NCBI GenBank assembly: GCA_032622095.1
Contig: CP136064.1
Coordinates: 216,394,205 to 216,458,204 of the forward strand
From: Siphonodentalium dalli
Taxonomy: Eukaryota; Mollusca; Scaphopoda; Gadilida; Siphonodentaliidae
Length of the DNA stretch: 64,000 nt
Direction: 5' to 3'
Both the position numbers and the translations under genes were made by a program. The notes under the pieces are model-generated. The model was not told where the DNA came from and did not search any database. It was given only the letters and a program-made list of their open reading frames with translations. The stretch's first letter is position 1, and the number at the start of each line of letters is the position of its first letter. Positions 1-64,000 of the stretch are shown in pieces.

Positions 1-1184
1 GACAAGTCTCATTCGATCTTTAAAATGTTATGCACGTAATAGCTATTTATATATATTTGTCGCACAAAAGTGAGACAAACGCTCTTTATTGCTACCGTAT
101 CGGGAATGAAACTAACAAGGACTAAAACACACCAAATTCGATCACTTGAAATAATTATGTTACAATGTTAACCTCTGTATATAACCAAACAAACATATTT
201 TATCTTTCCAACACCATGCATGTTTTTTTCCGAATAACGATTAGATAGGAATACCGGTATGTGATATAATTTATACTGCGACCCACCGAGAACTACAAGT
301 GCACGCCTTCGCCAAAAGTTGCAATTTCACATCAAACGATGCCGCCCGACACACACTCGTGAGCACAATGAATGTTCACGTAACAAAATCAAAGACTGAT
401 TTGACAACGTTGTGTCTTTCAATGTTTGGTGTTTTGCGTGTGTGTTTTTTTCGCGCACATTGGTGATGATAACAACTTTACTTTGCTGCATGACATGTGC
501 CACGCTTTCTTAGTTATACATTTTATTCCCACCGACAAGAAATCTTCAGGCGCAAATGTTTGTAAATTGCTTTACTATTTCACGAATGCGTACAATCATA
601 CGTCTTGGCGATAATATACTATTTACGCGCCGATTATGTTTGGCATATGAACACAACTATATATTTGAACGAATATGAATATTTCTGCAACGATCGCCGC
701 CCTGGCCTCCAAGACTAAACTCGGACTCAGTGTTGCTAATGCACCGTCCCCGCTGGTTTCGACCAAATTCAGATAAATGGAGGATTAACTTTTCCCATTT
801 TATAAGAAATTTAGATTTCGGAAACACAAAAAAAAAAAAAAAATCCGCATGAGTGGTAACCGATATAGGAATCGGGTGCGTAAATCATTTGACGATATGT
901 AAGATAGATGCTAACAACAAAACTATTACTCCACGGTGTTTTGCGTAATCCAGTCGCCGTAAGCAATTCATGATAGTTCAAAAACCGCCGACGTGATTAA
1001 ACGTGATGTACGTGTACATTTGTAATATGTTACATGTAAACCAGACATGTTCATATGTAATCCGATTGCATTATTATTCATTTATATTCATTACGTATAC
1101 ATAATTACGTGCAGCTTACAGGTATTCATTCAATACAAAAGTTATTCATAATCATTTACCTACCGTGTGACGCCTTGTTTCAGT
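1..1184. other. AT-rich stretch, no gene seen
   Basis: No ORF with coding character, no convincing splice-flanked exon and no repeat shared with the rest of the window was found here. A run of A lies at about 828-842. The stretch is most simply intergenic or intronic DNA. Confidence 0.6.
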
Positions 1185-1480
1185 CGTGTTCTCTCCGCGG
1201 TGGAGGGCCGTTAGCGGTAATTTGAACGTGGTTACGGAAAAAATACCGCGGTGTACGGCGGTAACGAACACCAATAACGCGGTAACCAACGGTAAAAATA
1301 CCATACCAGTACCGCGGGTCAACCGCCCTCCGTCGCGGTACAGAATGATAACCGCGGTAGTTTGGTGGTAACACCGCGGTAAGTACCGGCCCATAACCTC
1401 GTTAAACAGGTCGCTTACTGAGAGCATAGCTGTAGTTGCATTTCAGCCGTGGTGGCAACGCTAACCGCACCGCGGTTAAG
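1185..1480. repeat. CCGCGG-rich foldback cluster
   Basis: The hexamer CCGCGG occurs six times (1195, 1246, 1312, 1352, 1374, 1470), usually as ACCGCGGT, in DNA that is otherwise AT-rich. The stretch around 1195-1217 matches the reverse complement of about 1316-1342 (GGAGGGC core), so part of it can fold back. Many GCGGTAA and GGTAACC variants lie between. It could be an old foldback element or a cluster of binding sites. The minus-strand ORF across it looks like an artefact of the repeats. Confidence 0.5.
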
Positions 1481-4095
1481 TGGACACTTGTTTTGTCCAG
1501 CAGGGTACCTTTCTTGGAAATATGGCGATTAGTGGACTCGGACTACATGTAACTACCCAGTATATTAAATTGGTACATTGTATTTACTACTTGTACCGTA
1601 GTATATAGAAAATGTTATATCTATAATTGTTTTTTTTTGCCCTACATAGTACAGACCTGTACATGTAAACATGCATTATAAATCATATTTTTTCTGTCCT
1701 ACCTAAAAATGTCACAGATACATGTACATGTAAGTGAGATCGGATTATAACATTTGGGCAACTGAGATATTTTTTCCTGTCAACTTCCTATTTATTTTAT
1801 CGGTCACATGATGATAAAAAATATTTTTATAAACCTAATTTGTTTTATGTCAACTAAACACTTAATAAATTTTAATAAGTTATATTGAATATTTATTATA
1901 TATAGTTTATAGAGTTTTTACAGTGATGAGATTAACTTAGTACCAATTTCGAGAAAAACGGCGAGTTTGATCTAGAAACACGTAAGTGGTCGATGTCTGT
2001 CACCATTTTCAATCACAAAGTTTTCAATTGATACATACATGTACCATATCAACACCATTAGGGGTACCGGTATCTTAATTTTAAAAACCCAAATACACAC
2101 AATATTTCAATTATTAAACTGTTTACAGTTTATTCAACATTCGAAATTGGTCACACCAGAAATAAACAAACACCCTGGTGTGGTTATAATGCATTCATAT
2201 AAACATCGCATGAAGAATACAGTCTAACTATGGCCAACCGTGGTTGATCGCATGAACAAGGTCGAGTACCGCAGTTATGTTGGTGGTCAACCTTGTTAAG
2301 GATGGTCAATTAATTAGAGCATACATGTAGCTGAACTACGCTTACTGAAATAGCAGAAAACAGTCATGTGTTTATCTATGACTAAGATGAAGGAGAAATA
2401 AACATACATGTAGCAGTATTTCAGGGAGAAGAAATCCCTCCACAGGGCCTGGAATAGCCTTGAATCTCACAAATGACTGTTTAAGGAATGAAAAGTGCAG
2501 AAATTTAGGGCCTTTAATATTCGGCACTAATACCTATTATATAATTTACTGTTTGTTGAACAGATACTTTAGGCTTGAATTTCAGAATAGAAGGCAGGGA
2601 CATATCAGGCCGTTTTTCATACCGTTTACCGGTTTGGGCGCCCAAACTCCAGGCGCCCAAAAAAAAAAATTTGACCAAAACAAAATAATTATATTTTGTT
2701 TGTTTGTTTGTTTGTTTTTTCAATTTAGGTCCCAATTCATATCATAACAAGATGCAAATTATTTATATATGTATATATATATTGACATAAGACATTTAAG
2801 TTCATAAAAATATTTAAGTTTAACAGTTACAATCATACTGTAAAAGTATGTTTAAAACTGTTAAAACTTCAAATAGTTTGAGTTCAGGTTTGTTATCATT
2901 CAGCCTTCAGACTTCAGTATTTCAATCAAAAACAGTACAGGAACAATGACAATTTGATCAACTAAACCTGGTTATCAGGTGGGATCTCATAACACCAAAT
3001 GAAATATTATATACTAATAGTAATTACTAACTTAATAGACATTGTTTCTGTACTAGTATATTATGTATGTGTCTCTCACTTGAATTTTAGAAAATAGCCT
3101 TTTATATGAATTAGAGTGATAATGGTAAGTCTCATTTCAAGCAGTATAAGCATAATCCATTGAACCAAAAGATATCGGACAATAACCTATAAGCATTTCC
3201 AATCCATACATATATGAAAAAAAATCAAAAGTTATGGTTGAGAAACTTTATCAAATTGACCTCTCAGTAAAATTCAAAATACTGACTCAAAGAGCCCTAG
3301 ATTAGCTCTCAATGCAATGGATTTTCAAAAAAATTCCAGGGAGAAGAACGTACCCCCACCATCAGCAGGGGGTCACCCCCTCCCAAACTTCCTCCGCTCG
3401 GGCCTTCAGGATATGCCTTCGGAATATCATTGCCCAAAAACAGGTGTCCCCAAAAAATCCCTGGATCTTTCACTGGAAGGCTTTGCAAAACCTTGAAAAT
3501 GGTCTTGAAATTAATGTTTCCGACCCATATGAACCATACTAGTATCTTTACTCAACATGTACATGTTGTTGCCACTGTCGTATTGTAATCATATGCGTCC
3601 TAAATTGTTACATGTATGTCAAACCAGGAAAGTACAGGTATGCTTGTCTGCTTGAATTCAATTCATGGACTATAGCCTCTGTATGCCAACATGTGCATTG
3701 CATTCCATAAACTGGCACGCAAGGGCCCTGTCTGCTGTAAGTTCATAACCTCCTACACAGTGCCACCATCAATTCCACTATCAAGCAATTCAATCTTCAA
3801 TTAATGTTATATTTGATGGCTTTTCTGTATTCTGGGGAAATCAAAATGATTACATTATTAATTTTAGTGTCATCCTTGGAATTTCCTAGTGGTACTCTCC
3901 CAACTGGCAAATACTGCAAAATGCTGTAGCACATACACACATGTGTACTTTCAAAGTACATTATATTAACAAATGTACATTTAATTTACATGTACCTGTA
4001 CCAAGCCACAAGGATCATGACCCATCATGGGCTAACGGTACATGTATGTAGATAGTGGGTATTATATACCTTACCAGCATAACATACATGTACGT
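1481..4095. other. Non-coding stretch with simple repeats
   Basis: No gene recognised. It contains a (TTTG)n run at about 2697-2719, a GGGCGCCC duplication around 2637-2660, a run of A at 2659-2669 and many ACATGTA motifs. The block at 3330-3480 is relatively C-rich and resembles a decayed dispersed repeat, but I could not find a partner copy in this window beyond a short similarity near 2425-2460. Confidence 0.5.
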
Positions 4096-4685
4096 ATGCA
4101 TTGAAATAGTGTGTCTGTCATTTGCAGAATGAGATCCCCAGAGTTTGAGTTTAGTACCGCTTTCGGCAAAGTGGGCTAACATCACCAAATTCACCCTCTG
4201 GGAACCTCATTCTGCTGAGGTCTCAACTGCTATAGGAGGCTTAGGATCAGACAGTTCCCCAGTTGAAGTTGGTGATGTTCACACATTAGCAGTGCTTAAA
4301 ATCTGATGAGAATCGGAATTCATACTAGTAATGATTCTCGTAATATCAGCTTTAATTCGCTGTATAAATGCTATATTTTGATTCTTACAAAATATTATGG
4401 TTTGTAAGGCCTGCATTAGTTGCCTCGATTATGCATGTTATCTTCTGTAAATTAGGGGATAAGTAAACTTACAGAAGGGAAAAGGTAACTAAAACAATGT
4501 AAATTTGAGACTATACATTGTACATGTAGATACTTCCCATGAGATGAGGCCTAAGCAGAATTAGGTCCCCAGAGGGTCAATGTAAAATGTAGTGATACTG
4601 GCTTGCTGTGCAGGGTAGCATCACTAAATTCACCCTCTGGGGACCTCATTCTGCAAATGAGAGACAAGACTTAACTCAAGGCTTG
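4096..4685. mobile_element. Family B (hAT-type) MITE, copy 1, carrying an insertion
   Basis: Family B elements run from CAAGCCTTGAAATAGTG through TTTGCAGAATGAGGTCCCCA, a core, and then the inverted arms ending in CAAGGCTTG. Complete copies are about 430-445 bases. This copy has both arms (4128-4215 and 4550-4680) but is longer because a second small element sits in the core at 4290-4413. The left terminus is degraded, so no target duplication can be read. The hAT assignment rests on 8-base duplications at other copies (see 39649, 50108, 6682). Confidence 0.8.
4290..4413. mobile_element. Family H small element nested in a family B copy
   Basis: Compared with other family B copies, which read straight from CCCATTAG to CACCTCGATTA, this copy has 124 extra bases flanked by CATTAG on both sides (4284-4289 and 4414-4419). 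The insert begins CAGTGCTTAAAAT and ends with an inverted version (TAAGGCCTG). A relative lies at 57480-57597 and shares the stretch around ATATTTTGATTCT. It is probably a tiny non-autonomous DNA transposon. Confidence 0.6.
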
Positions 4686-5601
4686 AGTATACATGTAGCA
4701 TTTGTAGTGGTTAGCAGGTCTTCTTGTCACAGTAACATTACATACATGTATCATGCTTCCCATTTGCTGGACATTATACAATGTACTCGGCTCCTCACCT
4801 TCGACAATTCACTTTGTGATAGATCCTAGGACTGTGATTGTCCCGGGCAAATTCCCATGTACTTACAGTACATGTACAGGGTACCGTAGGAACACGGTAC
4901 ATGTACAGTGTACCGCAGTTCCTACTAGTAGCTTGGGACCAAATTGCTTGACCAAACGTTGTGCCACAGTAACTTGACAGTTCTATGGTAATAATTGCTC
5001 TATGCATCGATGTATGTATTGAAACTAATTGTAGTCAAATACATGTAATAATTGGATATACCAGTATTTATTATCTGCTAGCAGGAATTTTTTTTAATCT
5101 TTATTTACCGTACTTTCTGGTATGTGCTTGCATGAACAAATGGGAATGTTTCGGTTTTCGTTGTGACCTGAGGTCTGGTTGGGAGCACTTAAGTTTACTA
5201 AAAAATATGATGTTGCTACAGGTATGGAACAATCAATAGGCAATGTGAACTGCCGGCTTTGGTTCATGCAGTTTCTACTACCTCCCTCACAGATGTTCAT
5301 GTACATGTAGATGAGCAATGAAAATTTCCATGTTCGATCATTTTCATTGGTATCACACAGGCATCACAAAAATCCACAAAATCACCCATAATTTTTGTAG
5401 AAAACAATCGCAAAAGCTCATAATTTGGTACACTCTTTATTATCTAGTGCTTTTGGGCAATGGAAGCATGGATGCTCTTTATAATACTAGTACGTGATGA
5501 TTGGAATTTTTGCTAGGCTGACAAAAATTCAAAATGTGTTAAAATTTCCTCTTTTGAAAGTCAATATTGTAGCTATCAAAACCTATCAATGTGCTTACAT
5601 G
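4686..5601. other. Non-coding stretch
   Basis: No gene seen. Around 4855-4925 the words GGTACC, CGGTAC and TACATGTAC recur in both orientations, giving short hairpins. Otherwise nothing distinctive. Confidence 0.5.
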
Positions 5602-5818
5602 TACAGTAATGCCCTAAGTAATCGACTCCTTAACCACAGTATAATTATGGGTAACTTTTCAGGATTTAGTCGGAAATATGGCTTGTTGCCATTCATTGGA
5701 AAGCTCTCGGTGAGAGCTTTCTGATTAATGGCAACAAGCCATATTTCTGACTAAATCCTGCAAAGTTACCCATAATTCTGCTGTGGTTAAGGGGTCGATT
5801 ACTTAGGGCATTACTGTA
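5602..5818. mobile_element. Family A (Tc1/mariner-type) hairpin MITE, copy 1
   Basis: This is a nearly complete palindrome of 217 bases. It starts TA-CAGTAATGCCCTAA and ends TTAGGGCATTACTG-TA, so the ends are inverted and flanked by the dinucleotide TA, as in Tc1/mariner insertions. The arms continue inward through CCACAG, AATTATGGGTAA, GGATTTAGTCGGAAATATGG and TTGCCATTCAT to a short loop near 5700-5712. There is no coding capacity, so mobility would need a transposase from elsewhere. About 15 copies or parts occur in this window. Confidence 0.9.
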
Positions 5819-6681
5819 CTTTGCATGGGAAAATTGCATCCATACAACAGCAAAGCAAGCAGGGGTTTCTGCACAACATCACAAGACATCATTAGACCAA
5901 TGCCCTACAAATGCGTGTTTGAGTGTAAATACGGTCTTGGGGAAGATATGTTTGATCTCAGGTTTTCTTTGAACAATCGGCCAAACCTCTGAATCTACAT
6001 GTACATGTAGGAATATTTTTATTGTAATTTGAGTAATTTCTCACTAAAACTGACAAGGTCGAGAATCGCTACTAGTTTTCGATTCACCAGCATTGCCTGG
6101 CAATACCTGCTGACAAGACAAGTGAGAAATTTTTAAATATACGTACCAGTATAACACTACCGGTATGCAACTGACAACCCAAGTCAAATCAGGAGTCCAG
6201 ATACTTGATGCATCATAAAAGAAGATCTCACTTCACGGCAAGCTTTTCGTGCAATTTCTTTAACTTTTTGGTGAGCTGACTTAAATGGATAACATATATT
6301 TTATATATACCAGTATTTTCACTGTAGGTGCCGTATTTATAAATACAACATGTGTATATTTTCCTATCCATTTTGAGACTGAATCTAGTTTGCAGTTTGT
6401 GAATCTAGAAAAAGATAATTTGCCTGCCCACTTTTAAAATTTAAGGTCGGAAGAAGGAAAACAAATTATTATAATTACTAGTAATAAACTAAATATTTCA
6501 GGTGTATAGAAACTGAGATTGGGCATACCAGTATGTTTGTGTGCATACATCTTATCTGATTCACTGATAAATATTACCTGGCCTCCACCAATCATGCTGC
6601 GACTGCACCTTAATTGAAGGCTGAGATCTGATTATTATTGGGCCATAATAAAAATATACTTTGTTTCCCATGAACCACTAT
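5819..6681. other. Non-coding stretch
   Basis: No gene or shared repeat recognised. It is AT-rich, with scattered TACATGTA and ACCAGTAT words. Confidence 0.5.
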
Positions 6682-7125
6682 CAAGCATTGAAATAGTGTG
6701 TCTGTCATTTGCAGAATGAGGTCCCCATAGGGTGAATTTACTGATGCTACCCCGCACAGTGGGCTATCATCACCAAAGTTGCCAGTCTGGGAACCTCATT
6801 CTACTGAGGCCTACACTTCTATGGGAGACCTACCGATAGGATCAGATTAAGTTCCCCAGTTGATGTTGGTGATATTCACCTCGATTATTTGTTTTATCTT
6901 CTGCAAATTAGGGGATATAGAAACTGAACAGGAGGGGAAAAGTACATGTAACACAAAACAATGTTAATATGAGAATAAAGATCTATACGAGTACTTCCCA
7001 GAAAATGAGCCATAAGCATAATGAGGTCCCCAGAGGGTGAATTTAGTGATGCTAGCCTGCTGTCATTAAATTCACACTCTGGGGACCTCATTCTACAAAT
7101 GACAGACACACTATTTCAAGGCTTG
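6682..7125. mobile_element. Family B (hAT-type) MITE, copy 2
   Basis: A complete 444-base copy from CAAGCATTGAAATAG to CTATTTCAAGGCTTG. It is flanked by ACCACTAT (6674-6681) and CCCACTAT (7126-7133), an 8-base near-perfect target duplication, as expected for hAT transposition. Each arm carries a secondary hairpin with AGGGTGAATTTA-type sequence. Confidence 0.88.
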
Positions 7126-7206
7126 CCCACTATAAACATTGTTACCTGAAGTAACAGAGGTGCATGCCACTTTATGATATGTAGATACATCCAGGTATGT
7201 GTAGCT

Positions 7207-7230
7207 AAAAATAAATAAATAAAATAAATA
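7207..7230. repeat. (AAAT)n microsatellite
   Basis: A short imperfect run of AAAT/AATA units. Confidence 0.85.
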
Positions 7231-7461
7231 CCTATCTACTAACTAAGTACATGTATACATTCTTGAAACCTAGGGAAGTGACATGGGAAATATAGAATAT
7301 GTTTATGTACATGTAGCTAGTGTATTTGTTTACATGTAAACTGTTTGTGTCTGTTTGGGGGATTTGAGCTTCTATTTTGCAAGGCTCAGCTTAGCCCAAT
7401 AGATGTCAATTCCCTTGAAGGGACAAACACAGTTGAGTGACAGCAATATCATAGCATTAGC

Positions 7462-7582
7462 TACAGTAATGCCCTAAATAATCGACTCTTTATCCACAGC
7501 AGAATTATGGGTAATTACTGAGAGCTTTCCGATGAATGGCAACAAGCCATATTTCCGACTAAATCCTGAAAAATTACCCATA
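7462..7582. mobile_element. Family A MITE, copy 2, internally and right-end deleted
   Basis: The left end TA-CAGTAATGCCC is intact, but after AATTATGGGTAA the sequence jumps to the right arm (GAGAGCTTTCCGATGAATGG) and stops at TTACCCATA without the right terminus. The result is a 121-base remnant that should not be mobile. Confidence 0.85.
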
Positions 7583-7685
7583 GTTTATTTATATGCCACA
7601 CAGAATTTTCCCTTTGCATACAAGAGAACTGTCATATTATGAAGTGTTTTGTTTGTTTCTTCGATGACGCTCATACATTAATTAT

Positions 7686-8300
7686 GCCCCCGACTTGAAG
7701 TCGGTGGGTATATAGTCGACGTCTCCGTCCGTACGTCCGTCCGTACGTCCGTCCATACAAACATTTTGCATTATTGTTCAGCAACTGCTTGGCAGATTTA
7801 GCTGTTATTTGGTATGGTGATAGAGCAGCATGGGGGAACAGCTACCGTGTACATGCATAGCGCGGGTTTCGTCCACCCATTTTCACCAGAGTTATGGCCC
7901 TTTTTTTACTTAGAAAATTCAATTTTTTCCGTCTGTACAAACATTGTGCATTATTGTTCAGCAACCGCTGGGCAGATTTATCTGATATTTGGTATGGTGA
8001 TAGAGCAGCATGGGGGAACAGCTACATGCATAGCCCGGATTTCGTCCACCCATTTTCACCAGAATTATGGCCCTTTTTTTACTTAGAAAATTCAGTTTTT
8101 TTTGGTTTCCAGATGATAGCGTGAGCTTTGGTGGTACGATTGCAAATCCCATATTTTTTGGATCAGTTATATGAAAATACATGTCAAGTGCGAATTTGGG
8201 TATGATCTGATGATTTTTGCCAGAGTTATGGCCCTTTTTTCAACTTAGAAAATTTGAATTTTCGCTTGTTTTTGGGTTTCCGGTTCGTTTCAGTATAAAC
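7686..8300 (+). repeat. Dispersed repeat with CCGTCCGT start and two 180-base tandem units
   Basis: It begins with CGACTTGAAGTCGGTGGGT and a run of CGTCCGTACGTCCGTC. Two copies of a unit of about 180 bases follow (from about 7755 and 7935), each reading TACAAACATT, TTGTTCAGCAAC, GGTATGGTGATAGAGCAGC and ATGGCCCTTTTTTTACTTAG. A partial third unit lies near 8220. The same style of repeat recurs at 16.8, 60.6 and 63.7 kb. The ORFs in it overlap and are repeats of each other, so I do not regard them as genes. Confidence 0.7.
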
Positions 8301-8492
8301 AAAGAGAGTTTTGGCCTTTGTGCACTCAAAAGATATGCCTCCTGACTTTAGTCGGTGGGTTTTTAGTCAACATTTCTGTACGAACTTCGTTTGGAATGGT
8401 CATATAGACCTCCTTGGATATCCGCAGTTTCGTCCATGCTTAATTCAAATTGCTACGGTTGGGGGCAAATGCCACGCGACAGCGTACCTCTT

Positions 8493-8617
8493 GCAGCCCT
8501 CATGATTGGCTACGGCAATCAGCAATGCCGAAGCCATTTGCCGAAGCAAAGTCGGCCACGGTAAAGGGTGGCCGTAGCGGATTGCCGAAGCCGAACAATC
8601 TGAATTATGAGGGCTGC
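8493..8617. mobile_element. Short foldback element with GCAGCCCTCAT ends
   Basis: It starts GCAGCCCTCATGATT and ends AATTATGAGGGCTGC, with further pairing between GGCTACGGCAATC and GGATTGCCGAAGCC. The 125-base palindromic unit looks like a small MITE. No target duplication is obvious and no second copy lies in the window. Confidence 0.55.
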
Positions 8618-9893
8618 TCTTGTTAGTTCAAGTTTACATCTTGTAAGCTATTAGTATTCATGATGTCGGAAAACTGTCACTGGATTGCAGAATAATAAGA
8701 AATAGGCCTTTCTTTCCTTGATACATGTACTTATTGGATATTATCTTTGTTCTAAATGTTTTAAGTGTTGTAGAGTTAAAACACTTTTACCTTTTTCATA
8801 TTTTATACCGTTTGCAGTGAATTACTAGCAGGGACAAGAAGACGTTGATGACATTTGGTTGTCCTTAGTGAACTTCACATCGCACATGTAATACTAACCT
8901 AATAAACATACATTGACCTAATGAACCTGGGTTTATAGTTACCAGTATATGGATCATCTACATGTATACATGTATATACCTGACAAGCTTGACGTTTACA
9001 GAGTAGGCTTTATGTAGGCAATGGAATTATGGAAGCAGTGAGCGGTGGATAAACAAAACATATTTCATCTGCGACCCTGTTAATGCACGGGTGTCTGCTG
9101 ATTTCATATCAAAGATGCAGAGATTCTAATTATATATGAGTATCATTATCTAGTTTATCCTCCATGAGTCTATATTTTTAATCAAAAGATATTTTTTAAA
9201 TATTGATTTGTGGAAATTGCATTTATATACCGGGAAGGTGATGATTCAGTAGTCTGTATGGACTGCAGTAATTTGACGGAGCTTCCAGATTGCAGCGGCT
9301 CTTATTGATCACGTAATATCTGTAATGACAGGTGACTCTCGGTTTAATCCCGAGGGGGATTTTCTTACAAATTTATGGTGTGTCTTCTTCATCGCATCTC
9401 CTATAGTACTTCATATGATACTGCAGTTTGGATCGAAGCCAAATTTTGTAGGTGTATTGTGAGCTCAAAATACAGGTCCCGTGTGACTATATATATGGGT
9501 TTCGGTCTTTCTGATACGTATTTGTCCTAGTTACTGAGCCTGCACGGCCCTTTTTCGACTGAATTTTGGTGATTTTAGGCTCCAAAAGGGTAACTTCAAT
9601 TTGGGCATACAATACCAGTATATAATTTCTTCATCACATTAAAAAACATTTGTTTAATCCAACACATATTTAAATTTGGCACCCTGACCTTGGAAGTTGG
9701 GGGTATGTGAACATAAACAGTACCCTGCTTTGATCATGATTCCATTGAGGCGGCTGCCTCTCCATGGTTATATTTGGATTTATGACGTAAATGACATATG
9801 TAATCTAGTGAGTACTTCAACTCTCAGCCTGAGCTGCTCTATGACAGTTGCCAGTCTTGTCACCTTATATTGCCCTACCCCGGCGCCCCTGGT
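8618..9893. other. Non-coding stretch
   Basis: No gene recognised. Weakly structured sequence such as AATCCCGAGGGGGATT near 9338-9354 is present, but no repeat partner or credible exon. Confidence 0.5.
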
Positions 9894-10150
9894 TAAATTT
9901 TATAACTGGATACTCACTGGCACAAACCTGGAAATACCATGTACAATGTAGTGTGTATGACATTTACAGAATGAGGTCCCCAGAGGGTGAATTTAGTGAC
10001 GCTGCCCCGCACCGCGTGTTAGCATGACTAACCCTGGGTAAATTTTATAACTGGATACTCACTGGCACAAACCTGGGAATACCATGTACAATGTAGTGTG
10101 TATGACATTTTCAGAATGAGGTCCCCAGAGGGTGAAGTTAGTGATGCTAT
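9894..10150 (+). repeat. 145-base tandem duplication across the left end of a family B element
   Basis: The segment starting TAAATTTTATAACTGG at 9894 is repeated from 10039, including flanking DNA, the family B terminus CAAACCTGG and the first part of its arm. The duplication therefore happened after the element inserted. Confidence 0.85.
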
Positions 10151-10535
10151 CCCACAAGGTGGACTAGCATAACCAATTCACCCTCTGGGAACCTGATTCT
10201 GCTTAGGCCTCAATGCTATGGGAGACCTAGGATCAGATTGAAGTTCCCCAGTTGATGTTGATGATGCTCACCCATTAGTCACCTCGATTAATATGCAATT
10301 TATCTTCTGCAAGTTTTGGGATATAGAAGCTGAACAGAAGGGAAAAAGTGAATGAAAAGAATGTTAATTTTAGATTGTAGATACTTCCCAGAAGATGAGG
10401 CCTAAGCAGAATGAGGTCCCCAGAGGGTATAGGTGAATTTGGTGATGATAGCCCACTCTGCAGGGTAGCATCACTAAATTCACCCTCTGGGGACCTCATT
10501 CTGCAAATGTCAGATACACTATATATCCAGGCTTG
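9923..10535. mobile_element. Family B (hAT-type) MITE, copy 3
   Basis: Left end CAAACCTGG, right end CCAGGCTTG. It is flanked by CACTGGCA (9915-9922) and CACTGGTG (10536-10543), an 8-base duplication with two mismatches. Length is inflated by the tandem duplication of its left end. Confidence 0.82.
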
Positions 10536-10851
10536 CACTGGTGGGTAATTACTTGGTTCCCATTCGTTTATTTCTAGAGATGCTCAGATAACAATTTTGG
10601 ACTTTAATAGACTAAAAGTGTTTGTTGAACTTTTTGGCTGAACTTCGCTATGAAAAAAAGAAAATGAATTAATTGTATGATTCTCTGCCTGTACATGTAG
10701 GCTTCTAATACATACCGGTACATGCACATGTATTTGTATCTGACAATTCCAATAAATCAGAGACCAGCAATCTTTTCCCTAAATGTGCCACTTCTCCATG
10801 TTTTTGTTCCAGGGAGAAGTTACTTCTCTCATATACCAATATTAATACAAG

Positions 10852-11068
10852 TACAGTAATGCCCTAAATAACCGACTCCTTTACCACAGCAGAATTATGG
10901 GTAATTTTTCAAGATTTAGTCGGAAATATGGCTTGTTGACATTCATCGGAAAGCTCTCAGTGAGAGCATTCCACTGAATGGCAACAAGCTATATTTCTGA
11001 CTTAATCCTGAAAAATTACCTATAATTCTGCTGTGGTTAAGGAGTCGATTATTTAGGGCATTACTGTA
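10852..11068. mobile_element. Family A MITE, copy 3, full length
   Basis: A complete 217-base TA-flanked hairpin with a GTGAG loop, inserted in family I sequence. Arms differ by a few substitutions. Confidence 0.9.
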
Positions 11069-11120
11069 TGTCCCAACAGAATATCTAAAGAATTTCTACT
11101 GATCATAATGGTGTTCTTAA

Positions 11121-11362
11121 CCCTTTCCTGGAATTTTGCGAAAACCCTGTGCCAATGCATTCTCTTATACATGTACATCTGAATCTCCCATATGGAGCCT
11201 TGCATATATAAGAGAATACATTGGCCTAATAATATTTACCTTGACCTTGTAAGCAAGTGCATTCTCTTACCTGTATATATACAAGGCTCCCTATGTGTCG
11301 GAGACTCAACATATATAAGAGAATGTACTGGCACAGGATCTTTAATGCTGCTCTTGAAAGGG
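11121..11362. mobile_element. Family C (piggyBac-type) MITE, copy 1
   Basis: It is preceded by TTAA (11117-11120), starts CCCTTTCCTGG and ends GAAAGGG followed by TTAT. Inside are inverted copies of CAATGCATTCTCTTATA, the family C signature. TTAA targets and CCCTTT-like ends are typical of piggyBac-superfamily elements. It has no coding capacity. Confidence 0.78.
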
Positions 11363-11546
11363 TTATTCAATATAATGGTTACATAAATATGCTCTTGTGT
11401 GGCATAATACTTATTGGATCATAGACTGGGGATGTTGGGTAAATTTAACTTCAGCCATTGTTTACCATACATCTCCCTAATAGTAGTCCACTTCACCCTA
11501 ATGACCAAACAGGGAGAACTGATTTCTCCCATTTTGAGACCTCTAC

Positions 11547-12494
11547 TAGTAGCTGATCTCTTGTTTGGATTATATGGATATATCTCTGCCTGTCAGCTGC
11601 TAATATTTATCTGAAAATCCCAATAAATGAAGAATAGACTAATCCGGTGTATACTTTTAGACCTGAATGGGAGAATCTATTCTCAGATTGAGAGGTTAAA
11701 TCATGTTGTAGTGCAGCTGTAATAAAACACAAACATTGACTCATTGCAATAATGGAATCATGAAATAGGCAGTTGTAAGTTTGATACTCTTGCAGACACA
11801 ATAAATGCTTCTGCGAAGAGGGGAGTAACATAGTGCTTGATGCACCCTCTCTGAGGGCATTGGCTAGCTGTCTTTAACAATATGTCTAGTCTGTGCGTCT
11901 GGGCCCACATGCGTGAAGCATGTATCTATTGATTTCTAGCTGGCGCTGTATTGAATTCCATAGACCTGTGCTTAATTCATATACAGCACTGTGTGAAACA
12001 CATTTCATTTTTCGGTCTGAGGCATTGGGAGATGGTATTCATAAAATATTTTCAGGTGTTAGTGTTTGACAGTGCCTCTGCATGTATGGATATTGTCAGT
12101 GTAATGCAGGGACTCTGGGTGAAATTCAAGCCCCTCCTTTGTGTAATTGATTCATTATGATGATAAATCAGCTGCTCAAACTAAAATGTTAATAGATGAG
12201 AAGTGAGTCACCATTATTCAATTTCAAGTTTTCTGACATGGCTCATTTAAACCTATAAACTATGCGTAGTATTTTGAGAGGAGGTATATTAAAATATACC
12301 TACTCTGAAAATTATCAACCCAGCTCATTGATATCAGGGTCTGCGCTGGGCCGAAAATTACTTTTGCCAAATGAAAATATTTTTTGCAAAATTCTATCAG
12401 TTTCTGTAACTGTGAGTATCTTCAAAATTTGAAGTTGTGAATAATAATAATGGTATGAGTGGTTTAATAGTTTTTTGGAAAATATATAATATTT
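11547..12494. other. Non-coding stretch
   Basis: No gene recognised. The segment around 11620-11700 (GTATACTTTTAGACCTGAATGG) resembles 45420-45480, suggesting an old shared repeat. The rest is unremarkable. Confidence 0.45.
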
Positions 12495-12881
12495 TTAAAG
12501 GCATGGATGACCTTCGCGGTTGGTATTGCTGTTAAAATATTCACATCTGTTAAAACCGCCATAAACCTTAAGAATAATAAAATATTGACAAAGTTTGTGT
12601 TCTTATAGTAAGTTATACCAATCATACATGCACATATCTCATAAATAGTATGTTATTTTTAAGTTTGTGTGCTTTGTTATGTAAACAAAAGCCAAACAAG
12701 TTACAAAACCTTGTTTTTGTTTACATAACACAGCATACAAATTTGACAATAACATACTATTTGCTCGATATTTATGATTGGTGTAAGAACAAATATGTAA
12801 TATTCTTTCTGTTAATGGCAGTTCTAACAGGTGTGAATATTTTAACAGCATACCCAGGGCGAAGGCCATCAATGCCTTTAA
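12495..12881. mobile_element. Foldback element with TTAA borders and AGGCATGGATG ends
   Basis: Borders are TTAA (12495-12498 and 12878-12881). The left end reads AGGCATGGATGACCTTCGC and the right end is its inverse with two changes. Pairing continues inward: ACCAATCAT, AATAGTATGTTATT and TTATGTAAACAAAA all reappear inverted on the right side, so almost the whole 387 bases forms one hairpin. No coding capacity. The TTAA border suggests piggyBac-type mobilisation, but the end sequence differs from family C. Confidence 0.8.
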
Positions 12882-13590
12882 TATGGCACAAGATTACTTC
12901 TTGTAAATCATTGCCATGACTATCAGTGATGGCTTGATTGAGTATCAGTTTCCAATAAGCCCAGTTGGCACCACCTTGATTTCTATACAACTTCTTGATT
13001 CTTTTGAAGCATAGTAAAGGTGTGTTGACCTGATATAGCCTGGTAAGACCATTGATTTGTAGGAGCAGTACATAGACAGGCTCTCAACCACATACCATTG
13101 ACAACTATTCTGATTTAAGTGGATCATTATATCCTACATTCTACTAGAGGCTGGGCTGCTGACATTTTCTCCTCCACATATTGATATAGTTTTAACTCTT
13201 CACTAGTCACCAGGATGCTTTCAATAATATCGGTAGACTATGAAAATTGATTAGTTGTTTTCTCTTGCTATTACGGTATAAATATTGGATTATGTCCGTC
13301 CATCTGTCTGTCCTTGAATATGTGCATCTGTCACCACATCCACACTGATATCTCAGCCATGTTCTCTTTGGATTTCAATGAGATTTACTGCAGTGATTTC
13401 CCCATTAGAACTGTTATCAAAAGATCATTTTTCAGTGTTATTTGAATTTTCTTTTCTAGAGTTATCCTTCTTTGATCACTGAAAATTTGGATTTTTGTCC
13501 ATTTGCAGATTTCACAATCATGGTTCATATTATTGGCCTTTAAAAAAATGGTGCCATGTGCCATAGATTCTATTTCTTATTTAGTTTTGT
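12882..13590. other. Non-coding stretch with a decayed dispersed repeat
   Basis: From about 13280 the words ATGTCCGTCCATCTGTCTGTC and ATATCTCAGCCATG resemble the CCGTCC-type dispersed repeats elsewhere in the window. No gene is supported. Confidence 0.45.
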
Positions 13591-13591
13591 T

Positions 13592-13807
13592 TAGACGAAA
13601 CATTGCATAATCGAGATTCCAATGGGTGTATATCACCATATTCACCATTCAATCTGAGTCTATGTCTCCCATAGCAGATGAGGCAATGCAGAATGAGGTC
13701 CGCAGAGGGTGAATTTGGTGATGCTAGCCCGCTATGTGGGATAGCATCACTAAATTCACCATCTGGGGACCTCATTCTGCAAATGACGGGCATGAAGTTT
13801 CCAGGGG
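13592..13807 (-). mobile_element. Family B half copy
   Basis: One arm plus part of the core of family B, in inverse orientation: ATTGCATAATCGAG, CCATAGCAG, then the arm hairpin AGAGGGTGAATTTGGTGATG to ATTCTGCAAATGACG. The other arm is missing. A near-identical half copy lies at 62001-62226, so the half form may itself be a recurrent variant. Confidence 0.75.
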
Positions 13808-14153
13808 TGTGCTGATGCTGGGCAGTAGCACCCACCAATTCATGTTATCACCAATGAGTCACACCATTTTCAAAAGGAAACACCCAGCACATTTTTTGTA
13901 TATCATGAGTGAATGAGACAAATGATTATTTTCCTGTGCTGCTTGCCACGAGTGAACCGAAAATAAACATTTGTCTCGTTCACTAATGACATAATTTTCA
14001 GTATCCACTCAAAAACACTAGATATTCTTTTTATTTTGCATGTTTCTAAAGAAATTTGCCATGTGCGATGATAAATGTTCCCACATGTCATCGCCTTCAA
14101 TCGATGTACATGTATCTAGTTCAACAGCTGACCGCTGCCTTCTATATCCTCTT

Positions 14154-14154
<1 letters not shown>

Positions 14155-14197
<43 letters not shown>
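14155..14197 (+). repeat. 43-base poly-G run
   Basis: An uninterrupted run of G from 14155 to 14197. Such a run can form G-quadruplexes and its length is probably unstable and prone to sequencing error. It lies 37 bases before a foldback element (14235). The ORFs reading through it as poly-glycine are artefacts. Confidence 0.95.
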
Positions 14198-14198
<1 letters not shown>

Positions 14199-14234
14199 AA
14201 TCACAATTATTTCATCAAACGACCTTCTAGCATA

Positions 14235-14469
14235 TACTGTATTCACCCATCAGAAAGCTCATCACTGAGGATGGGCCCAGTCTATGTTTTTGCTCCCAAA
14301 AAATCATTGGGGGGATCCTTGTAGATAAGCCCACCCCCATGTTTAGAACTTAAAGGGCGAGTATACATTGATATCATGTTAACTCTGAATGAAGATGCAC
14401 AAAAACTGAGACTTTGTGTGTAATAAAATTCACGGGGCCCCCCGGGGTTACTGATGGGCGTATACAGTA
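14235..14469. mobile_element. MITE with TACTGTAT ends, distinct from family A
   Basis: It begins TACTGTATTCACCCATCAG and ends CTGATGGGCGTATACAGTA, inverted ends of about 19 bases with two mismatches. The TA borders suggest a Tc1/mariner-type target. The interior (235 bases in all) has no coding capacity. Only one copy is seen here. Confidence 0.65.
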
Positions 14470-15009
14470 ATAGTAGTTTGTATTCAATTCAAGCCCATTG
14501 GTTTAAGTATTCTGACAGTTTTTGTATAGTTCTTCCTCTGTCATACAATACTTAAATCTTCCAAATTTGAAAATGGAATTCATATATCATACAAGTTTTG
14601 TGATCTGAACGAAACTTAACTCTTCCTACTCTATGACATCATCACATTGTGTGCTGTGTTTTCAATCTTATTGAGTACTTTGTAATATGCTTGAGTTTAA
14701 ACTGTGAGCTGTTGGTGCCGATAGTACCCGTTTTCATTTTCTTGAAAGGTTTATTATAACATTAAATTACAATGGAACTCTTTGAAAGCACATAATGTCA
14801 GTCACATAATTTAGGTACAAGGGAACTTAACAAAACACTAAATGTCAGACGTATGAATGTTAGAGGTTAAGACATTCAACTACCATTTAAAGTCTTCTTA
14901 GCTACCGGTATGAAGTATCCTCGCTGTAATACTGTATGTTTTGTCAGCTAAAGGTCAAGAAATGGCAGTCTTCGTGAAATGTTATATTGTACTACAAGGT
15001 GCCTGTACT

Positions 15010-15215
15010 TACAGTAATGCTCAAAGTAATCGACTTCTTAACCACAGCAGAATTATGGGTAACTTTTCAGGATTTATTCGGAAATATGGCTTGTTGCCAT
15101 TCATCGGGGAGAGCTTTCCGATGAATGGCAACAAGCCATATTTCCGACTAAATCCTGAAAAGTTGCCCATAATTCTGCTGTGGTTAAGAAGTCGATTACT
15201 TAGAGCATTATTGTA
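15010..15215. mobile_element. Family A MITE, copy 4
   Basis: A 206-base TA-flanked hairpin. The left end reads CAGTAATGCTCAAAGTAATC and the right end carries compensating-looking changes (GAGCATTATTG), with a short GGGGA loop. Confidence 0.88.
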
Positions 15216-15247
15216 TATTGGGTAAGGCATCAAGTAAAGTTATTTAA

Positions 15248-15498
15248 CCCTTTCATGACAGGAGCTGCGCTGATGCAGTATTAAAGATCCTGTGCCAGTG
15301 CATTCTCTTATACATGTATGTGCGAGTCTCCCATAAGGAGACTTGCATATATAAGAGAATGCAATGTCAAGGCAAATATTGTTTGGCCAATGTATTCTTT
15401 TATATATGCAAGGCTCCCTATGGGAGACTCGCATATATAAGTGAATGCATTGGCACAGGGTTTTCGCAAAATTTCAGGAAGCTCCAGTCATGGAAGGG
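15248..15498. mobile_element. Family C (piggyBac-type) MITE, copy 2, with intact TTAA duplication
   Basis: TTAA at 15244-15247 and 15499-15502 flank a 251-base element. The left end CCCTTTCATGACAGGAGC matches the inverted right end at 16 of 18 positions. Inside are inverted copies of AGTGCATTCTCTTATA and TATATAAGAGAATGCA. Confidence 0.87.
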
Positions 15499-15673
15499 TT
15501 AATACTACTAAAAAATTTGCCACAGTACGAACTAATCAAGGAAATTATGATGTCTGAATTAATTTTAATTTAAAAACTTTTTAACTATCTGAATAGAACA
15601 TGGTCATATCCCCAAATATCTATGGATTCTTACACTACATGTATGTGAGTGTCCTTGAATACATGTATGTGTG

Positions 15674-16049
15674 CAAGCCTTGAAATAGTGTGTCTGTCAT
15701 TTGCAGAATGAGGTTCCCAGAGTGTGAATTTAGTAATTCTACCCGGGACAGTGGGCTAGCATCAGTAAATCCCCCCTCTGGGGACCTCTTTCTGCTTCAT
15801 CTTCTGGGAATTATCTACAGTCTCAAATTAACGTCGTTTTAAATTACTTTTTCTCTTCTGTTCAGTTTCTATATGGATCCCCTAATTAGCAGAAGACAGA
15901 AGGGGACCTCATTCTGCTTACACCTCAGCAGAATGAGGTTCCCAGAGGGTGAATTTGGTGATGCTAGCCCGCTATGCGGCGTAGCATCACTAAATTCACC
16001 CTCTGGGGACCTCATTCTGCAAATGACAGACACCCTATTTCAAGGCTTG
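15674..16049. mobile_element. Family B MITE, copy 4, with inverted core
   Basis: Both outer arms are in the usual orientation (CAAGCCTTGAAATAG and CTATTTCAAGGCTTG). However, the core at about 15797-15900 (ATCTTCTGGGAATTATCTACA, then TCTGTTCAGTTTCTATATGG) is the reverse complement of the core in copies such as 39649-40089. No 8-base target duplication is visible. Recombination between the inverted arms would explain both points. Confidence 0.8.
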
Positions 16050-17222
16050 TTGTTATCTGAATTCTCATTTGATTTTATTGTTTCTCTGATAGCCAACTTA
16101 TATCAGCATTGCTTATGATAGATGCTAGTATTATCATCATCCTTGGAACTGAAGATCTGTGTAGAATTTAATAGTCTTTTATGTGTGAGTGCTAACTTTC
16201 TGAGTGGTTTCTTTGATAATAATATTGATAGAAAATCTGAGTGGAACCCTCCCATCCTTCTGAAATGTCAAGAGTTATACTGCACTGACAACATTAGCTT
16301 CAAAGTTATACTGCACTGACAAGCATTAAGCTTCAAAGAATCATTTTCTTTTATTGAGTTAATAAGTGTTGGGATCAGATATTATTGGGCATTCTTATAT
16401 TCATAACAGGGACATATCTAATTATCTATAGGGTGTTGATAAGTAGGTGTCCACCTCCAAATAACTACAGCCCACCCCAGCAGTGCTTGCCAACTTTCTG
16501 ACTTTCATTTTCACCCTTTGTCTTGAAATTTTCAAAACAAGTTTTTCGAGTGTAAGGAATATAGAATAAAAAGTGTCTGGTGCATGAACATTTTCTAAAT
16601 TGGAAATTCACTTTTTTAATTCGAAATAAATTTAAACTTTTAAAATAATTTTTATTTCAAAATAACTACAGGTACATTTGCATTAAGTTTCAGTCAAATA
16701 CTAGTAGGTACTGATGCCTACAAACCTTCATGTTTCATTGTAAACTTTTGTGGATTAGACCTAGAATTTGTTTTTACACCCTGTAACAATGTTATGTGGA
16801 GGGGGTATACTGGAATCGGCTTGTCCAACGCAACTTTGTTCGAGCTTGTATTCCTTCATTTATCAGTCAATTTTTAGTCAACTATTGCTTTGGCGAGGGA
16901 CGGTTGGCGAGGTGGGCATCATTTATTGGAAAATGTTTTTTAAACAGTTATTGACCATCATCGGAAACTGCACCTTGCTACCCTTTTTGCGAGGGGCTAT
17001 TCTTATTCCCATTGCGACCCGTCACACCTCTAGTTTTATTTATATTAGTACATCGTTAACCCCTATTCTCTACCCCCATCCGTTTCTATGTCCCTGCTGA
17101 TTGAATACTGGAGAGACAGTTCATTCACCTGGATGTGGGATGGGATACAGGAGAGACATAATTCATTCAATGGATGTGGGATGGGATACTCCTGAGACAG
17201 AATGTTGTGAAGTTGATAGTTT
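16050..17222. other. Non-coding stretch with a dispersed repeat at 16.8-17.1 kb
   Basis: From about 16795 the sequence GGAGGGGGTATACTGGAATC matches the start of the repeat at 60.66 kb (AGGGGGGTATACTGGAGTC). The segment ends in decayed repeat sequence. Two near-copies of TGGATGTGGGATGGGATAC occur at about 17131 and 17173. The 110-codon ORF here lies inside the repeat and is not taken as a gene. Confidence 0.5.
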
Positions 17223-17241
17223 TTATCGACCCAGTGATAAC

Positions 17242-17410
17242 CTGATGCAGATATGAATCATATGATTAGCCAACTCATTGAATTCATCAAACATGTGTTT
17301 ACATTGATTTAAATATCTGGTCATGGGACATTTGTCCTTGAAGATGGTCCAGCTGTACTGGGCTTTGACATATTCAAACTCTTCAATAAAGTGGCTCTGT
17401 GTGTTCATGT
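17242..17410 (-). CDS. Candidate internal exon of an unidentified protein
   Basis: On the minus strand a T/G-rich tract ends in GTTGTAG (acceptor AG at 17412-17411). It is followed by an open stretch of 169 bases ending CATCAG|GTTATC (donor GT at 17241-17240). The encoded segment includes FIEEFEYVKAQYSWTIFKD, then CPMTRYLNQCKHMFDEF and NELANHMIHICI, and looks like real, charged, helix-rich protein with ordinary codon use. I do not recognise the family. The donor is weaker than consensus and the phase leaves two bases at each end. No matching neighbour exon was identified, so it could also be an exon fragment or pseudogene. Confidence 0.4.
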
Positions 17411-17489
17411 CTACAACATTGGCAAACACAACATAATTTCAACTGAGACTATTTATATTATAGGCTTAGAAACCATTAACTAATTAAAG

Positions 17490-17807
17490 TTAGTCTATCT
17501 CTTTTGGGCTACAATTACAACAAACAGCATAATTTTTATAAATTGTGAATTCAAGACTACAAATAGCTACATGTGTTTTGTGAATAGAATGCAGATATAA
17601 CTGAAGATGGTCTATAAAGGCATAATAAAGTGGTTTATTTTGATAGTAATTCACAGTCAATCTCTTAGGTGATCCACAATTTTCCTTGATTGAGATTGCT
17701 AAAAAGATAAGAGTGCTCTCTGTTGGGACTCTTTGGGTAAGCTCCAAATTTTTTCGCACAGATTTCTGTTCTAAAAATTGCACATAAATCTGCCCGATTA
17801 ATGTCAT
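17490..17807 (-). CDS. Open reading frame of 105 codons, unidentified, doubtful
   Basis: An open frame from an ATG at 17807 to a stop at 17490, just upstream (in minus-strand direction) of the candidate exon at 17242-17410 and on the same strand. It contains the segments RVPTESTLIFLAISIKENC and KRLTVNYYQNKPLYYAFIDH. The length is unusual for this AT-rich DNA, but I see no family signature. It may belong to the same transcription unit, be a decayed transposon ORF, or be chance. Confidence 0.25.
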   Translation of the reverse strand: MTLIGQIYVQFLEQKSVRKNLELTQRVPTESTLIFLAISIKENCGSPKRLTVNYYQNKPLYYAFIDHLQLYLHSIHKTHVAICSLEFTIYKNYAVCCNCSPKEID

Positions 17808-17886
17808 TATAAATTCTAAATAAAATTGATAATAATTGACATTATCTTTTCCGGACAGGTGTCCTCAATTAATATGTATGATATTA

Positions 17887-18083
17887 TACAGTAATGTCCG
17901 AAGTACATGACCCTTTAACCACAGCAGAATTATGGGAAATTTTTCAGGATTTAGCCGGAAATATGTCTTGTTGCCATTTATCGGAAAGTTCTCACCGAGC
18001 AAGCCATATTTCCAACTAAATCCTGAAAAATTTCCCATAATTCTGCTTTGGTTTAGGGGTTGATTATATAGGACATTACTATA
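17887..18083. mobile_element. Family A MITE, copy 5, diverged
   Basis: TA-flanked ends CAGTAATGTCCGAAG and ATAGGACATTACTA, with a shortened centre (about 197 bases). It carries more substitutions than most copies, suggesting an older insertion. Confidence 0.85.
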
Positions 18084-18283
18084 CCCTGGAATCTAAGGTA
18101 TTTTAAACTTCCTGGGAAGAGATACCAGTATACCATGTTTAACTATTATATAATAATAAAAAGAATATGTCCAGTGAATTACATGTAGTCCTTTGCAAAA
18201 TGGTAGACTGCACAACAATGCATTCAAACTGATGTTTTCAGCTTACAACCCAGTCTGGAGTAAACTACATACCCACATATAAA

Positions 18284-18512
18284 AAATAGTGGGTCTGATG
18301 ACCTTTCTTTCAGTTTTCATTTCCCAAACCCGGGATTCCTTGTATTCACCGCCAATCAAAACTTAATCTAAGAAATGTTTGCGCCAATAAAAAACTATTA
18401 ACATGTCACGTGCTCTTGGTGTGGAAATTCCAAAGGTGTGGCTAAAGGTTGTTAAAAGTATCAGTATGAATCTGAGTGTATGTTTACAAAGACTGCTTTC
18501 AACCTTCCTGAG
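18284..18512 (+). repeat. Family G dispersed repeat, copy 1
   Basis: It shares with 49056-49290 and the minus strand of 62222-62476 the opening TAGTGGGTCTGATGACC, a middle TCATTTCC...GGGATTCC block and the closing CAGTATGAATCTGAGTGTAT followed by AGACTGCTTTC. Similarity is patchy (old). The class is unknown and there is no coding capacity. Confidence 0.65.
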
Positions 18513-19027
18513 AAATTAATGCCTTAAAAAGATAAACAGCATCCCAGCATCTCCAGCATGTAATAATAAAGTGCATTCATTTGTTTGATTTTCCTGATTT
18601 TCCTTCTTCGAATAATAAAATAAAATTTAATCTTTAATGGTGAGACTGATAAAAAAGTAGGAGCTTTTTTTTTTGGAGCTGGAAAATAGTGGGTAAACAG
18701 TCATGTTAAGCCACCACACTCCCCTAAAAAAAGCCAAGATGATTCCCAATTTGTGTCCTTCATTCATATGATAAGAAATGTACAGACTTCTGGCTGGGGA
18801 TGCTATTGTTGTTATTAAAATATATCATTCATTGTATGTATCAGGTCTAGACGCATACAACAAGATAATTTGTGATCCTTTGAATAGGCTTCTCAAGAAG
18901 CTAATGTAATATTTTTCGAGTTTAAAATACTGAACTTGTTTTAGTTTGGACATTGTGATTGATTGTAAATCATTGAGTATTTCTTTTATTTTCATGTATA
19001 GCAGTGACCCACTGTGTCATAGTTTAA

Positions 19028-19420
19028 CCCTTTACCCAACAAACCGGCCAAAACCGGCCGAATAAAGCTTCAACAGCCTAAAATATCTTCGGTCTGTCTC
19101 AATAGAACCATACAAATATGGATATCATTGGAACCGGCTCTTTGACCACATTGTGATAGTTACAGTTATGCCCTGTGCCAATGCATTCTCTTATATATGC
19201 GAGTCGACCATAGGTCGCCTCGCATATATAAGAGAATGCATTGGCCTGAAAAAAATCTTTTTTTTAACACTTTTTACCATTTTTTCTTACATTCTTTAAC
19301 AATTTTATAATTTTTAATGTGTTAAGCCAATGCATTCTCTTATATATGCGAGGCGACATATGGTCGACTCGCATATATAAGAGAATGCATTGGCACAGGC
19401 CCCTTCTGTTGGGTAAAGGG
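19028..19420. mobile_element. Family C' (piggyBac-type) MITE with two perfect inner hairpins
   Basis: TTAA at 19024-19027 and 19421-19424 flank a 393-base element whose ends CCCTTTACCCAACA are inverted perfectly over 14 bases. Two inner hairpins (19177-19245 and 19326-19394) are each built from GCCAATGCATTCTCTTATAT, continuing into CGAG and GTCGACC, with its inverse. A sister copy lies at 63132-63484. No coding capacity. Confidence 0.88.
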
Positions 19421-19424
19421 TTAA

Positions 19425-20517
19425 TAGGACCAATTACATTTATACTGGATTCTCTGTCACTGAATAGGTCAATGACCTAAATCAAGGTCAAGTTGTCTGT
19501 TGGGGTATACTGGTATGAACCAGGCCGACAATATAGTATACAATGTAGTACTTCTGACATAGTCAGGATTGTTTGTACTGCAGTACACTGACGGTATACA
19601 TATCTGCAGAATGCATTAATGTATCCACACCTACTTTTCCACCCACATTACTAAAGTGCTAGCTGGTATAAAATAATAATTGGTGTAAGGCACAGCAGCC
19701 TACAAAGCTTTCTGTCATCATACATTGATGCCTTGTTACACATCAATACTTTGGGACAACAATTGTTACTATTTTTAGAATCTTATTTTTTTCTTTATGA
19801 TGACTGGCAAGAAATGCATGCATTTGTAAATGGATAATATCAAACAACTAGAGGGGATAATTATATTTTCAATGAATGAGGTGCTCTCTCTTCTCTTAAC
19901 TTTTCAAAAGATTTCACATGGCGTTAATGATCCAATGGATTCGTTGTGCTGCCAATGAGAGTTCAAGGTGCATGTTTTTTGTTATTAAAATGTAGTAAGT
20001 TGTTCAAACAGGTTCACTGATGGATAATGATATGGTACCTGTAACTGCTAACATTTGATTGTCTGTCCAGTGGGTGGACCCTTTTCACATCTAAATGACG
20101 CAGGTTATGTTCCAGTAGATATCCTGTTCACTGACCAGGTACAGGTAGTGTCAATGAAAAAAATCAGTGCACTTGACAAAAAGCTTGGTAATTCCTTCTA
20201 AATTGTATACTATTGGGTTGTGTTTGTTTCTGATTAATAATCTCTCTTTTTAATCACTTTTATATAATTTTCAAAATAGTTCTTGTTAACACTTTCATTA
20301 TGGGAGGGTGTGTGCCAGTCATCAAGAAAAACTATGTAACATTATAAAAATAGTAGCATTTGTTGTCCCAGTCTCTGAATGTAAATGTAAAAAAACAATT
20401 ATTAATCTCTGATGATGAAACGTTCTGTTGGATGCTATCTTAGACTCATCATTATTAATTTATTCCCCTGAAGGCTGAGTCTATATAAAAAGTTAGGGAA
20501 CTTGGAGGAGAGATCTT
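19425..20517. other. Non-coding stretch
   Basis: No gene or shared repeat recognised. A direct GGTATACTGGTATGAACC region and several ordinary AT-rich segments are present. Confidence 0.45.
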
Positions 20518-20895
20518 ATCTTCTGAACACTCTGGTAGGGTAATCAAATAAAAATGGAGAATAATCTTGTTCAAAGTAGTTATTTTTAAAGATATTATAT
20601 CTAAATTGACAACACACACGTCATTTGTATATTATATTAATTAAATGCAGTGACTGCAGATGGCGAAATCATTTTCATTAGTTTATCGCTGATAAAAGCG
20701 TCCGATTCGAGTAGTAAATATTTACAATTTTGCATAGTTCAGACATTGTTTTCTATGGAGTGGTACGGTTTGATTTGCTTGAGATTTTCGGTGATGTTAG
20801 TGGAATGCTACATTCCCCCAATTGGCATAGCACATGAATACTACTTATCAGTTTCAGCTTTCACGCACCCAAACAAATACATAAAATGTCTTTAA
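20518..20895 (+). repeat. Family E dispersed repeat, copy 1
   Basis: This matches 32018-32356 over about 350 bases: GAGAATAATCTTG, TATTAATTAAATGCA, GATGGCGAAATCATTT, GTTTATCGC, GCATAGTTCAGACA, ATGGAGTGGTA and CACGCACCC near the end. Both copies are in the same orientation. The class is unknown. The 81-codon ORF inside is broken in the other copy and is not a gene. Confidence 0.75.
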
Positions 20896-21493
20896 TGGAG
20901 GAGAAGAATGTTGTCCCTTCCAGGTCTTGGGATGCTTTCAATTACAAATGCACTCATTTCTGTCAGTAATCACGAAGCCAAAACGCTCTGGTAAATTTAT
21001 GTCTGTGATCCCAAGGGACAACGACTACTCAGTAATAAACTGCTAAATTAATGCACCAGTGTTTATCTTCTCTGCAGAACACTGACACAAGTCACCCTAC
21101 AATGATATTAGAGTAGCCTCCCCTTCCTCAATAACATCACAAGGGTAAACAATAGGACATAAAAATCGGTTATCATTATTCTTGGTTTCCAACTTTCCAC
21201 ACAGTAGCTGATATTCATATTCAGCTCTGATTCTGGTGGGCAAACTGGTGCTGTTAAGAAAAATTACAGTTAGTTTTTATAAAGTTGTCATTTATTTTCG
21301 CAGCATCTGTCTATTCTGAATGAATGGAGGAAAACTCATTATATGAAGAAAAACGGTCAAAAACATATATATTGTAAAATTATTTTAATAATGGCACTCT
21401 TTGTTGTAAATTGATCATAATCAAGATGGCTATTCCTGTCATTTTGCAATCATAGCAGCCATAATTAAAATATTTTTAAATAAATACATTATA
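20896..21493. other. Non-coding stretch
   Basis: No gene recognised and no repeat partner found in the window. Confidence 0.45.
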
Positions 21494-21597
21494 TTATAAA
21501 GCATGGTGTCCGTTTTATACACAAAATAAAGATCTCAAGTGCCCGGTGGGCATGCGTAGTGTTTATTTCATGGATAAAACGGATGCCAAGCTTATAA
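21494..21597. mobile_element. Short foldback with TTATAA ends
   Basis: The left arm TTATAAAGCATGGTGTCCG continuing to TTTTAT pairs with the right arm ATAAAACGGATGCCAAGC continuing to TTATAA. The unit is 104 bases. It may be a very small MITE. No second copy is in the window. Confidence 0.5.
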
Positions 21598-22058
21598 CAT
21601 ATTTGAAGCACCCAATCAACCCGAAAACAAATTATTGACATTTAAATCTTTGATGTGTCACCCCTGCCTTCCATGTTGCTATGTCCCTGCATTTGCTTCT
21701 TGTAGAAAAACATGGTATCACAGCCCATATTAGTACTGCTCACCTTGGCGGATCAATCATTTGTTTGAATGATCTGTCTGGAGCGCATAATTGGTCAGGC
21801 GAGCGCCGCGAATAAAATGAATAGGCATATTGCAATCACGAGACAGACTGAGCAGGCGACAACTTAGATATCTGCAGTAACTAAAGCTCGGTCACTGGAC
21901 CTGATTGGATAAATTTCATTGGATGAGGACTGATCTTCATGAATGTTTCATGGAGACACTGATTTTTTTTCTGGAATCACTCGGATGAACTAATCACTGC
22001 AAAAATGACAAATTTTATGAAAATAATGGTATATTTTCTTAACAGCATCATTTTTCTC

Positions 22059-22116
22059 CACCAGCATCATAGCAATTCTGCAGAACCCACCAGCATCATA
22101 GCAAATTAGCAGGATT
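22059..22116 (+). repeat. Short direct duplication
   Basis: CACCAGCATCATAGCAA occurs at 22060 and 22089, about 29 bases apart, a two-unit tandem duplication. Confidence 0.8.
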
Positions 22117-22261
22117 GTTAACCAGGGGTGTACATGTATACAAACCTGACTACACCATGGAGGAGACATTCAAAGACATTCAGAGTGGTGCGCACCTCAC
22201 TGTTTCAATATACTGAACTATCCCCAATTCCTTCCTCAGTCAGATGGATATTTACCGGTTC

Positions 22262-22975
22262 TGTCTACACCACTGTGCAGACACTCACCCTCACTCCTTC
22301 AGTATTTAGCCCTCACTACATTGCTTAGGAGATATTCAAACACATGCTCACTACCCCCCACTCCACTTCATTTGTTGGATGGACATTATGAGCCCTACCT
22401 ACACCGCTGATGCGACACTCACCCCCCACTCCTTCAATATTCAGCCCTTCCTACCCTGCTGAGGTGACACTAACCCCTTCATTATTCAGCCCTTCCTACA
22501 CCATTGAAAAGACATTCACCCCCTCAATATTCAGCCCTTCCTACACCGCTGAGGAGACACTCACCCCCCCCCCCCCCCCCCCCTTCAATATTCAGCCCTA
22601 CCTACCCTGCTGAGGAGAGAGACACTCACCCCCTTCATTATTCAGCCTTTCCTACACCGCTGAGAAGACACTCACCCCCCCCCCCCCCCATAATATTTAG
22701 TCCTTCCTACACTGCTGAGGAGACACTCACCCCCCTATTCCACAATATTCAGCCCTTCCTACACTGCTGAGGAGACACCCACCCGCCACTTCTTCAATAT
22801 TCAGACCTTCCTACACTGCTGAGGAGACACTCACCCCCCTATTCCACAATATTCAGCCCTTCCTACACTGCTGAGGAGACACCCACCCGCCACTTCTTCA
22901 ATATTCAGACCTTCCTACACTGCTAAGGAGACACGCACTCCCCCCACTTCAGTATTCATCCCTTCCTATGCCGTT
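22262..22975 (+). repeat. C-rich minisatellite, units of about 50-60 bases
   Basis: About a dozen units follow the pattern TTCAATATTCAGCCCTTCC, TACACTGCTGAGGAGACAC, TCACCCCC. Two units contain long C runs (about 22565-22583 and 22675-22689). Towards the right a 104-base higher-order pair repeats (phases at 22711 and 22815), with alternating CTATTCCACAATATT and CCGCCACTTCTTCAATATT versions. The overlapping proline-rich ORFs are artefacts of the unit length. Confidence 0.9.
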
Positions 22976-24555
22976 CACAGACACATGCTCTATCCCCCAC
23001 TCCTTTAGTATTTAGATCCCAAACAAACCTCTCACATTCCATTGCAGCAGCTGAATAATTGCATGTTTTAGGAATGAACCTACTTATTGATCAGGGACAC
23101 ATCTTTTCACACTTCCCGGAGCAGATTAATATAGTTATCTGATGACAGCTGTGACATAAAAACCGCTTTTATTGTATGCCGCTCATCATGGAAATGGTTT
23201 AATTATCAAAGGTTTTAAATGGCATCATCCAGTACATGTACATGTAGTTAGAAAGGGCATTATTTGCGAAAGAATCTTCTCATCCTATTACTGTGATTAC
23301 TACCAATAAACCGTGCTGAATAACATTCGCTATTTTTAGTAGCATTGCGTTTTTACATGAAGATCATTACTTTAATATCTACTACATCTACACATCAAGT
23401 GTGTGAAATTTTGTTGATTTTAATTTTATTGTGATGTGAACATTTTCTTTCTTTCTTTTTATATACATTGGCCTTTTTGAACCTTAAAAGAAATTGGTAC
23501 ATGACATGTACATGTATACACAGTTGGAAATAAAGTTCATATAATTAATTTATAATAATGATGATGTAGTTTATAGCCTCTTATCCACTCAATGGTGCTA
23601 ATGACCTTGTGTTAAAATATTAAAATGTTTAATTACATGAATCATCGATCTATATTTGATATATAATATTCGTCCATGCATGAATACACAAGAGTAAATA
23701 AATATTGTCCGCACTATTTTACATTTGCAATTACATTTCAGCTCCTGAAAAGGTCTTTAACCCGGATATGAAATCTTCAGTAGGGGGCATCTCAAAATAT
23801 TACTTACATGTATGCTTTTAGTTGTGAAAATGCATGAAGACTATGAATCCAATTGGAACCGTTTTAAAATGAGAACAAAAGTTTATTAAGTTTTTATTGC
23901 TACCCAGCAATCCATATTAATGTCAAAGCGCATGATCTCACATTTGCCATGATTATTTATGACTTGGATCCTGACTAAACTTCATTAATTACATGGATGT
24001 CAGATCACATGAGCCAGGCCTAACAATCTCTTTAATAGCAGTACCATTCTCACCTGCAATGATAAGTACAGAAGAACTCTTCCACTTGCACTGCAAACAG
24101 CTGAGTACTTTTCTTCACATCTGTAAAATTGTAATGAGCTTTGTAAATAAATAAATCTGCGACTTTTCTTTTGGCTTCTCATGCAATTAGATGTTGCTGA
24201 CATAGTAATAATGTTATTTATTTGTCAATGATGTGTTTCTTCCTTAACTTACAATTTACATGGACAAGGTTTAATCCATGGCGTAAATTTGGGCACTCCT
24301 TCCTACATGTAGTTTGTATTTGGGCAGCTATGATCAAGGATACTCTAATCGGGCTTGAAATTGGGCAGCTATGAATAAAATTTTCGCATATTCGAAAGAG
24401 ACAGCAATGCTCATAAGTATTCCATTTGGACAACAAATGATATCATTGCATATTGCGTACTAAATACTCATTGACGAGTAGTTACCTCAGGAATTGTTCT
24501 GATAATCAGTTAACAAATGTCATATGAATAATATACCATTCCATTGGATACTTTA
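22976..24555. other. Non-coding stretch
   Basis: No gene recognised. A near-duplicate TTGGGCAGCTATGA occurs at about 24320 and 24361. The short minus-strand ORFs at 24000-24436 have no coding signature that I can see. Confidence 0.45.
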
Positions 24556-24769
24556 TACAGTAATTCCCTAAATAATCGACTCCTTAACCACAGCAGAATT
24601 ACCCGTATCAGGATTTAGTCGGAAATGTGGCTTGTTGCCATTCAGTGGAAAGCTCTCTCTCTCAGAGCTTTCCGATGAATGTCAACAAACCATATTTCCG
24701 ACTAAATCCTGGAAAGTTACCCATAATTCTGCTGTGGTCAAGGAGTCGATTATTTAGGGGATTACTGTA
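24556..24769. mobile_element. Family A MITE, copy 6
   Basis: A TA-flanked hairpin of 214 bases with a CTCTCTCTCTC-rich loop. The left arm has lost several bases after AGAATTACCC. Confidence 0.88.
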
Positions 24770-27210
24770 ATTGATGTGGGAATCCATTTAGTAAAGAAAT
24801 GGTTAAGTTCAAGTTCAAATTCAATGAGGGAGTAAAATTTATAGTGAATCAGGTCGGAAAATTCTGTAACAAATAAAAGAGTCTCTTCCTGGTGTCACTT
24901 CTCAGCTCAAAATGTGAAACATATTAAACACGTGGCTGGTTCAAACCCCAAACTTAGGTATATATAATTTGGTAAGAGGTATCTCAAAACACACCTACAT
25001 GTATGTGGATGATTTCCAAACAAGCTCGTTGATACAGTGCTGAATAAAGGTGTTTTGTTTCTTATATTTTTCGGTAAATTTGAGATAGTATCATTTATGC
25101 TGGTTAAATTGTTTAATCAGCGGTCGCGTATAAAATGCACCAGTCAGCTCTTGAAATTTGGAAAAATGTCCCACGGCAAATTATAGATTCCACATGTTGC
25201 CACGGCATTTCCCACAGCATTGCTTATTGCTGTGGCCAATTTCCAGTAGACCATGGGAGGACAATCTGGAGCTGTTATTGCTATGCAAGTTATGTTGTTC
25301 TACATAATTCTGATGATTAAAATGAAGAGAAAGCAGTGCATGAAGTTAAAATAGTTTCCAGTTAATATAACACGATATATGTATTCCCGACAGTTGTGCA
25401 TTACTCCAATTCTGGAACTTCAATGAATTCAAATGGCGTAACAGGTGTTCGGACCTTGAACATTGTGTTCACAGTGGTATTTTTTTTTATAACTTCAGTG
25501 CATTTTTCTGGAACATATAATGTTTGTTGAAAGGAATTTAAGGTATTTTTCGACCTATTTCAATGCTGGGAATATTGATAGGTGTATTTTGGAAAGCAAA
25601 TCGCCATGTGACTTTAAGGTATTTTTGTTAAAATATAAATTAACCTTCAAACCTTAATACATACACAATCCTCGATTATATGTGCAAACACCCAATAATT
25701 GTGTTACTGTCTCACAATCACTATACACACAAGTGTGTGTCTGCTTTTCTCATTATTAAAGACAGGTGTATTTTTGTTTGTGGAAACTATGCACTGTTGT
25801 ATGTTGGAGTGGTAAACATACTTGTTTCTTGTGGAGTACCGTGGGGAAGAGTAAACTAATCTTTGCCAAAATTATCAATGTGTTGGAAAAAATATCAACA
25901 GCTACTTGGCTTGTGTCATCAAATAGGTACTATCAATGATTTTTCATATACTAATGACCAAAGCTATTACAGTGAAAAATGGATTTGGAGCTAAAAGTGC
26001 TTAATTTCAATAGTCTGTTGAATTTTAACTGTTTCTGTTTGTGTCACTTGCAAATATTTCCTTAGATGTGAATAGAGTTATCCCTCTTCACATGAAATTT
26101 TGTCATAAATCATTTGATCATATTAAAATGGACAGCCTGGATGGAAATCAATTGTCTTCTGTAAACATAAGTCAGCATTAATAGTTTCCTGAAAACAGAA
26201 TTTTCCTTCTTTAATACTGTCATCATGGGTAATTATTACTTGCATATAGACATTGGCTTAGACTTTCAATGTTCCGCCTTGGCTTTTTAAAAATAGTTTG
26301 TCTTTTCAAATATATTTTACTAAAACAAAAAGTGTCAAGAAACACTTAAAATAAATTGCTTAGCTGCAAAAATATCAGCTATTTTAATGTCAGTCTGAAG
26401 GCTGTATTTTAGAAGCTCTTGAAAAGTATGTGTATGTGATGTAATTAATATATACCAGATTACAAGGTTATATGCGAGATTACAAGGTGTGTGTGTCAAC
26501 TTATGCATAATATTTGCCCTTTCTTTCACCTTAACAGTCACACAAATCATTTGTGACATGAATCTATTTGCATTTTAAACTGGCCACTCCTCTATCATAG
26601 GTTAATCATGCCCTTTGACCCTTTCCGTATTGGAAATCTAAAAGCACACACCTGTAATATTATCCTGGTGGTAATTAATTTCTCAGGTGCAAACTCACAC
26701 ATTCCTATTCTCACCTTTGTAATAGCTCGAATGTGTAATATTCTTACAGCATATCTAGCTACATGTATGTGATCACATGACAACCATATAAACAGTATTT
26801 AAATCAAGGTCATTGAGTATAAACTTGCTGAGAACATCTGACAGGCTAGGCTGCTGGTGCAGCAGTAACACCACTTGAATATTGTTTTGCAGATTTATTA
26901 GATTTTAGAAGTGCTTCAGGCAGTTTGCATGATGGAGGCAGATATCATATCGTGGGATTGGTTAAACTTCAGTTGACTATATCTATGGTATGATGCTATT
27001 GTATGAGATTGCAGGCAATAACACAAATAGGTCTGTTTGCTCAAATCCCTACTTAATCACACTGCGCTACTGATTTGCGGCCTATATGTTTGCAAATGGA
27101 AGCATATCAGTATCCCCCACACATAGACCTATCAATGTATTTTGTTTCAAGGAATCTCAATCACGAATTGACTGAATATTGTTGAAATAAAATCATAATG
27201 GAAAGGTTTA
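24770..27210. other. Non-coding stretch
   Basis: The longest quiet interval. No shared repeat, credible exon or RNA gene recognised on either strand. It is AT-rich with scattered stops in all frames. Confidence 0.45.
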
Positions 27211-27418
27211 TACAGTAATGCCCTAAATAATCGACTCCTTAACCACAGCAGAATTATGGGTAACTTTTCAGGATTTAGTCGGAAATATGGCTTGTTGCCA
27301 TTCATCGGAGTGAGAGCTTTCCGATGAATGGCAACAAGCCATATTTCCGACTAAATCCTGAAAAGTTACCCATAATTGTGCTGTGCTTAAGGAGTCGATT
27401 ATTTAGGGCATTACTGTA
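27211..27418. mobile_element. Family A MITE, copy 7, very intact
   Basis: A 208-base TA-flanked hairpin whose two arms are almost exact inverses, with only a short GAGTGAGAG loop. It is among the least diverged copies, so it is probably one of the youngest here. Confidence 0.92.
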
Positions 27419-27759
27419 TATCCAGTTAGGAATTTACCTTGTGAGGTGTCGTCAGTCATCTGGCGATGTCCAGTTAAATAGGGGCAATGTGATTCATGTG
27501 TAAAGCAGAAAATGGGGTTACCAACTCCTCGGGGCTAGGAAAACTATTACATTGTATATAAATTGACTTTGCGACTGTGTAAAGCCCTTTATCGGCCACA
27601 GCTACACAATACTTTCCCATTTAAACAATGGTAACCACCGCCTCCTTGCACACTCTGTACAAGACATATCTCGATGAACAACCCCTTACATGTATGCTAC
27701 CTAAGGATACAAGACATACTCAGAATATCAATGTAGTATTATAACTGCTTGTACAACAC

Positions 27760-28150
27760 GATAGATACCCGCAGTTGGTACACATTCTGATGAATAAAGC
27801 GACATACCTGCACCACTTCGGATTATATCTTCAGAGCATACCTGCAAGCCCACATCTGGCGATCAAGGTTACAAATCATATACCCGCACCATTTATACAT
27901 TCAAACGTATCTGCTACAACTACCCGCATTGAACTACAGTGATTGGGCAGCAACAATATAGCTGCACAAACCACCCGTACAGACTAATGGAAACCAAGGC
28001 CCAATATACCCGCAGTATACCCACACTCACCTCTGTGACCTCTTCTGTGTCCATAAGCCCCTGACGTCTACCCATTGACTAATCAAATCCATGCTGAACC
28101 AACTTAGAGTATAAAAGGACAGGCAAAATCCCCATCTATCATCCTGGTCC
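27760..28150 (+). promoter_or_regulatory. Possible core promoter with repeated ACCCGCA motifs
   Basis: ATACCCGCA or close variants occur about seven times (27765, 27804, 27838, 27880, 27920, 27972, 28006), roughly every 35-45 bases. They are followed by a good TATA box, TATAAAAGG, at 28110-28118. No coding exon follows: the large inverted-repeat element begins about 100 bases downstream. It could be a remnant promoter of a gene or of an LTR element. Function is inferred from motifs only. Confidence 0.3.
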
Positions 28151-28250
28151 TGAGAAAGATAAACTGTTATTGAAAGCGCTAGACCATTTATAGGATATTC
28201 AAGTAAATGAGTACACTGTCGGATACCCGTTTAGGTTCGGACTTTCCCAG

Positions 28251-28279
28251 ATGGCGGCGCCCACTAAAGCAGATAAACG
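28251..28279 (+). pseudogene. Possible captured first coding exon inside the inverted repeat
   Basis: An ATG in a GC-rich context opens MAAPTKADK and runs directly into CG|GTAAGT, a near-perfect splice donor. The same block appears inverted in the right arm (about 30521-30553). A short 5' exon ending in a consensus donor inside a transposon arm suggests either a captured gene start or the element's own spliced leader exon. No downstream exon was identified. Confidence 0.3.
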
Positions 28280-28639
28280 GTAAGTGTATATATTGTCTCC
28301 AAGCAGCAATCAACAACATCTTTCGGTGATACACCTTGAACCAGTTATGTAGGAATTTGTATGCCCAACACATACGTAACACGCCTTTCGCATGACAGGC
28401 ATGTGAATTGTTGTATTTGGCATGTCAAGTCGTCATAATGTTTCGAAATTTTATCGTATTGTTTTGGCCCTGGGCTCATGCATCCGCAAATTTATGTATT
28501 GTTGTGGGTAGATTAGGTCACCACACATCTTCGGAATGCAAAACCGGCGATATTTTTATTGTCTAACTCCGAAAAACGACCTTTGAAAATTTCAAAATGT
28601 CAGGTTCGGATTCACAACATTCGCGATGATTTTGTTCAG

Positions 28640-28695
28640 GTTCAGACACAATTTTCGTTCAGGTTCGGACAAATTTGGTTCAGGTTCGGACGCAT
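28640..28695 (+). repeat. Subterminal AGGTTCGGAC repeats (left arm)
   Basis: Tandem-like units of about 22 bases contain TTCAGGTTC(A/G)GACA, at about 28636, 28659 and 28680, with related copies near 28232 and 28602. The inverse set lies at 30063-30175. Repeated subterminal motifs often serve as transposase-binding sites, but that role is inferred here. Confidence 0.6.
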
Positions 28696-30599
28696 CAAAA
28701 ACTTCGCATAAAAATGACACGCCGAGGTACAGTCGCGTTCTTATTGCGTTTTTGTGCATTTTGTTATCTTCCATTCGTAAAAGAAACGATATATGGGGAA
28801 CACGAGGCATGGTTTTAGCCCACTCGTGAATTTGGGCGGACTTTCTTATTTTATGCGTGTGAGATGTATGCGATCACGTGATTCCCCTCCACATCCACAT
28901 ACGATGCCACGAAGGTCACCGCATGTTGATTAGCAGATAACTGTCCATAATATAAGTTACACGGTTTTTTGAGGGGGGATACTGCGTGGTATGCCCCGGT
29001 AGAGGCTCGTATCCCCCGAGGCGATCCCCCCTCAACAAGCCGTGTAATGATGTATTTACCCCCCAGTCTCTATTAACAATATATTCCCAGACAAAAAGCG
29101 CAGAAACGAGCCACGAACAGTAACTCTATTTTGTTAGATTGCTTATACGGTGAATGTGATTACTCTCGGGGTCCAAATGAGCATACGGTGCGGAATAAGA
29201 GTACAGGATGGACAATTCTGCTAAATCCAATAAGAGTACGGGGCAGAATAACAGTACAGGGTGGAAATTTCCAACATGGAAGCAAGTCCATCTGAAATGC
29301 TACATGTATATACAGTCAATCATATATATTTCTAAAATTTTGCACTGTTTGTTGTCATAGGAGTTACCAAACAGACTTCCGGCAACATGTTTGAACTATC
29401 TGTTCCTTATCTGAATGAAGGCTCCAGCAATTCTGATAGGCCTGTAGTATAAATTTCTTGACAATCCCACTATATAAATAAACATACAGACCCAAATAAG
29501 CACCATACAGGGCGGCAACTTTTCCAAAAATTAATAAGCATATGGGTATGCGTATTTGGATCCCAAGAGTATATAGCTGTTCCCACAATTTGCCCATAAA
29601 TACTTGCTGGCCTCGCTAACTTAAAAACAAATATATGTTAGTGGATATAAAATGGGGCAATATATTTCACAAAAATAATGACAAATAATTCGGACATCCT
29701 GAGTAAATGAGGCATGAATAACACGATAACCAGCACACCAGAAATTAACTTGGCTTTGCATGATGTACTTTCGGACGTTCAATTTTTGTGGGCTAATTTC
29801 AGTTTCACAAGGGCGTAAGAGATTGTTTTTACCCTTGTATATAGCGACGACATTTTGTGCAGGTTAATACGATATAATTGTTTCCTGTTTAGTTAACATA
29901 ATTATGTCGAACAAGAACACCGGGATACTTATAATTCTAGATTACAATCAATTTCAGCTGACATATTTAGACATAACAAATTAACAATGCATGTTCGTTA
30001 ATAACACGCACAATAAGATCGCGACTGCACCTCGGCATGTCATTTATAGGTAAGGTTTTGATGCGTCCGAACCTGAACTAAAATTGTCCGAACCTGAACC
30101 AAATTTGTCCGAACCTGAACGAAAATTATGTCTGAACCTGAACAAAATCATCGCGAATGTTGCGAATCCGAACCTGAACATTTTGAAAATTTCAAAGGTC
30201 GTTTTTCGGAGTTAGACAATAAAAATATCGCCGGTTTTGCATTCCGAAGATGTGTGGTGATCTAATCTACCCACAACAATACATAAATTTGCGGATGCAT
30301 GAGCCCAGGGCCAAAAAAATACGAAAAAGCGGACATTTCGCCGCCTCGATATAATTTCGAAAAATTATGACGACTTGACACGCCAAATACAACAATTCAC
30401 ATGCCAGTCATGCGAAAGGCGTGTTACGTATGTGTTGGGCAAACAAATTCCCACATAACTGGTTCAAGGTGTATCACCGAAAGATGTCGTTGATTGCTGC
30501 TTGGAGACAATATATACACTTACCGTTTATCTGCTTTAGTGGGCGCCGCCATCTTGGAATGTCCGAACCTAAATGGGTATCCGACAGTGGAGTACCTCC

Positions 30600-31158
30600 C
30601 CGGAGGATCATCCTCACCTAATTTTCTTTATTATATAAATTAATCCAAAAAAACAACTATAATGGAAAACAGTTATCAGTATCATAACTTAGATATAATT
30701 TATTTCATTGTTCTATCTATGTAGGGAACCATTTAGCTACTTTGAGATTTAAACTCCACAGCTCACGTTCATCTTTCAGGTATGAAATGTCCTAATAATC
30801 ATCATTCTGACAGAGGTGATATACTGAGTTCATCAGTCATATATTTAAATAGTTTAAAGGTGCATCAATAAAACTGACAAACTGATGAGTTCATCTGTCA
30901 GAAAAGTTAAGATACATAATATAAATTGATCTTCAAAAATTAAATAAAGTTTATTTGAACTTTCAAACTGGTATTGTTACAAGGGTGTGATGACATATCA
31001 GTCATATTCTGTCATTTGTTTGTCATGAAAATTGAATGGAGGTTGTGTACCTCAGATCAAAGTCTTTCACAAAGTCATAAAGTTTGAGTCAATATTCCTT
31101 AGCCTTGAGTAAAAAGTCGTTCAGAGTTCTATTGTAAATATTTTGAAGAAGTTAAAGT
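30600..31158. other. Non-coding stretch
   Basis: No gene recognised. The words TGATGAGTTCATC and CATCTGTCAG near 30880-30900 form small inverted pairs. Confidence 0.4.
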
Positions 31159-31308
31159 TAAGGCCTAAAAAAAAAAAGAAGTTTGTTTCCGCTAACGAGC
31201 TGGGAAAAAATAGGGACGGTAGGCAGGCAAAACTTTTTTTTTTTATTAAATATTTTAATTTTTCTATATTTTTAACAATACGTGTATAATACATGATATG
31301 AGCCCACA

Positions 31309-31440
31309 TTATGGACTTCTTAGTCTCAAGGTGGTCAACACATGGAATATAGAAACAAGAAACTCAGATTCAAAGTTACAGATGATATATATTACTTTCT
31401 TCATAAGAATATCAAATGCATTCCGCTGTGTAGTGATCAT
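31309..31440 (-). pseudogene. Second coding-like fragment inside the 847-base element
   Basis: The frame contains MITTQRNAFDILMKK and is open upstream through VVIERSWKNRSN. A GTAATA donor-like site follows the KK codons. It sits downstream of the first fragment on the same strand, so both could be pieces of one disrupted gene. No family is assigned. Confidence 0.3.
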
Positions 31441-31483
31441 GTTCGATCTGTTTTTCCAGGATCTCTCTATCACCACAAACAAA

Positions 31484-31690
31484 CTAGATTTGGTTTATGT
31501 TGAATGCTGACAACTCCTTAACTTTCATTTCAACATTTATGTCGAACGACGCTGACTCAGCCGATGTACGGCACCTCACTTTAACCATACTGAAATCAGT
31601 CTTATCCGGTTGGATTAAAAAGAAGAGTTCTTCAATTTTGGCTTCGTTGTCTATAGATCTGATCTCTTTTTTGCTTTCGCAGTGGACACA
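31484..31690 (-). pseudogene. Coding-like fragment, 68 residues, inside the 847-base element
   Basis: Open from 31690 to a TAG at 31484-31486 with charged, non-repetitive sequence including KIEELFFLIQPDKTDFSMVK and ASFDINVEMKVKEL. A stop lies immediately upstream, so it would be an exon or a remnant. I do not recognise the family. The plus strand is also open over part of this interval, so coding is not certain. Confidence 0.3.
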
Positions 31691-32017
31691 TTAGTCCAGA
31701 TAGATAGCCACAACAACATGCTGGCCTACAGAGGTAGCCATTGTTGCTGTTGTTGTGGTGTGAATTATGTTTACTTTCCAAAGCATTGGCTGTTTTCAAT
31801 GGGAGATACGTATCTATTTATAGTATGTGGGTATTTCCACTGGAAGCGACCGCCATGCTTTTATCTCTGTTAAATGCATGAAACATTCACAGATACCATT
31901 ATTTTTTTTAAGTCAGTTATTCGATCGCAATAAAAAGTTTAGACTCAACGCTGTTAAATATGGTCGGTCGGGTTAGCGGAAACAAACGTCTTTTTTTAAG
32001 GCCTAAAGTGATGTGAA

Positions 32018-32356
32018 AAACTCTGGTTGGGTGATCAGAAATAGAGAATAATCTTGCTCAAAGTAGATATTTTTATGAATATTTACACCGTCATTCTTAT
32101 ATATTAATTAAATGCAATGCACTTGATGGCGAAATCATTTGTGTTAGTTTATCGCCGATTGTTTCGTCCCAAATCGAGATGTAAATATTTATAATTAAGC
32201 ATAGTTCAGACAATGATTTTAATGGAGTGGTATTGTCGATTTCTTTTAGATTTTCTGCGATGTTAGTAGAATACTACATTACAACAGTTGGTATAGCGCC
32301 TGAGTACTAACTTGTCAGGTTCACGCACCCGAACAAGTCCATAATATGTCTTTAAA
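32018..32356 (+). repeat. Family E dispersed repeat, copy 2
   Basis: Second copy of the 20518-20895 repeat, starting about 10 bases after the 847-base element. It is shorter by small deletions, with the same order of conserved blocks. Confidence 0.75.
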
Positions 32357-32984
32357 AAAGAAAATAATAAAATATATGCTGATATAATACTGCTGTGTAA
32401 AATATGTTTGAGACTTTTAAAAATGAGGTTTACCACAGTCCACACTCCAGCCACAAGTGTAGTATACCATGCTCTTATCATGCTCTGACTCGATTTGACC
32501 ATTACTGCTATCAGGGATTTTTCTGCCTATTTTGGGAATGGGTCCGGGTCCGTTCGAATTGGGATAAATGTGTCTTTACAGACCCAAAATTGGGAATTTT
32601 CCATGTTTTAGAAAAATTCAATTAATCACTGTTACACACAAGTAAATAGTACTAATACCGTAATTTTCGGTGTATAACGCTACTTAAACACAGGTAACTC
32701 AAAGATGGAGTAAAATCCCAGCCCATTGGGGTCCATTTCTCAGCCTCAGGTAAGTTGAAAATTCACAGATAACAACGGAAGGATTCAAGCCATCCACCAA
32801 ACTTCGACGGAAAAACGGTAATAATAGTGCGGGGGGATTCCAGCAAATGTTTATAAAATTAACAGTGAGGACAGCTGGTGAGGACGTGAAATTTTTATAT
32901 TTTATACATAACTCGGCAAGCTTTTTCTTCTCCGCAAGATTATATTTTTGTTTAAATGGAGCCCCACGCTGTCACAGTAAAAAA
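32357..32984. other. Non-coding stretch
   Basis: No gene recognised. Segments around 32463-32600 (ATACCATGCTCTTA, GGGAATGGGTCCG, TTGGGAATTTTCC) have partial counterparts at 33365-33445 and 33630-33645, suggesting an old rearranged repeat. Confidence 0.45.
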
Positions 32985-33240
32985 TGTGTATTCCGGTAAC
33001 CACATGGTGCGTCCCCCCTAATAATGAGATAATCCTGCTGAAAACGTGCGCAAACGTCATGGATACACGGCTTAATCGTAAACCGATGAGTCCACTTTTA
33101 ACGGAATGCGGGGGATGTGTATTCTGGAAGAACATGGTGCGTCCCCCTGATAATGAAATCATCCTAGCAACCACGTGCGCGAAAGTAATATATACTGGCT
33201 TACAAGTCGGATGCAGCCACTTTCAAATGAATGCGGGGAG
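32985..33240 (+). repeat. Tandem dimer of a 131-base unit
   Basis: Units start TGTGTATTC at 32985 and 33116. Each contains ATGGTGCGTCCCCC, TAATGA, ACGTGCGC and GAATGCGGGG. A further GTGCGGGGGGATTCC fragment near 32828 may be a remnant unit. Confidence 0.8.
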
Positions 33241-33664
33241 GTAAACACCTGGCTCGCCCGGCTATGTTTATTTGTGGGAATTCCTCTCAAGCGAGTGACG
33301 TATTTACTATAATAACTGTCAAACTTTGATAATTATTCAATAAACCCGATGATATTATATACCTGCCTGCAATTGGGAATTTGGTGGTTGAAAATTGGGA
33401 ATAAAGGTGCCTTTTTCCCATTGGGAATGGGGCCGTTTACCGGACCCTGAGGACACCTAAAAAAGTCCCTGGCTATAAATGTAACTGAAGCAAGTACACG
33501 GTACCTGTAGACCTTATAAGAATGTCCCTTGTTAAAGTAATTGAAGCGGGACAAGGTTATCCTATATTCCAAACATTTCCTTCTTGTTACTTGCTCTAAA
33601 ATTAGAGAATAACCCATGTCCAATATACCATGCTCTTAACCTGCACTAACTCCATTTGTAATCT
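33241..33664. other. Non-coding stretch
   Basis: Holds the repeat-like TTGGGAAT words noted above and nothing coding that I can support. Confidence 0.4.
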
Positions 33665-33981
33665 TGGATATTAGCCCGCAAAGCCCAATGACGTAACTGC
33701 TGTCATGAAACATGTTATGTCGTCTTATCTGGTTTTCATTAGCTAACTAACGAAATTGGTCTAAAATGAAACTATTATATATAAATATATGTACATCAAT
33801 TGTTCATTATCACATAGGAATTCTTCGGAAGTTGTCAAGTAGCCAATTTCTTTTCATCTCGTTGGTCCATTGCTGGTTCTGTGCTTTAACAATCTCCACA
33901 CAGTTGTGTCCCTTTGATAACCGTAAGTCACAACCCACTGACTTAACCTCTTAAGTTTAAGGTTTTGCGGGCTAATATCCA
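33665..33981. mobile_element. Foldback element with TGGATATTAGCCCGCAAA ends
   Basis: TGGATATTAGCCCGCAAA at the left is exactly inverted at the right (TTTGCGGGCTAATATCCA). The 317-base unit lacks coding capacity. A short direct similarity (TGACGTAA followed by GTCATGAAA or ATCATGAAA) occurs just inside the left end and just outside the right end. Confidence 0.65.
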
Positions 33982-35047
33982 GACAAGATTGACGTAAGTG
34001 CCATCATGAAAAATTTATTAACTTGATACCTGCAAATCGATTTTGCTCTGAGGGTATAGGATGATTCATATGAGGTCATTCACCTGTATTAGGCTGTACA
34101 TAAGGTAATTCGGAAGCAACCAACACATGGCCACACACCGTGTGTGCAGTTGCTATCAAAGTCACATTCCTCAAGTCTGCAGTGGGTTGGGCAGTCATCT
34201 TAATTAATTCCAGTCTGACTTCCTATACAGTAGTGTTGTTTTGCTCCAGTTCATTTTAGAAGGTGATAAATTATATGACATAAAGATTTTGAGAAGCCAG
34301 TTATCGAGGCCCAAGAAACATCTTCAAATGATACGACTGAACTAATTTTCGGTTGTTCTTGAGACCTGCTGAACTACTTTCACATGGTGTTCTTGAGGTT
34401 TCACTGGGTAAACATGGAAGTATGTTATACAAACAGAAAGTAATTCGCTTGATCTTCAATGGCCTTTTATATTGTTTCATCTAGTACCTTTTAATAGTTA
34501 TCTATAAATTCTTCCATCAAAAGTGGTGGCTATGCTATATCATAAACATGAGCTTATCTTTCTATTTGTCCTTCAAGCTCAATTACTCAGCACTGGATCT
34601 CAATTATTTTTATGTTTACCCATACCATAGTATGGTAAACATAGTGTCGACCTCCGAATTGACCACTCAACCTCTGGATTGACCACTCTTCTTTCGTTCA
34701 GCCATCCATCCATCCGTCTAACTGTCTGTCTGTAGACACTTTATGCATGGTGCGATAACTCAAACATTTTCTATCTGATCGGAACCAAATTTTGCATATG
34801 AAATTCTCAGCCCAAAAGACAGATAAAGTTTGAAAAAAAATTTCATTGCTCAATTTAACCAAAAAAAAATAATATATATATATATAAAAATATAAAATAA
34901 ATAAATTTAAATAATGAAAAAAAACAAAAAAACTCCCTGCTCTATTTAAATTTATTTTTTTATTTTTTAAAGTTAACATAATTTGAAAAACGTACACCAT
35001 TTATAATTTGATACATTTTCATTGTAAACTTAAATTGGACTCTATTA
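33982..35047. other. Non-coding stretch with a dispersed repeat at 34.6-34.9 kb
   Basis: At 34613-34639 a palindrome GTTTACCCATACCATAGTA with its inverse precedes GTCGACCTCC, CCATCCATCCGTC and GTGCGATAACTCAAA. This is the layout of the widespread CCGTCC-type dispersed repeats. An AT-rich tract with (TA)n follows at 34862-34990. Confidence 0.5.
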
Positions 35048-35292
35048 ACCCAAGTATTCCATGTCCGCATCACCTTTTCACATTTAATCCAAAGCTGTGC
35101 TGGTGCAGCATTAAAGATCCTATGCCAGTGCATTCTCTTATATATGCCAGTGACCCATAAATTCCAATAATTTATGTTATGTACATTTGTTTATAATAGT
35201 ACATACTAGTAACAGTATACTCTATAATAATTTAACATCAAAACTCTAATTTATGATTCTGATCATAGTAATTTAATATCGCCAAGGAATGG
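35048..35292. mobile_element. Family C (piggyBac-type) MITE, decayed copy
   Basis: TTAA at 35044-35047 and 35293-35296 flank it. Only one inner block is recognisable (CAGTGCATTCTCTTATATAT, about 35126-35145), preceded by TGGTGCAGCATTAAAGATCC. The ends are degraded. Confidence 0.55.
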
Positions 35293-36137
35293 GTTAAACA
35301 TCTGCTGCTCATTTTGTGTGGAGATGATCCATGACCATGGACTTTGTTGTGTAAATGTACAATGTTCTTGCTGGAAAGGGTCAACAAATCAGACGTGGTG
35401 TTTATGTAACATTTGCTGACATGCAGTTTCATGCTTTTGTCACACAATAATACTGCAATTGTCCGTCAGCATGTGAGCACCATGTTTGAATTGTGTCAGT
35501 AAACTATCCTACTTTCAATGCTGTGTGAATCAATAGGGCCTTTCAACATAAATACGCCTCTCCACTCAACATGCATGCATGAGAATGTTACTAAAGCACT
35601 CTCGAGTCCCCAGACAGTCATCATATTTCACATGGTCACAGTCTTTGGCACGTTGTTCATTTAAAGTGATGTGGTTAATTTAAAGTAATGGGCAACACTC
35701 TGCTGGGGTCTTCATATGCTTGAAGCTTTCACATATGCAGTCCTCAAAATTAACCATGGCAAAAGGCAATGCCATAGAAAAAATCATCTAAAGCAAGCAG
35801 TTGCCATAGAAGATCGCAACTATACACTGCTTGATAATCTAAATTATATATTTTGGAACTTCTATCTGTATGTTTGTATGTGTGTTATAGACTCGAAAAC
35901 TGCTTGACTGATCCGACTTGGAATTATGGGCCTACTATGATCCCGGGAACAATATTGGTGGGTCCAATTTTACGTGTGACCTTGTCCTTGACCATATATG
36001 CTATAAAGGCATGTTTCTTGACTTCGACCGATCCGATGCCTGGTAAATATGGGTATGTAGGCCTAAATCCCTAAATAGCCCAGACGATTCGAAGTCGGGC
36101 ACATTAGCTAGTACAATATACTTTCTAAATAAATGGA
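35293..36137. other. Non-coding stretch with dispersed repeat at 35.86-36.11 kb
   Basis: The part from about 35880 (ACTCGAAAACTGCTTGACTG) to 36115 (CGAAGTCGGGCACATTAGC) resembles the common dispersed non-coding repeats of invertebrate genomes. No gene seen. Confidence 0.45.
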
Positions 36138-36373
36138 GAACTGTACACTAAACCCCCAGCCATTTATGGGACCATTTCCTCTTATACTCAACTTTTATAC
36201 TTGAGTCATAAATTCATTTTCATTATAATTACCATGCTGTTTGCATAGTTCATAGAGCACACAAGTGTATTTTTCACCAATCCATGGCTCAAATTCATTC
36301 ATTTGTTGCATATATTCTGTTGAGTATAAAAGGAGATGGTCCCATAAATGGCCAGATTTAGTGTAGAGTACCC
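36138..36373. mobile_element. MITE with CATTTATGGGACCAT arms
   Basis: The left arm TACACTAAA continuing to CCATTTATGGGACCAT is inverted at the right (ATGGTCCCATAAATGG continuing to TTTAGTGTA). A partial second copy lies at 57230-57372. Minus-strand ORFs at both copies give similar short peptides, which reflects the shared repeat rather than a gene. Confidence 0.7.
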
Positions 36374-36439
36374 CTTGAAGTATTTTAAGCTGTTTTAATC
36401 CCACATAATAATCAAGTCTTGCGGCCGATAAATAACTAG

Positions 36440-36534
36440 CAGGTCCCCTGGTGCGATAACCCCACCACGAGTATCCACCTTAATAAGGTATTAAGGTGGA
36501 TACTCATGGTGGGGTTTTCGGACCAGGGGACCTG
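36440..36534. repeat. 95-base near-perfect hairpin
   Basis: CAGGTCCCCTGGTGCGATAA at the left pairs with the inverse right end, and the inner stem CCACCACGAGTATCCACCTT pairs with AAGGTGGATACTCATGGTGG around a 4-base loop. It is a tiny foldback element or cruciform-forming sequence. Confidence 0.85.
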
Positions 36535-36621
36535 TGGACAAAGTTGGCTAATTTCCATAAACACAATCACATTATTGACATTCTTCTGTCTTCGGTCATC
36601 AACTTCCCACGAGCAGATTAA

Positions 36622-36930
36622 CCTCTTAGCTGCTATGACGTTCGTACTATTATGGACATAAAAGTGCATGTCGGTGCTATATGGTCCGTAGGTACTATGG
36701 ACCTACCAAGCACACACTAGCCCATTATTCATAACTGGAACTCAGAGATTTGTGCATCAGAAGTTTCAAACAAGTTCCAAGATTTTAAACGATAATAATA
36801 GCCTTTCAACTGAGTCATGTTTATGGTTCTTGTGATATTCCCGTTGTTTTTGTTTTTTTTCCACTGGAAAATGGCAATAACGTCAACAGCCCAGCTCACA
36901 ACTTCATAACGTCATTTAGCAGAGAAGAGG
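36622..36930. mobile_element. TTAA-flanked MITE with CCTCTTAGCTGC ends
   Basis: TTAA at 36618-36621 and 36931-36934. The left end CCTCTTAGCTGCTATGACGT is partly inverted at the right (AACGTCATTTAGCAGAGAAG then AGG). It is 309 bases with no coding capacity. The target is piggyBac-like, and the sequence differs from family C. Confidence 0.6.
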
Positions 36931-36934
36931 TTAA

Positions 36935-38204
36935 AGCCGAACTCCCCTCATTGGAATATATAGCTACATATGTACATTGTAACAGTGAATTGGCAATCAC
37001 TGATTGTTATCACATGGTTCTTTAGTGTCAATCATCATTCACTTACAAATTAATTTGAAGATAAGATAAGTTAACAGATAATAAATTTTGAATGTAGCCG
37101 GGTACAGTCTAACAAAACTCAGACCGTGTTTCATTTCAATCAACTTACGGTCTGAAGACTCTCATGGTTAAAATTATTTCAAACGAGAGAAATCTAGCCA
37201 ATACGCAATAGCTTCTTGCAAATCCAATTAATATTCACTTATTCATACAAGCCACACTCGTGGCATTTGACTGCATCTCATGAAGTTATCGTATAAACTA
37301 CACATTAGTGTCGCGTATCTTAACTGACCAAACGTCGTATGTTCAAAATCAAAACTGAACGTACGTTTATTCATAATTGGGAAATGTTCAGACAGAACAA
37401 GTATTGTATTTGCAAAGATATTCAAAAAAATACTATTTTCTCCTAACCTACGGATATTACGTCACGTGCCAAATAAGGATAAATTCACAAATTCGTAGTA
37501 AATTCCAAGGCCGTATTGTAAACAAGGAGATGACGCAACATGACCACGGTGCAGCTCAATAAAACTTATATAGCGTGCTTATCGCTATATTTTCATTACA
37601 TTGTTCTTTATTATATAGCATCTGAATTGCTAAACTTGTATTCTGCATGTACAGTGAAGCAATTAACCTTGAGAGCATTTTATTGCACGGAAGAAGAGTG
37701 ACAACTCTTAACTGTTCACATGACCTCGGGAGCACGTGTGTAGATATATGTGTGTATCGCAATGTTAAACACTGCCTTATGAATATTAATGAGTTTTCAC
37801 AAAAAAGGGAATTTCCCCTTCATCTCTGAAATCAGATTTCCATGCAAGTGTCGTCAGATGTAGATGAAAGTAATGAGACGGAGTCTGGATATATATCAGA
37901 CTGAGCCGGGTATAATCCTGTTTCTTGGAACAATTCCATAGTGCCACAATATACTATAATATAATAGAAGAAAATTGCCAATTTTGAGTACTGCATATGC
38001 ACACAATGTTCATGCAATATCCAACAGACACTGTGTGTCCGTCCATCCATCTGTTCATCAGTAACGGCTTTCGAGCTTTCTATCTCAGTCATCATTGGTC
38101 AGATTACAATGATCTTTGGTTTGCTCTTGAACCATCATGGGGGAAGGGATGTCCACAAGAAACATGTTTCGTCCATTCATTTGTTATATAAATATTCACA
38201 TATA
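36935..38204. other. Non-coding stretch
   Basis: No gene recognised. A dispersed repeat fragment of CCGTCCATCC type lies at about 38036-38175 (TGTCCGTCCATCCATCTG, ACCATCATGGGGGAAGGG). Confidence 0.45.
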
Positions 38205-38345
38205 TGGTCTAACAATATTTACCTTGACCTTGTAAGCCAGTGCATTCTCTTTTATATGAAAGACTCCCTACTTGTGTATATATAAGAGAATGCACTGGCA
38301 CGGGATCTTCAATGCTGCAGTGCAACTCCCGTTGTGTAAGGGATA
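38205..38345. mobile_element. Family C MITE, left-truncated
   Basis: Carries ATTTACCTTGACCTTGTAAG, AGTGCATTCTCTT, the inverse AGAGAATGCACTGGCAC, then TGTAAGGG, matching the right two thirds of the 11121-11362 copy. The left terminus is missing. Confidence 0.7.
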
Positions 38346-38718
38346 ATTGATCCATTTATATAAAGCATTATTCAGTGAATTAGTTCCAATGCACTTGACA
38401 CCATTGTCACTTCCATACTCCTGAGAGGAAACAACCCCAGCTGCAACAAATTTGTGCCCATATCAAGGTTAACATACTGACAAGATCTGTCAACACCCAC
38501 ACTGAGTACTCTTCTAACACTTGAGTGGTGCCAAGCAATCACAGTGTGATCTACCTTGTTCAAGGGTCACAACATGGCACGATGTTTAAACAGCATACAG
38601 ACAGATCCGACAATTGCACACAACTTAAATGGACCAAGCCACTGTTGTGTGAGACTGGCAATAGTCCACTGCGTGCTGTAAACTCATATTGATGTGTCGA
38701 CAGCCAAGACAAGTCTGA

Positions 38719-38786
38719 CACACAGGTACCTGGAATAAAATATACTTTTGGGAGTGGGGTCATTTGATTTTGTTCCAGGTACCTGT
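38719..38786. repeat. Hairpin with CAGGTACCTG boxes
   Basis: CACAGGTACCTGGAA and TTCCAGGTACCTGTG are exact inverses about 38 bases apart; each box is itself a palindrome. Confidence 0.8.
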
Positions 38787-38958
38787 GGTCCGACATGCTA
38801 ACAATTAGACCAGGCAGCTCCATAACAAGCGTCTAGTTCTATTTAAATCATACTACTTGAGTTGACAGTCAACCACATATGGCCAGATTGACCCACCTGA
38901 TTCGATGCCCAGTCAATGTTAGTTATGAGATGAATGAGAAACAGGTGTGTTTGTATAT

Positions 38959-39032
38959 TCCTCCTGAGTACACTTGTTACTCTAATAACTAGCTTATGTT
39001 ATACACCTGTTAGAGTTATACTCAGGAGGAAA
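38959..39032. repeat. Hairpin with TTCCTCCTGAGTA arms
   Basis: TTCCTCCTGAGTA is inverted as TACTCAGGAGGAA, with partial pairing of the interior (GTTACTCTAATAAC, GTTAGAGTTA). Confidence 0.75.
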
Positions 39033-39299
39033 TGCATGTGTTAAATCAACCGTTCTATGCACTTGTTTTGTTTTCTGTTGATAAAGATAAACAGCTGCTT
39101 TGTGGAGTTTCCTGATAACTTCTTGAGACAACCATGGCTTAAGTATACACTAACTGATAGCTTGACGTTGTTGAACTAACAGTCACAGGATAATGTCAAC
39201 TATGTTGTGATGTATTAAACCCTCTCATAAAGAGAGTTGTTAAATGTTAATTTGTATCTATTCCTTTTTGTGCTGGCTTTTTACCAATCTAGCTACTAG

Positions 39300-39348
39300 T
39301 ACAGTAATGCCCTAAATAATCGAGTCGATTATTTAGGGCATTACTGTA
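39300..39348. mobile_element. Family A minimal copy: two terminal repeats joined
   Basis: Only TA-CAGTAATGCCCTAAATAAT followed by CGA and directly by its inverse, ending in TA: a 49-base palindrome with nothing between the ends. It is a complete deletion derivative that keeps both termini. Confidence 0.92.
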
Positions 39349-39648
39349 ATCCTACCCTACTTTAAAGAAATCTCAGTGTGGAGTACACTGGATTACATGC
39401 GTTGGTCCTTGCTTGTTTCTGTCCATGCAAATGTATGATTCATGAGATCTTAATGAAGTTTTATATGGTTGGTACACCATTGCAATTGCTCTCAAAAGAG
39501 GATCCAATGATGTTGTTTGCATTGTTTGTTAGAGTTATCCTACTCATAACTTACATTTTGGCTTTTCCATTAGCACAATTAAATGTAGTCATGTGTAAAA
39601 ATATATCGGGCATATTGAGATTCAAAAGGCAAGCATAAATGTTAAAAG

Positions 39649-40089
39649 CAAGCCTGGAAAAAATGTGTCTGACATTTGCAGAATAAGGTCCCCAAAGGGT
39701 GAATTTAGTGACTATCCCGCACAGCAGGCTAGCATCACCAAGTTCACCATCTGGGACCTCATTCTGCTTTAGGCCTCAACTGCTATGGGAGTACTAGGAT
39801 CAGATTGAAGTTCCCCATTTGATGTGGTGATGTTCACCCAGTAATCACCTCGATTATGCATTTTATCTTCTGCAAATTAGGCGACAAGAAACTGACAGAA
39901 GGGAAAAAGTATCTAAAAACAAGGTTAATTTGAGATTATAGATACTTCCCAGAAGATGAGGCCTAAGCAGAATGAGGTCCCCAGAGGGTGAATTTGGTGA
40001 TGCTAGCTCGCTGTGCGAGGTAGCATCACTAAATTCTCATTCTGGGAACCTCATTCTGCCAAATGTCAGACACATTATACCCAGGCTTG
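39649..40089. mobile_element. Family B (hAT-type) MITE, copy with perfect target duplication
   Basis: A 441-base element from CAAGCCTGG to CCAGGCTTG, flanked by an exact 8-base duplication GTTAAAAG (39641-39648 and 40090-40097). This is the best evidence that family B uses a hAT-type transposase. The core reads in the standard orientation (TTATCTTCTGCAAATTAGG). Confidence 0.93.
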
Positions 40090-40442
40090 GTTAAAAGTGA
40101 ACAAAAAGTGTGAAAAATGTTATCGAAGCAGAATTTAAAACATATTTTCATGTATCCTGTTTATACTGAACTAACCCTGAACTAACAAAATGATTTTTAT
40201 GATTTTCTCCCATTCTGGGAGGGCATTGTATGCCTCTTAATAGTGAAGGGCTGGAGGGGCAACTGTCCCTTCTGGTCCCATACCACAGCGCCACTGCCTA
40301 GAGTATCTATTGCTTCAGCAACCAAAAACAGTGTATTGAAGAGTGCAGACCACCGCAGAGATACTGGTGCTTGTGTATCCATTGATGCATAATGCATTAA
40401 TTAGTCGACATTAAGACAAAAACAAGGAAAGCAGTACAAAAG

Positions 40443-42195
40443 TACAGTAATGCCCTAAATAATCGACTCCTTAACCCTTTGAACCCTGGCGCCCCACAGT
40501 GATCGACACCCTGACCCGGGGCTCCCAGTGGTATGTCCGCTTAAATTAGACAGTGTCTAGTAGCATGGTGTTGATTATGTTCAAATGGCGACACCGGTCT
40601 GAAACTTTACAGGTTTGTCCCCCATGGATCAGCGATCATTATAAGATCGCGAGACTTTGTCTCGCGCCAACTCCTTGGTAACGGTTGCTAGGCAACTACC
40701 CGGAATTGACTGGAAAATGTAAATATAGCTTATAGCGTCGTAATTCAACCTCAGTGATTGCGTTTTTGATGCAGGTACTACCCTAACGTGAAATTTGAGA
40801 TATACCCGACCAGAATAGTGAACCAAATATCCCATTTAAGGGCAGCAACGGTTGCTAAGCAAATACCACAACTGATCGAATGACATAATTGCACTAAGCA
40901 TTCAGTGGTATGTTTTGCCTTAAATTTTGACAGTGTCTAGTCGCACGGTTTTGGTTATGTTGAAAGGGGACACCTACCTGAAACTGCAGGCATGATATAT
41001 GCATGCACGGACCACTGATCATTGTAAGATCGGGAGACTTTGCCACCCGAACTCGCCTTAGAAACGGTTACTAGGCAACTACCCGAAATTTGCAGGATAA
41101 ACGAATTCTAGCTTATAACGTTGTAATTATACATCAGCGAATTGCGTTTCGATGCAACCAATATCCTAATGTGAAATTAAGATATACCTGACCATGCGCG
41201 AGTAAGTCAACTTGATATGCGATAGACTTTTTGCTACATGTGGCACAACAGAGACTGATATTACAGAGACCAGAAACAACGTGATTTCCCGTAACATAGT
41301 GTGGCCCCATTGTTCAAGTAAGCTGTCTAGATTGTGTCTACTGTACTAACATGTGAAACATGCAACAAAATGTCATATATAGCGCCACATTTCACTTAAA
41401 CGCATATTTTTAAATGAATTATAGCCTGCGCCCATGCGCATATTTTCCTAGCCGTTTCTAGCGAGCAGCCAATCCATATAGACACCTTTGCCAGCGCTGA
41501 CTTCAATAGGCCAATTTAAATATATATATTAGTGGGTATGTCGTGTATAAGTACGTTATAAACCATTTATTTGTCATTGCGCTAGTCTGCGCATGCGCGA
41601 ATAAATCAACTTCATATGCGATAGACCCTTCCCCATATGTAGCAGAACACTGGTTAATATACGCGAGGGTAATTTAAACTGAAATTGTGTGTCTAAATTA
41701 TGTCTGTTCTGTACACACACGGGGAACACGAAATTATATGCCGTAAATATAGCGGCACAGTTCGCTTAAAATATCGTATGTTTTTGTAGATTATATGCTA
41801 TGCGCATGCGCATATATTTCTACCCGATACTAGCGGTCAACCATTCCATACGCACCATGGGCGCCGCTGACATATGTGGGGGTAATTTAAATATAAATCA
41901 GTGGGTCTGACGCTCGTTATACTATATATAAATTTGCTACCGAATCATGTCGTCGCTGCACCGAAATATCGGTGTTACGGGATATAGTCACGGTTCGTTT
42001 GCACCTAAATATCGGTGTTACGGGTTCAAAGGGTTAAACACAGCAGAATTATGGGTAAATTTTCAGGATTTAGTCGGAAATATGGCTTGTTGCCATTCAT
42101 CGGAAAGCTCTCACAAGCCATATTTCCGACTAAATCCTGAAAAGTTACCCATAATTATCCTGTGGTTAGAGTCGATTATTTAGGGCATTACTGTA
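40443..42195. mobile_element. Family A MITE interrupted by a piggyBac-like element
   Basis: The left end (40443-40474) stops at CTCCTTAA and the rest resumes at 42034 with TTAAACACAGCAGAATTATG, continuing to GGGCATTACTG-TA at 42195. Removing the insert and one TTAA restores the normal family A order. The family A copy must predate the insert. Confidence 0.93.
40475..42033. mobile_element. 1.56 kb piggyBac-like non-autonomous element
   Basis: The ends CCCTTTGAACCC and GGGTTCAAAGGG are perfect 12-base inverses, with TTAA at 40471-40474 and 42034-42037. The interior is two internal tandem dimers. One has a period of about 377 (blocks TGACAGTGTCTAG or AGACAGTGTCTAG, GATCATT.TAAGATCG, ACTAGGCAACTACCCG or CTAGGCAACTACCCGG). 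The other has a period of about 397 (CATGCGCGA.TAA.TCAACTT). TATCGGTGTTACGGG occurs twice at the right end. No transposase ORF, so it depends on a partner. Confidence 0.88.
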
Positions 42196-42894
42196 TGCTG
42201 TTTATCACATACACTCGTGGATAGTAGCCTAGCGGGATAAGTGTTAAATGTCATGGTTATTTTGTTTATCCTGTGCCGGACAGATTGGCCTAGTGAACTG
42301 GTCATAAGAAGTTCAAGTGTATTAGTCAGCTGGTGATAACAAAACTTGGACTCTCTACTTTTAATAATCTGACATAGAAATTCCTACCTACTCTAACATA
42401 CTGTTTGGTTTTCCACTACCCAAATATTATGCAGGAGATGGCTCACCGAGATTGGCCTTTTCATGTTTGTTTGTTCTTATTAATAGGACAGCAAGGTTGT
42501 GCTGTATTTGTTGAATGGTACCCGATTTCCTTTGGTCAGATTTCATTACGCTGATTTATTCATATGCAGGGTGGATCACATTGTCCTTCAATAGTCAGAG
42601 TACTAGAACTAGGCAGTGAGGTGTGACCACAACAGTGAGATTTTTAGGAACAACTGTTTCTGGTTTGCGATTGTTAGATTGTATAATATTTATGATTAGA
42701 CATTGAATTGAATTGAATTTTTTAATGCATAAAGCCACCATTTAAGGTCGAACATACACGAACATATATACACTATATACATAAGATATTTCAACAAGCA
42801 TTTTGGCATCATACTACATATGGATTATATAAGTAATAAATTCATTTTTAAAATCACGAGTCTATCTGTCGATCGACTCACACCAATAGTGATA

Positions 42895-42976
42895 TATATA
42901 CATACATATACATACATATACATACATATACATACATATACATACATATACATACATATACATACATATACATACA
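42895..42976 (+). repeat. (CATACATATA)n microsatellite
   Basis: About eight exact 10-base units, followed by less regular TATATACATA sequence to about 43040 and by a duplicated block around 43033-43091 (GAGTAATTACATATAGATGTAA twice). Confidence 0.95.
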
Positions 42977-43130
42977 TAGCTATATATACATATACACATA
43001 TATATACATAGACATATACATACATATATACATATATGAGTAATTACATATAGATGTAACTACATATATGAGTAATTACATATAGATGTAAATGCTGTCA
43101 ATGCCAGATCATCAGTATAGTTGTAAGTTA

Positions 43131-43886
43131 TTATCTCAATTTTCTGAAGGCTAATTTTAGAAATATACTCACCCTCTTCAGGAGCGATATATTAGCTATA
43201 GATATCAAACCATAAAACTTTTCTCGCGTTGGAGATAGCCAATAGTATTTTGGAATGAACTGTTCACGGATATCTCTAAATTCGTCGCATATCAGTAGGA
43301 GATGATACTCGTCCCCTATCCCGTTACCGCACTGTTCACAGGTATTACAAGGTATACTGTTTCGCCACCGCCTTTTTTCAACGGGGAGTCGGTGGTTGGC
43401 TGTTCTAAATTTCACCATATAAGGGATAAGATGATCTGGCAACTGAAGCAAATACCGGCTAATACAGGGGCTGGTTTTAATATTTCTGTAAAAAGTTGCT
43501 CTTGACGAATCAGATAATTCTAAATCGATAAAAAGTTTAGCCCAATGCTGCTCTATAAGAAAGGTCTTAATATTGCGAATGTCCTGTTTAGATAAAGCAG
43601 ACTGTGACTCCCATATAGAACGTAGATCAAGTTCATTCAGGGTGTTTGTCACAAAGTTAAGCCATTTTGACTTGCGTGTTAACTTGGGATCGTTGGCGTG
43701 TAATTGCTTTACAATAAGATATATGTTCTTAGCCAGTTCTGATCCATCGCTAGATACAATTTTTGACCAATAAGTTAACACTCTGCACTTTATTTCCACT
43801 AAAATGGGATGTCTACCAAGTTCTCCGTACACCATATAATTAGGTGTACTAGATTTCATGCCTAGTAATATTTTACAAAATTTCAT
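43131..43886 (-). pseudogene. LINE reverse transcriptase protein, C-terminal 251 residues
   Basis: The frame starts MKFCKILLGMKSSTPNYMVY, continues through GELGRHPILVEIK, and carries FRTANHRLPVEKRRW at residues 160-174, a pattern I know from the C-terminal region of non-LTR retrotransposon ORF2-type proteins. A zinc-binding pattern follows: C183, C186, H195 and C200 (spacing CxxC-8-H-4-C), with C180 nearby. Endonuclease and polymerase domains are absent because the copy is 5' truncated; an in-frame TGA precedes the first Met. The open 251 codons suggest a fairly recent insertion. The exact clade is not determined. Confidence 0.8.
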
Positions 43887-43899
43887 TCAAATGTGCAAA

Positions 43900-44860
43900 T
43901 AAATTCTCTGTATCAATGGCAGATTGACTTTTTAGTTGCCTGTTTTAAAAAAACGGGACGTATCATGTTATTGGTCTGTCGAGCCATCTGTCTGTCCATC
44001 AGGGTATCCTTTCATCCATCCAATGCAAATTGCATCATAGGGAACTCTCAGAATCATTGCAGCCCTATTGGCTATACCATAGTCCATCAGGAAAGAACTT
44101 ATTTTATATTTGGACATTTAGGACTGTTCTTTCCCTTATGAGGATAAGGGGACTTGTAAATGTCCAAATATTAAAATACTCCTTATCAGATTGGTGGACC
44201 AGGCTATACCCATGCATCTTTGGACCAGTTTGTTTGGATTACCCTTTTAAATATTTGTCATCTGCTGTGACCTAGCCTGTACTTTTTATGACAGGAAACA
44301 TAACACCTGCTGCTGTACACAATCTGGTAACTAACTGTTAACAGACAATTTCAAAAAGTTTGGTTCAATTTACCGCATTATACCTCATGCACCATATGCA
44401 TGTTTATTTGGAGACTTGCCCTTGACCTTGATAGTAAGGTTACCCAACATGACCCTTTAATAACCATGTTAGCAATTCTGTTAAAGTACTGTTTGCGAAC
44501 ATGAAGGGGCCCTGTTGGCTTAGCCAGTAACATGCATAGTGACATACAGTCTCTTTGAAAAGCCAACAAAATTTTACCATATTAACATCTCTAGATCTTT
44601 CTTTCAGATTTCATTGGTTATGCTCAGAATGCTCAAGATTTAATTGGTCTGTGATGTAACACATCATTTCAAGGTGGAATCTAATCTCTATAAAAAGCTG
44701 ATTACAATTACAAACACTGTATCATGGCTGGTTATATTTAAGTTGTGAGATCGGAGGTCAATGATGTTTTGACAATTTTCCCAAGCTAATGGGTTAGTGG
44801 ATTCTCTATTCAGTGGAGAGAATTCCAAGTGAAATTAACCCTCTATGCAGTCATTCCCCA
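43900..44860. other. Non-coding stretch with dispersed repeat at 43.94-44.18 kb
   Basis: ACGGGACGTATCATG at 43954 followed by GTCTGTCCATC resembles the CCGTCC-type dispersed repeats. TTTGGACATTTAGGAC is partly inverted at about 44150-44167. No gene supported. Confidence 0.5.
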
Positions 44861-45303
44861 CAAACCTGGATATAGTGTGTCTGACATTTGCATAATGAGG
44901 TCCCCAGAGGGTGAATTTAGTGACGCTATCCTGCACAGTGGGCTAGCATCATCAAATTCACCCCTGGGAACCTCATTCTGCTTAGGCCTCAATTGCTATG
45001 GGAGACCTTGGATCAGATTGAAGTTCCCCAGTTGAAGTTTGTGATGTTCACCCATTAGTCACTTTGATTATTCAATTTATCTTCTGCAAATTAGAGGATA
45101 TAGAAACTGAACAGAAAGGAAAAAGTAACTAAAAGCAATGTTAATTTGAGATATAGATACTTCCCAGAAGACGAGGCCTAAGCAGAATGAGGTCCCCAGA
45201 AGTTGAATTTGGTGATTCTAACCCACTGTGCTGGATAACATTACTAAATTCACCCTTTGGGGACCTCATTCTGCAAATGCTAGACACACTATTTCCAGGC
45301 TTG
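44861..45303. mobile_element. Family B MITE, copy at 44.9 kb
   Basis: A 443-base copy from CAAACCTGG to CCAGGCTTG with standard core order. The 8-base flanks (ATTCCCCA, CGACCATT) do not match, so the target duplication is lost or the end is misplaced. Confidence 0.8.
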
Positions 45304-48300
45304 CGACCATTTGTCGTTTCTTGAACTTATTTATTATCTGAACATTTCCCACCAATGCTCTTTTATAATCTGTTTGTATGTCTGCTGTCTGCTTTTATTA
45401 CCTGAACACCCCTCCTGATGAATAATAGGCCATTCCAATGTATACTTTTGTGAGTGAATGGGAGAATACATTCAGTATAGAAAGCATTAAGGGGAGATAA
45501 CCCCTGCTTGGAGTTGCTTTGGTCTGCCCATTCCATCTGGGCCATACATTAAAGCCACATGGCGGTTTGCACTCCTAAATACACATACAATGTAATATTA
45601 TTCGCTTTTGAATTTATTTTTCTCTGTATCGAAATAGGTCGATAAATATATGAACTACCTTTCTGAGAGCATTATTTCTTTTGCCCAATAAGACTCTGAC
45701 ACTAAAGTTATGAAAAATACAACTATGAACATTGTGTTTGGGTAAACAAACAAAAAACAGCCATTTGCATGACATAGAACGGAAAAGAGTGTCTATTCTT
45801 GATATGGAAACAAAGAGCGTTTGTCTAACTTCTGGCAAAAAATTGAAAATGGCTGGAATATATATGGCTGCTACGTGTTTTTAGAGCATATGAAGCCGGT
45901 ATATGAATATTTTGTGTATTTATCGACCTATCACATCCGTCACTCCAAATCACGTCGACAAAATTTGTAGGTTCAAATTAGCCATGTCCTTTTAAGTTCT
46001 ATTTTGGCTAAAGAAATATAAACAGTGTGCACATTGAAAAATAAACTTGTTTATGAAATGACAGTCCCACTTCCAATGATCTACTTTGATCTGGTAGTGT
46101 TTGGGTTGGATGGAGACCAACCCTGACTGGAAAAAAAAAACAGCTGACATTACCGGTTAGCTGATGTCATAGAGACACACTCTTAATGTTTTACCAATTT
46201 ATATTGTCAGTGCATGGTATGTGCATCAGTGCATAAAGAAGAATTCATTCAGGCTGCTGGCCAAATGTAACAATTCATTAGGGAAACTTACTTACAAACA
46301 TGTCGGGAGTACACATGTGTAAATTAGGTGATGATGCAATCACTTACGATCTTGTAAACATATTCATGATAAGCAAAAATATAGAACTACTTAAGAAGCT
46401 TGATTGTCTTGCATAACATTGTCTATCTCTGGAGGGATGGGCTATCTGACACGCTTAATTGGCAACGCACTCATTAATTAGCGATGCAGTGCATACTGAT
46501 ATAACCTGTTGCACGTGTCTGGCTGCAGGTTGAAATGGTATAGGAATAATCTCATTTATTTACCCTTACTGTCAAGCAACGCGGTTTTGTTTTTTGCTCT
46601 TTGATAGTGTTGATCTCATCTGAATATTGCACTTACAATATGATGACGTTAATATCAACTGGCTTTGATCAATCATATCGCTGACTTTTTACCTGATCTA
46701 AGGTGTCACCAATTGACTGCTTTGTTAGCTGCGTTCCACTCCTATAGAGTGTTGAATGATTGAGGCATCTGAATTAATGTCCTAGTGTCGTACAACCTGT
46801 TCATAAAAGTGATAGTTGGCAGTTTTTCTTTCAAATTTGTTTTCACAATGAAACCTTACAGTGAAGTGAATCTGGAGGATTATCAAATTCTGTTATGTCT
46901 TTCAAGTTTCCGACATATAGGCCTACATGTATTCAACTATGGAAATTTTGGATACCATTCTGCTACTATGTGAGTATAATATTATCAAGGTGGCGCTCAC
47001 ATGACAATTTTTCCAACTATCAGAGAAATCTCAGCTCTTGAAATTCAATTGACTGGATGTCATGGACAGGCATTAGTGTTAAACTCAGCATCTTTTATTG
47101 AAACAAACAAAAACTAAAACTAATAGTGTGATCTAGTACTTATTGGATAAATAGTTCAAATCTAGTTTTTTGTTGTCCATAAAACTGTTTTTCTCCTCAA
47201 AACCAGTTCTAAAGAAGAAATAAAAAAAAAAATTCTCATAATGTCATCTCTTGAAAAACCAATGGATATCCCATCGGTAGTTGATTTCCATATCTTTCTA
47301 ATGAATCTATTAGTAGTATCTCTGCTATTAGTTTGTGGATCACATAGCTTTATTTTTGGAAGATTCAGGAATGTGGATTTTTTTTCAAATTATAAACTTA
47401 ATTATATAAAAATAAACTTGGGGTAATTCCAATTCACATGTGATGATATATATGACTATTAGTGCTGGCAAGAATAAATGCAAAAAATAATATTTGCCCA
47501 CCTGCCTTCGCCTGACCCAATTTAGAAGAAATTTTTTTAATTTATTTTGTTGTGACGTAATATATCTTTAATGTTTATTGTTTGTAAGTTTTCAGTATTT
47601 AGACTCTGGATGCAATTAAAATAGTAATTCTAAGTTATAAAAAACAGGCCAGGGCAAAATAATTACAAAGCCGTGTCTCTTTGGAAATTTTCTCAGAAGA
47701 AAATTGGACTAAAGTTAACTAAAACAGCCAGTACTGAATGCTTTGGTGGCTTTAAGTTCTTGTGTAAATGCATGCGCATGTATTGACATATCACAGTGGT
47801 CATTAGTTTCACCTGATCTACACCTGTGGATAATACAGGTTTCTCAATCCCAGCTAACGAGCCTGCACACCTTGTCCTAATAATGCAGGCACAGGTGAAT
47901 TAGCTATCAACAGTATGATATAACACAGATCAGCATCTGCAGGTTAATCCCGCCTGTGGCCACCTTGATCATGGCTATCCGATGAAGTCTTGTTTGTACT
48001 AATATATCAAATAGCTTTCATCCCTAACACTACAGTGAACTTCTCCACATAATGTCAACCTATATTTCTGCTTTATACTGCCCCAGTATTTTTCATTCTC
48101 TCTTTATATATAAGTAGGTTGTTCAGTTTACAAGTTTCCTCTATAGTGTAGTGACAGCTCTCTGTCCCCAATCATATTGGACTGCACACTGTCTCAGAAT
48201 GGATGAGGAATGGTTGTGTGTGCATGACGTTCAACGTTCCCGTTTTCGCAGGATGTTTTTGAACAAGGAATTTTTCACATAATTGGATACCGAACATATA

Positions 48301-48369
48301 AGGATTAATTACTAGAATTCCGGGGATTTTTATTTCATTCATCTGTCTTGTTGTTTACCACACATGCAG
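45304..48369. other. Quiet stretch upstream of the best exon
   Basis: No shared MITE copies here. A possible but weak exon (acceptor after 46861, donor GTGAGT at 46970) has incompatible phase with the 48370 exon and is not called. The interval may be intron of the same gene. A run of A at 46131-46140 and scattered AT-rich segments are the only other features. Confidence 0.4.
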
Positions 48370-48812
48370 CCTGACACTGCAGAGTCACCTCACTGGAGGA
48401 GTTTTTCAGAGACACGACAACATAGGAGTCTTTCAGATTCCAATATAGGTCATAGGACGCGCAGTGCCAGCACGCAGTCCTTACCAGGTCTCGATTCCAT
48501 GCAGGAGGTAGAGTGTGATACAGTCATGTCTCCTCCAGGAAGCAACATGCTTGTTAAGCAACTATCCGTCGAGTCTCAGGAAAATTCACCCGTATCTGTC
48601 GTCAGTCTGTACGGTCTTTACCTAAGACAGATGTACTTGTACAGTGTCGCTTGTCAAACGCCGTCGCAGAAATCACCTGAAACTCCAATCACTCAAAGAT
48701 CGAATCAGTTCTTTCCAAAGGCTTCCAAACCAATTACAGAAACCATTGAAACTTGTATTTCTTTGAGATCCACGCCACTCTCTCCTGCATCACCTTCTAC
48801 TTCATTGATATG
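48370..48812 (+). CDS. Internal exon encoding a Ser/Thr/Pro-rich protein segment
   Basis: TTGTTTACCACACATGCAG gives an acceptor ending at 48369; the exon stays open for 443 bases and ends ATATG|GTAAGG, a strong donor (GT at 48813-48814). It enters in phase 0 and leaves with two bases of a codon. The 147 encoded residues are rich in Ser, Thr, Pro and Gln and lack hydrophobic domains, so the segment is probably disordered. Basophilic-kinase or 14-3-3-like motifs are visible: RQHRSLSDS and RTRSASTQSLP; an SPxTP-like series follows (SPETPITQRS, STPLSPASPS). The protein is not identified; it is typical of linker regions in signalling or scaffold proteins. Confidence 0.72.
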
Positions 48813-48896
48813 GTAAGGAACGAACACATTGATTAAATTAACCCTTGGATTCCTTAATGTATTCTAAAAATTTATTATTCTATCCTTCATTTCTAG

Positions 48897-48993
48897 GGAT
48901 ATTCTGATAGTAAAAGCAGATGACAAGCAGATAAATTCCCTAAGATTCCCATTAATTCATTTAGGGGATGTTCACATAATATTACTAGTATAA
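48897..48993 (+). CDS. Possible terminal exon following the 48370 exon
   Basis: An 84-base interval (48813-48896) starts GTAAGG, contains a TTGATTAAAT branch-like sequence and ends TTCATTTCTAG. Joining across it keeps the frame (TG|G) and continues with DILIVKADDKQINSLRFPLI and HLGDVHIILLV before a TAA at 48991-48993. The hydrophobic, regular character differs from the previous exon and could be real or chance. The exon may also end earlier at another donor. The intron would be very short for this genome. Confidence 0.35.
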
Positions 48994-49055
48994 ATTCTGT
49001 GCAAGTTTTTCTTCATATTGATGTACATCAGTCTAAGTTAACAACAGACCCAAAA

Positions 49056-49290
49056 ATGAGTGGGTCTGATTACTTGTCATAGACTTTCTATTTCCGGAGC
49101 GGCGGGTTCCATGTCAGTGGTGCCAATCATAACTTAATATTAGTAGCACCAAGATAATAGTGTCCAATTGAACGGATTTATGTAGCATGGTGTAATTTGG
49201 GGGAAGAACGCAATCGTTCCATTTGAATGAAAAGTTGGTAGCATATGATAGACTCAGTATCTGTATGAATCTGGGTGTATATTAACACAG
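49056..49290 (+). repeat. Family G dispersed repeat, copy 2
   Basis: Starts GAGTGGGTCTGATTACTTG. Shares TTAGTAGCACCAAGAT, TGATAGACTCAGTATC and GTATGAATCTG with the inverse copy at 62222-62476. Confidence 0.75.
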
Positions 49291-49710
49291 ACTGAATGTG
49301 GATGTACTAGCATAATTTTTCATTTTGAATATTTTTTCTACCAGATTGCTTCTAAATATTTGTATGTTAGAGCTTTTTCCTTTGCAATATACCGGTATAT
49401 ATATATGATAGAATATTATACATATTGTAATTTGAAGCTCAATACTATGTAAAACACACACATGTATCATGGACCCCTGGGCTGTTTTCCATGCCATAAT
49501 TTATATGATAGCTGTTTTGAGTAGTTGATGTATGTTTGTTGATTTTTTAAATGGCTTTTATGCATTTGGTAGATCATTATGTTTATATAGCTTGAGAGGC
49601 TGAGGAACAAGGCAGAGCTCCGATCATTCAAACATTGACATGTCTGTTTACATTAGTTCTCAAAAAAGAAAAAAAATATAAAAGTGGCACTAATATGTCA
49701 GGAATACATG
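49291..49710. other. Non-coding stretch
   Basis: Nothing recognised; AT-rich. Confidence 0.4.
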
Positions 49711-49794
49711 TACAATAATGCCCTAAATAATCGACTCCTTAACCACAGCAGAATTATGGATAACTTTTCAGGATTTAGTCGGAAATATGGCTTG
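49711..49794 (+). mobile_element. Family A left arm only
   Basis: TA-CAATAATGCCC to AATATGGCTTGT; the right arm is missing. A complete copy follows 76 bases later. Confidence 0.88.
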
Positions 49795-49869
49795 TATTAT
49801 CATTTTTCTGTCGGTTGTCTGCTTATATTTTGTGAACATCTCTCCAGATGACATTCAAATCTTTATATA

Positions 49870-50087
49870 TACAGTAAATGCCCTAAATAATCAACCCCTT
49901 AACCACAGCAGAATTATGGGTAATTTTTCAGGATTTAGTCGGAAATATGGCTTGTTGCCATTCATCGGAAAGCTCTCAGTGAGAGCTTTCCGATGAATGG
50001 CAACAAGCCATATTTCTGACAAAATCCTGAAAAATTACCCATAATTCTGCTGTGGTTAAGGAGTTGATTATTTAGGGCATTGCTGTA
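49870..50087. mobile_element. Family A MITE, full length
   Basis: A TA-flanked 218-base hairpin (CAGTAAATGCCC at the left, GGGCATTGCTG at the right) with GTGAG loop; it ends 12 bases before the target duplication of the next family B copy. Confidence 0.9.
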
Positions 50088-50107
50088 GCTTCAAACATTG
50101 CAATGAT

Positions 50108-50534
50108 CAAGCCTTGAAATAGTGTGTCTGTCATTTGCAGAATGTAGTCCCCAGAGGGTGAATTTAGTGATGCTACCCCGCACAGCAGGCTAGCATCACC
50201 AAATTTACCCACTGGGAACCTCATTCTGCTGAGGCCTCAACTGGTATGGGAGACCTAGGATCAGATTGAAGTTCGCAGTTGAAATTGCTGATGCTCACCC
50301 ATTAGTCACCTCAATTATGTATTTCGTCTTCTGCAAATTAGGGGACATAGAAACTGAACAGAGGGGAAGAAAATACTAAAAACAATGTTAATTTTAGACT
50401 ACAGATACTTCCCAGCAGAATGAGATCCTCACAGGGTGAATGTAGTGATTCTAGTTCATTGTGCCGGGTAGCGTCACTAACTTTACCCTCTGGGGACCTC
50501 AATCTGCAAATGACACACACAATTTCAAGGCTTG
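50108..50534. mobile_element. Family B (hAT-type) MITE with near-perfect target duplication
   Basis: A 427-base copy flanked by GCAATGAT (50100-50107) and GCAATAAT (50535-50542). Termini CAAGCCTTG and CAAGGCTTG are exact inverses. Confidence 0.9.
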
Positions 50535-50569
50535 GCAATAATTTCTTCAAAGTCTCTTTGAAGAGAACC

Positions 50570-50760
50570 CAAGAGGGAGTTGTCAGTAGCTCAGTCGGTA
50601 AGGTGCAGTCTGCCATAAGCCATCCAGCGATGGACAGCAGGTTCGATTCACAGTGAACACAGATTTGTGATCCATACAAAGGGCAGATAGGGGGACTTTT
50701 TTTCCCCAGCGAAAGTAATATTCTTTGCGGTATTTCCTCTACCAAATAAATGGTATTATA
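50570..50760 (+). mobile_element. tRNA-derived SINE
   Basis: A box A-like TAGCTCAGTCGG (50587-50598) and a box B-like GGTTCGATTCA (50640-50650) lie about 40 bases apart, as in RNA polymerase III promoters. The cloverleaf is not well formed, so this is not a functional tRNA. The body continues with TAGGGGGACTTTTTTTCCCC and CTCTACCAAATAAATGG to about 50760. The 3' end is not certain. Confidence 0.65.
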
Positions 50761-52189
50761 TTGCCTAGCAGCTGAAATGACGATAAACTCTAACAAGCCA
50801 AACCAAAGTCTGTATGTATGAGCCCAGGTTAAATACGATGAAGGTACATGGTCCAAATATAAAACTGGAGTCTGTGATATGTGAAGTCCGCTTTAAAATT
50901 GAATTCAAAATGTGTCATCAGAGAACAATTATTGAAATTGATGAGAATGAAACTATATTGGTTATGAACTATGATGCCACACTGCTTTTCATTATGCAAT
51001 TGTTTTTCGACACAAATTGACAATACCTAATGCATGAATGACAGGCTGGTATCATATTGAGACTGTTTAATATGATGATGACCTGTAATGGTACATGTAG
51101 TTAATTACTCAATTAATCATTAGGCACCGATTGATCATTTGATGTTATACCTTCAAGTGGGATGTTGTTGCATTTTACATTCCATTCAAACTCATTTATG
51201 ACATGTTGAATGATTATGCTGTCCAATTAGCTTCAACAATCAATGGTGCCAGCTATTTGACAGGAACATAACTATCAACTCAGAATTCCAATTATTTATT
51301 AATTGTTTTAAATTTTAAAGTTTGAATATACATGTAGGGGGCATGTGCCCAGGGACATAGTGAAAGAGTGGGTTTGGAGGAGGGCCTGTCTTACCCCTGA
51401 CCTTTGGCCAAAATTTTCAGCACTTGGAAATTTCATCCCTGATGCAACATAAGTTGGAAATTTCAGCCATGTGGAAAGGGGATGTTAGGTTGGAATTTTC
51501 CAATCATTGGATAGTTTGAGGTACCAACTCAAGGAGGTGGGGGCAAATGGAATTTGTCGGATATGGAAATTTTCAGTCTGGTTCAAGGGGGAGTGATGGG
51601 AGCTGAGCTGCAGTTGGAAATTCTAAGATAGACACCCCACCCCAAAAGCGACCCCTAGCCACATCCCTGCATGTGATCCAAACATACTGAACTGTAGGTC
51701 AGGATTCATTAATAGCTGAGTGCCCTCTCAATTTTTTCTGAAAGTTTGCCCTTATGAAGTCATGTAGCTTTCTTCGTCCACTGGCTCGTTGTTGTAACCA
51801 ACACATTTCACACAGGGCGGCCATTGAGATGTCAGAAGTGCCCCACTTCCCTCATAGCATTGCACTGAAATTCATTGATAAATGTTTTATGGGTTCAAAT
51901 GCACTAGTCTCGAAGCCCCTTGTGACCCCTGAGTGTGTGGCCTTTTGTTATCTTCTGTATTGTTATATGTCATCTTCACAGACTTTGACACACCCAAGCA
52001 ATTCAAGAAAACTTGTTGTTTGTAGCAACCATTCCGGAACATTTGATTTTTCAAGATATTCTAACAATGGTTCCATAGGTTGTTCCAAGCTGATCAAAAG
52101 AATTGTCCTTATTCAATGAAAATTTTCTTGTAAAATCCATTGCTAGAACATTATTTTAATATAGTTTACCTACAAGTATATAATGAATC
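50761..52189. other. Non-coding stretch with imperfect GGAAATTTCAG repeats
   Basis: Around 51420-51620 the words TTGGAAATTTCAG and GGAAATTTTC recur about five times, suggesting a decayed local repeat. CAGGGACATAG near 51353 and ACATCCCTGCATG near 51661 bracket this segment. The 121-codon ORF at 51754-52119 shows no recognisable family and is left uncalled. Confidence 0.45.
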
Positions 52190-53760
52190 ACCCTAGGTCA
52201 TAGTATATTATAGCAGAACCACCATATATTAGGTCATGACATTGCAGGACCACCTAAGTTCATGACATAGCAGGTTCACCAAAGGTCATGGCATTATACC
52301 ATATCAGCGCCGCCTAAGGTCGTAGAATTGTAGCAGGACTGCCCAAGGTCGTAGCATTGTAGCAGGACAAACCAAGGATATAACTTTATATCATAGCAGG
52401 GCCACTGATGGTCATATGATAGCATTATTAGCAGGACAACTCAAGGTGATAACATATCATAGCAGGGCCACCCATGGTCATACGATAGCATTATTAGCAG
52501 GACAACTCAAGGTACTAGCATTATTGCAGGACTAACCAAGGTCATAACATTATATCATAGCATGGCCACCCATGGTCATACGATAGCATTATTAGCAGGA
52601 CAACCCAAGGTTCTAGCATTATTGCAGGACTATATAACCAAGGTCATAACATTATATCATAGCAGGGCCACCCATGGTCATACGATAGCATTATTAGCAG
52701 GACAACTCAAGGTACTAGCATTATTGCAGGACTAAACCAAGGTCATAACATTATATCATAGCATGGCCACCCATGGTCATACAATAGCATTATTAGCAGG
52801 ACAACCCAAGGTTCTAGCATTATTGCAGGACTATATAACCAAGGTCATAACATTATATCATAGCAGGGCCACCCATGGTCATACGATAGCATTATTAGCA
52901 GGACAACTCAAGGTACTAGCATTATTGCAGGACTAAACCAAGGTCATAACATTATATCATAGCATGGCCACCCATGGTCATACAATAGCATTATTAGCAG
53001 GACAACTCAAGGTACTAGCATTATTGCAGGACTAAACCAAGGTCATAACATTATATCATAGCATGGCCACCCATGGTCATACGATAGCATTATTAGCAGG
53101 ACAACCCAAGGTTCTAGCATTATTGCAGGACTATATAACCAAGGTCATAACATTATATCATAGCAGGGCCACCCATGGTCATACGGTAGCATTATTAGCA
53201 GGACAACCCAAGGTACTAGCATTATTGCAGGACTAACCAAGGTCATAACATTATATCATAGCATGGCCACCCATGGTCATACAATAGCATTATTAGCAGG
53301 ACAACTCAAGGTACTAGCATTATTGCAGGACTATATAACCAAGGTCATAACATTATATCATAGCAGGGCCACCCATGGTCATACGATAGCATTATTAGCA
53401 GGACAACTCAAGGTACTAGCATTATTGCAGGACTAAACCAAGGTCATAACATTATATCATAGCATGGCCAATCATGGTCATACGATAGCATTATTAGCAG
53501 GACAACCCAAGGTTTTAGCATTATTGCAGGACTATATAACCAAGGTCATAACATTATATTATAGCAGGGCCACCCATGGTCATACGATAGCATTATTAGC
53601 AGGACAACTCAAGGTACTAGCATTATTGCAGGACTAAACCAAGGTCATAACATTATATCATAGCATGGCCACCCATGGTCATACGATAGCATTATTAGCA
53701 GGACAACTCAAGGTACTAGCATTATTACAGGACTAACCAAGGTCAAAACACAGCAGAACC
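52190..53760 (+). repeat. Compound satellite, 98-102-base units
   Basis: From about 52541 the block GGTCATAACATTATATCATA recurs at intervals of 102, 99, 102, 99, 99, 102, 98, 102, 99, 102, 99 and 98 bases. Two subtypes largely alternate: one with GACTATATAACC at the junction and AGCAGGGCCACC, the other with GACTAAACC and AGCATGGCCACC. Each unit is itself about three degenerate copies of a 30-33-base motif (GCATTATTAGCAGGACAAC-like). The left part (52190-52540) is more degenerate and shows the short period directly. Confidence 0.93.
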
Positions 53761-53827
53761 ACCAAAAGTTACAGAAATATATCAGGACTGCCTAAGGTTT
53801 AATAATTATACTAAGATCACGTAAGGT

Positions 53828-54275
53828 CATAGTATTAAAGCAGGACCACCAAAGTACAGAGCATTATAGTTGGACCACCACAGTACACATAGTATTAAAG
53901 CAGGACCACCAAAGTACATAGCATTATAGTTGGACCACCACAGTACACATAATATTAAAGCAGGACCACCAAAGTACATAGCATTATAGTTGGACCACCA
54001 CAGTACACATAGTATTAAAGCAGGACCACCAAAGTACATAGCATTACCGGTATAGTTGGACCACCACAGTACACATAGTATTAAAGCAGGACCACCAAAG
54101 GCCATAGCATTATAGTTGGACCACCACAGTACACATAGTATTAAAGCAGGACCATCAAAGGCCATAGCATTATAGTTGGACCACCACAGTACACATAGTA
54201 TTAAAGCAGGACCACCAAAGTACATAGCATTATAGTTGGACCACCACAGTACACATAACATAATAGCAGGACCAC
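53828..54275 (+). repeat. Satellite of 60-base units adjoining the previous one
   Basis: About seven units of GTATTAAAGCAGGACCACCA plus AAGTACATAGCATTATAGT and TGGACCACCACAGTACACAT. One unit carries a 6-base insertion (ACCGGT) and three carry GGCCATAG in place of TACATAG. Because 60 is divisible by 3, a minus-strand frame stays open for 155 codons as a 20-residue repeat; I regard that as a by-product. Confidence 0.93.
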
Positions 54276-56164
54276 CATTTTGAAGGTGTAACATTTTTGA
54301 AGAAATATGTATGGATCAATGTGGGTATATGGGTGACCATTCAAACTGCCAACTTTCCATGAGATAACTCATGTCAACTATTAAAAGGGAAATAAATCTG
54401 AAAAAATTTGTTTTATTTCTGTTAAAAGCAAATTGAGCTATGTCTTCCTAGTTTTATGTTCAAAGCAGATATCTATCTGAAATTATCCAGGATATTTGAA
54501 TAATTCATATTTCATTGTAATTTAATCACTTAAAACTCAAATAATGGAAATTAACAAGATTTATTCAAACATATGTAGATGTGTCTGGCTTCCGTAAATT
54601 CAAGGGAAGACATGGGGATATCGGCGTAGCACACTTCACACAACAGTTTGTTCCATTTTGAGTCACATATTTGGTTATTTTACACACATGGCTGGGCCTA
54701 TATACATGTATATATTAGCCTGGTGATAATCTCCATTTTATACACAAAATGACTGTACAAATTGAATAACTCCAAGACCAAAGTATAATCATTAACGGGG
54801 AATAATTCCCCAAAAGGGCATCACTATCAGATTGGGCATTGTTCAGTATTTGAGATTTTACATAACACTAATTGTATGTAAGCTAACTGATGTATCCAAT
54901 TGTGGATGTGAGATTTTCATGAAGATCTCCTGTGAGCGAAACAGGCATCAGGCAGTTGTAAAGGAAAAATGTAAGCACATTACCAAACAATCACAACATG
55001 CAGTCAACTGGTGGGCAAATGAAATTATCCATTTTCACTTATTTTAACTTTAAGAGGCTATATTTTATTTTTTATTTTATAAAAAATTCTCCATCTGATC
55101 TACCCACTTATTTTAATTTTGCACATCTCAAAGCCCATTATAATAATGCATCAACAGTCATCCTGTAATACATAGCCTTCTACATGTATGTTGTTTTGGA
55201 CTGGAAACTGGATATTTGCACAGAAAGTCCAATTCAAAACTCGCTAGTTGACTTGAATTTACCTCCTTTTTACAGTAGTCTTATACAATGAAAACAAGTG
55301 TTTGAAACCTGTAATTTCGACCCACAATCCTCACCACTGATCAATGACCCTGCTAAATTACAATGTGGTCATGTTTATGTGATATTGTCACCATAAAATT
55401 ATGTGATTATGATTCTTCAAATAGTGTTCTGCACTAAAATTTAACAAGTTCATCTTGAATTTTCCTGTTTGATGGGGGCGGCAATTTTGCATGTGACCTC
55501 CGTTTTTTTTCTCCAGGGGATTCCCAATTTTAGTAGATCCATATATTATATTAAAAAAAATAAAAAAAAATACGTAAGTTCTTACTTTATATATAAATTA
55601 ATTCTTGTATATAAACTAGAAATTTTTAATAATATCATATTTGTGTGTGTTTTCATACAATTATTATCAAAATGAAAGGCCTTGAAACCCAGGCGATATA
55701 TCGGCCCTGGCACTTTAGCTAAGTAACATCAGGCACTGAAAGAGTTAAGTTAATAAGTTAAACTCATGATTAACCCAGTCTTTGAATTGGTTTTCACCAT
55801 TTAGCAGCGGAGATATGTGGAACAATTAACAACCAATTATCAGTCCCAATTAAAAATAATTTTCTGAACAATTAATCTTGGGTCAGTGGATCAAATCAGT
55901 AAAGATTTCCTTGTTGAAAGTTGCATAGGTAAATGTCAATGTAAATTGTTGCATTGTATTATTTGTATGCTGATTCATTAACATTAGGCACAGGTACAAT
56001 ACAAGTTAGTGGAAGATCTGTCCCTGATGTAATCATGACCTTAATAGTAAGTTCTCATTAATAGCGCTCCACCTTTACAATGCATATCATAAACCTGTAG
56101 GACAAGTAAATAAATGTTAGGTGAATACTATTAACCCATTCTTTGCTAAATACTAATTTACGAG
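54276..56164. other. Non-coding stretch
   Basis: No gene seen. At 55733-55746 GGCACTGAAAGAGTTAA resembles a lone right end of a piggyBac-like element (compare GGCAGCGAAAGAG at 60498). AT-rich tracts lie around 55060-55090 and 55550-55640. Confidence 0.45.
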
Positions 56165-56395
56165 TACAGTAATGCCCTAAATAATTGACTCCTTAACCAC
56201 AGGAGAATTAGGGGTAACTTTTCAGGTGAATTTAGTGACACTATCCCGCACTTATTTGCCCATAGCAGTTGATGCCTAAGTACTAGTAGAATGAAGTTCC
56301 CAGAGGGTGAATTTGGTGATGCTAGCCCACAGTGCGGGACAGCATCACTAAATTAACCCTCTGGAGACCTCTTCATGCAAATGACAGACAGACTT
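56165..56395. mobile_element. Chimera of a family A left arm and family B arms
   Basis: TA-CAGTAATGCCC through AACTTTTCAGG (56165-56226) is family A. It switches at once to family B arm sequence (TGAATTTAGTGACACTATCC), then a second family B arm (AGAGGGTGAATTTGGTGATG to GCAAATGACAGACAG). Both elements lack their other ends. Confidence 0.8.
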
Positions 56396-56992
56396 GGTGA
56401 CGACTTTCCCATTGAATTAAAACCTCTACGCTGTCTTTCCTTATCATTTGAAACATCGATAAACCCCAATAAACAACCAAATCTGAGATTCTGGAAATTC
56501 TAGATCATTGTTTATAAACAATGTACAGAATCTGTTACAGATGTTGGCTTTCAAAAAACGATGTAAGAACTGGAATCTTTGTGAGAGAGCTTAGAATTAC
56601 AAACTAGAATTGTGTGCTGCGAAGGAGGTTGTGGTTAAGTTTTGAAAGCCGAAAATTATTCTAGCAGCAATTGCATGTAATGCTGTGAAACCGTCCTGTA
56701 AAATTACTCAATGATCCAGTGGAGTATTAGGGGATATGGTGGTTTATTTTGGTCATATATGAGTCACTTGATCCATCATGACCCCATGGAACCTATTCTC
56801 CACTTATTGATACTACTACCCACTGTACCCAGCATATACTCATTCAGTCAGTGGATTAAGTATGCCTATAATTATGGCGCACCTGTCTTTTATGTCCACC
56901 AATGTGTTCATACTATAGTTTATAGAGGATATTTATGTTGTACTTTGCATGCTAATTATATACCTATTGTAATTAGGGTGGGATGACCTTAT
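56396..56992. other. Non-coding stretch
   Basis: No gene or repeat partner recognised; the 91-codon ORF at 56711-56986 has no coding signature that I can identify. Confidence 0.4.
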
Positions 56993-57194
56993 CCCTTTTA
57001 TGACTAGGGCTGCGCTGGTGCACCATTAAGGATCATGTGCCAGTGCATTCTCTTATATATATGATTCACCCACCTGCTTACAAGGTCAAGGTAAATAGGG
57101 TTAGGCCAATGTATTCTCTGGAGACTCGCATATATAAGAGAATGCAATGGCACAGGGTTTTCACAAATTTCAGGAATCTCCAATCATGGAAGGG
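56993..57194. mobile_element. Family C (piggyBac-type) MITE, rearranged copy
   Basis: Starts CCCTTTTATGAC and ends ATGGAAGGG. Inner blocks include CAGTGCATTCTCTTATAT and TATATAAGAGAATGCAATGG, and the segment TTACAAGGTCAAGGTAAAT is inverted relative to the 11121 copy. Borders are degenerate TTAA. Confidence 0.75.
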
Positions 57195-57229
57195 TTAGGT
57201 TAATACAATTCTGGGTTTGCTGGATCTGA

Positions 57230-57372
57230 TCAAACAGGCATATTTTATGGGTAAATGAGTATATTTTGCTCTCATCCATGGTTCAAGTTTATTCATTTGT
57301 TGCCTATATTCTGTTGAGCATAAAAGGAGATGGTCCCATAAATTGCTGGATTTAGCGTACAGTACCTCTTTA
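57230..57372. mobile_element. Partial second copy of the 36138 MITE
   Basis: ATTCATTTGTTGC.TATATTCT followed by AAAAGGAGATGGTCCCATAAA and a TTTAG.GTA end matches 36290-36372. Confidence 0.75.
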
Positions 57373-57479
57373 AGTAACTTCAATGTCATTGACAAATTTT
57401 GTCATGTTCTTAAGTTTGTAATGTTATTTTTATATATGCTAGAATCCAAATGATGAATAAAATAGGTTTTATACATATC

Positions 57480-57597
57480 CAGGCCTTAAAATCAGTAAAA
57501 GTTTGCGAGAATCAAAATATAACATTTCTACATGAATCAGCTACTTTTACGAGAATCAAACTTAAGAATCATGATTCGGGTCATATTTTAAGCCCTG
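57480..57597. mobile_element. Family H small element, intact copy
   Basis: CAGGCCTTAAAATC at the left and TTTTAAGCCCTG at the right are inverted ends; ATATC flanks both sides (57475-57479 and 57598-57602). It is 118 bases. On the minus strand it shares ATATTTTGATTCTC with 4290-4413. Confidence 0.65.
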
Positions 57598-57694
57598 ATA
57601 TCAGCCTTCAATGCTGAAAATATTTTATTACATTTATTGATAAAGGTAGCCAGCACTACATGAACCAGCATAGAGGGTGACATGGGAGACATCT

Positions 57695-57946
57695 ACCTAA
57701 AATGTGCCACTTCTCCCTATTTTTGTTGCAGGGAGAAGTGACGTCTCTCTCATATACCAGTATGCATATGTCCCAACAGCTTATTCAAAGTTTATTCACT
57801 AAATTTGTATTGGATCATAGAGCGGTGATGTCATGGTATAAATTGAACTTCATCCATTTCCTCTCCCTGATACATGTAGCAGTACATTTGTTCCTAATAA
57901 CCAAACAGGGAGAAGTGACTTCTCCCAGTTTTATTTTAAACCTTTA
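57695..57946 (+). mobile_element. Family I element, uninterrupted copy
   Basis: Two GGGAGAAGTGACTTCTCCC-like palindromic boxes (57731-57751 and 57908-57926) lie about 175 bases apart. Aligned with 10786-11546 it shows the empty sites for two insertions in that copy. Class unknown. Confidence 0.7.
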
Positions 57947-57966
57947 GGCTCATCCCTGCTGAGCAC

Positions 57967-58183
57967 TACAGTAATGCCCTAAATAATCGACTCCTTAACC
58001 ACAGCATAATTATGGGTAATTTTTCAGGATTTAGTCGGAAATATGGCTTGTTGCCATTCATCGGAAAGCTCTCGGGGAGAGCTTTACGATGAATGGCAAC
58101 AAGCCATATTTCCGATTAAATCCTGAAATATTACCCATAATCCTGCTGTGGTTAAGGAGTCGATTATTTAGGGCATTACTGTA
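57967..58183. mobile_element. Family A MITE, full length
   Basis: A TA-flanked 217-base hairpin with GGGGAGAG loop, beginning about 20 bases after the family I copy. Confidence 0.9.
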
Positions 58184-58612
58184 GCTGTTTTCTTTGACGC
58201 AATAGATAGTTGTAAGTAGGCCAGCAACCTAGTTCTCTACTGTCTGCCTATTGACAATGAATCACCAAACAAATGAATGATTATCATGTTTAAATTTAGT
58301 CCTGAATTATCTCAAAGTTCAGCTAGTTTTATACTTTAGGATAATTTGAAACATTAGTAAGTAGGTTAGATTTCATTGTAAAAGGGTAAATTTAAGCCCA
58401 TGTGTAAATGGCAATTGTTATTAAAGGTGAATGCTATTTGCCTTCTGGCAAGGACAATGTACCTTTACTGTTGAAATATCAGACAACCACTAAATTTATA
58501 ATTGGTCTTTGGACCCAACTATTCTAACAGAGCTGTGATTATATATGTTGGGTTCACAAACTAATTTATAATGTGATCCTTGTCCCAGTTCAGTTTCATA
58601 GTTTGTGACAGC

Positions 58613-58950
58613 TACAGTAATGCCCTAATTAATCAACTCCTTAACCACAACATAATTATGGGTAACTTTTCAGGATTAGTTGGAAATATGGCTTGTTGCC
58701 ATTCATCGGAAAGTGAATCGGCCGGGTCTCTGTTATCCGTCGCCTTATATATAATACTACTACTAATAATAATAAATAATCATCACCATCAGAGGGCCGG
58801 GTCTCTGTCCTCCATCGCTTTATATATAATACTACTAATAATAATAATAAATGCCGATGAATAGCAACAAGCCATATTCCGACTAAATCCTGAAAAGTTA
58901 CCCATAATTCTGCTGTGGTTAAGGAGTCGATTATTTAGGGCATTACTGTA
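58613..58950. mobile_element. Family A MITE with a duplicated insert in its loop
   Basis: The left arm ends at ATCGGAAAG (58713) and the right arm resumes at GCCGATGAATAGC (58854). Between them are two copies of a unit with GGCCGGGTCTCTGT, TTATATATAATACTACT and AATAATAATAAAT, together about 140 bases. The outer TA-flanked ends are intact. Confidence 0.85.
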
Positions 58951-59331
58951 CTGTAGAACCAGTTTGAGTCTGTTGTGGATAGCCTGTGTTTGGTGTCATT
59001 TTATAAAGTATCAGACGCATCATTTAGCCCTGTTGAGTAGTTAATTTGTTCCCATTAACTCTTTCGCTGCCAAACGCGCATAAATGCGAACTTCGTAGAC
59101 GCTGCCAATCGCGCATTTTTGCGAATTTGGTACGTAGTCTAATGTATGGGATATAACTCTATTCTTTCCGGCATGTTTGACTGTGTACAATGTATTTATC
59201 TGTAGTACTGTTGCGCGCGAACAATTTAAAGCGACAATGTCCTCAAGGTCATGCTATTTCTGACGTTATGGAGGTACAGTCAGAGCCGGAATATTGCGTC
59301 ATTGTTATTAGCACGTGGTTATCAGTCGAAA

Positions 59332-59391
59332 ATGGCTGCTCGCAAAAGACTCAGGACTGAAGAAGTTATTGTTATTACCTCTATACTCTAA
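59332..59391 (+). pseudogene. N-terminal remnant resembling a piggyBac-type transposase
   Basis: ATG in good context (GAAAATGG) opens MAARKRLRTEEVIVITSIL before a TAA. A start like M-A-x-R-K-R-L-x-x-E-E is common in piggyBac-derived transposases as I know them, and its place just inside a TTAA-flanked CTCTTTCGC end fits. The frame is lost where the tandem array begins at 59378. Homology is inferred from a short stretch only. Confidence 0.5.
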
Positions 59392-59731
59392 TGATCGAGG
59401 GGTGCCTGTGGCGCATAAGTTACTTATACCTATTATTTGTGTGGGCAGTAGCCTCTATTATAGGGGCGCCTGCGGCGCATAAGATACTAGGGTGGCGGGA
59501 TGGGGTGGTGGGTGGGTAACTAACCTCTATACTCTAATGATCGAGGGGCGCCTGCGGCGCATAAGATACTTATACCTATTATGTATGTGGGCAGTAGCCT
59601 CTATAGGGGCGCCTGCAGCGCATAAGATACTATGGGTGGCGGGATGGGGTGGTGGGTGGGTAACTAACCTCTATACTCTAATGATCGAAGGACGCCTGCG
59701 GCGCATAAGATACTTATACCTATTATTTATA
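59378..59731 (+). repeat. Tandem array, units of 144-146 bases
   Basis: CCTCTATACTCTAATGATCG starts units at 59378, 59524 and 59668. Within units GGGGCGCCTGCGGCGCATAA is itself repeated, and GGTGGCGGGATGGGGTGGTG occurs twice. The third unit is partial. Confidence 0.93.
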
Positions 59732-59892
59732 ATACACCTTTACTGGTTTTGAACAACCCTTGTCTATTGTGTCGTTTTCCAGTGGTGATAACAGGCCACT
59801 AAATTAATTATGCTGGTGAGTTGACCATGCGTACGCCCGCGTGACCCATATAATTCACATAAATCATCGTAAAAATCAATTTTCCTGAAATT

Positions 59893-60307
59893 CAAGATGG
59901 CCGTCAAGATCACGTGACTTATAAGGGGCGGAGCAGGGTCATATGTCCCCTGCAGGTATATATACATATGGGTATGGTTATATTATATATATCTATATTT
60001 GGAATTGTACCTATCAGGGAATATTCAAGCAATCAAAGCACGAACTCGACAAAGTGCGCCATTGTATCCCATTTTGCTACAAATAGGTGTCAAATTGCAT
60101 AAATCCAAGATGGACGCCAAGGTCACGTGACCTATTTTATGTCCAAAGTGGGTTCATATAGGTTACTCCCATGTACCTTACTGTTGGACATCGTATAATT
60201 GGGTTGAATATTAGAAAACAAACAACACACCCATTCATACCCACACAAACTGTACATATACAGGCAAATAGCCACTAATCCAAGATGGCCGCCATTGTCA
60301 CGTGACC
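59893..60307 (+). promoter_or_regulatory. Three AAGATGGCCGCC plus TCACGTGAC blocks
   Basis: AAGATGG(C/A)CG.CA is followed within a few bases by TCACGTGAC at 59894-59918, 60107-60132 and 60282-60306. AAGATGGC is a YY1-type motif and TCACGTGA an E-box bound by bHLH-zip factors in animals. The spacing between blocks is about 213 and 175 bases. Whether this reflects regulation or repeat structure is not known. Confidence 0.45.
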
Positions 60308-60559
60308 TCGGTGGGCGTGTCCACGGCGGCATTCGACAGGGTATACCTATGTCTATATACATGTGAAGTTTCAACTAATTATATTAGAAACTGCTTGAGA
60401 TATAATGTATTACCCATATATACCTGAAATACATGGATATATGTACAGGATGCGTGGCACTGGGGCTACGTCTGTGGTGGCGGGTGGCAGCGAAAGAGTT
60501 AATCAGGCAGTTATAGCCACAAACTGGAAATAATGTGTCCAAGATAATGTACCGGTAAT

Positions 60560-61330
60560 TAGGGATCATCTTTTATCCCTGTATTTTTCGGTCAATTTTT
60601 TAAAAACTTGGCACAGATATTTAGTACCATGCTAACCTGTGTACCTGCGTTTTTTTATACCCCCCCCGCAACGAAGTTAGGGGGGGTATACTGGAGTCAG
60701 CTTGTCCGTCCGTCCGTCCGTCGTCCGTCCGTCCGTGGACACAAATTTGTCCGGAGTTTTTCTCAGTCGTTTTTTGATCAATTTCCGTGAAACTTGGCAC
60801 AGACATCAACCACCTGGCATGGGAACCTGTGCACCTGCAATTATGACATCTGTCGGACTTTTTTTGGTGGAGTTATCCCCCCTTTTTCGACTTAGAATTT
60901 TTTTGCAACATGTATACTTTTGTCCGAGCTTTTATTCCTACATTTTTCGGTCAATTTTTTTAAAACGTGGCACAGATATTTAGTACCATGGGAACTTGTG
61001 CACCTGCGATTATGACGTCTGTCCGACATTTTTTGTGTGGAGTTATTCCCCTTTTTCGACTTAGAATTTTTTTTTCGCAACATACATAATTTTGTCCAAG
61101 CTTTTATTCCTACATTTTTCGGTCAATAGGTTTAAGATTAGGGTCATGGTTGTACACCTGCAATGGGAACTGTTATTTTATTATTTTAACTAAATGTTTA
61201 CTGACATGTGAAACATCTTAGTATTTTAAAAACAGGGGGGTATCCAATGGGACTGTCACACCTCCAGTTTTATGAGGTCCGACCTACATGTACTTTGTCT
61301 TAGTGGAGTTACCCCCTTTTTCGACTTAGA
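60560..61330 (+). repeat. Dispersed repeat array with CCGTCCGTCC block
   Basis: Units of about 170-180 bases contain TTTTTCGGTCAATTTTTT, ACTTGGCACAGA or CGTGGCACAGATATTTAG, GTGCACCTGC and CCCTTTTTCGACTTAGA. The first unit is interrupted at about 60655 by the start GCAACGAAGTTAGGGGGGTA with its CCGTCCGTCC run (60700-60735). The relative at 16.8 kb shares GGGTATACTGGA.TC. Non-coding. Confidence 0.75.
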
Positions 61331-61420
61331 TGCCATTTGTGACCAATGTCCAGTATCTGATATTATTATTAGATATGATTATTGTAAAATAGACATATTC
61401 ATGTTACTCTGCATGTTATT

Positions 61421-61690
61421 TTACCACCACACACACATGTTTCACCACACATGTACATGTTTGTTTCACCACTTGTACATGTTTCACCACTCATACATGT
61501 TTGTTTCACCACATGTTCATGTTTGTTTCACCACATGCACATGTTTGTTTCATCACACATGCATTCATGTTTCACCACATGTTTAACTACACGTATGCAC
61601 ATGTTCACTACACAAATGTACATGTTTCACTACACTTACATGTTTAGCTACACGTAGGCACATGTTTCACTACATGTACAATTATATGTT
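61421..61690 (+). repeat. CATGTTTCACCACA minisatellite
   Basis: About a dozen variable units of roughly 18-24 bases built from CATGTTTCACCAC or CATGTTTCACTAC with TTTGTTTCACC and ACATGTAC variants. The overlapping Cys/His-rich ORFs are by-products. Confidence 0.9.
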
Positions 61691-62000
61691 TCTCCCTGAG
61701 GGAAAAGAAAAGTGAACCAGACCTGACTAGTCAGCTACTTTGATATTTCAAAGGTTACAATTTAATGCTCATGTAATTACTATGTATCTACTGGTAGTCT
61801 CTCATCAAACTTTGTATGCTAACGGGCAATCCATCATTTCATTGTGGTACATAATAAGCATGAGATTCTACTGATGTCACCCTAGTGCTTAAAAAGATAA
61901 TCACTCTGACATTTTAGATAGGTTTATTTAGGCCACAAAAGAGGAATAAATGGAATTTTCAATGTTTTTGCTTTGATAAATCTTAGGTAGAGACAAATTG
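61691..62000. other. Non-coding stretch
   Basis: Nothing recognised. Confidence 0.4.
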
Positions 62001-62226
62001 GCAGACGACACATTGCATAATCAAGGTTCCCAATGGGTGTACATCACAATATTCACATTTTGAACTTCAATCTGAGTCTGTGTCTCTCATAGCAGAATAG
62101 GCCATGCAGAATGAGGTCCCCAGAGGGTGAATTTAGTGATGCTAGCCCGCTATGCGGGTTAGCGTCGCTAAATTCAGCCTCTGGATACCTCATTCTGCAA
62201 ATGACAGGCACACTAAACTCAGGCAT
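62001..62226 (-). mobile_element. Family B half copy, second example
   Basis: Same extent and order as the half copy at 13592-13807: GACGA.ACATTGCATAATC, CATAGCAGA, then the hairpin arm to AATGACAGGCACAC. It abuts family G copy 3. Confidence 0.75.
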
Positions 62227-62476
62227 GGTAGAAAGCAGTCTCTTTAAATGTACACTCAGATTCATACGGATACTGAGTCTATCATATTCCTGCCAACTTT
62301 TCATTTCTCAGAAGGCTTGCAGTATTCCCCTGAATTACGTCACATCGCTACATTAATCATTTTGATTGGACTCCTTCATCTTGGTGCTACTAATAGTGAG
62401 TCTGCGCTGCTGACATGGAATCCCAGTGTTAGGAAATGAAAACTCGATGATAGGTCATCAGACCAACTATTGTACA
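62222..62476 (-). repeat. Family G dispersed repeat, copy 3 (inverse)
   Basis: On the minus strand it reads AGTTGGTCTGATGACC to AGTGTACATTTAAAGAGACT, matching copies 1 and 2. It lies directly between the family B half copy and the next family A element. Confidence 0.75.
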
Positions 62477-62753
62477 GTAATGCCCTAAATAATTGACTCC
62501 TTAACCACAGTGTGTGACAAGACTGACAGCATTATTATAAATATCTGAGGTAAAGCTGATAATTGAAAGCATTCTATTCAGCAAATTTGGTCACCAGTAA
62601 CCTTGGTCAAGATGGACGCTGCCAAAGACCAAGTACCAAAGTTAGAACCTGCGCCTCTCTTATAGCAGACTTCAAAAGCATGAATCCACATGTTTCAATA
62701 GATTAATGTTGATAAACAAAATAAAGGAGTCGATTATTTAAGTCATTGTTGTA
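62473..62753 (+). mobile_element. Family A termini around an unrelated interior
   Basis: TA-CAGTAATGCCC to ACTCCTTAACCACAG at the left (62473-62511) and AAGGAGTCGATTATTTAAGT to TA at the right (62725-62753) are family A ends. The 213 bases between do not match the usual arms. The interior includes AAGATGGACGC, which opens a 17-codon frame (MDAAKDQVPKLEPAPLL, 62612-62665). It may be a longer family A variant, a capture, or an insertion. Confidence 0.7.
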
Positions 62754-63131
62754 GTTTACTCCAGATTGGTAGAAAATCATAGGCATTAATTAATAGAGTG
62801 AATAGTGTCACCTTCGTTATCTTTTCTGGGAATGTTAACTTATAAGATGACTGTCTGCATCTTTTTTACACGCACTTTCTACAATTGTGCATACCTTTAT
62901 AATTGCATTCCTATCTAAATCGTAAATACACGCCTTGTGTATTTGTGCAAAAAAATGTAAGAATCCACAGAACTGCCATAGCCGTACACATCAATGAATA
63001 CACCGAGGGAGCTTGTAAGTTAAATGCACATCAAACACAGTAGACGGCTTTCTGGTAAGTTCTCGTTCACAGAAAAGATAATGCTGCAAAACCTACTAGT
63101 ATACTAAGAAATAAACACCATTCACATTTAA
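62754..63131. other. Non-coding stretch
   Basis: Nothing recognised beyond a TTAA border at 63128. Confidence 0.4.
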
Positions 63132-63484
63132 CCCTTTACCCAACAAACCGGCCAAAAACGGCCAAATAAAGCTGCAACAGCCTAAAATATCTTCGGTCTG
63201 TCTCAATAACACCATACAAATATGGATATCATTGGAACCGGCTGATTGACCACATTGTGATGGTTACAGTTATGCCCTGTGCCAATGCATATATAAGAGA
63301 ATGCATTGGCCTAAAAAAAATCTTTTTTTAACACTTTTTACCATTTTTTCTTACATTCTTTAACAATTTTATAATTTTTAATGTGTTAAGCCAATGCATT
63401 CTCTTATATATGCGAGGCGACCTATGGTCGACTCGCATATATAAGAGAATGCATTGGCACAGGGCCGTTCTGTTGGGTAAAGGG
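63132..63484. mobile_element. Family C' (piggyBac-type) MITE, second copy with one hairpin collapsed
   Basis: Closely similar to 19028-19420: same ends CCCTTTACCCAACA and TTAA flanks (63128-63131, 63485-63488). The second inner hairpin is intact (about 63390-63458), but the first has lost most of one arm and the loop, leaving CCAATGCATATATAAGAG. Confidence 0.9.
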
Positions 63485-63603
63485 TTAATAGTAGTTTAGT
63501 GGTAGCAAATTTCTCAAAAACTAAATCTGATGTGTAGACTAATATTCAATCTAATCGATTCATTGGAATTCTAAAACACTTAACTAGCGCAATTATTCCT
63601 TAA

Positions 63604-63637
63604 CCCTTTCAGTGCCAGTGACTTTGCACTGAAAGGT
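63604..63637. mobile_element. Tiny piggyBac-like remnant
   Basis: TTAA (63600-63603), CCCTTTCAGTGC, then GCACTGAAAGG and TTTAA: two inverted ends with only about 10 bases between. Another TTAACCCTTTC lies at 63652. Confidence 0.55.
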
Positions 63638-63719
63638 TTAAAAATACTCCATTAACCCTTTCTATACAAAAATACTCAGTAGTTTCCTCAGGAAATGTTC
63701 AGATAATAAGTTCAAAAGT

Positions 63720-64000
63720 TTTTAGCTCACCTGAGACGAAGTCTCCGGTGGAGCTATAGTCATCATTCCTCGTCCGTCATCCACCCATCCATCCGTCCAT
63801 CCGTCCGTGAACAATTCTTTGAACATCTTCTCCTCTGAAACCGTAATGCCGAATTGGTTCATATTTGGTGTGGATGTTCCCTAGGTGACTGTCATTCAGA
63901 TTTGTTCAAACGAGGACACTGGGTTAAATAGTTGCGAAGCCAGGGCCATAACTCTGTAATTCTTACAACGACTTCTTCTCAAATTTCATTTGGCCGAATG
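63720..64000 (+). repeat. Dispersed repeat with AGCTCACCTGAGACGAAG start, cut by the window end
   Basis: Starts AGCTCACCTGAGACGAAGTC with the near-inverse GGTGGAGCT, then CCATCCGTCCATCCGTCCGT, then GAACAATTCTTTGAACATC and GCCAGGGCCATAACTCTG. This layout is, to my knowledge, common in bivalve and other lophotrochozoan genomes and is the best clue to the organism. Confidence 0.7.

Follow-up and report, generated by a model that had tools for sequence, protein, structure and literature searches.

A cleanly bounded, long-armed non-autonomous DNA transposon with inward-pointing boxes, probably of the broad CA..TG group

Within the window, i.e., the whole 64-kb stretch of Siphonodentalium dalli DNA that was analysed, positions 28214-30589 correspond to a real, cleanly bounded, non-autonomous cut-and-paste DNA transposon of 2376 bp, present in the window as a single copy according to blastn. 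With a single copy visible, neither the status of a family nor the duplication length as a rule is demonstrated; the element is probably an ordinary passenger, assigned to the broad CA..TG group (CMCT) but to no particular lineage within it. The explanation that appears best supported, and which we consider probable, is that of a non-autonomous CMCT transposon trans-mobilised by an autonomous relative.

In the first instance, the borders are exact on both sides. Sequence comparison revealed a left terminal inverted repeat of 15 bp, namely CACTGTCGGATACCC (28214-28228, forward strand), and on the right its exact reverse complement of the same length (30575-30589, reverse strand), the termini reading CACTG...CAGTG. 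Immediately outside, GAGTA is perfectly repeated at 28209-28213 and 30590-30594, and the match between the flanks ends at these five bases. The first-pass annotation, made from the sequence alone, was thus right about the exact inverted ends, the perfect five-base duplication of GAGTA and the CAC-starting ends of a non-autonomous transposon with terminal inverted repeats, the longest stop-to-stop frame within the element being 93 aa. A search of the window with the two flanks joined, meant to detect an empty paralogous site, returned nothing beyond these flanks and one 24-bp piece.

How often such borders arise by chance was estimated in 40 windows simulated with a first-order Markov model. 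At spacings of 200-6000 bp, they contained 28 perfect 15-bp inverted pairs, none of the 28 with a 5-bp flanking duplication. This control replaced one admitting overlapping pairs (palindromes), where 29 pairs were found in five shuffled windows, one with a 5-bp repeat. The actual window comprises 988 such 15-mer pairs, the overlapping 15-mers of long inverted repeats each being counted singly, and only two exhibit a 5-bp duplication, i.e., the element itself and a pair at 6708/10507, both ends of which lie within copies of a dispersed repeat. A looser scan (CAC..GTG ends, 14 bp, up to two mismatches, flank match of at least three bases) returned 19 rows, 15 of them being cross-pairings of repeat copies flanked by AATT, and the other four corresponding to flanks AATATT (one) and CTG (one), the element, and an inner arm pair at 28262/30541, whose flank GGCGCC matches only because it is its own reverse complement. 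As flank matches thus occur among the repeats of the window, a flank match by itself is not proof, and more weight falls on the precise termination at the two ends.

The dispersed repeat, of about 440 bp, occurs in at least five copies (6682-7126, 10091-10536, 39649-40089, 44861-45304 and 50108-50534), with 79-86% identity among the matches listed. Besides, the window contains seven near-perfect palindromes of 206-218 bp (5602-5818, 10852-11068, 15010-15215, 24556-24769, 27211-27418, 49870-50087 and 57967-58183), whose ends read TACAGTAAT.. on both sides with small variations; if TA is read as the duplication, they resemble a snap-back MITE of the mariner type. Two tandem arrays, at 52420-53750 and 53828-54277, are built of units of about 99/201 bp and of 60 bp, respectively, with GCAGGAC in both, and a run of 43 G lies at 14155-14197.

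The arms of the element, as delineated by blastn and MAFFT alignment, extend over 533 bp on the left (28214-28746, forward strand) and 579 bp on the right (30011-30589, reverse strand), the right arm containing an additional box unit and a 25-bp block that the left one lacks; described at first as unusually long arms of some 500 bases, they proved slightly longer still. The main blastn alignment between them covers 504 columns, of which 464 are identical (92%), 26 are gap columns and 14 are mismatches, and a second piece (69 columns, 88%), shifted by one box unit, extends the homology to 28746 and 30011. In the global MAFFT alignment, identity reaches 94-100% in each of ten 50-column bins to column 500, the 25-bp block unique to the right arm excepted; over the following two bins, in which a 20-column gap marks roughly one additional box unit of the right arm, it is 0.67 and 0.83, and it drops to 0.36 and 0.50 past column 600. 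Between the arms, blastn, the frame list and Pfam leave a middle of 1264 bp (28747-30010) without inverted counterpart or recognisable coding capacity. It includes a hairpin of 91 bp (28957-29047) with 24-bp arms that are 92% complementary (DNA fold of 28940-29070, z -5.69), which is possibly a nested insertion.

Regarding coding capacity, ten of the 34 element frames of at least 40 aa were submitted to Pfam, namely ten of the 11 longest, the one omitted (28215-28424) being the left-arm counterpart of a scanned frame; none gave a match above the family cut-off, and the weak matches below it were to DUF2740 (E 0.1) and a cytochrome domain (E 0.045). Eight of the ten window frames of at least 110 aa were likewise submitted and gave nothing above the cut-off either, the weak matches being to DDE_Tnp_1_assoc for 12581-12919 (E 0.17) and to Gin for 50338-50892 (E 0.38), and a search of the whole window against Rfam returned no match at gathering scores. 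Elsewhere in the window, a minus-strand open frame of 251 codons (43131-43886), with a sub-threshold match to a reverse-transcriptase zinc finger (E 0.065), is perhaps a retrotransposon fragment.

Both arms carry a short repeated motif, the AGGTTCGGAC box, already noticed near the ends in the first-pass annotation and here found to be restricted to the arms. At up to one mismatch, 11 copies are present (seven exact, four with one mismatch), five in the left arm and six in the right, every one pointing inward, and none is found outside the element on either strand of the window; in 500 mono-nucleotide shuffles of the element, the mean number of boxes was 0.08 and the maximum two. By pattern scan, the outermost boxes lie 20 bp from the left end (28233-28242, forward strand) and 20 bp from the right end (30561-30570, reverse strand). 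The others form subterminal clusters, i.e., (i) four boxes on the left (28602-28691, forward strand), starting at 28602, 28638, 28661 and 28682 with steps of 36, 23 and 21 bp, and (ii) five boxes on the right (30065-30175, reverse strand), with inward steps of 36, 23, 21 and 21 bp. Counted from the ends, the boxes stand at 20, 389, 425, 448 and 469 bp on the left and at 20, 415, 451, 474, 495 and 516 bp on the right. Steps of 21 to 23 bp amount to about two DNA turns and would suit protein-binding sites on one face of the helix.

The arms further share an exon-like stretch of 29 nt, which opens with ATG (MAAPTKADK..) and is followed by GTAAGT. In the left arm, this candidate exon occupies 28251-28279 (forward strand), with GTAAGT at 28280-28285, and overlaps an ATGGCGGC box, which we take to be a YY1-like motif; in the right arm, it occupies 30524-30552 (reverse strand), with the putative donor GTAAGT at 30518-30523. 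The ATG lies at position 38 from the end in each arm, and ATGGCGGCG...GTAAGT is common to both. On the right, the ATG is embedded in CAAGATGGC, 34-42 bp from the right end, with the context CCAAGATGGCGG, a good start context that also resembles a YY1 site; the left arm has C for A three bases upstream of the ATG. The 29-nt stretch from ATG to GTAAGT may represent the first exon of the parent transposase, a reading suggested by one short open stretch together with GTAAGT, a hexamer which occurs 34 times in the window (21 and 13 on the two strands). The absence of differences between the arms at positions 36-101, for an overall 14 mismatches in 478 compared bases, was rejected as evidence for an exon because another identical run, at columns 330-400, exceeds it; identity over positions 36-101 is not exceptional in that light.

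According to the explanation considered best, an autonomous relative located elsewhere in the genome would supply the transposase in trans. This transposase would bind both the 15-bp ends and the AGGTTCGGAC boxes, the presumed binding sites being the one box 20 bp from each end and the clusters some 390-525 bp in; after excision, the element would be inserted at a staggered cut, presumably of exactly 5 bp, which leaves the GAGTA repeat. As for the long arms, the 5' end of the parent, including promoter, exon and binding sites, may have been duplicated onto the other end, and the arms would be long because each holds the promoter, the first exon and both sets of binding sites of the parent.

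In the available text of PMC12730594, where Lanisha is also named, the CMCT group is characterised by mostly 5'-CA..TG-3' ends and 2-5 bp duplications, and the CMCT clade by a DDE transposase with C(2)C and H(3-4)H motifs. The element shares with that clade its CA..TG termini and, for this single copy, a duplication within 2-5 bp, but the copy is without transposase. For Academ, the duplication is given as 3 bp (PMC5199201); a literature search on Academ with XPG, TSD and transposase found no paper. Within CMCT, it is the duplication length that decides, but with one copy it decides poorly. Taking a base-match chance of 0.266 in the window and the flanks as independent, exactly five matching flank bases in one copy have a probability of 0.73 under a 5-bp rule, 0.20 under a 4-bp rule, 0.05 under a 3-bp rule and 0.014 under a 2-bp rule. 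As such, the initial idea that a five-base duplication separates Transib/RAG from its neighbours finds no support in that form, since a 4-bp family yields the same flanks in 20% of cases and a 3-bp family in 5%. Among the possible placements, the EnSpm/Chapaev side is the one we would tentatively put first, an origin outside the group takes up the remainder and is rather doubtful, Transib/RAG is unlikely, and the other CMCT lineages together are less likely again.

A place on the CACTA/EnSpm-Chapaev side, where the fifth and perhaps the fourth and third matching bases would be due to chance, is a narrower version of the best explanation that can be put forward with caution only. En/Spm-type elements exhibit subterminal arrays of a short repeated motif, and both the CACTG ends and the array of 11 short boxes in the subterminal regions agree with such a placement, the element having in common with En/Spm-type CACTA transposons the initial CACT and, inward of each end, clustered short repeats that resemble binding sites. 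It differs from them by its longer arms, arms above 500 bp being unusual for CACTA, by a longer apparent duplication and by boxes all in one orientation relative to the end. While duplications measure 2-3 bp in CACTA/EnSpm and 4 bp in Chapaev, the observed flanks keep a probability of 0.20 under a 4-bp rule and 0.05 under a 3-bp rule, but the flanks of this copy favour a 5-bp rule over one of 4 bp by a factor of 3.8 and over one of 3 bp by a factor of 14; moreover, no transposase was found in the element.

Somewhat doubtful is an origin outside CMCT, either in an undescribed lineage or as a long-armed foldback or MULE-like element starting with CAC by chance. Arms exceeding 500 bp would agree with it, but target duplications of MULEs are of 8-11 bp and the flank match of the element stops at five. 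It could also be argued that no described family with these ends appeared in the literature matches listed or in the viral and prokaryotic pattern scans, but such an absence means little, as the searches covered viral and prokaryotic collections, not Repbase or eukaryote genomes. In these scans, the terminal pattern combined with the box gave no hit in viral_contigs, the terminal pattern none in genome_contigs, and the exon-like pattern none in viral_contigs; the left arm (28214-28750) had no match among phages at an E limit of 0.01. The bare 15-mer pattern returned 36 stretches, several repeating one another, and these were treated as chance: none exhibited a box at position 20 in the printed bases (60, fewer at contig ends), a loosely similar inverted end (up to four mismatches in 15) was present in five of the 36, though none of these five had matching flanks, and a blastn comparison of the element with the whole set of 36 was negative at E 0.01. 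The box-pair pattern retrieved one viral and one bacterial stretch, both sharing one 15-bp tandem repeat within DNA that is richer in GC; their similarity to the element was limited to short words (best E 0.017). Literature searches with CACTGTCGG and with AAGATGGCGGC gave, among the matches listed, no paper on transposons by title.

The other narrower version of the best explanation, i.e., a non-autonomous member of a Transib/RAG-like lineage moved by a transposase of the Transib or RAG1L type, is unlikely, though several features are in line with it. The ends start with CAC and match the RSS heptamer (CACAGTG) and ProtoRAG TR1 (CACTATG) each at five of seven positions; as far as the available text of PMC8289069 goes, positions 4-6 of the ProtoRAG heptamer are not stringently required, but G is preferred at position 7, where the element has C. 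Five matching flank bases are likeliest under a 5-bp rule (0.73), and the duplications of protostome RAG-like transposons are reported as invariably 5 bp (PMC7204232, in part); against this, GAGTA is 2/5 GC and the duplications of ProtoRAG, Transib and RAG lean GC (PMC8289069, in part). The two ends of the element are alike, a symmetry shared by most Transib families, which show little or no similarity to the nonamer (same portion of PMC8289069). For that reason, little weight attaches to the fact that, in inward orientation, the nonamer ACAAAAACC is absent at up to two mismatches from the terminal 60 bp of each arm (one at three, at position 50). An interpretation of the heptamer, the box and their 12-bp gap as a 12-RSS was rejected because the box is unlike the nonamer and the gap is the same at both ends.

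The consensus CACTWMCAAACKTYKBB, that of protostome RAG-like elements and not Transib's own (PMC7204232, available text), is missed at eight of 17 positions on the left and nine of 17 on the right. From the same text, the element shares with these transposons the CAC start, T4, C7, A10, the five-base flanking repeat and the existence of non-autonomous forms, but it has GGA at positions 8-10 where the consensus keeps AAA, A8 and A9 being missed, and it exhibits arms above 500 bp and neither RAG1L nor RAG2L. This misfit argues against the protostome RAG-like elements described so far and bears less on Transib as a whole; the ends of N-RAG-TP were not found among the literature matches listed.

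In amphioxus ProtoRAG, as described in the accessible part of PMC8289069, a second signal, TR5, reads GCCATCTTG; its position, calculated from the 7-bp TR1 and the spacers of 27/31 bp, is 35-43 in the 5' TIR and 39-47 in the 3' TIR. The element resembles ProtoRAG in the five of seven heptamer positions and in CAAGATGGC, the reverse complement of TR5, at a nearly equal distance from the ends (34-42 bp, exact on the right, with one mismatch on the left); it differs by the C at heptamer position 7, by the opposite orientation of the TR5-like word and by its two ends being alike in spacing. This coincidence was given little weight because the word is inverted, was noticed post hoc and recurs as an exact 9-mer three more times in the 64 kb; it may be a promoter word. 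Against a Transib placement one may also set a survey of molluscs (PMC10294476), in which Transib accounted for one of 14,275 elements and two CMC were among the curated consensus sequences. Of the first proposal, the CAC ends, the five-base repeat and the long arms are borne out; kinship with Transib/RAG, the protostome RAG-like consensus being missed at eight to nine of 17 positions, is a reasonable hypothesis, possible and neither established nor excluded by the tests run.

Far less probable is a Transib/RAG offshoot with symmetric compound ends, made of the heptamer, a 12-bp gap and a lineage-specific AGGTTCGGAC box in place of the nonamer, with the TR5-like CAAGATGGC doubling as the translation start of the first exon; as both arms carry the candidate exon, the parent would then have two inward, convergent genes, like RAG1L-RAG2L transposons. 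An inverted segmental duplication would account for arms that are long and inverted but can hardly be credited, given the exact CAC..GTG ends with a flanking duplication (seen in none of 28 chance pairs) and the box arrays confined to the arms.

Returning to a trans-mobilised CMCT transposon as the preferred reading, the well-preserved element constitutes, by its 15-bp ends and box array, a clean probe for locating the autonomous partner. Were it of the RAG lineage, its ends would represent a new architecture within the group that gave rise to V(D)J recombination, and, in the case of the offshoot, a RAG-type signal element would be coupled to both the start codon and the promoter of the transposase gene. 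More generally, the arms may show why some elements have long inverted repeats, as these could house a promoter and a first exon; the exon reading predicts inward transcription from both ends, which might lead to double-stranded RNA and silencing.
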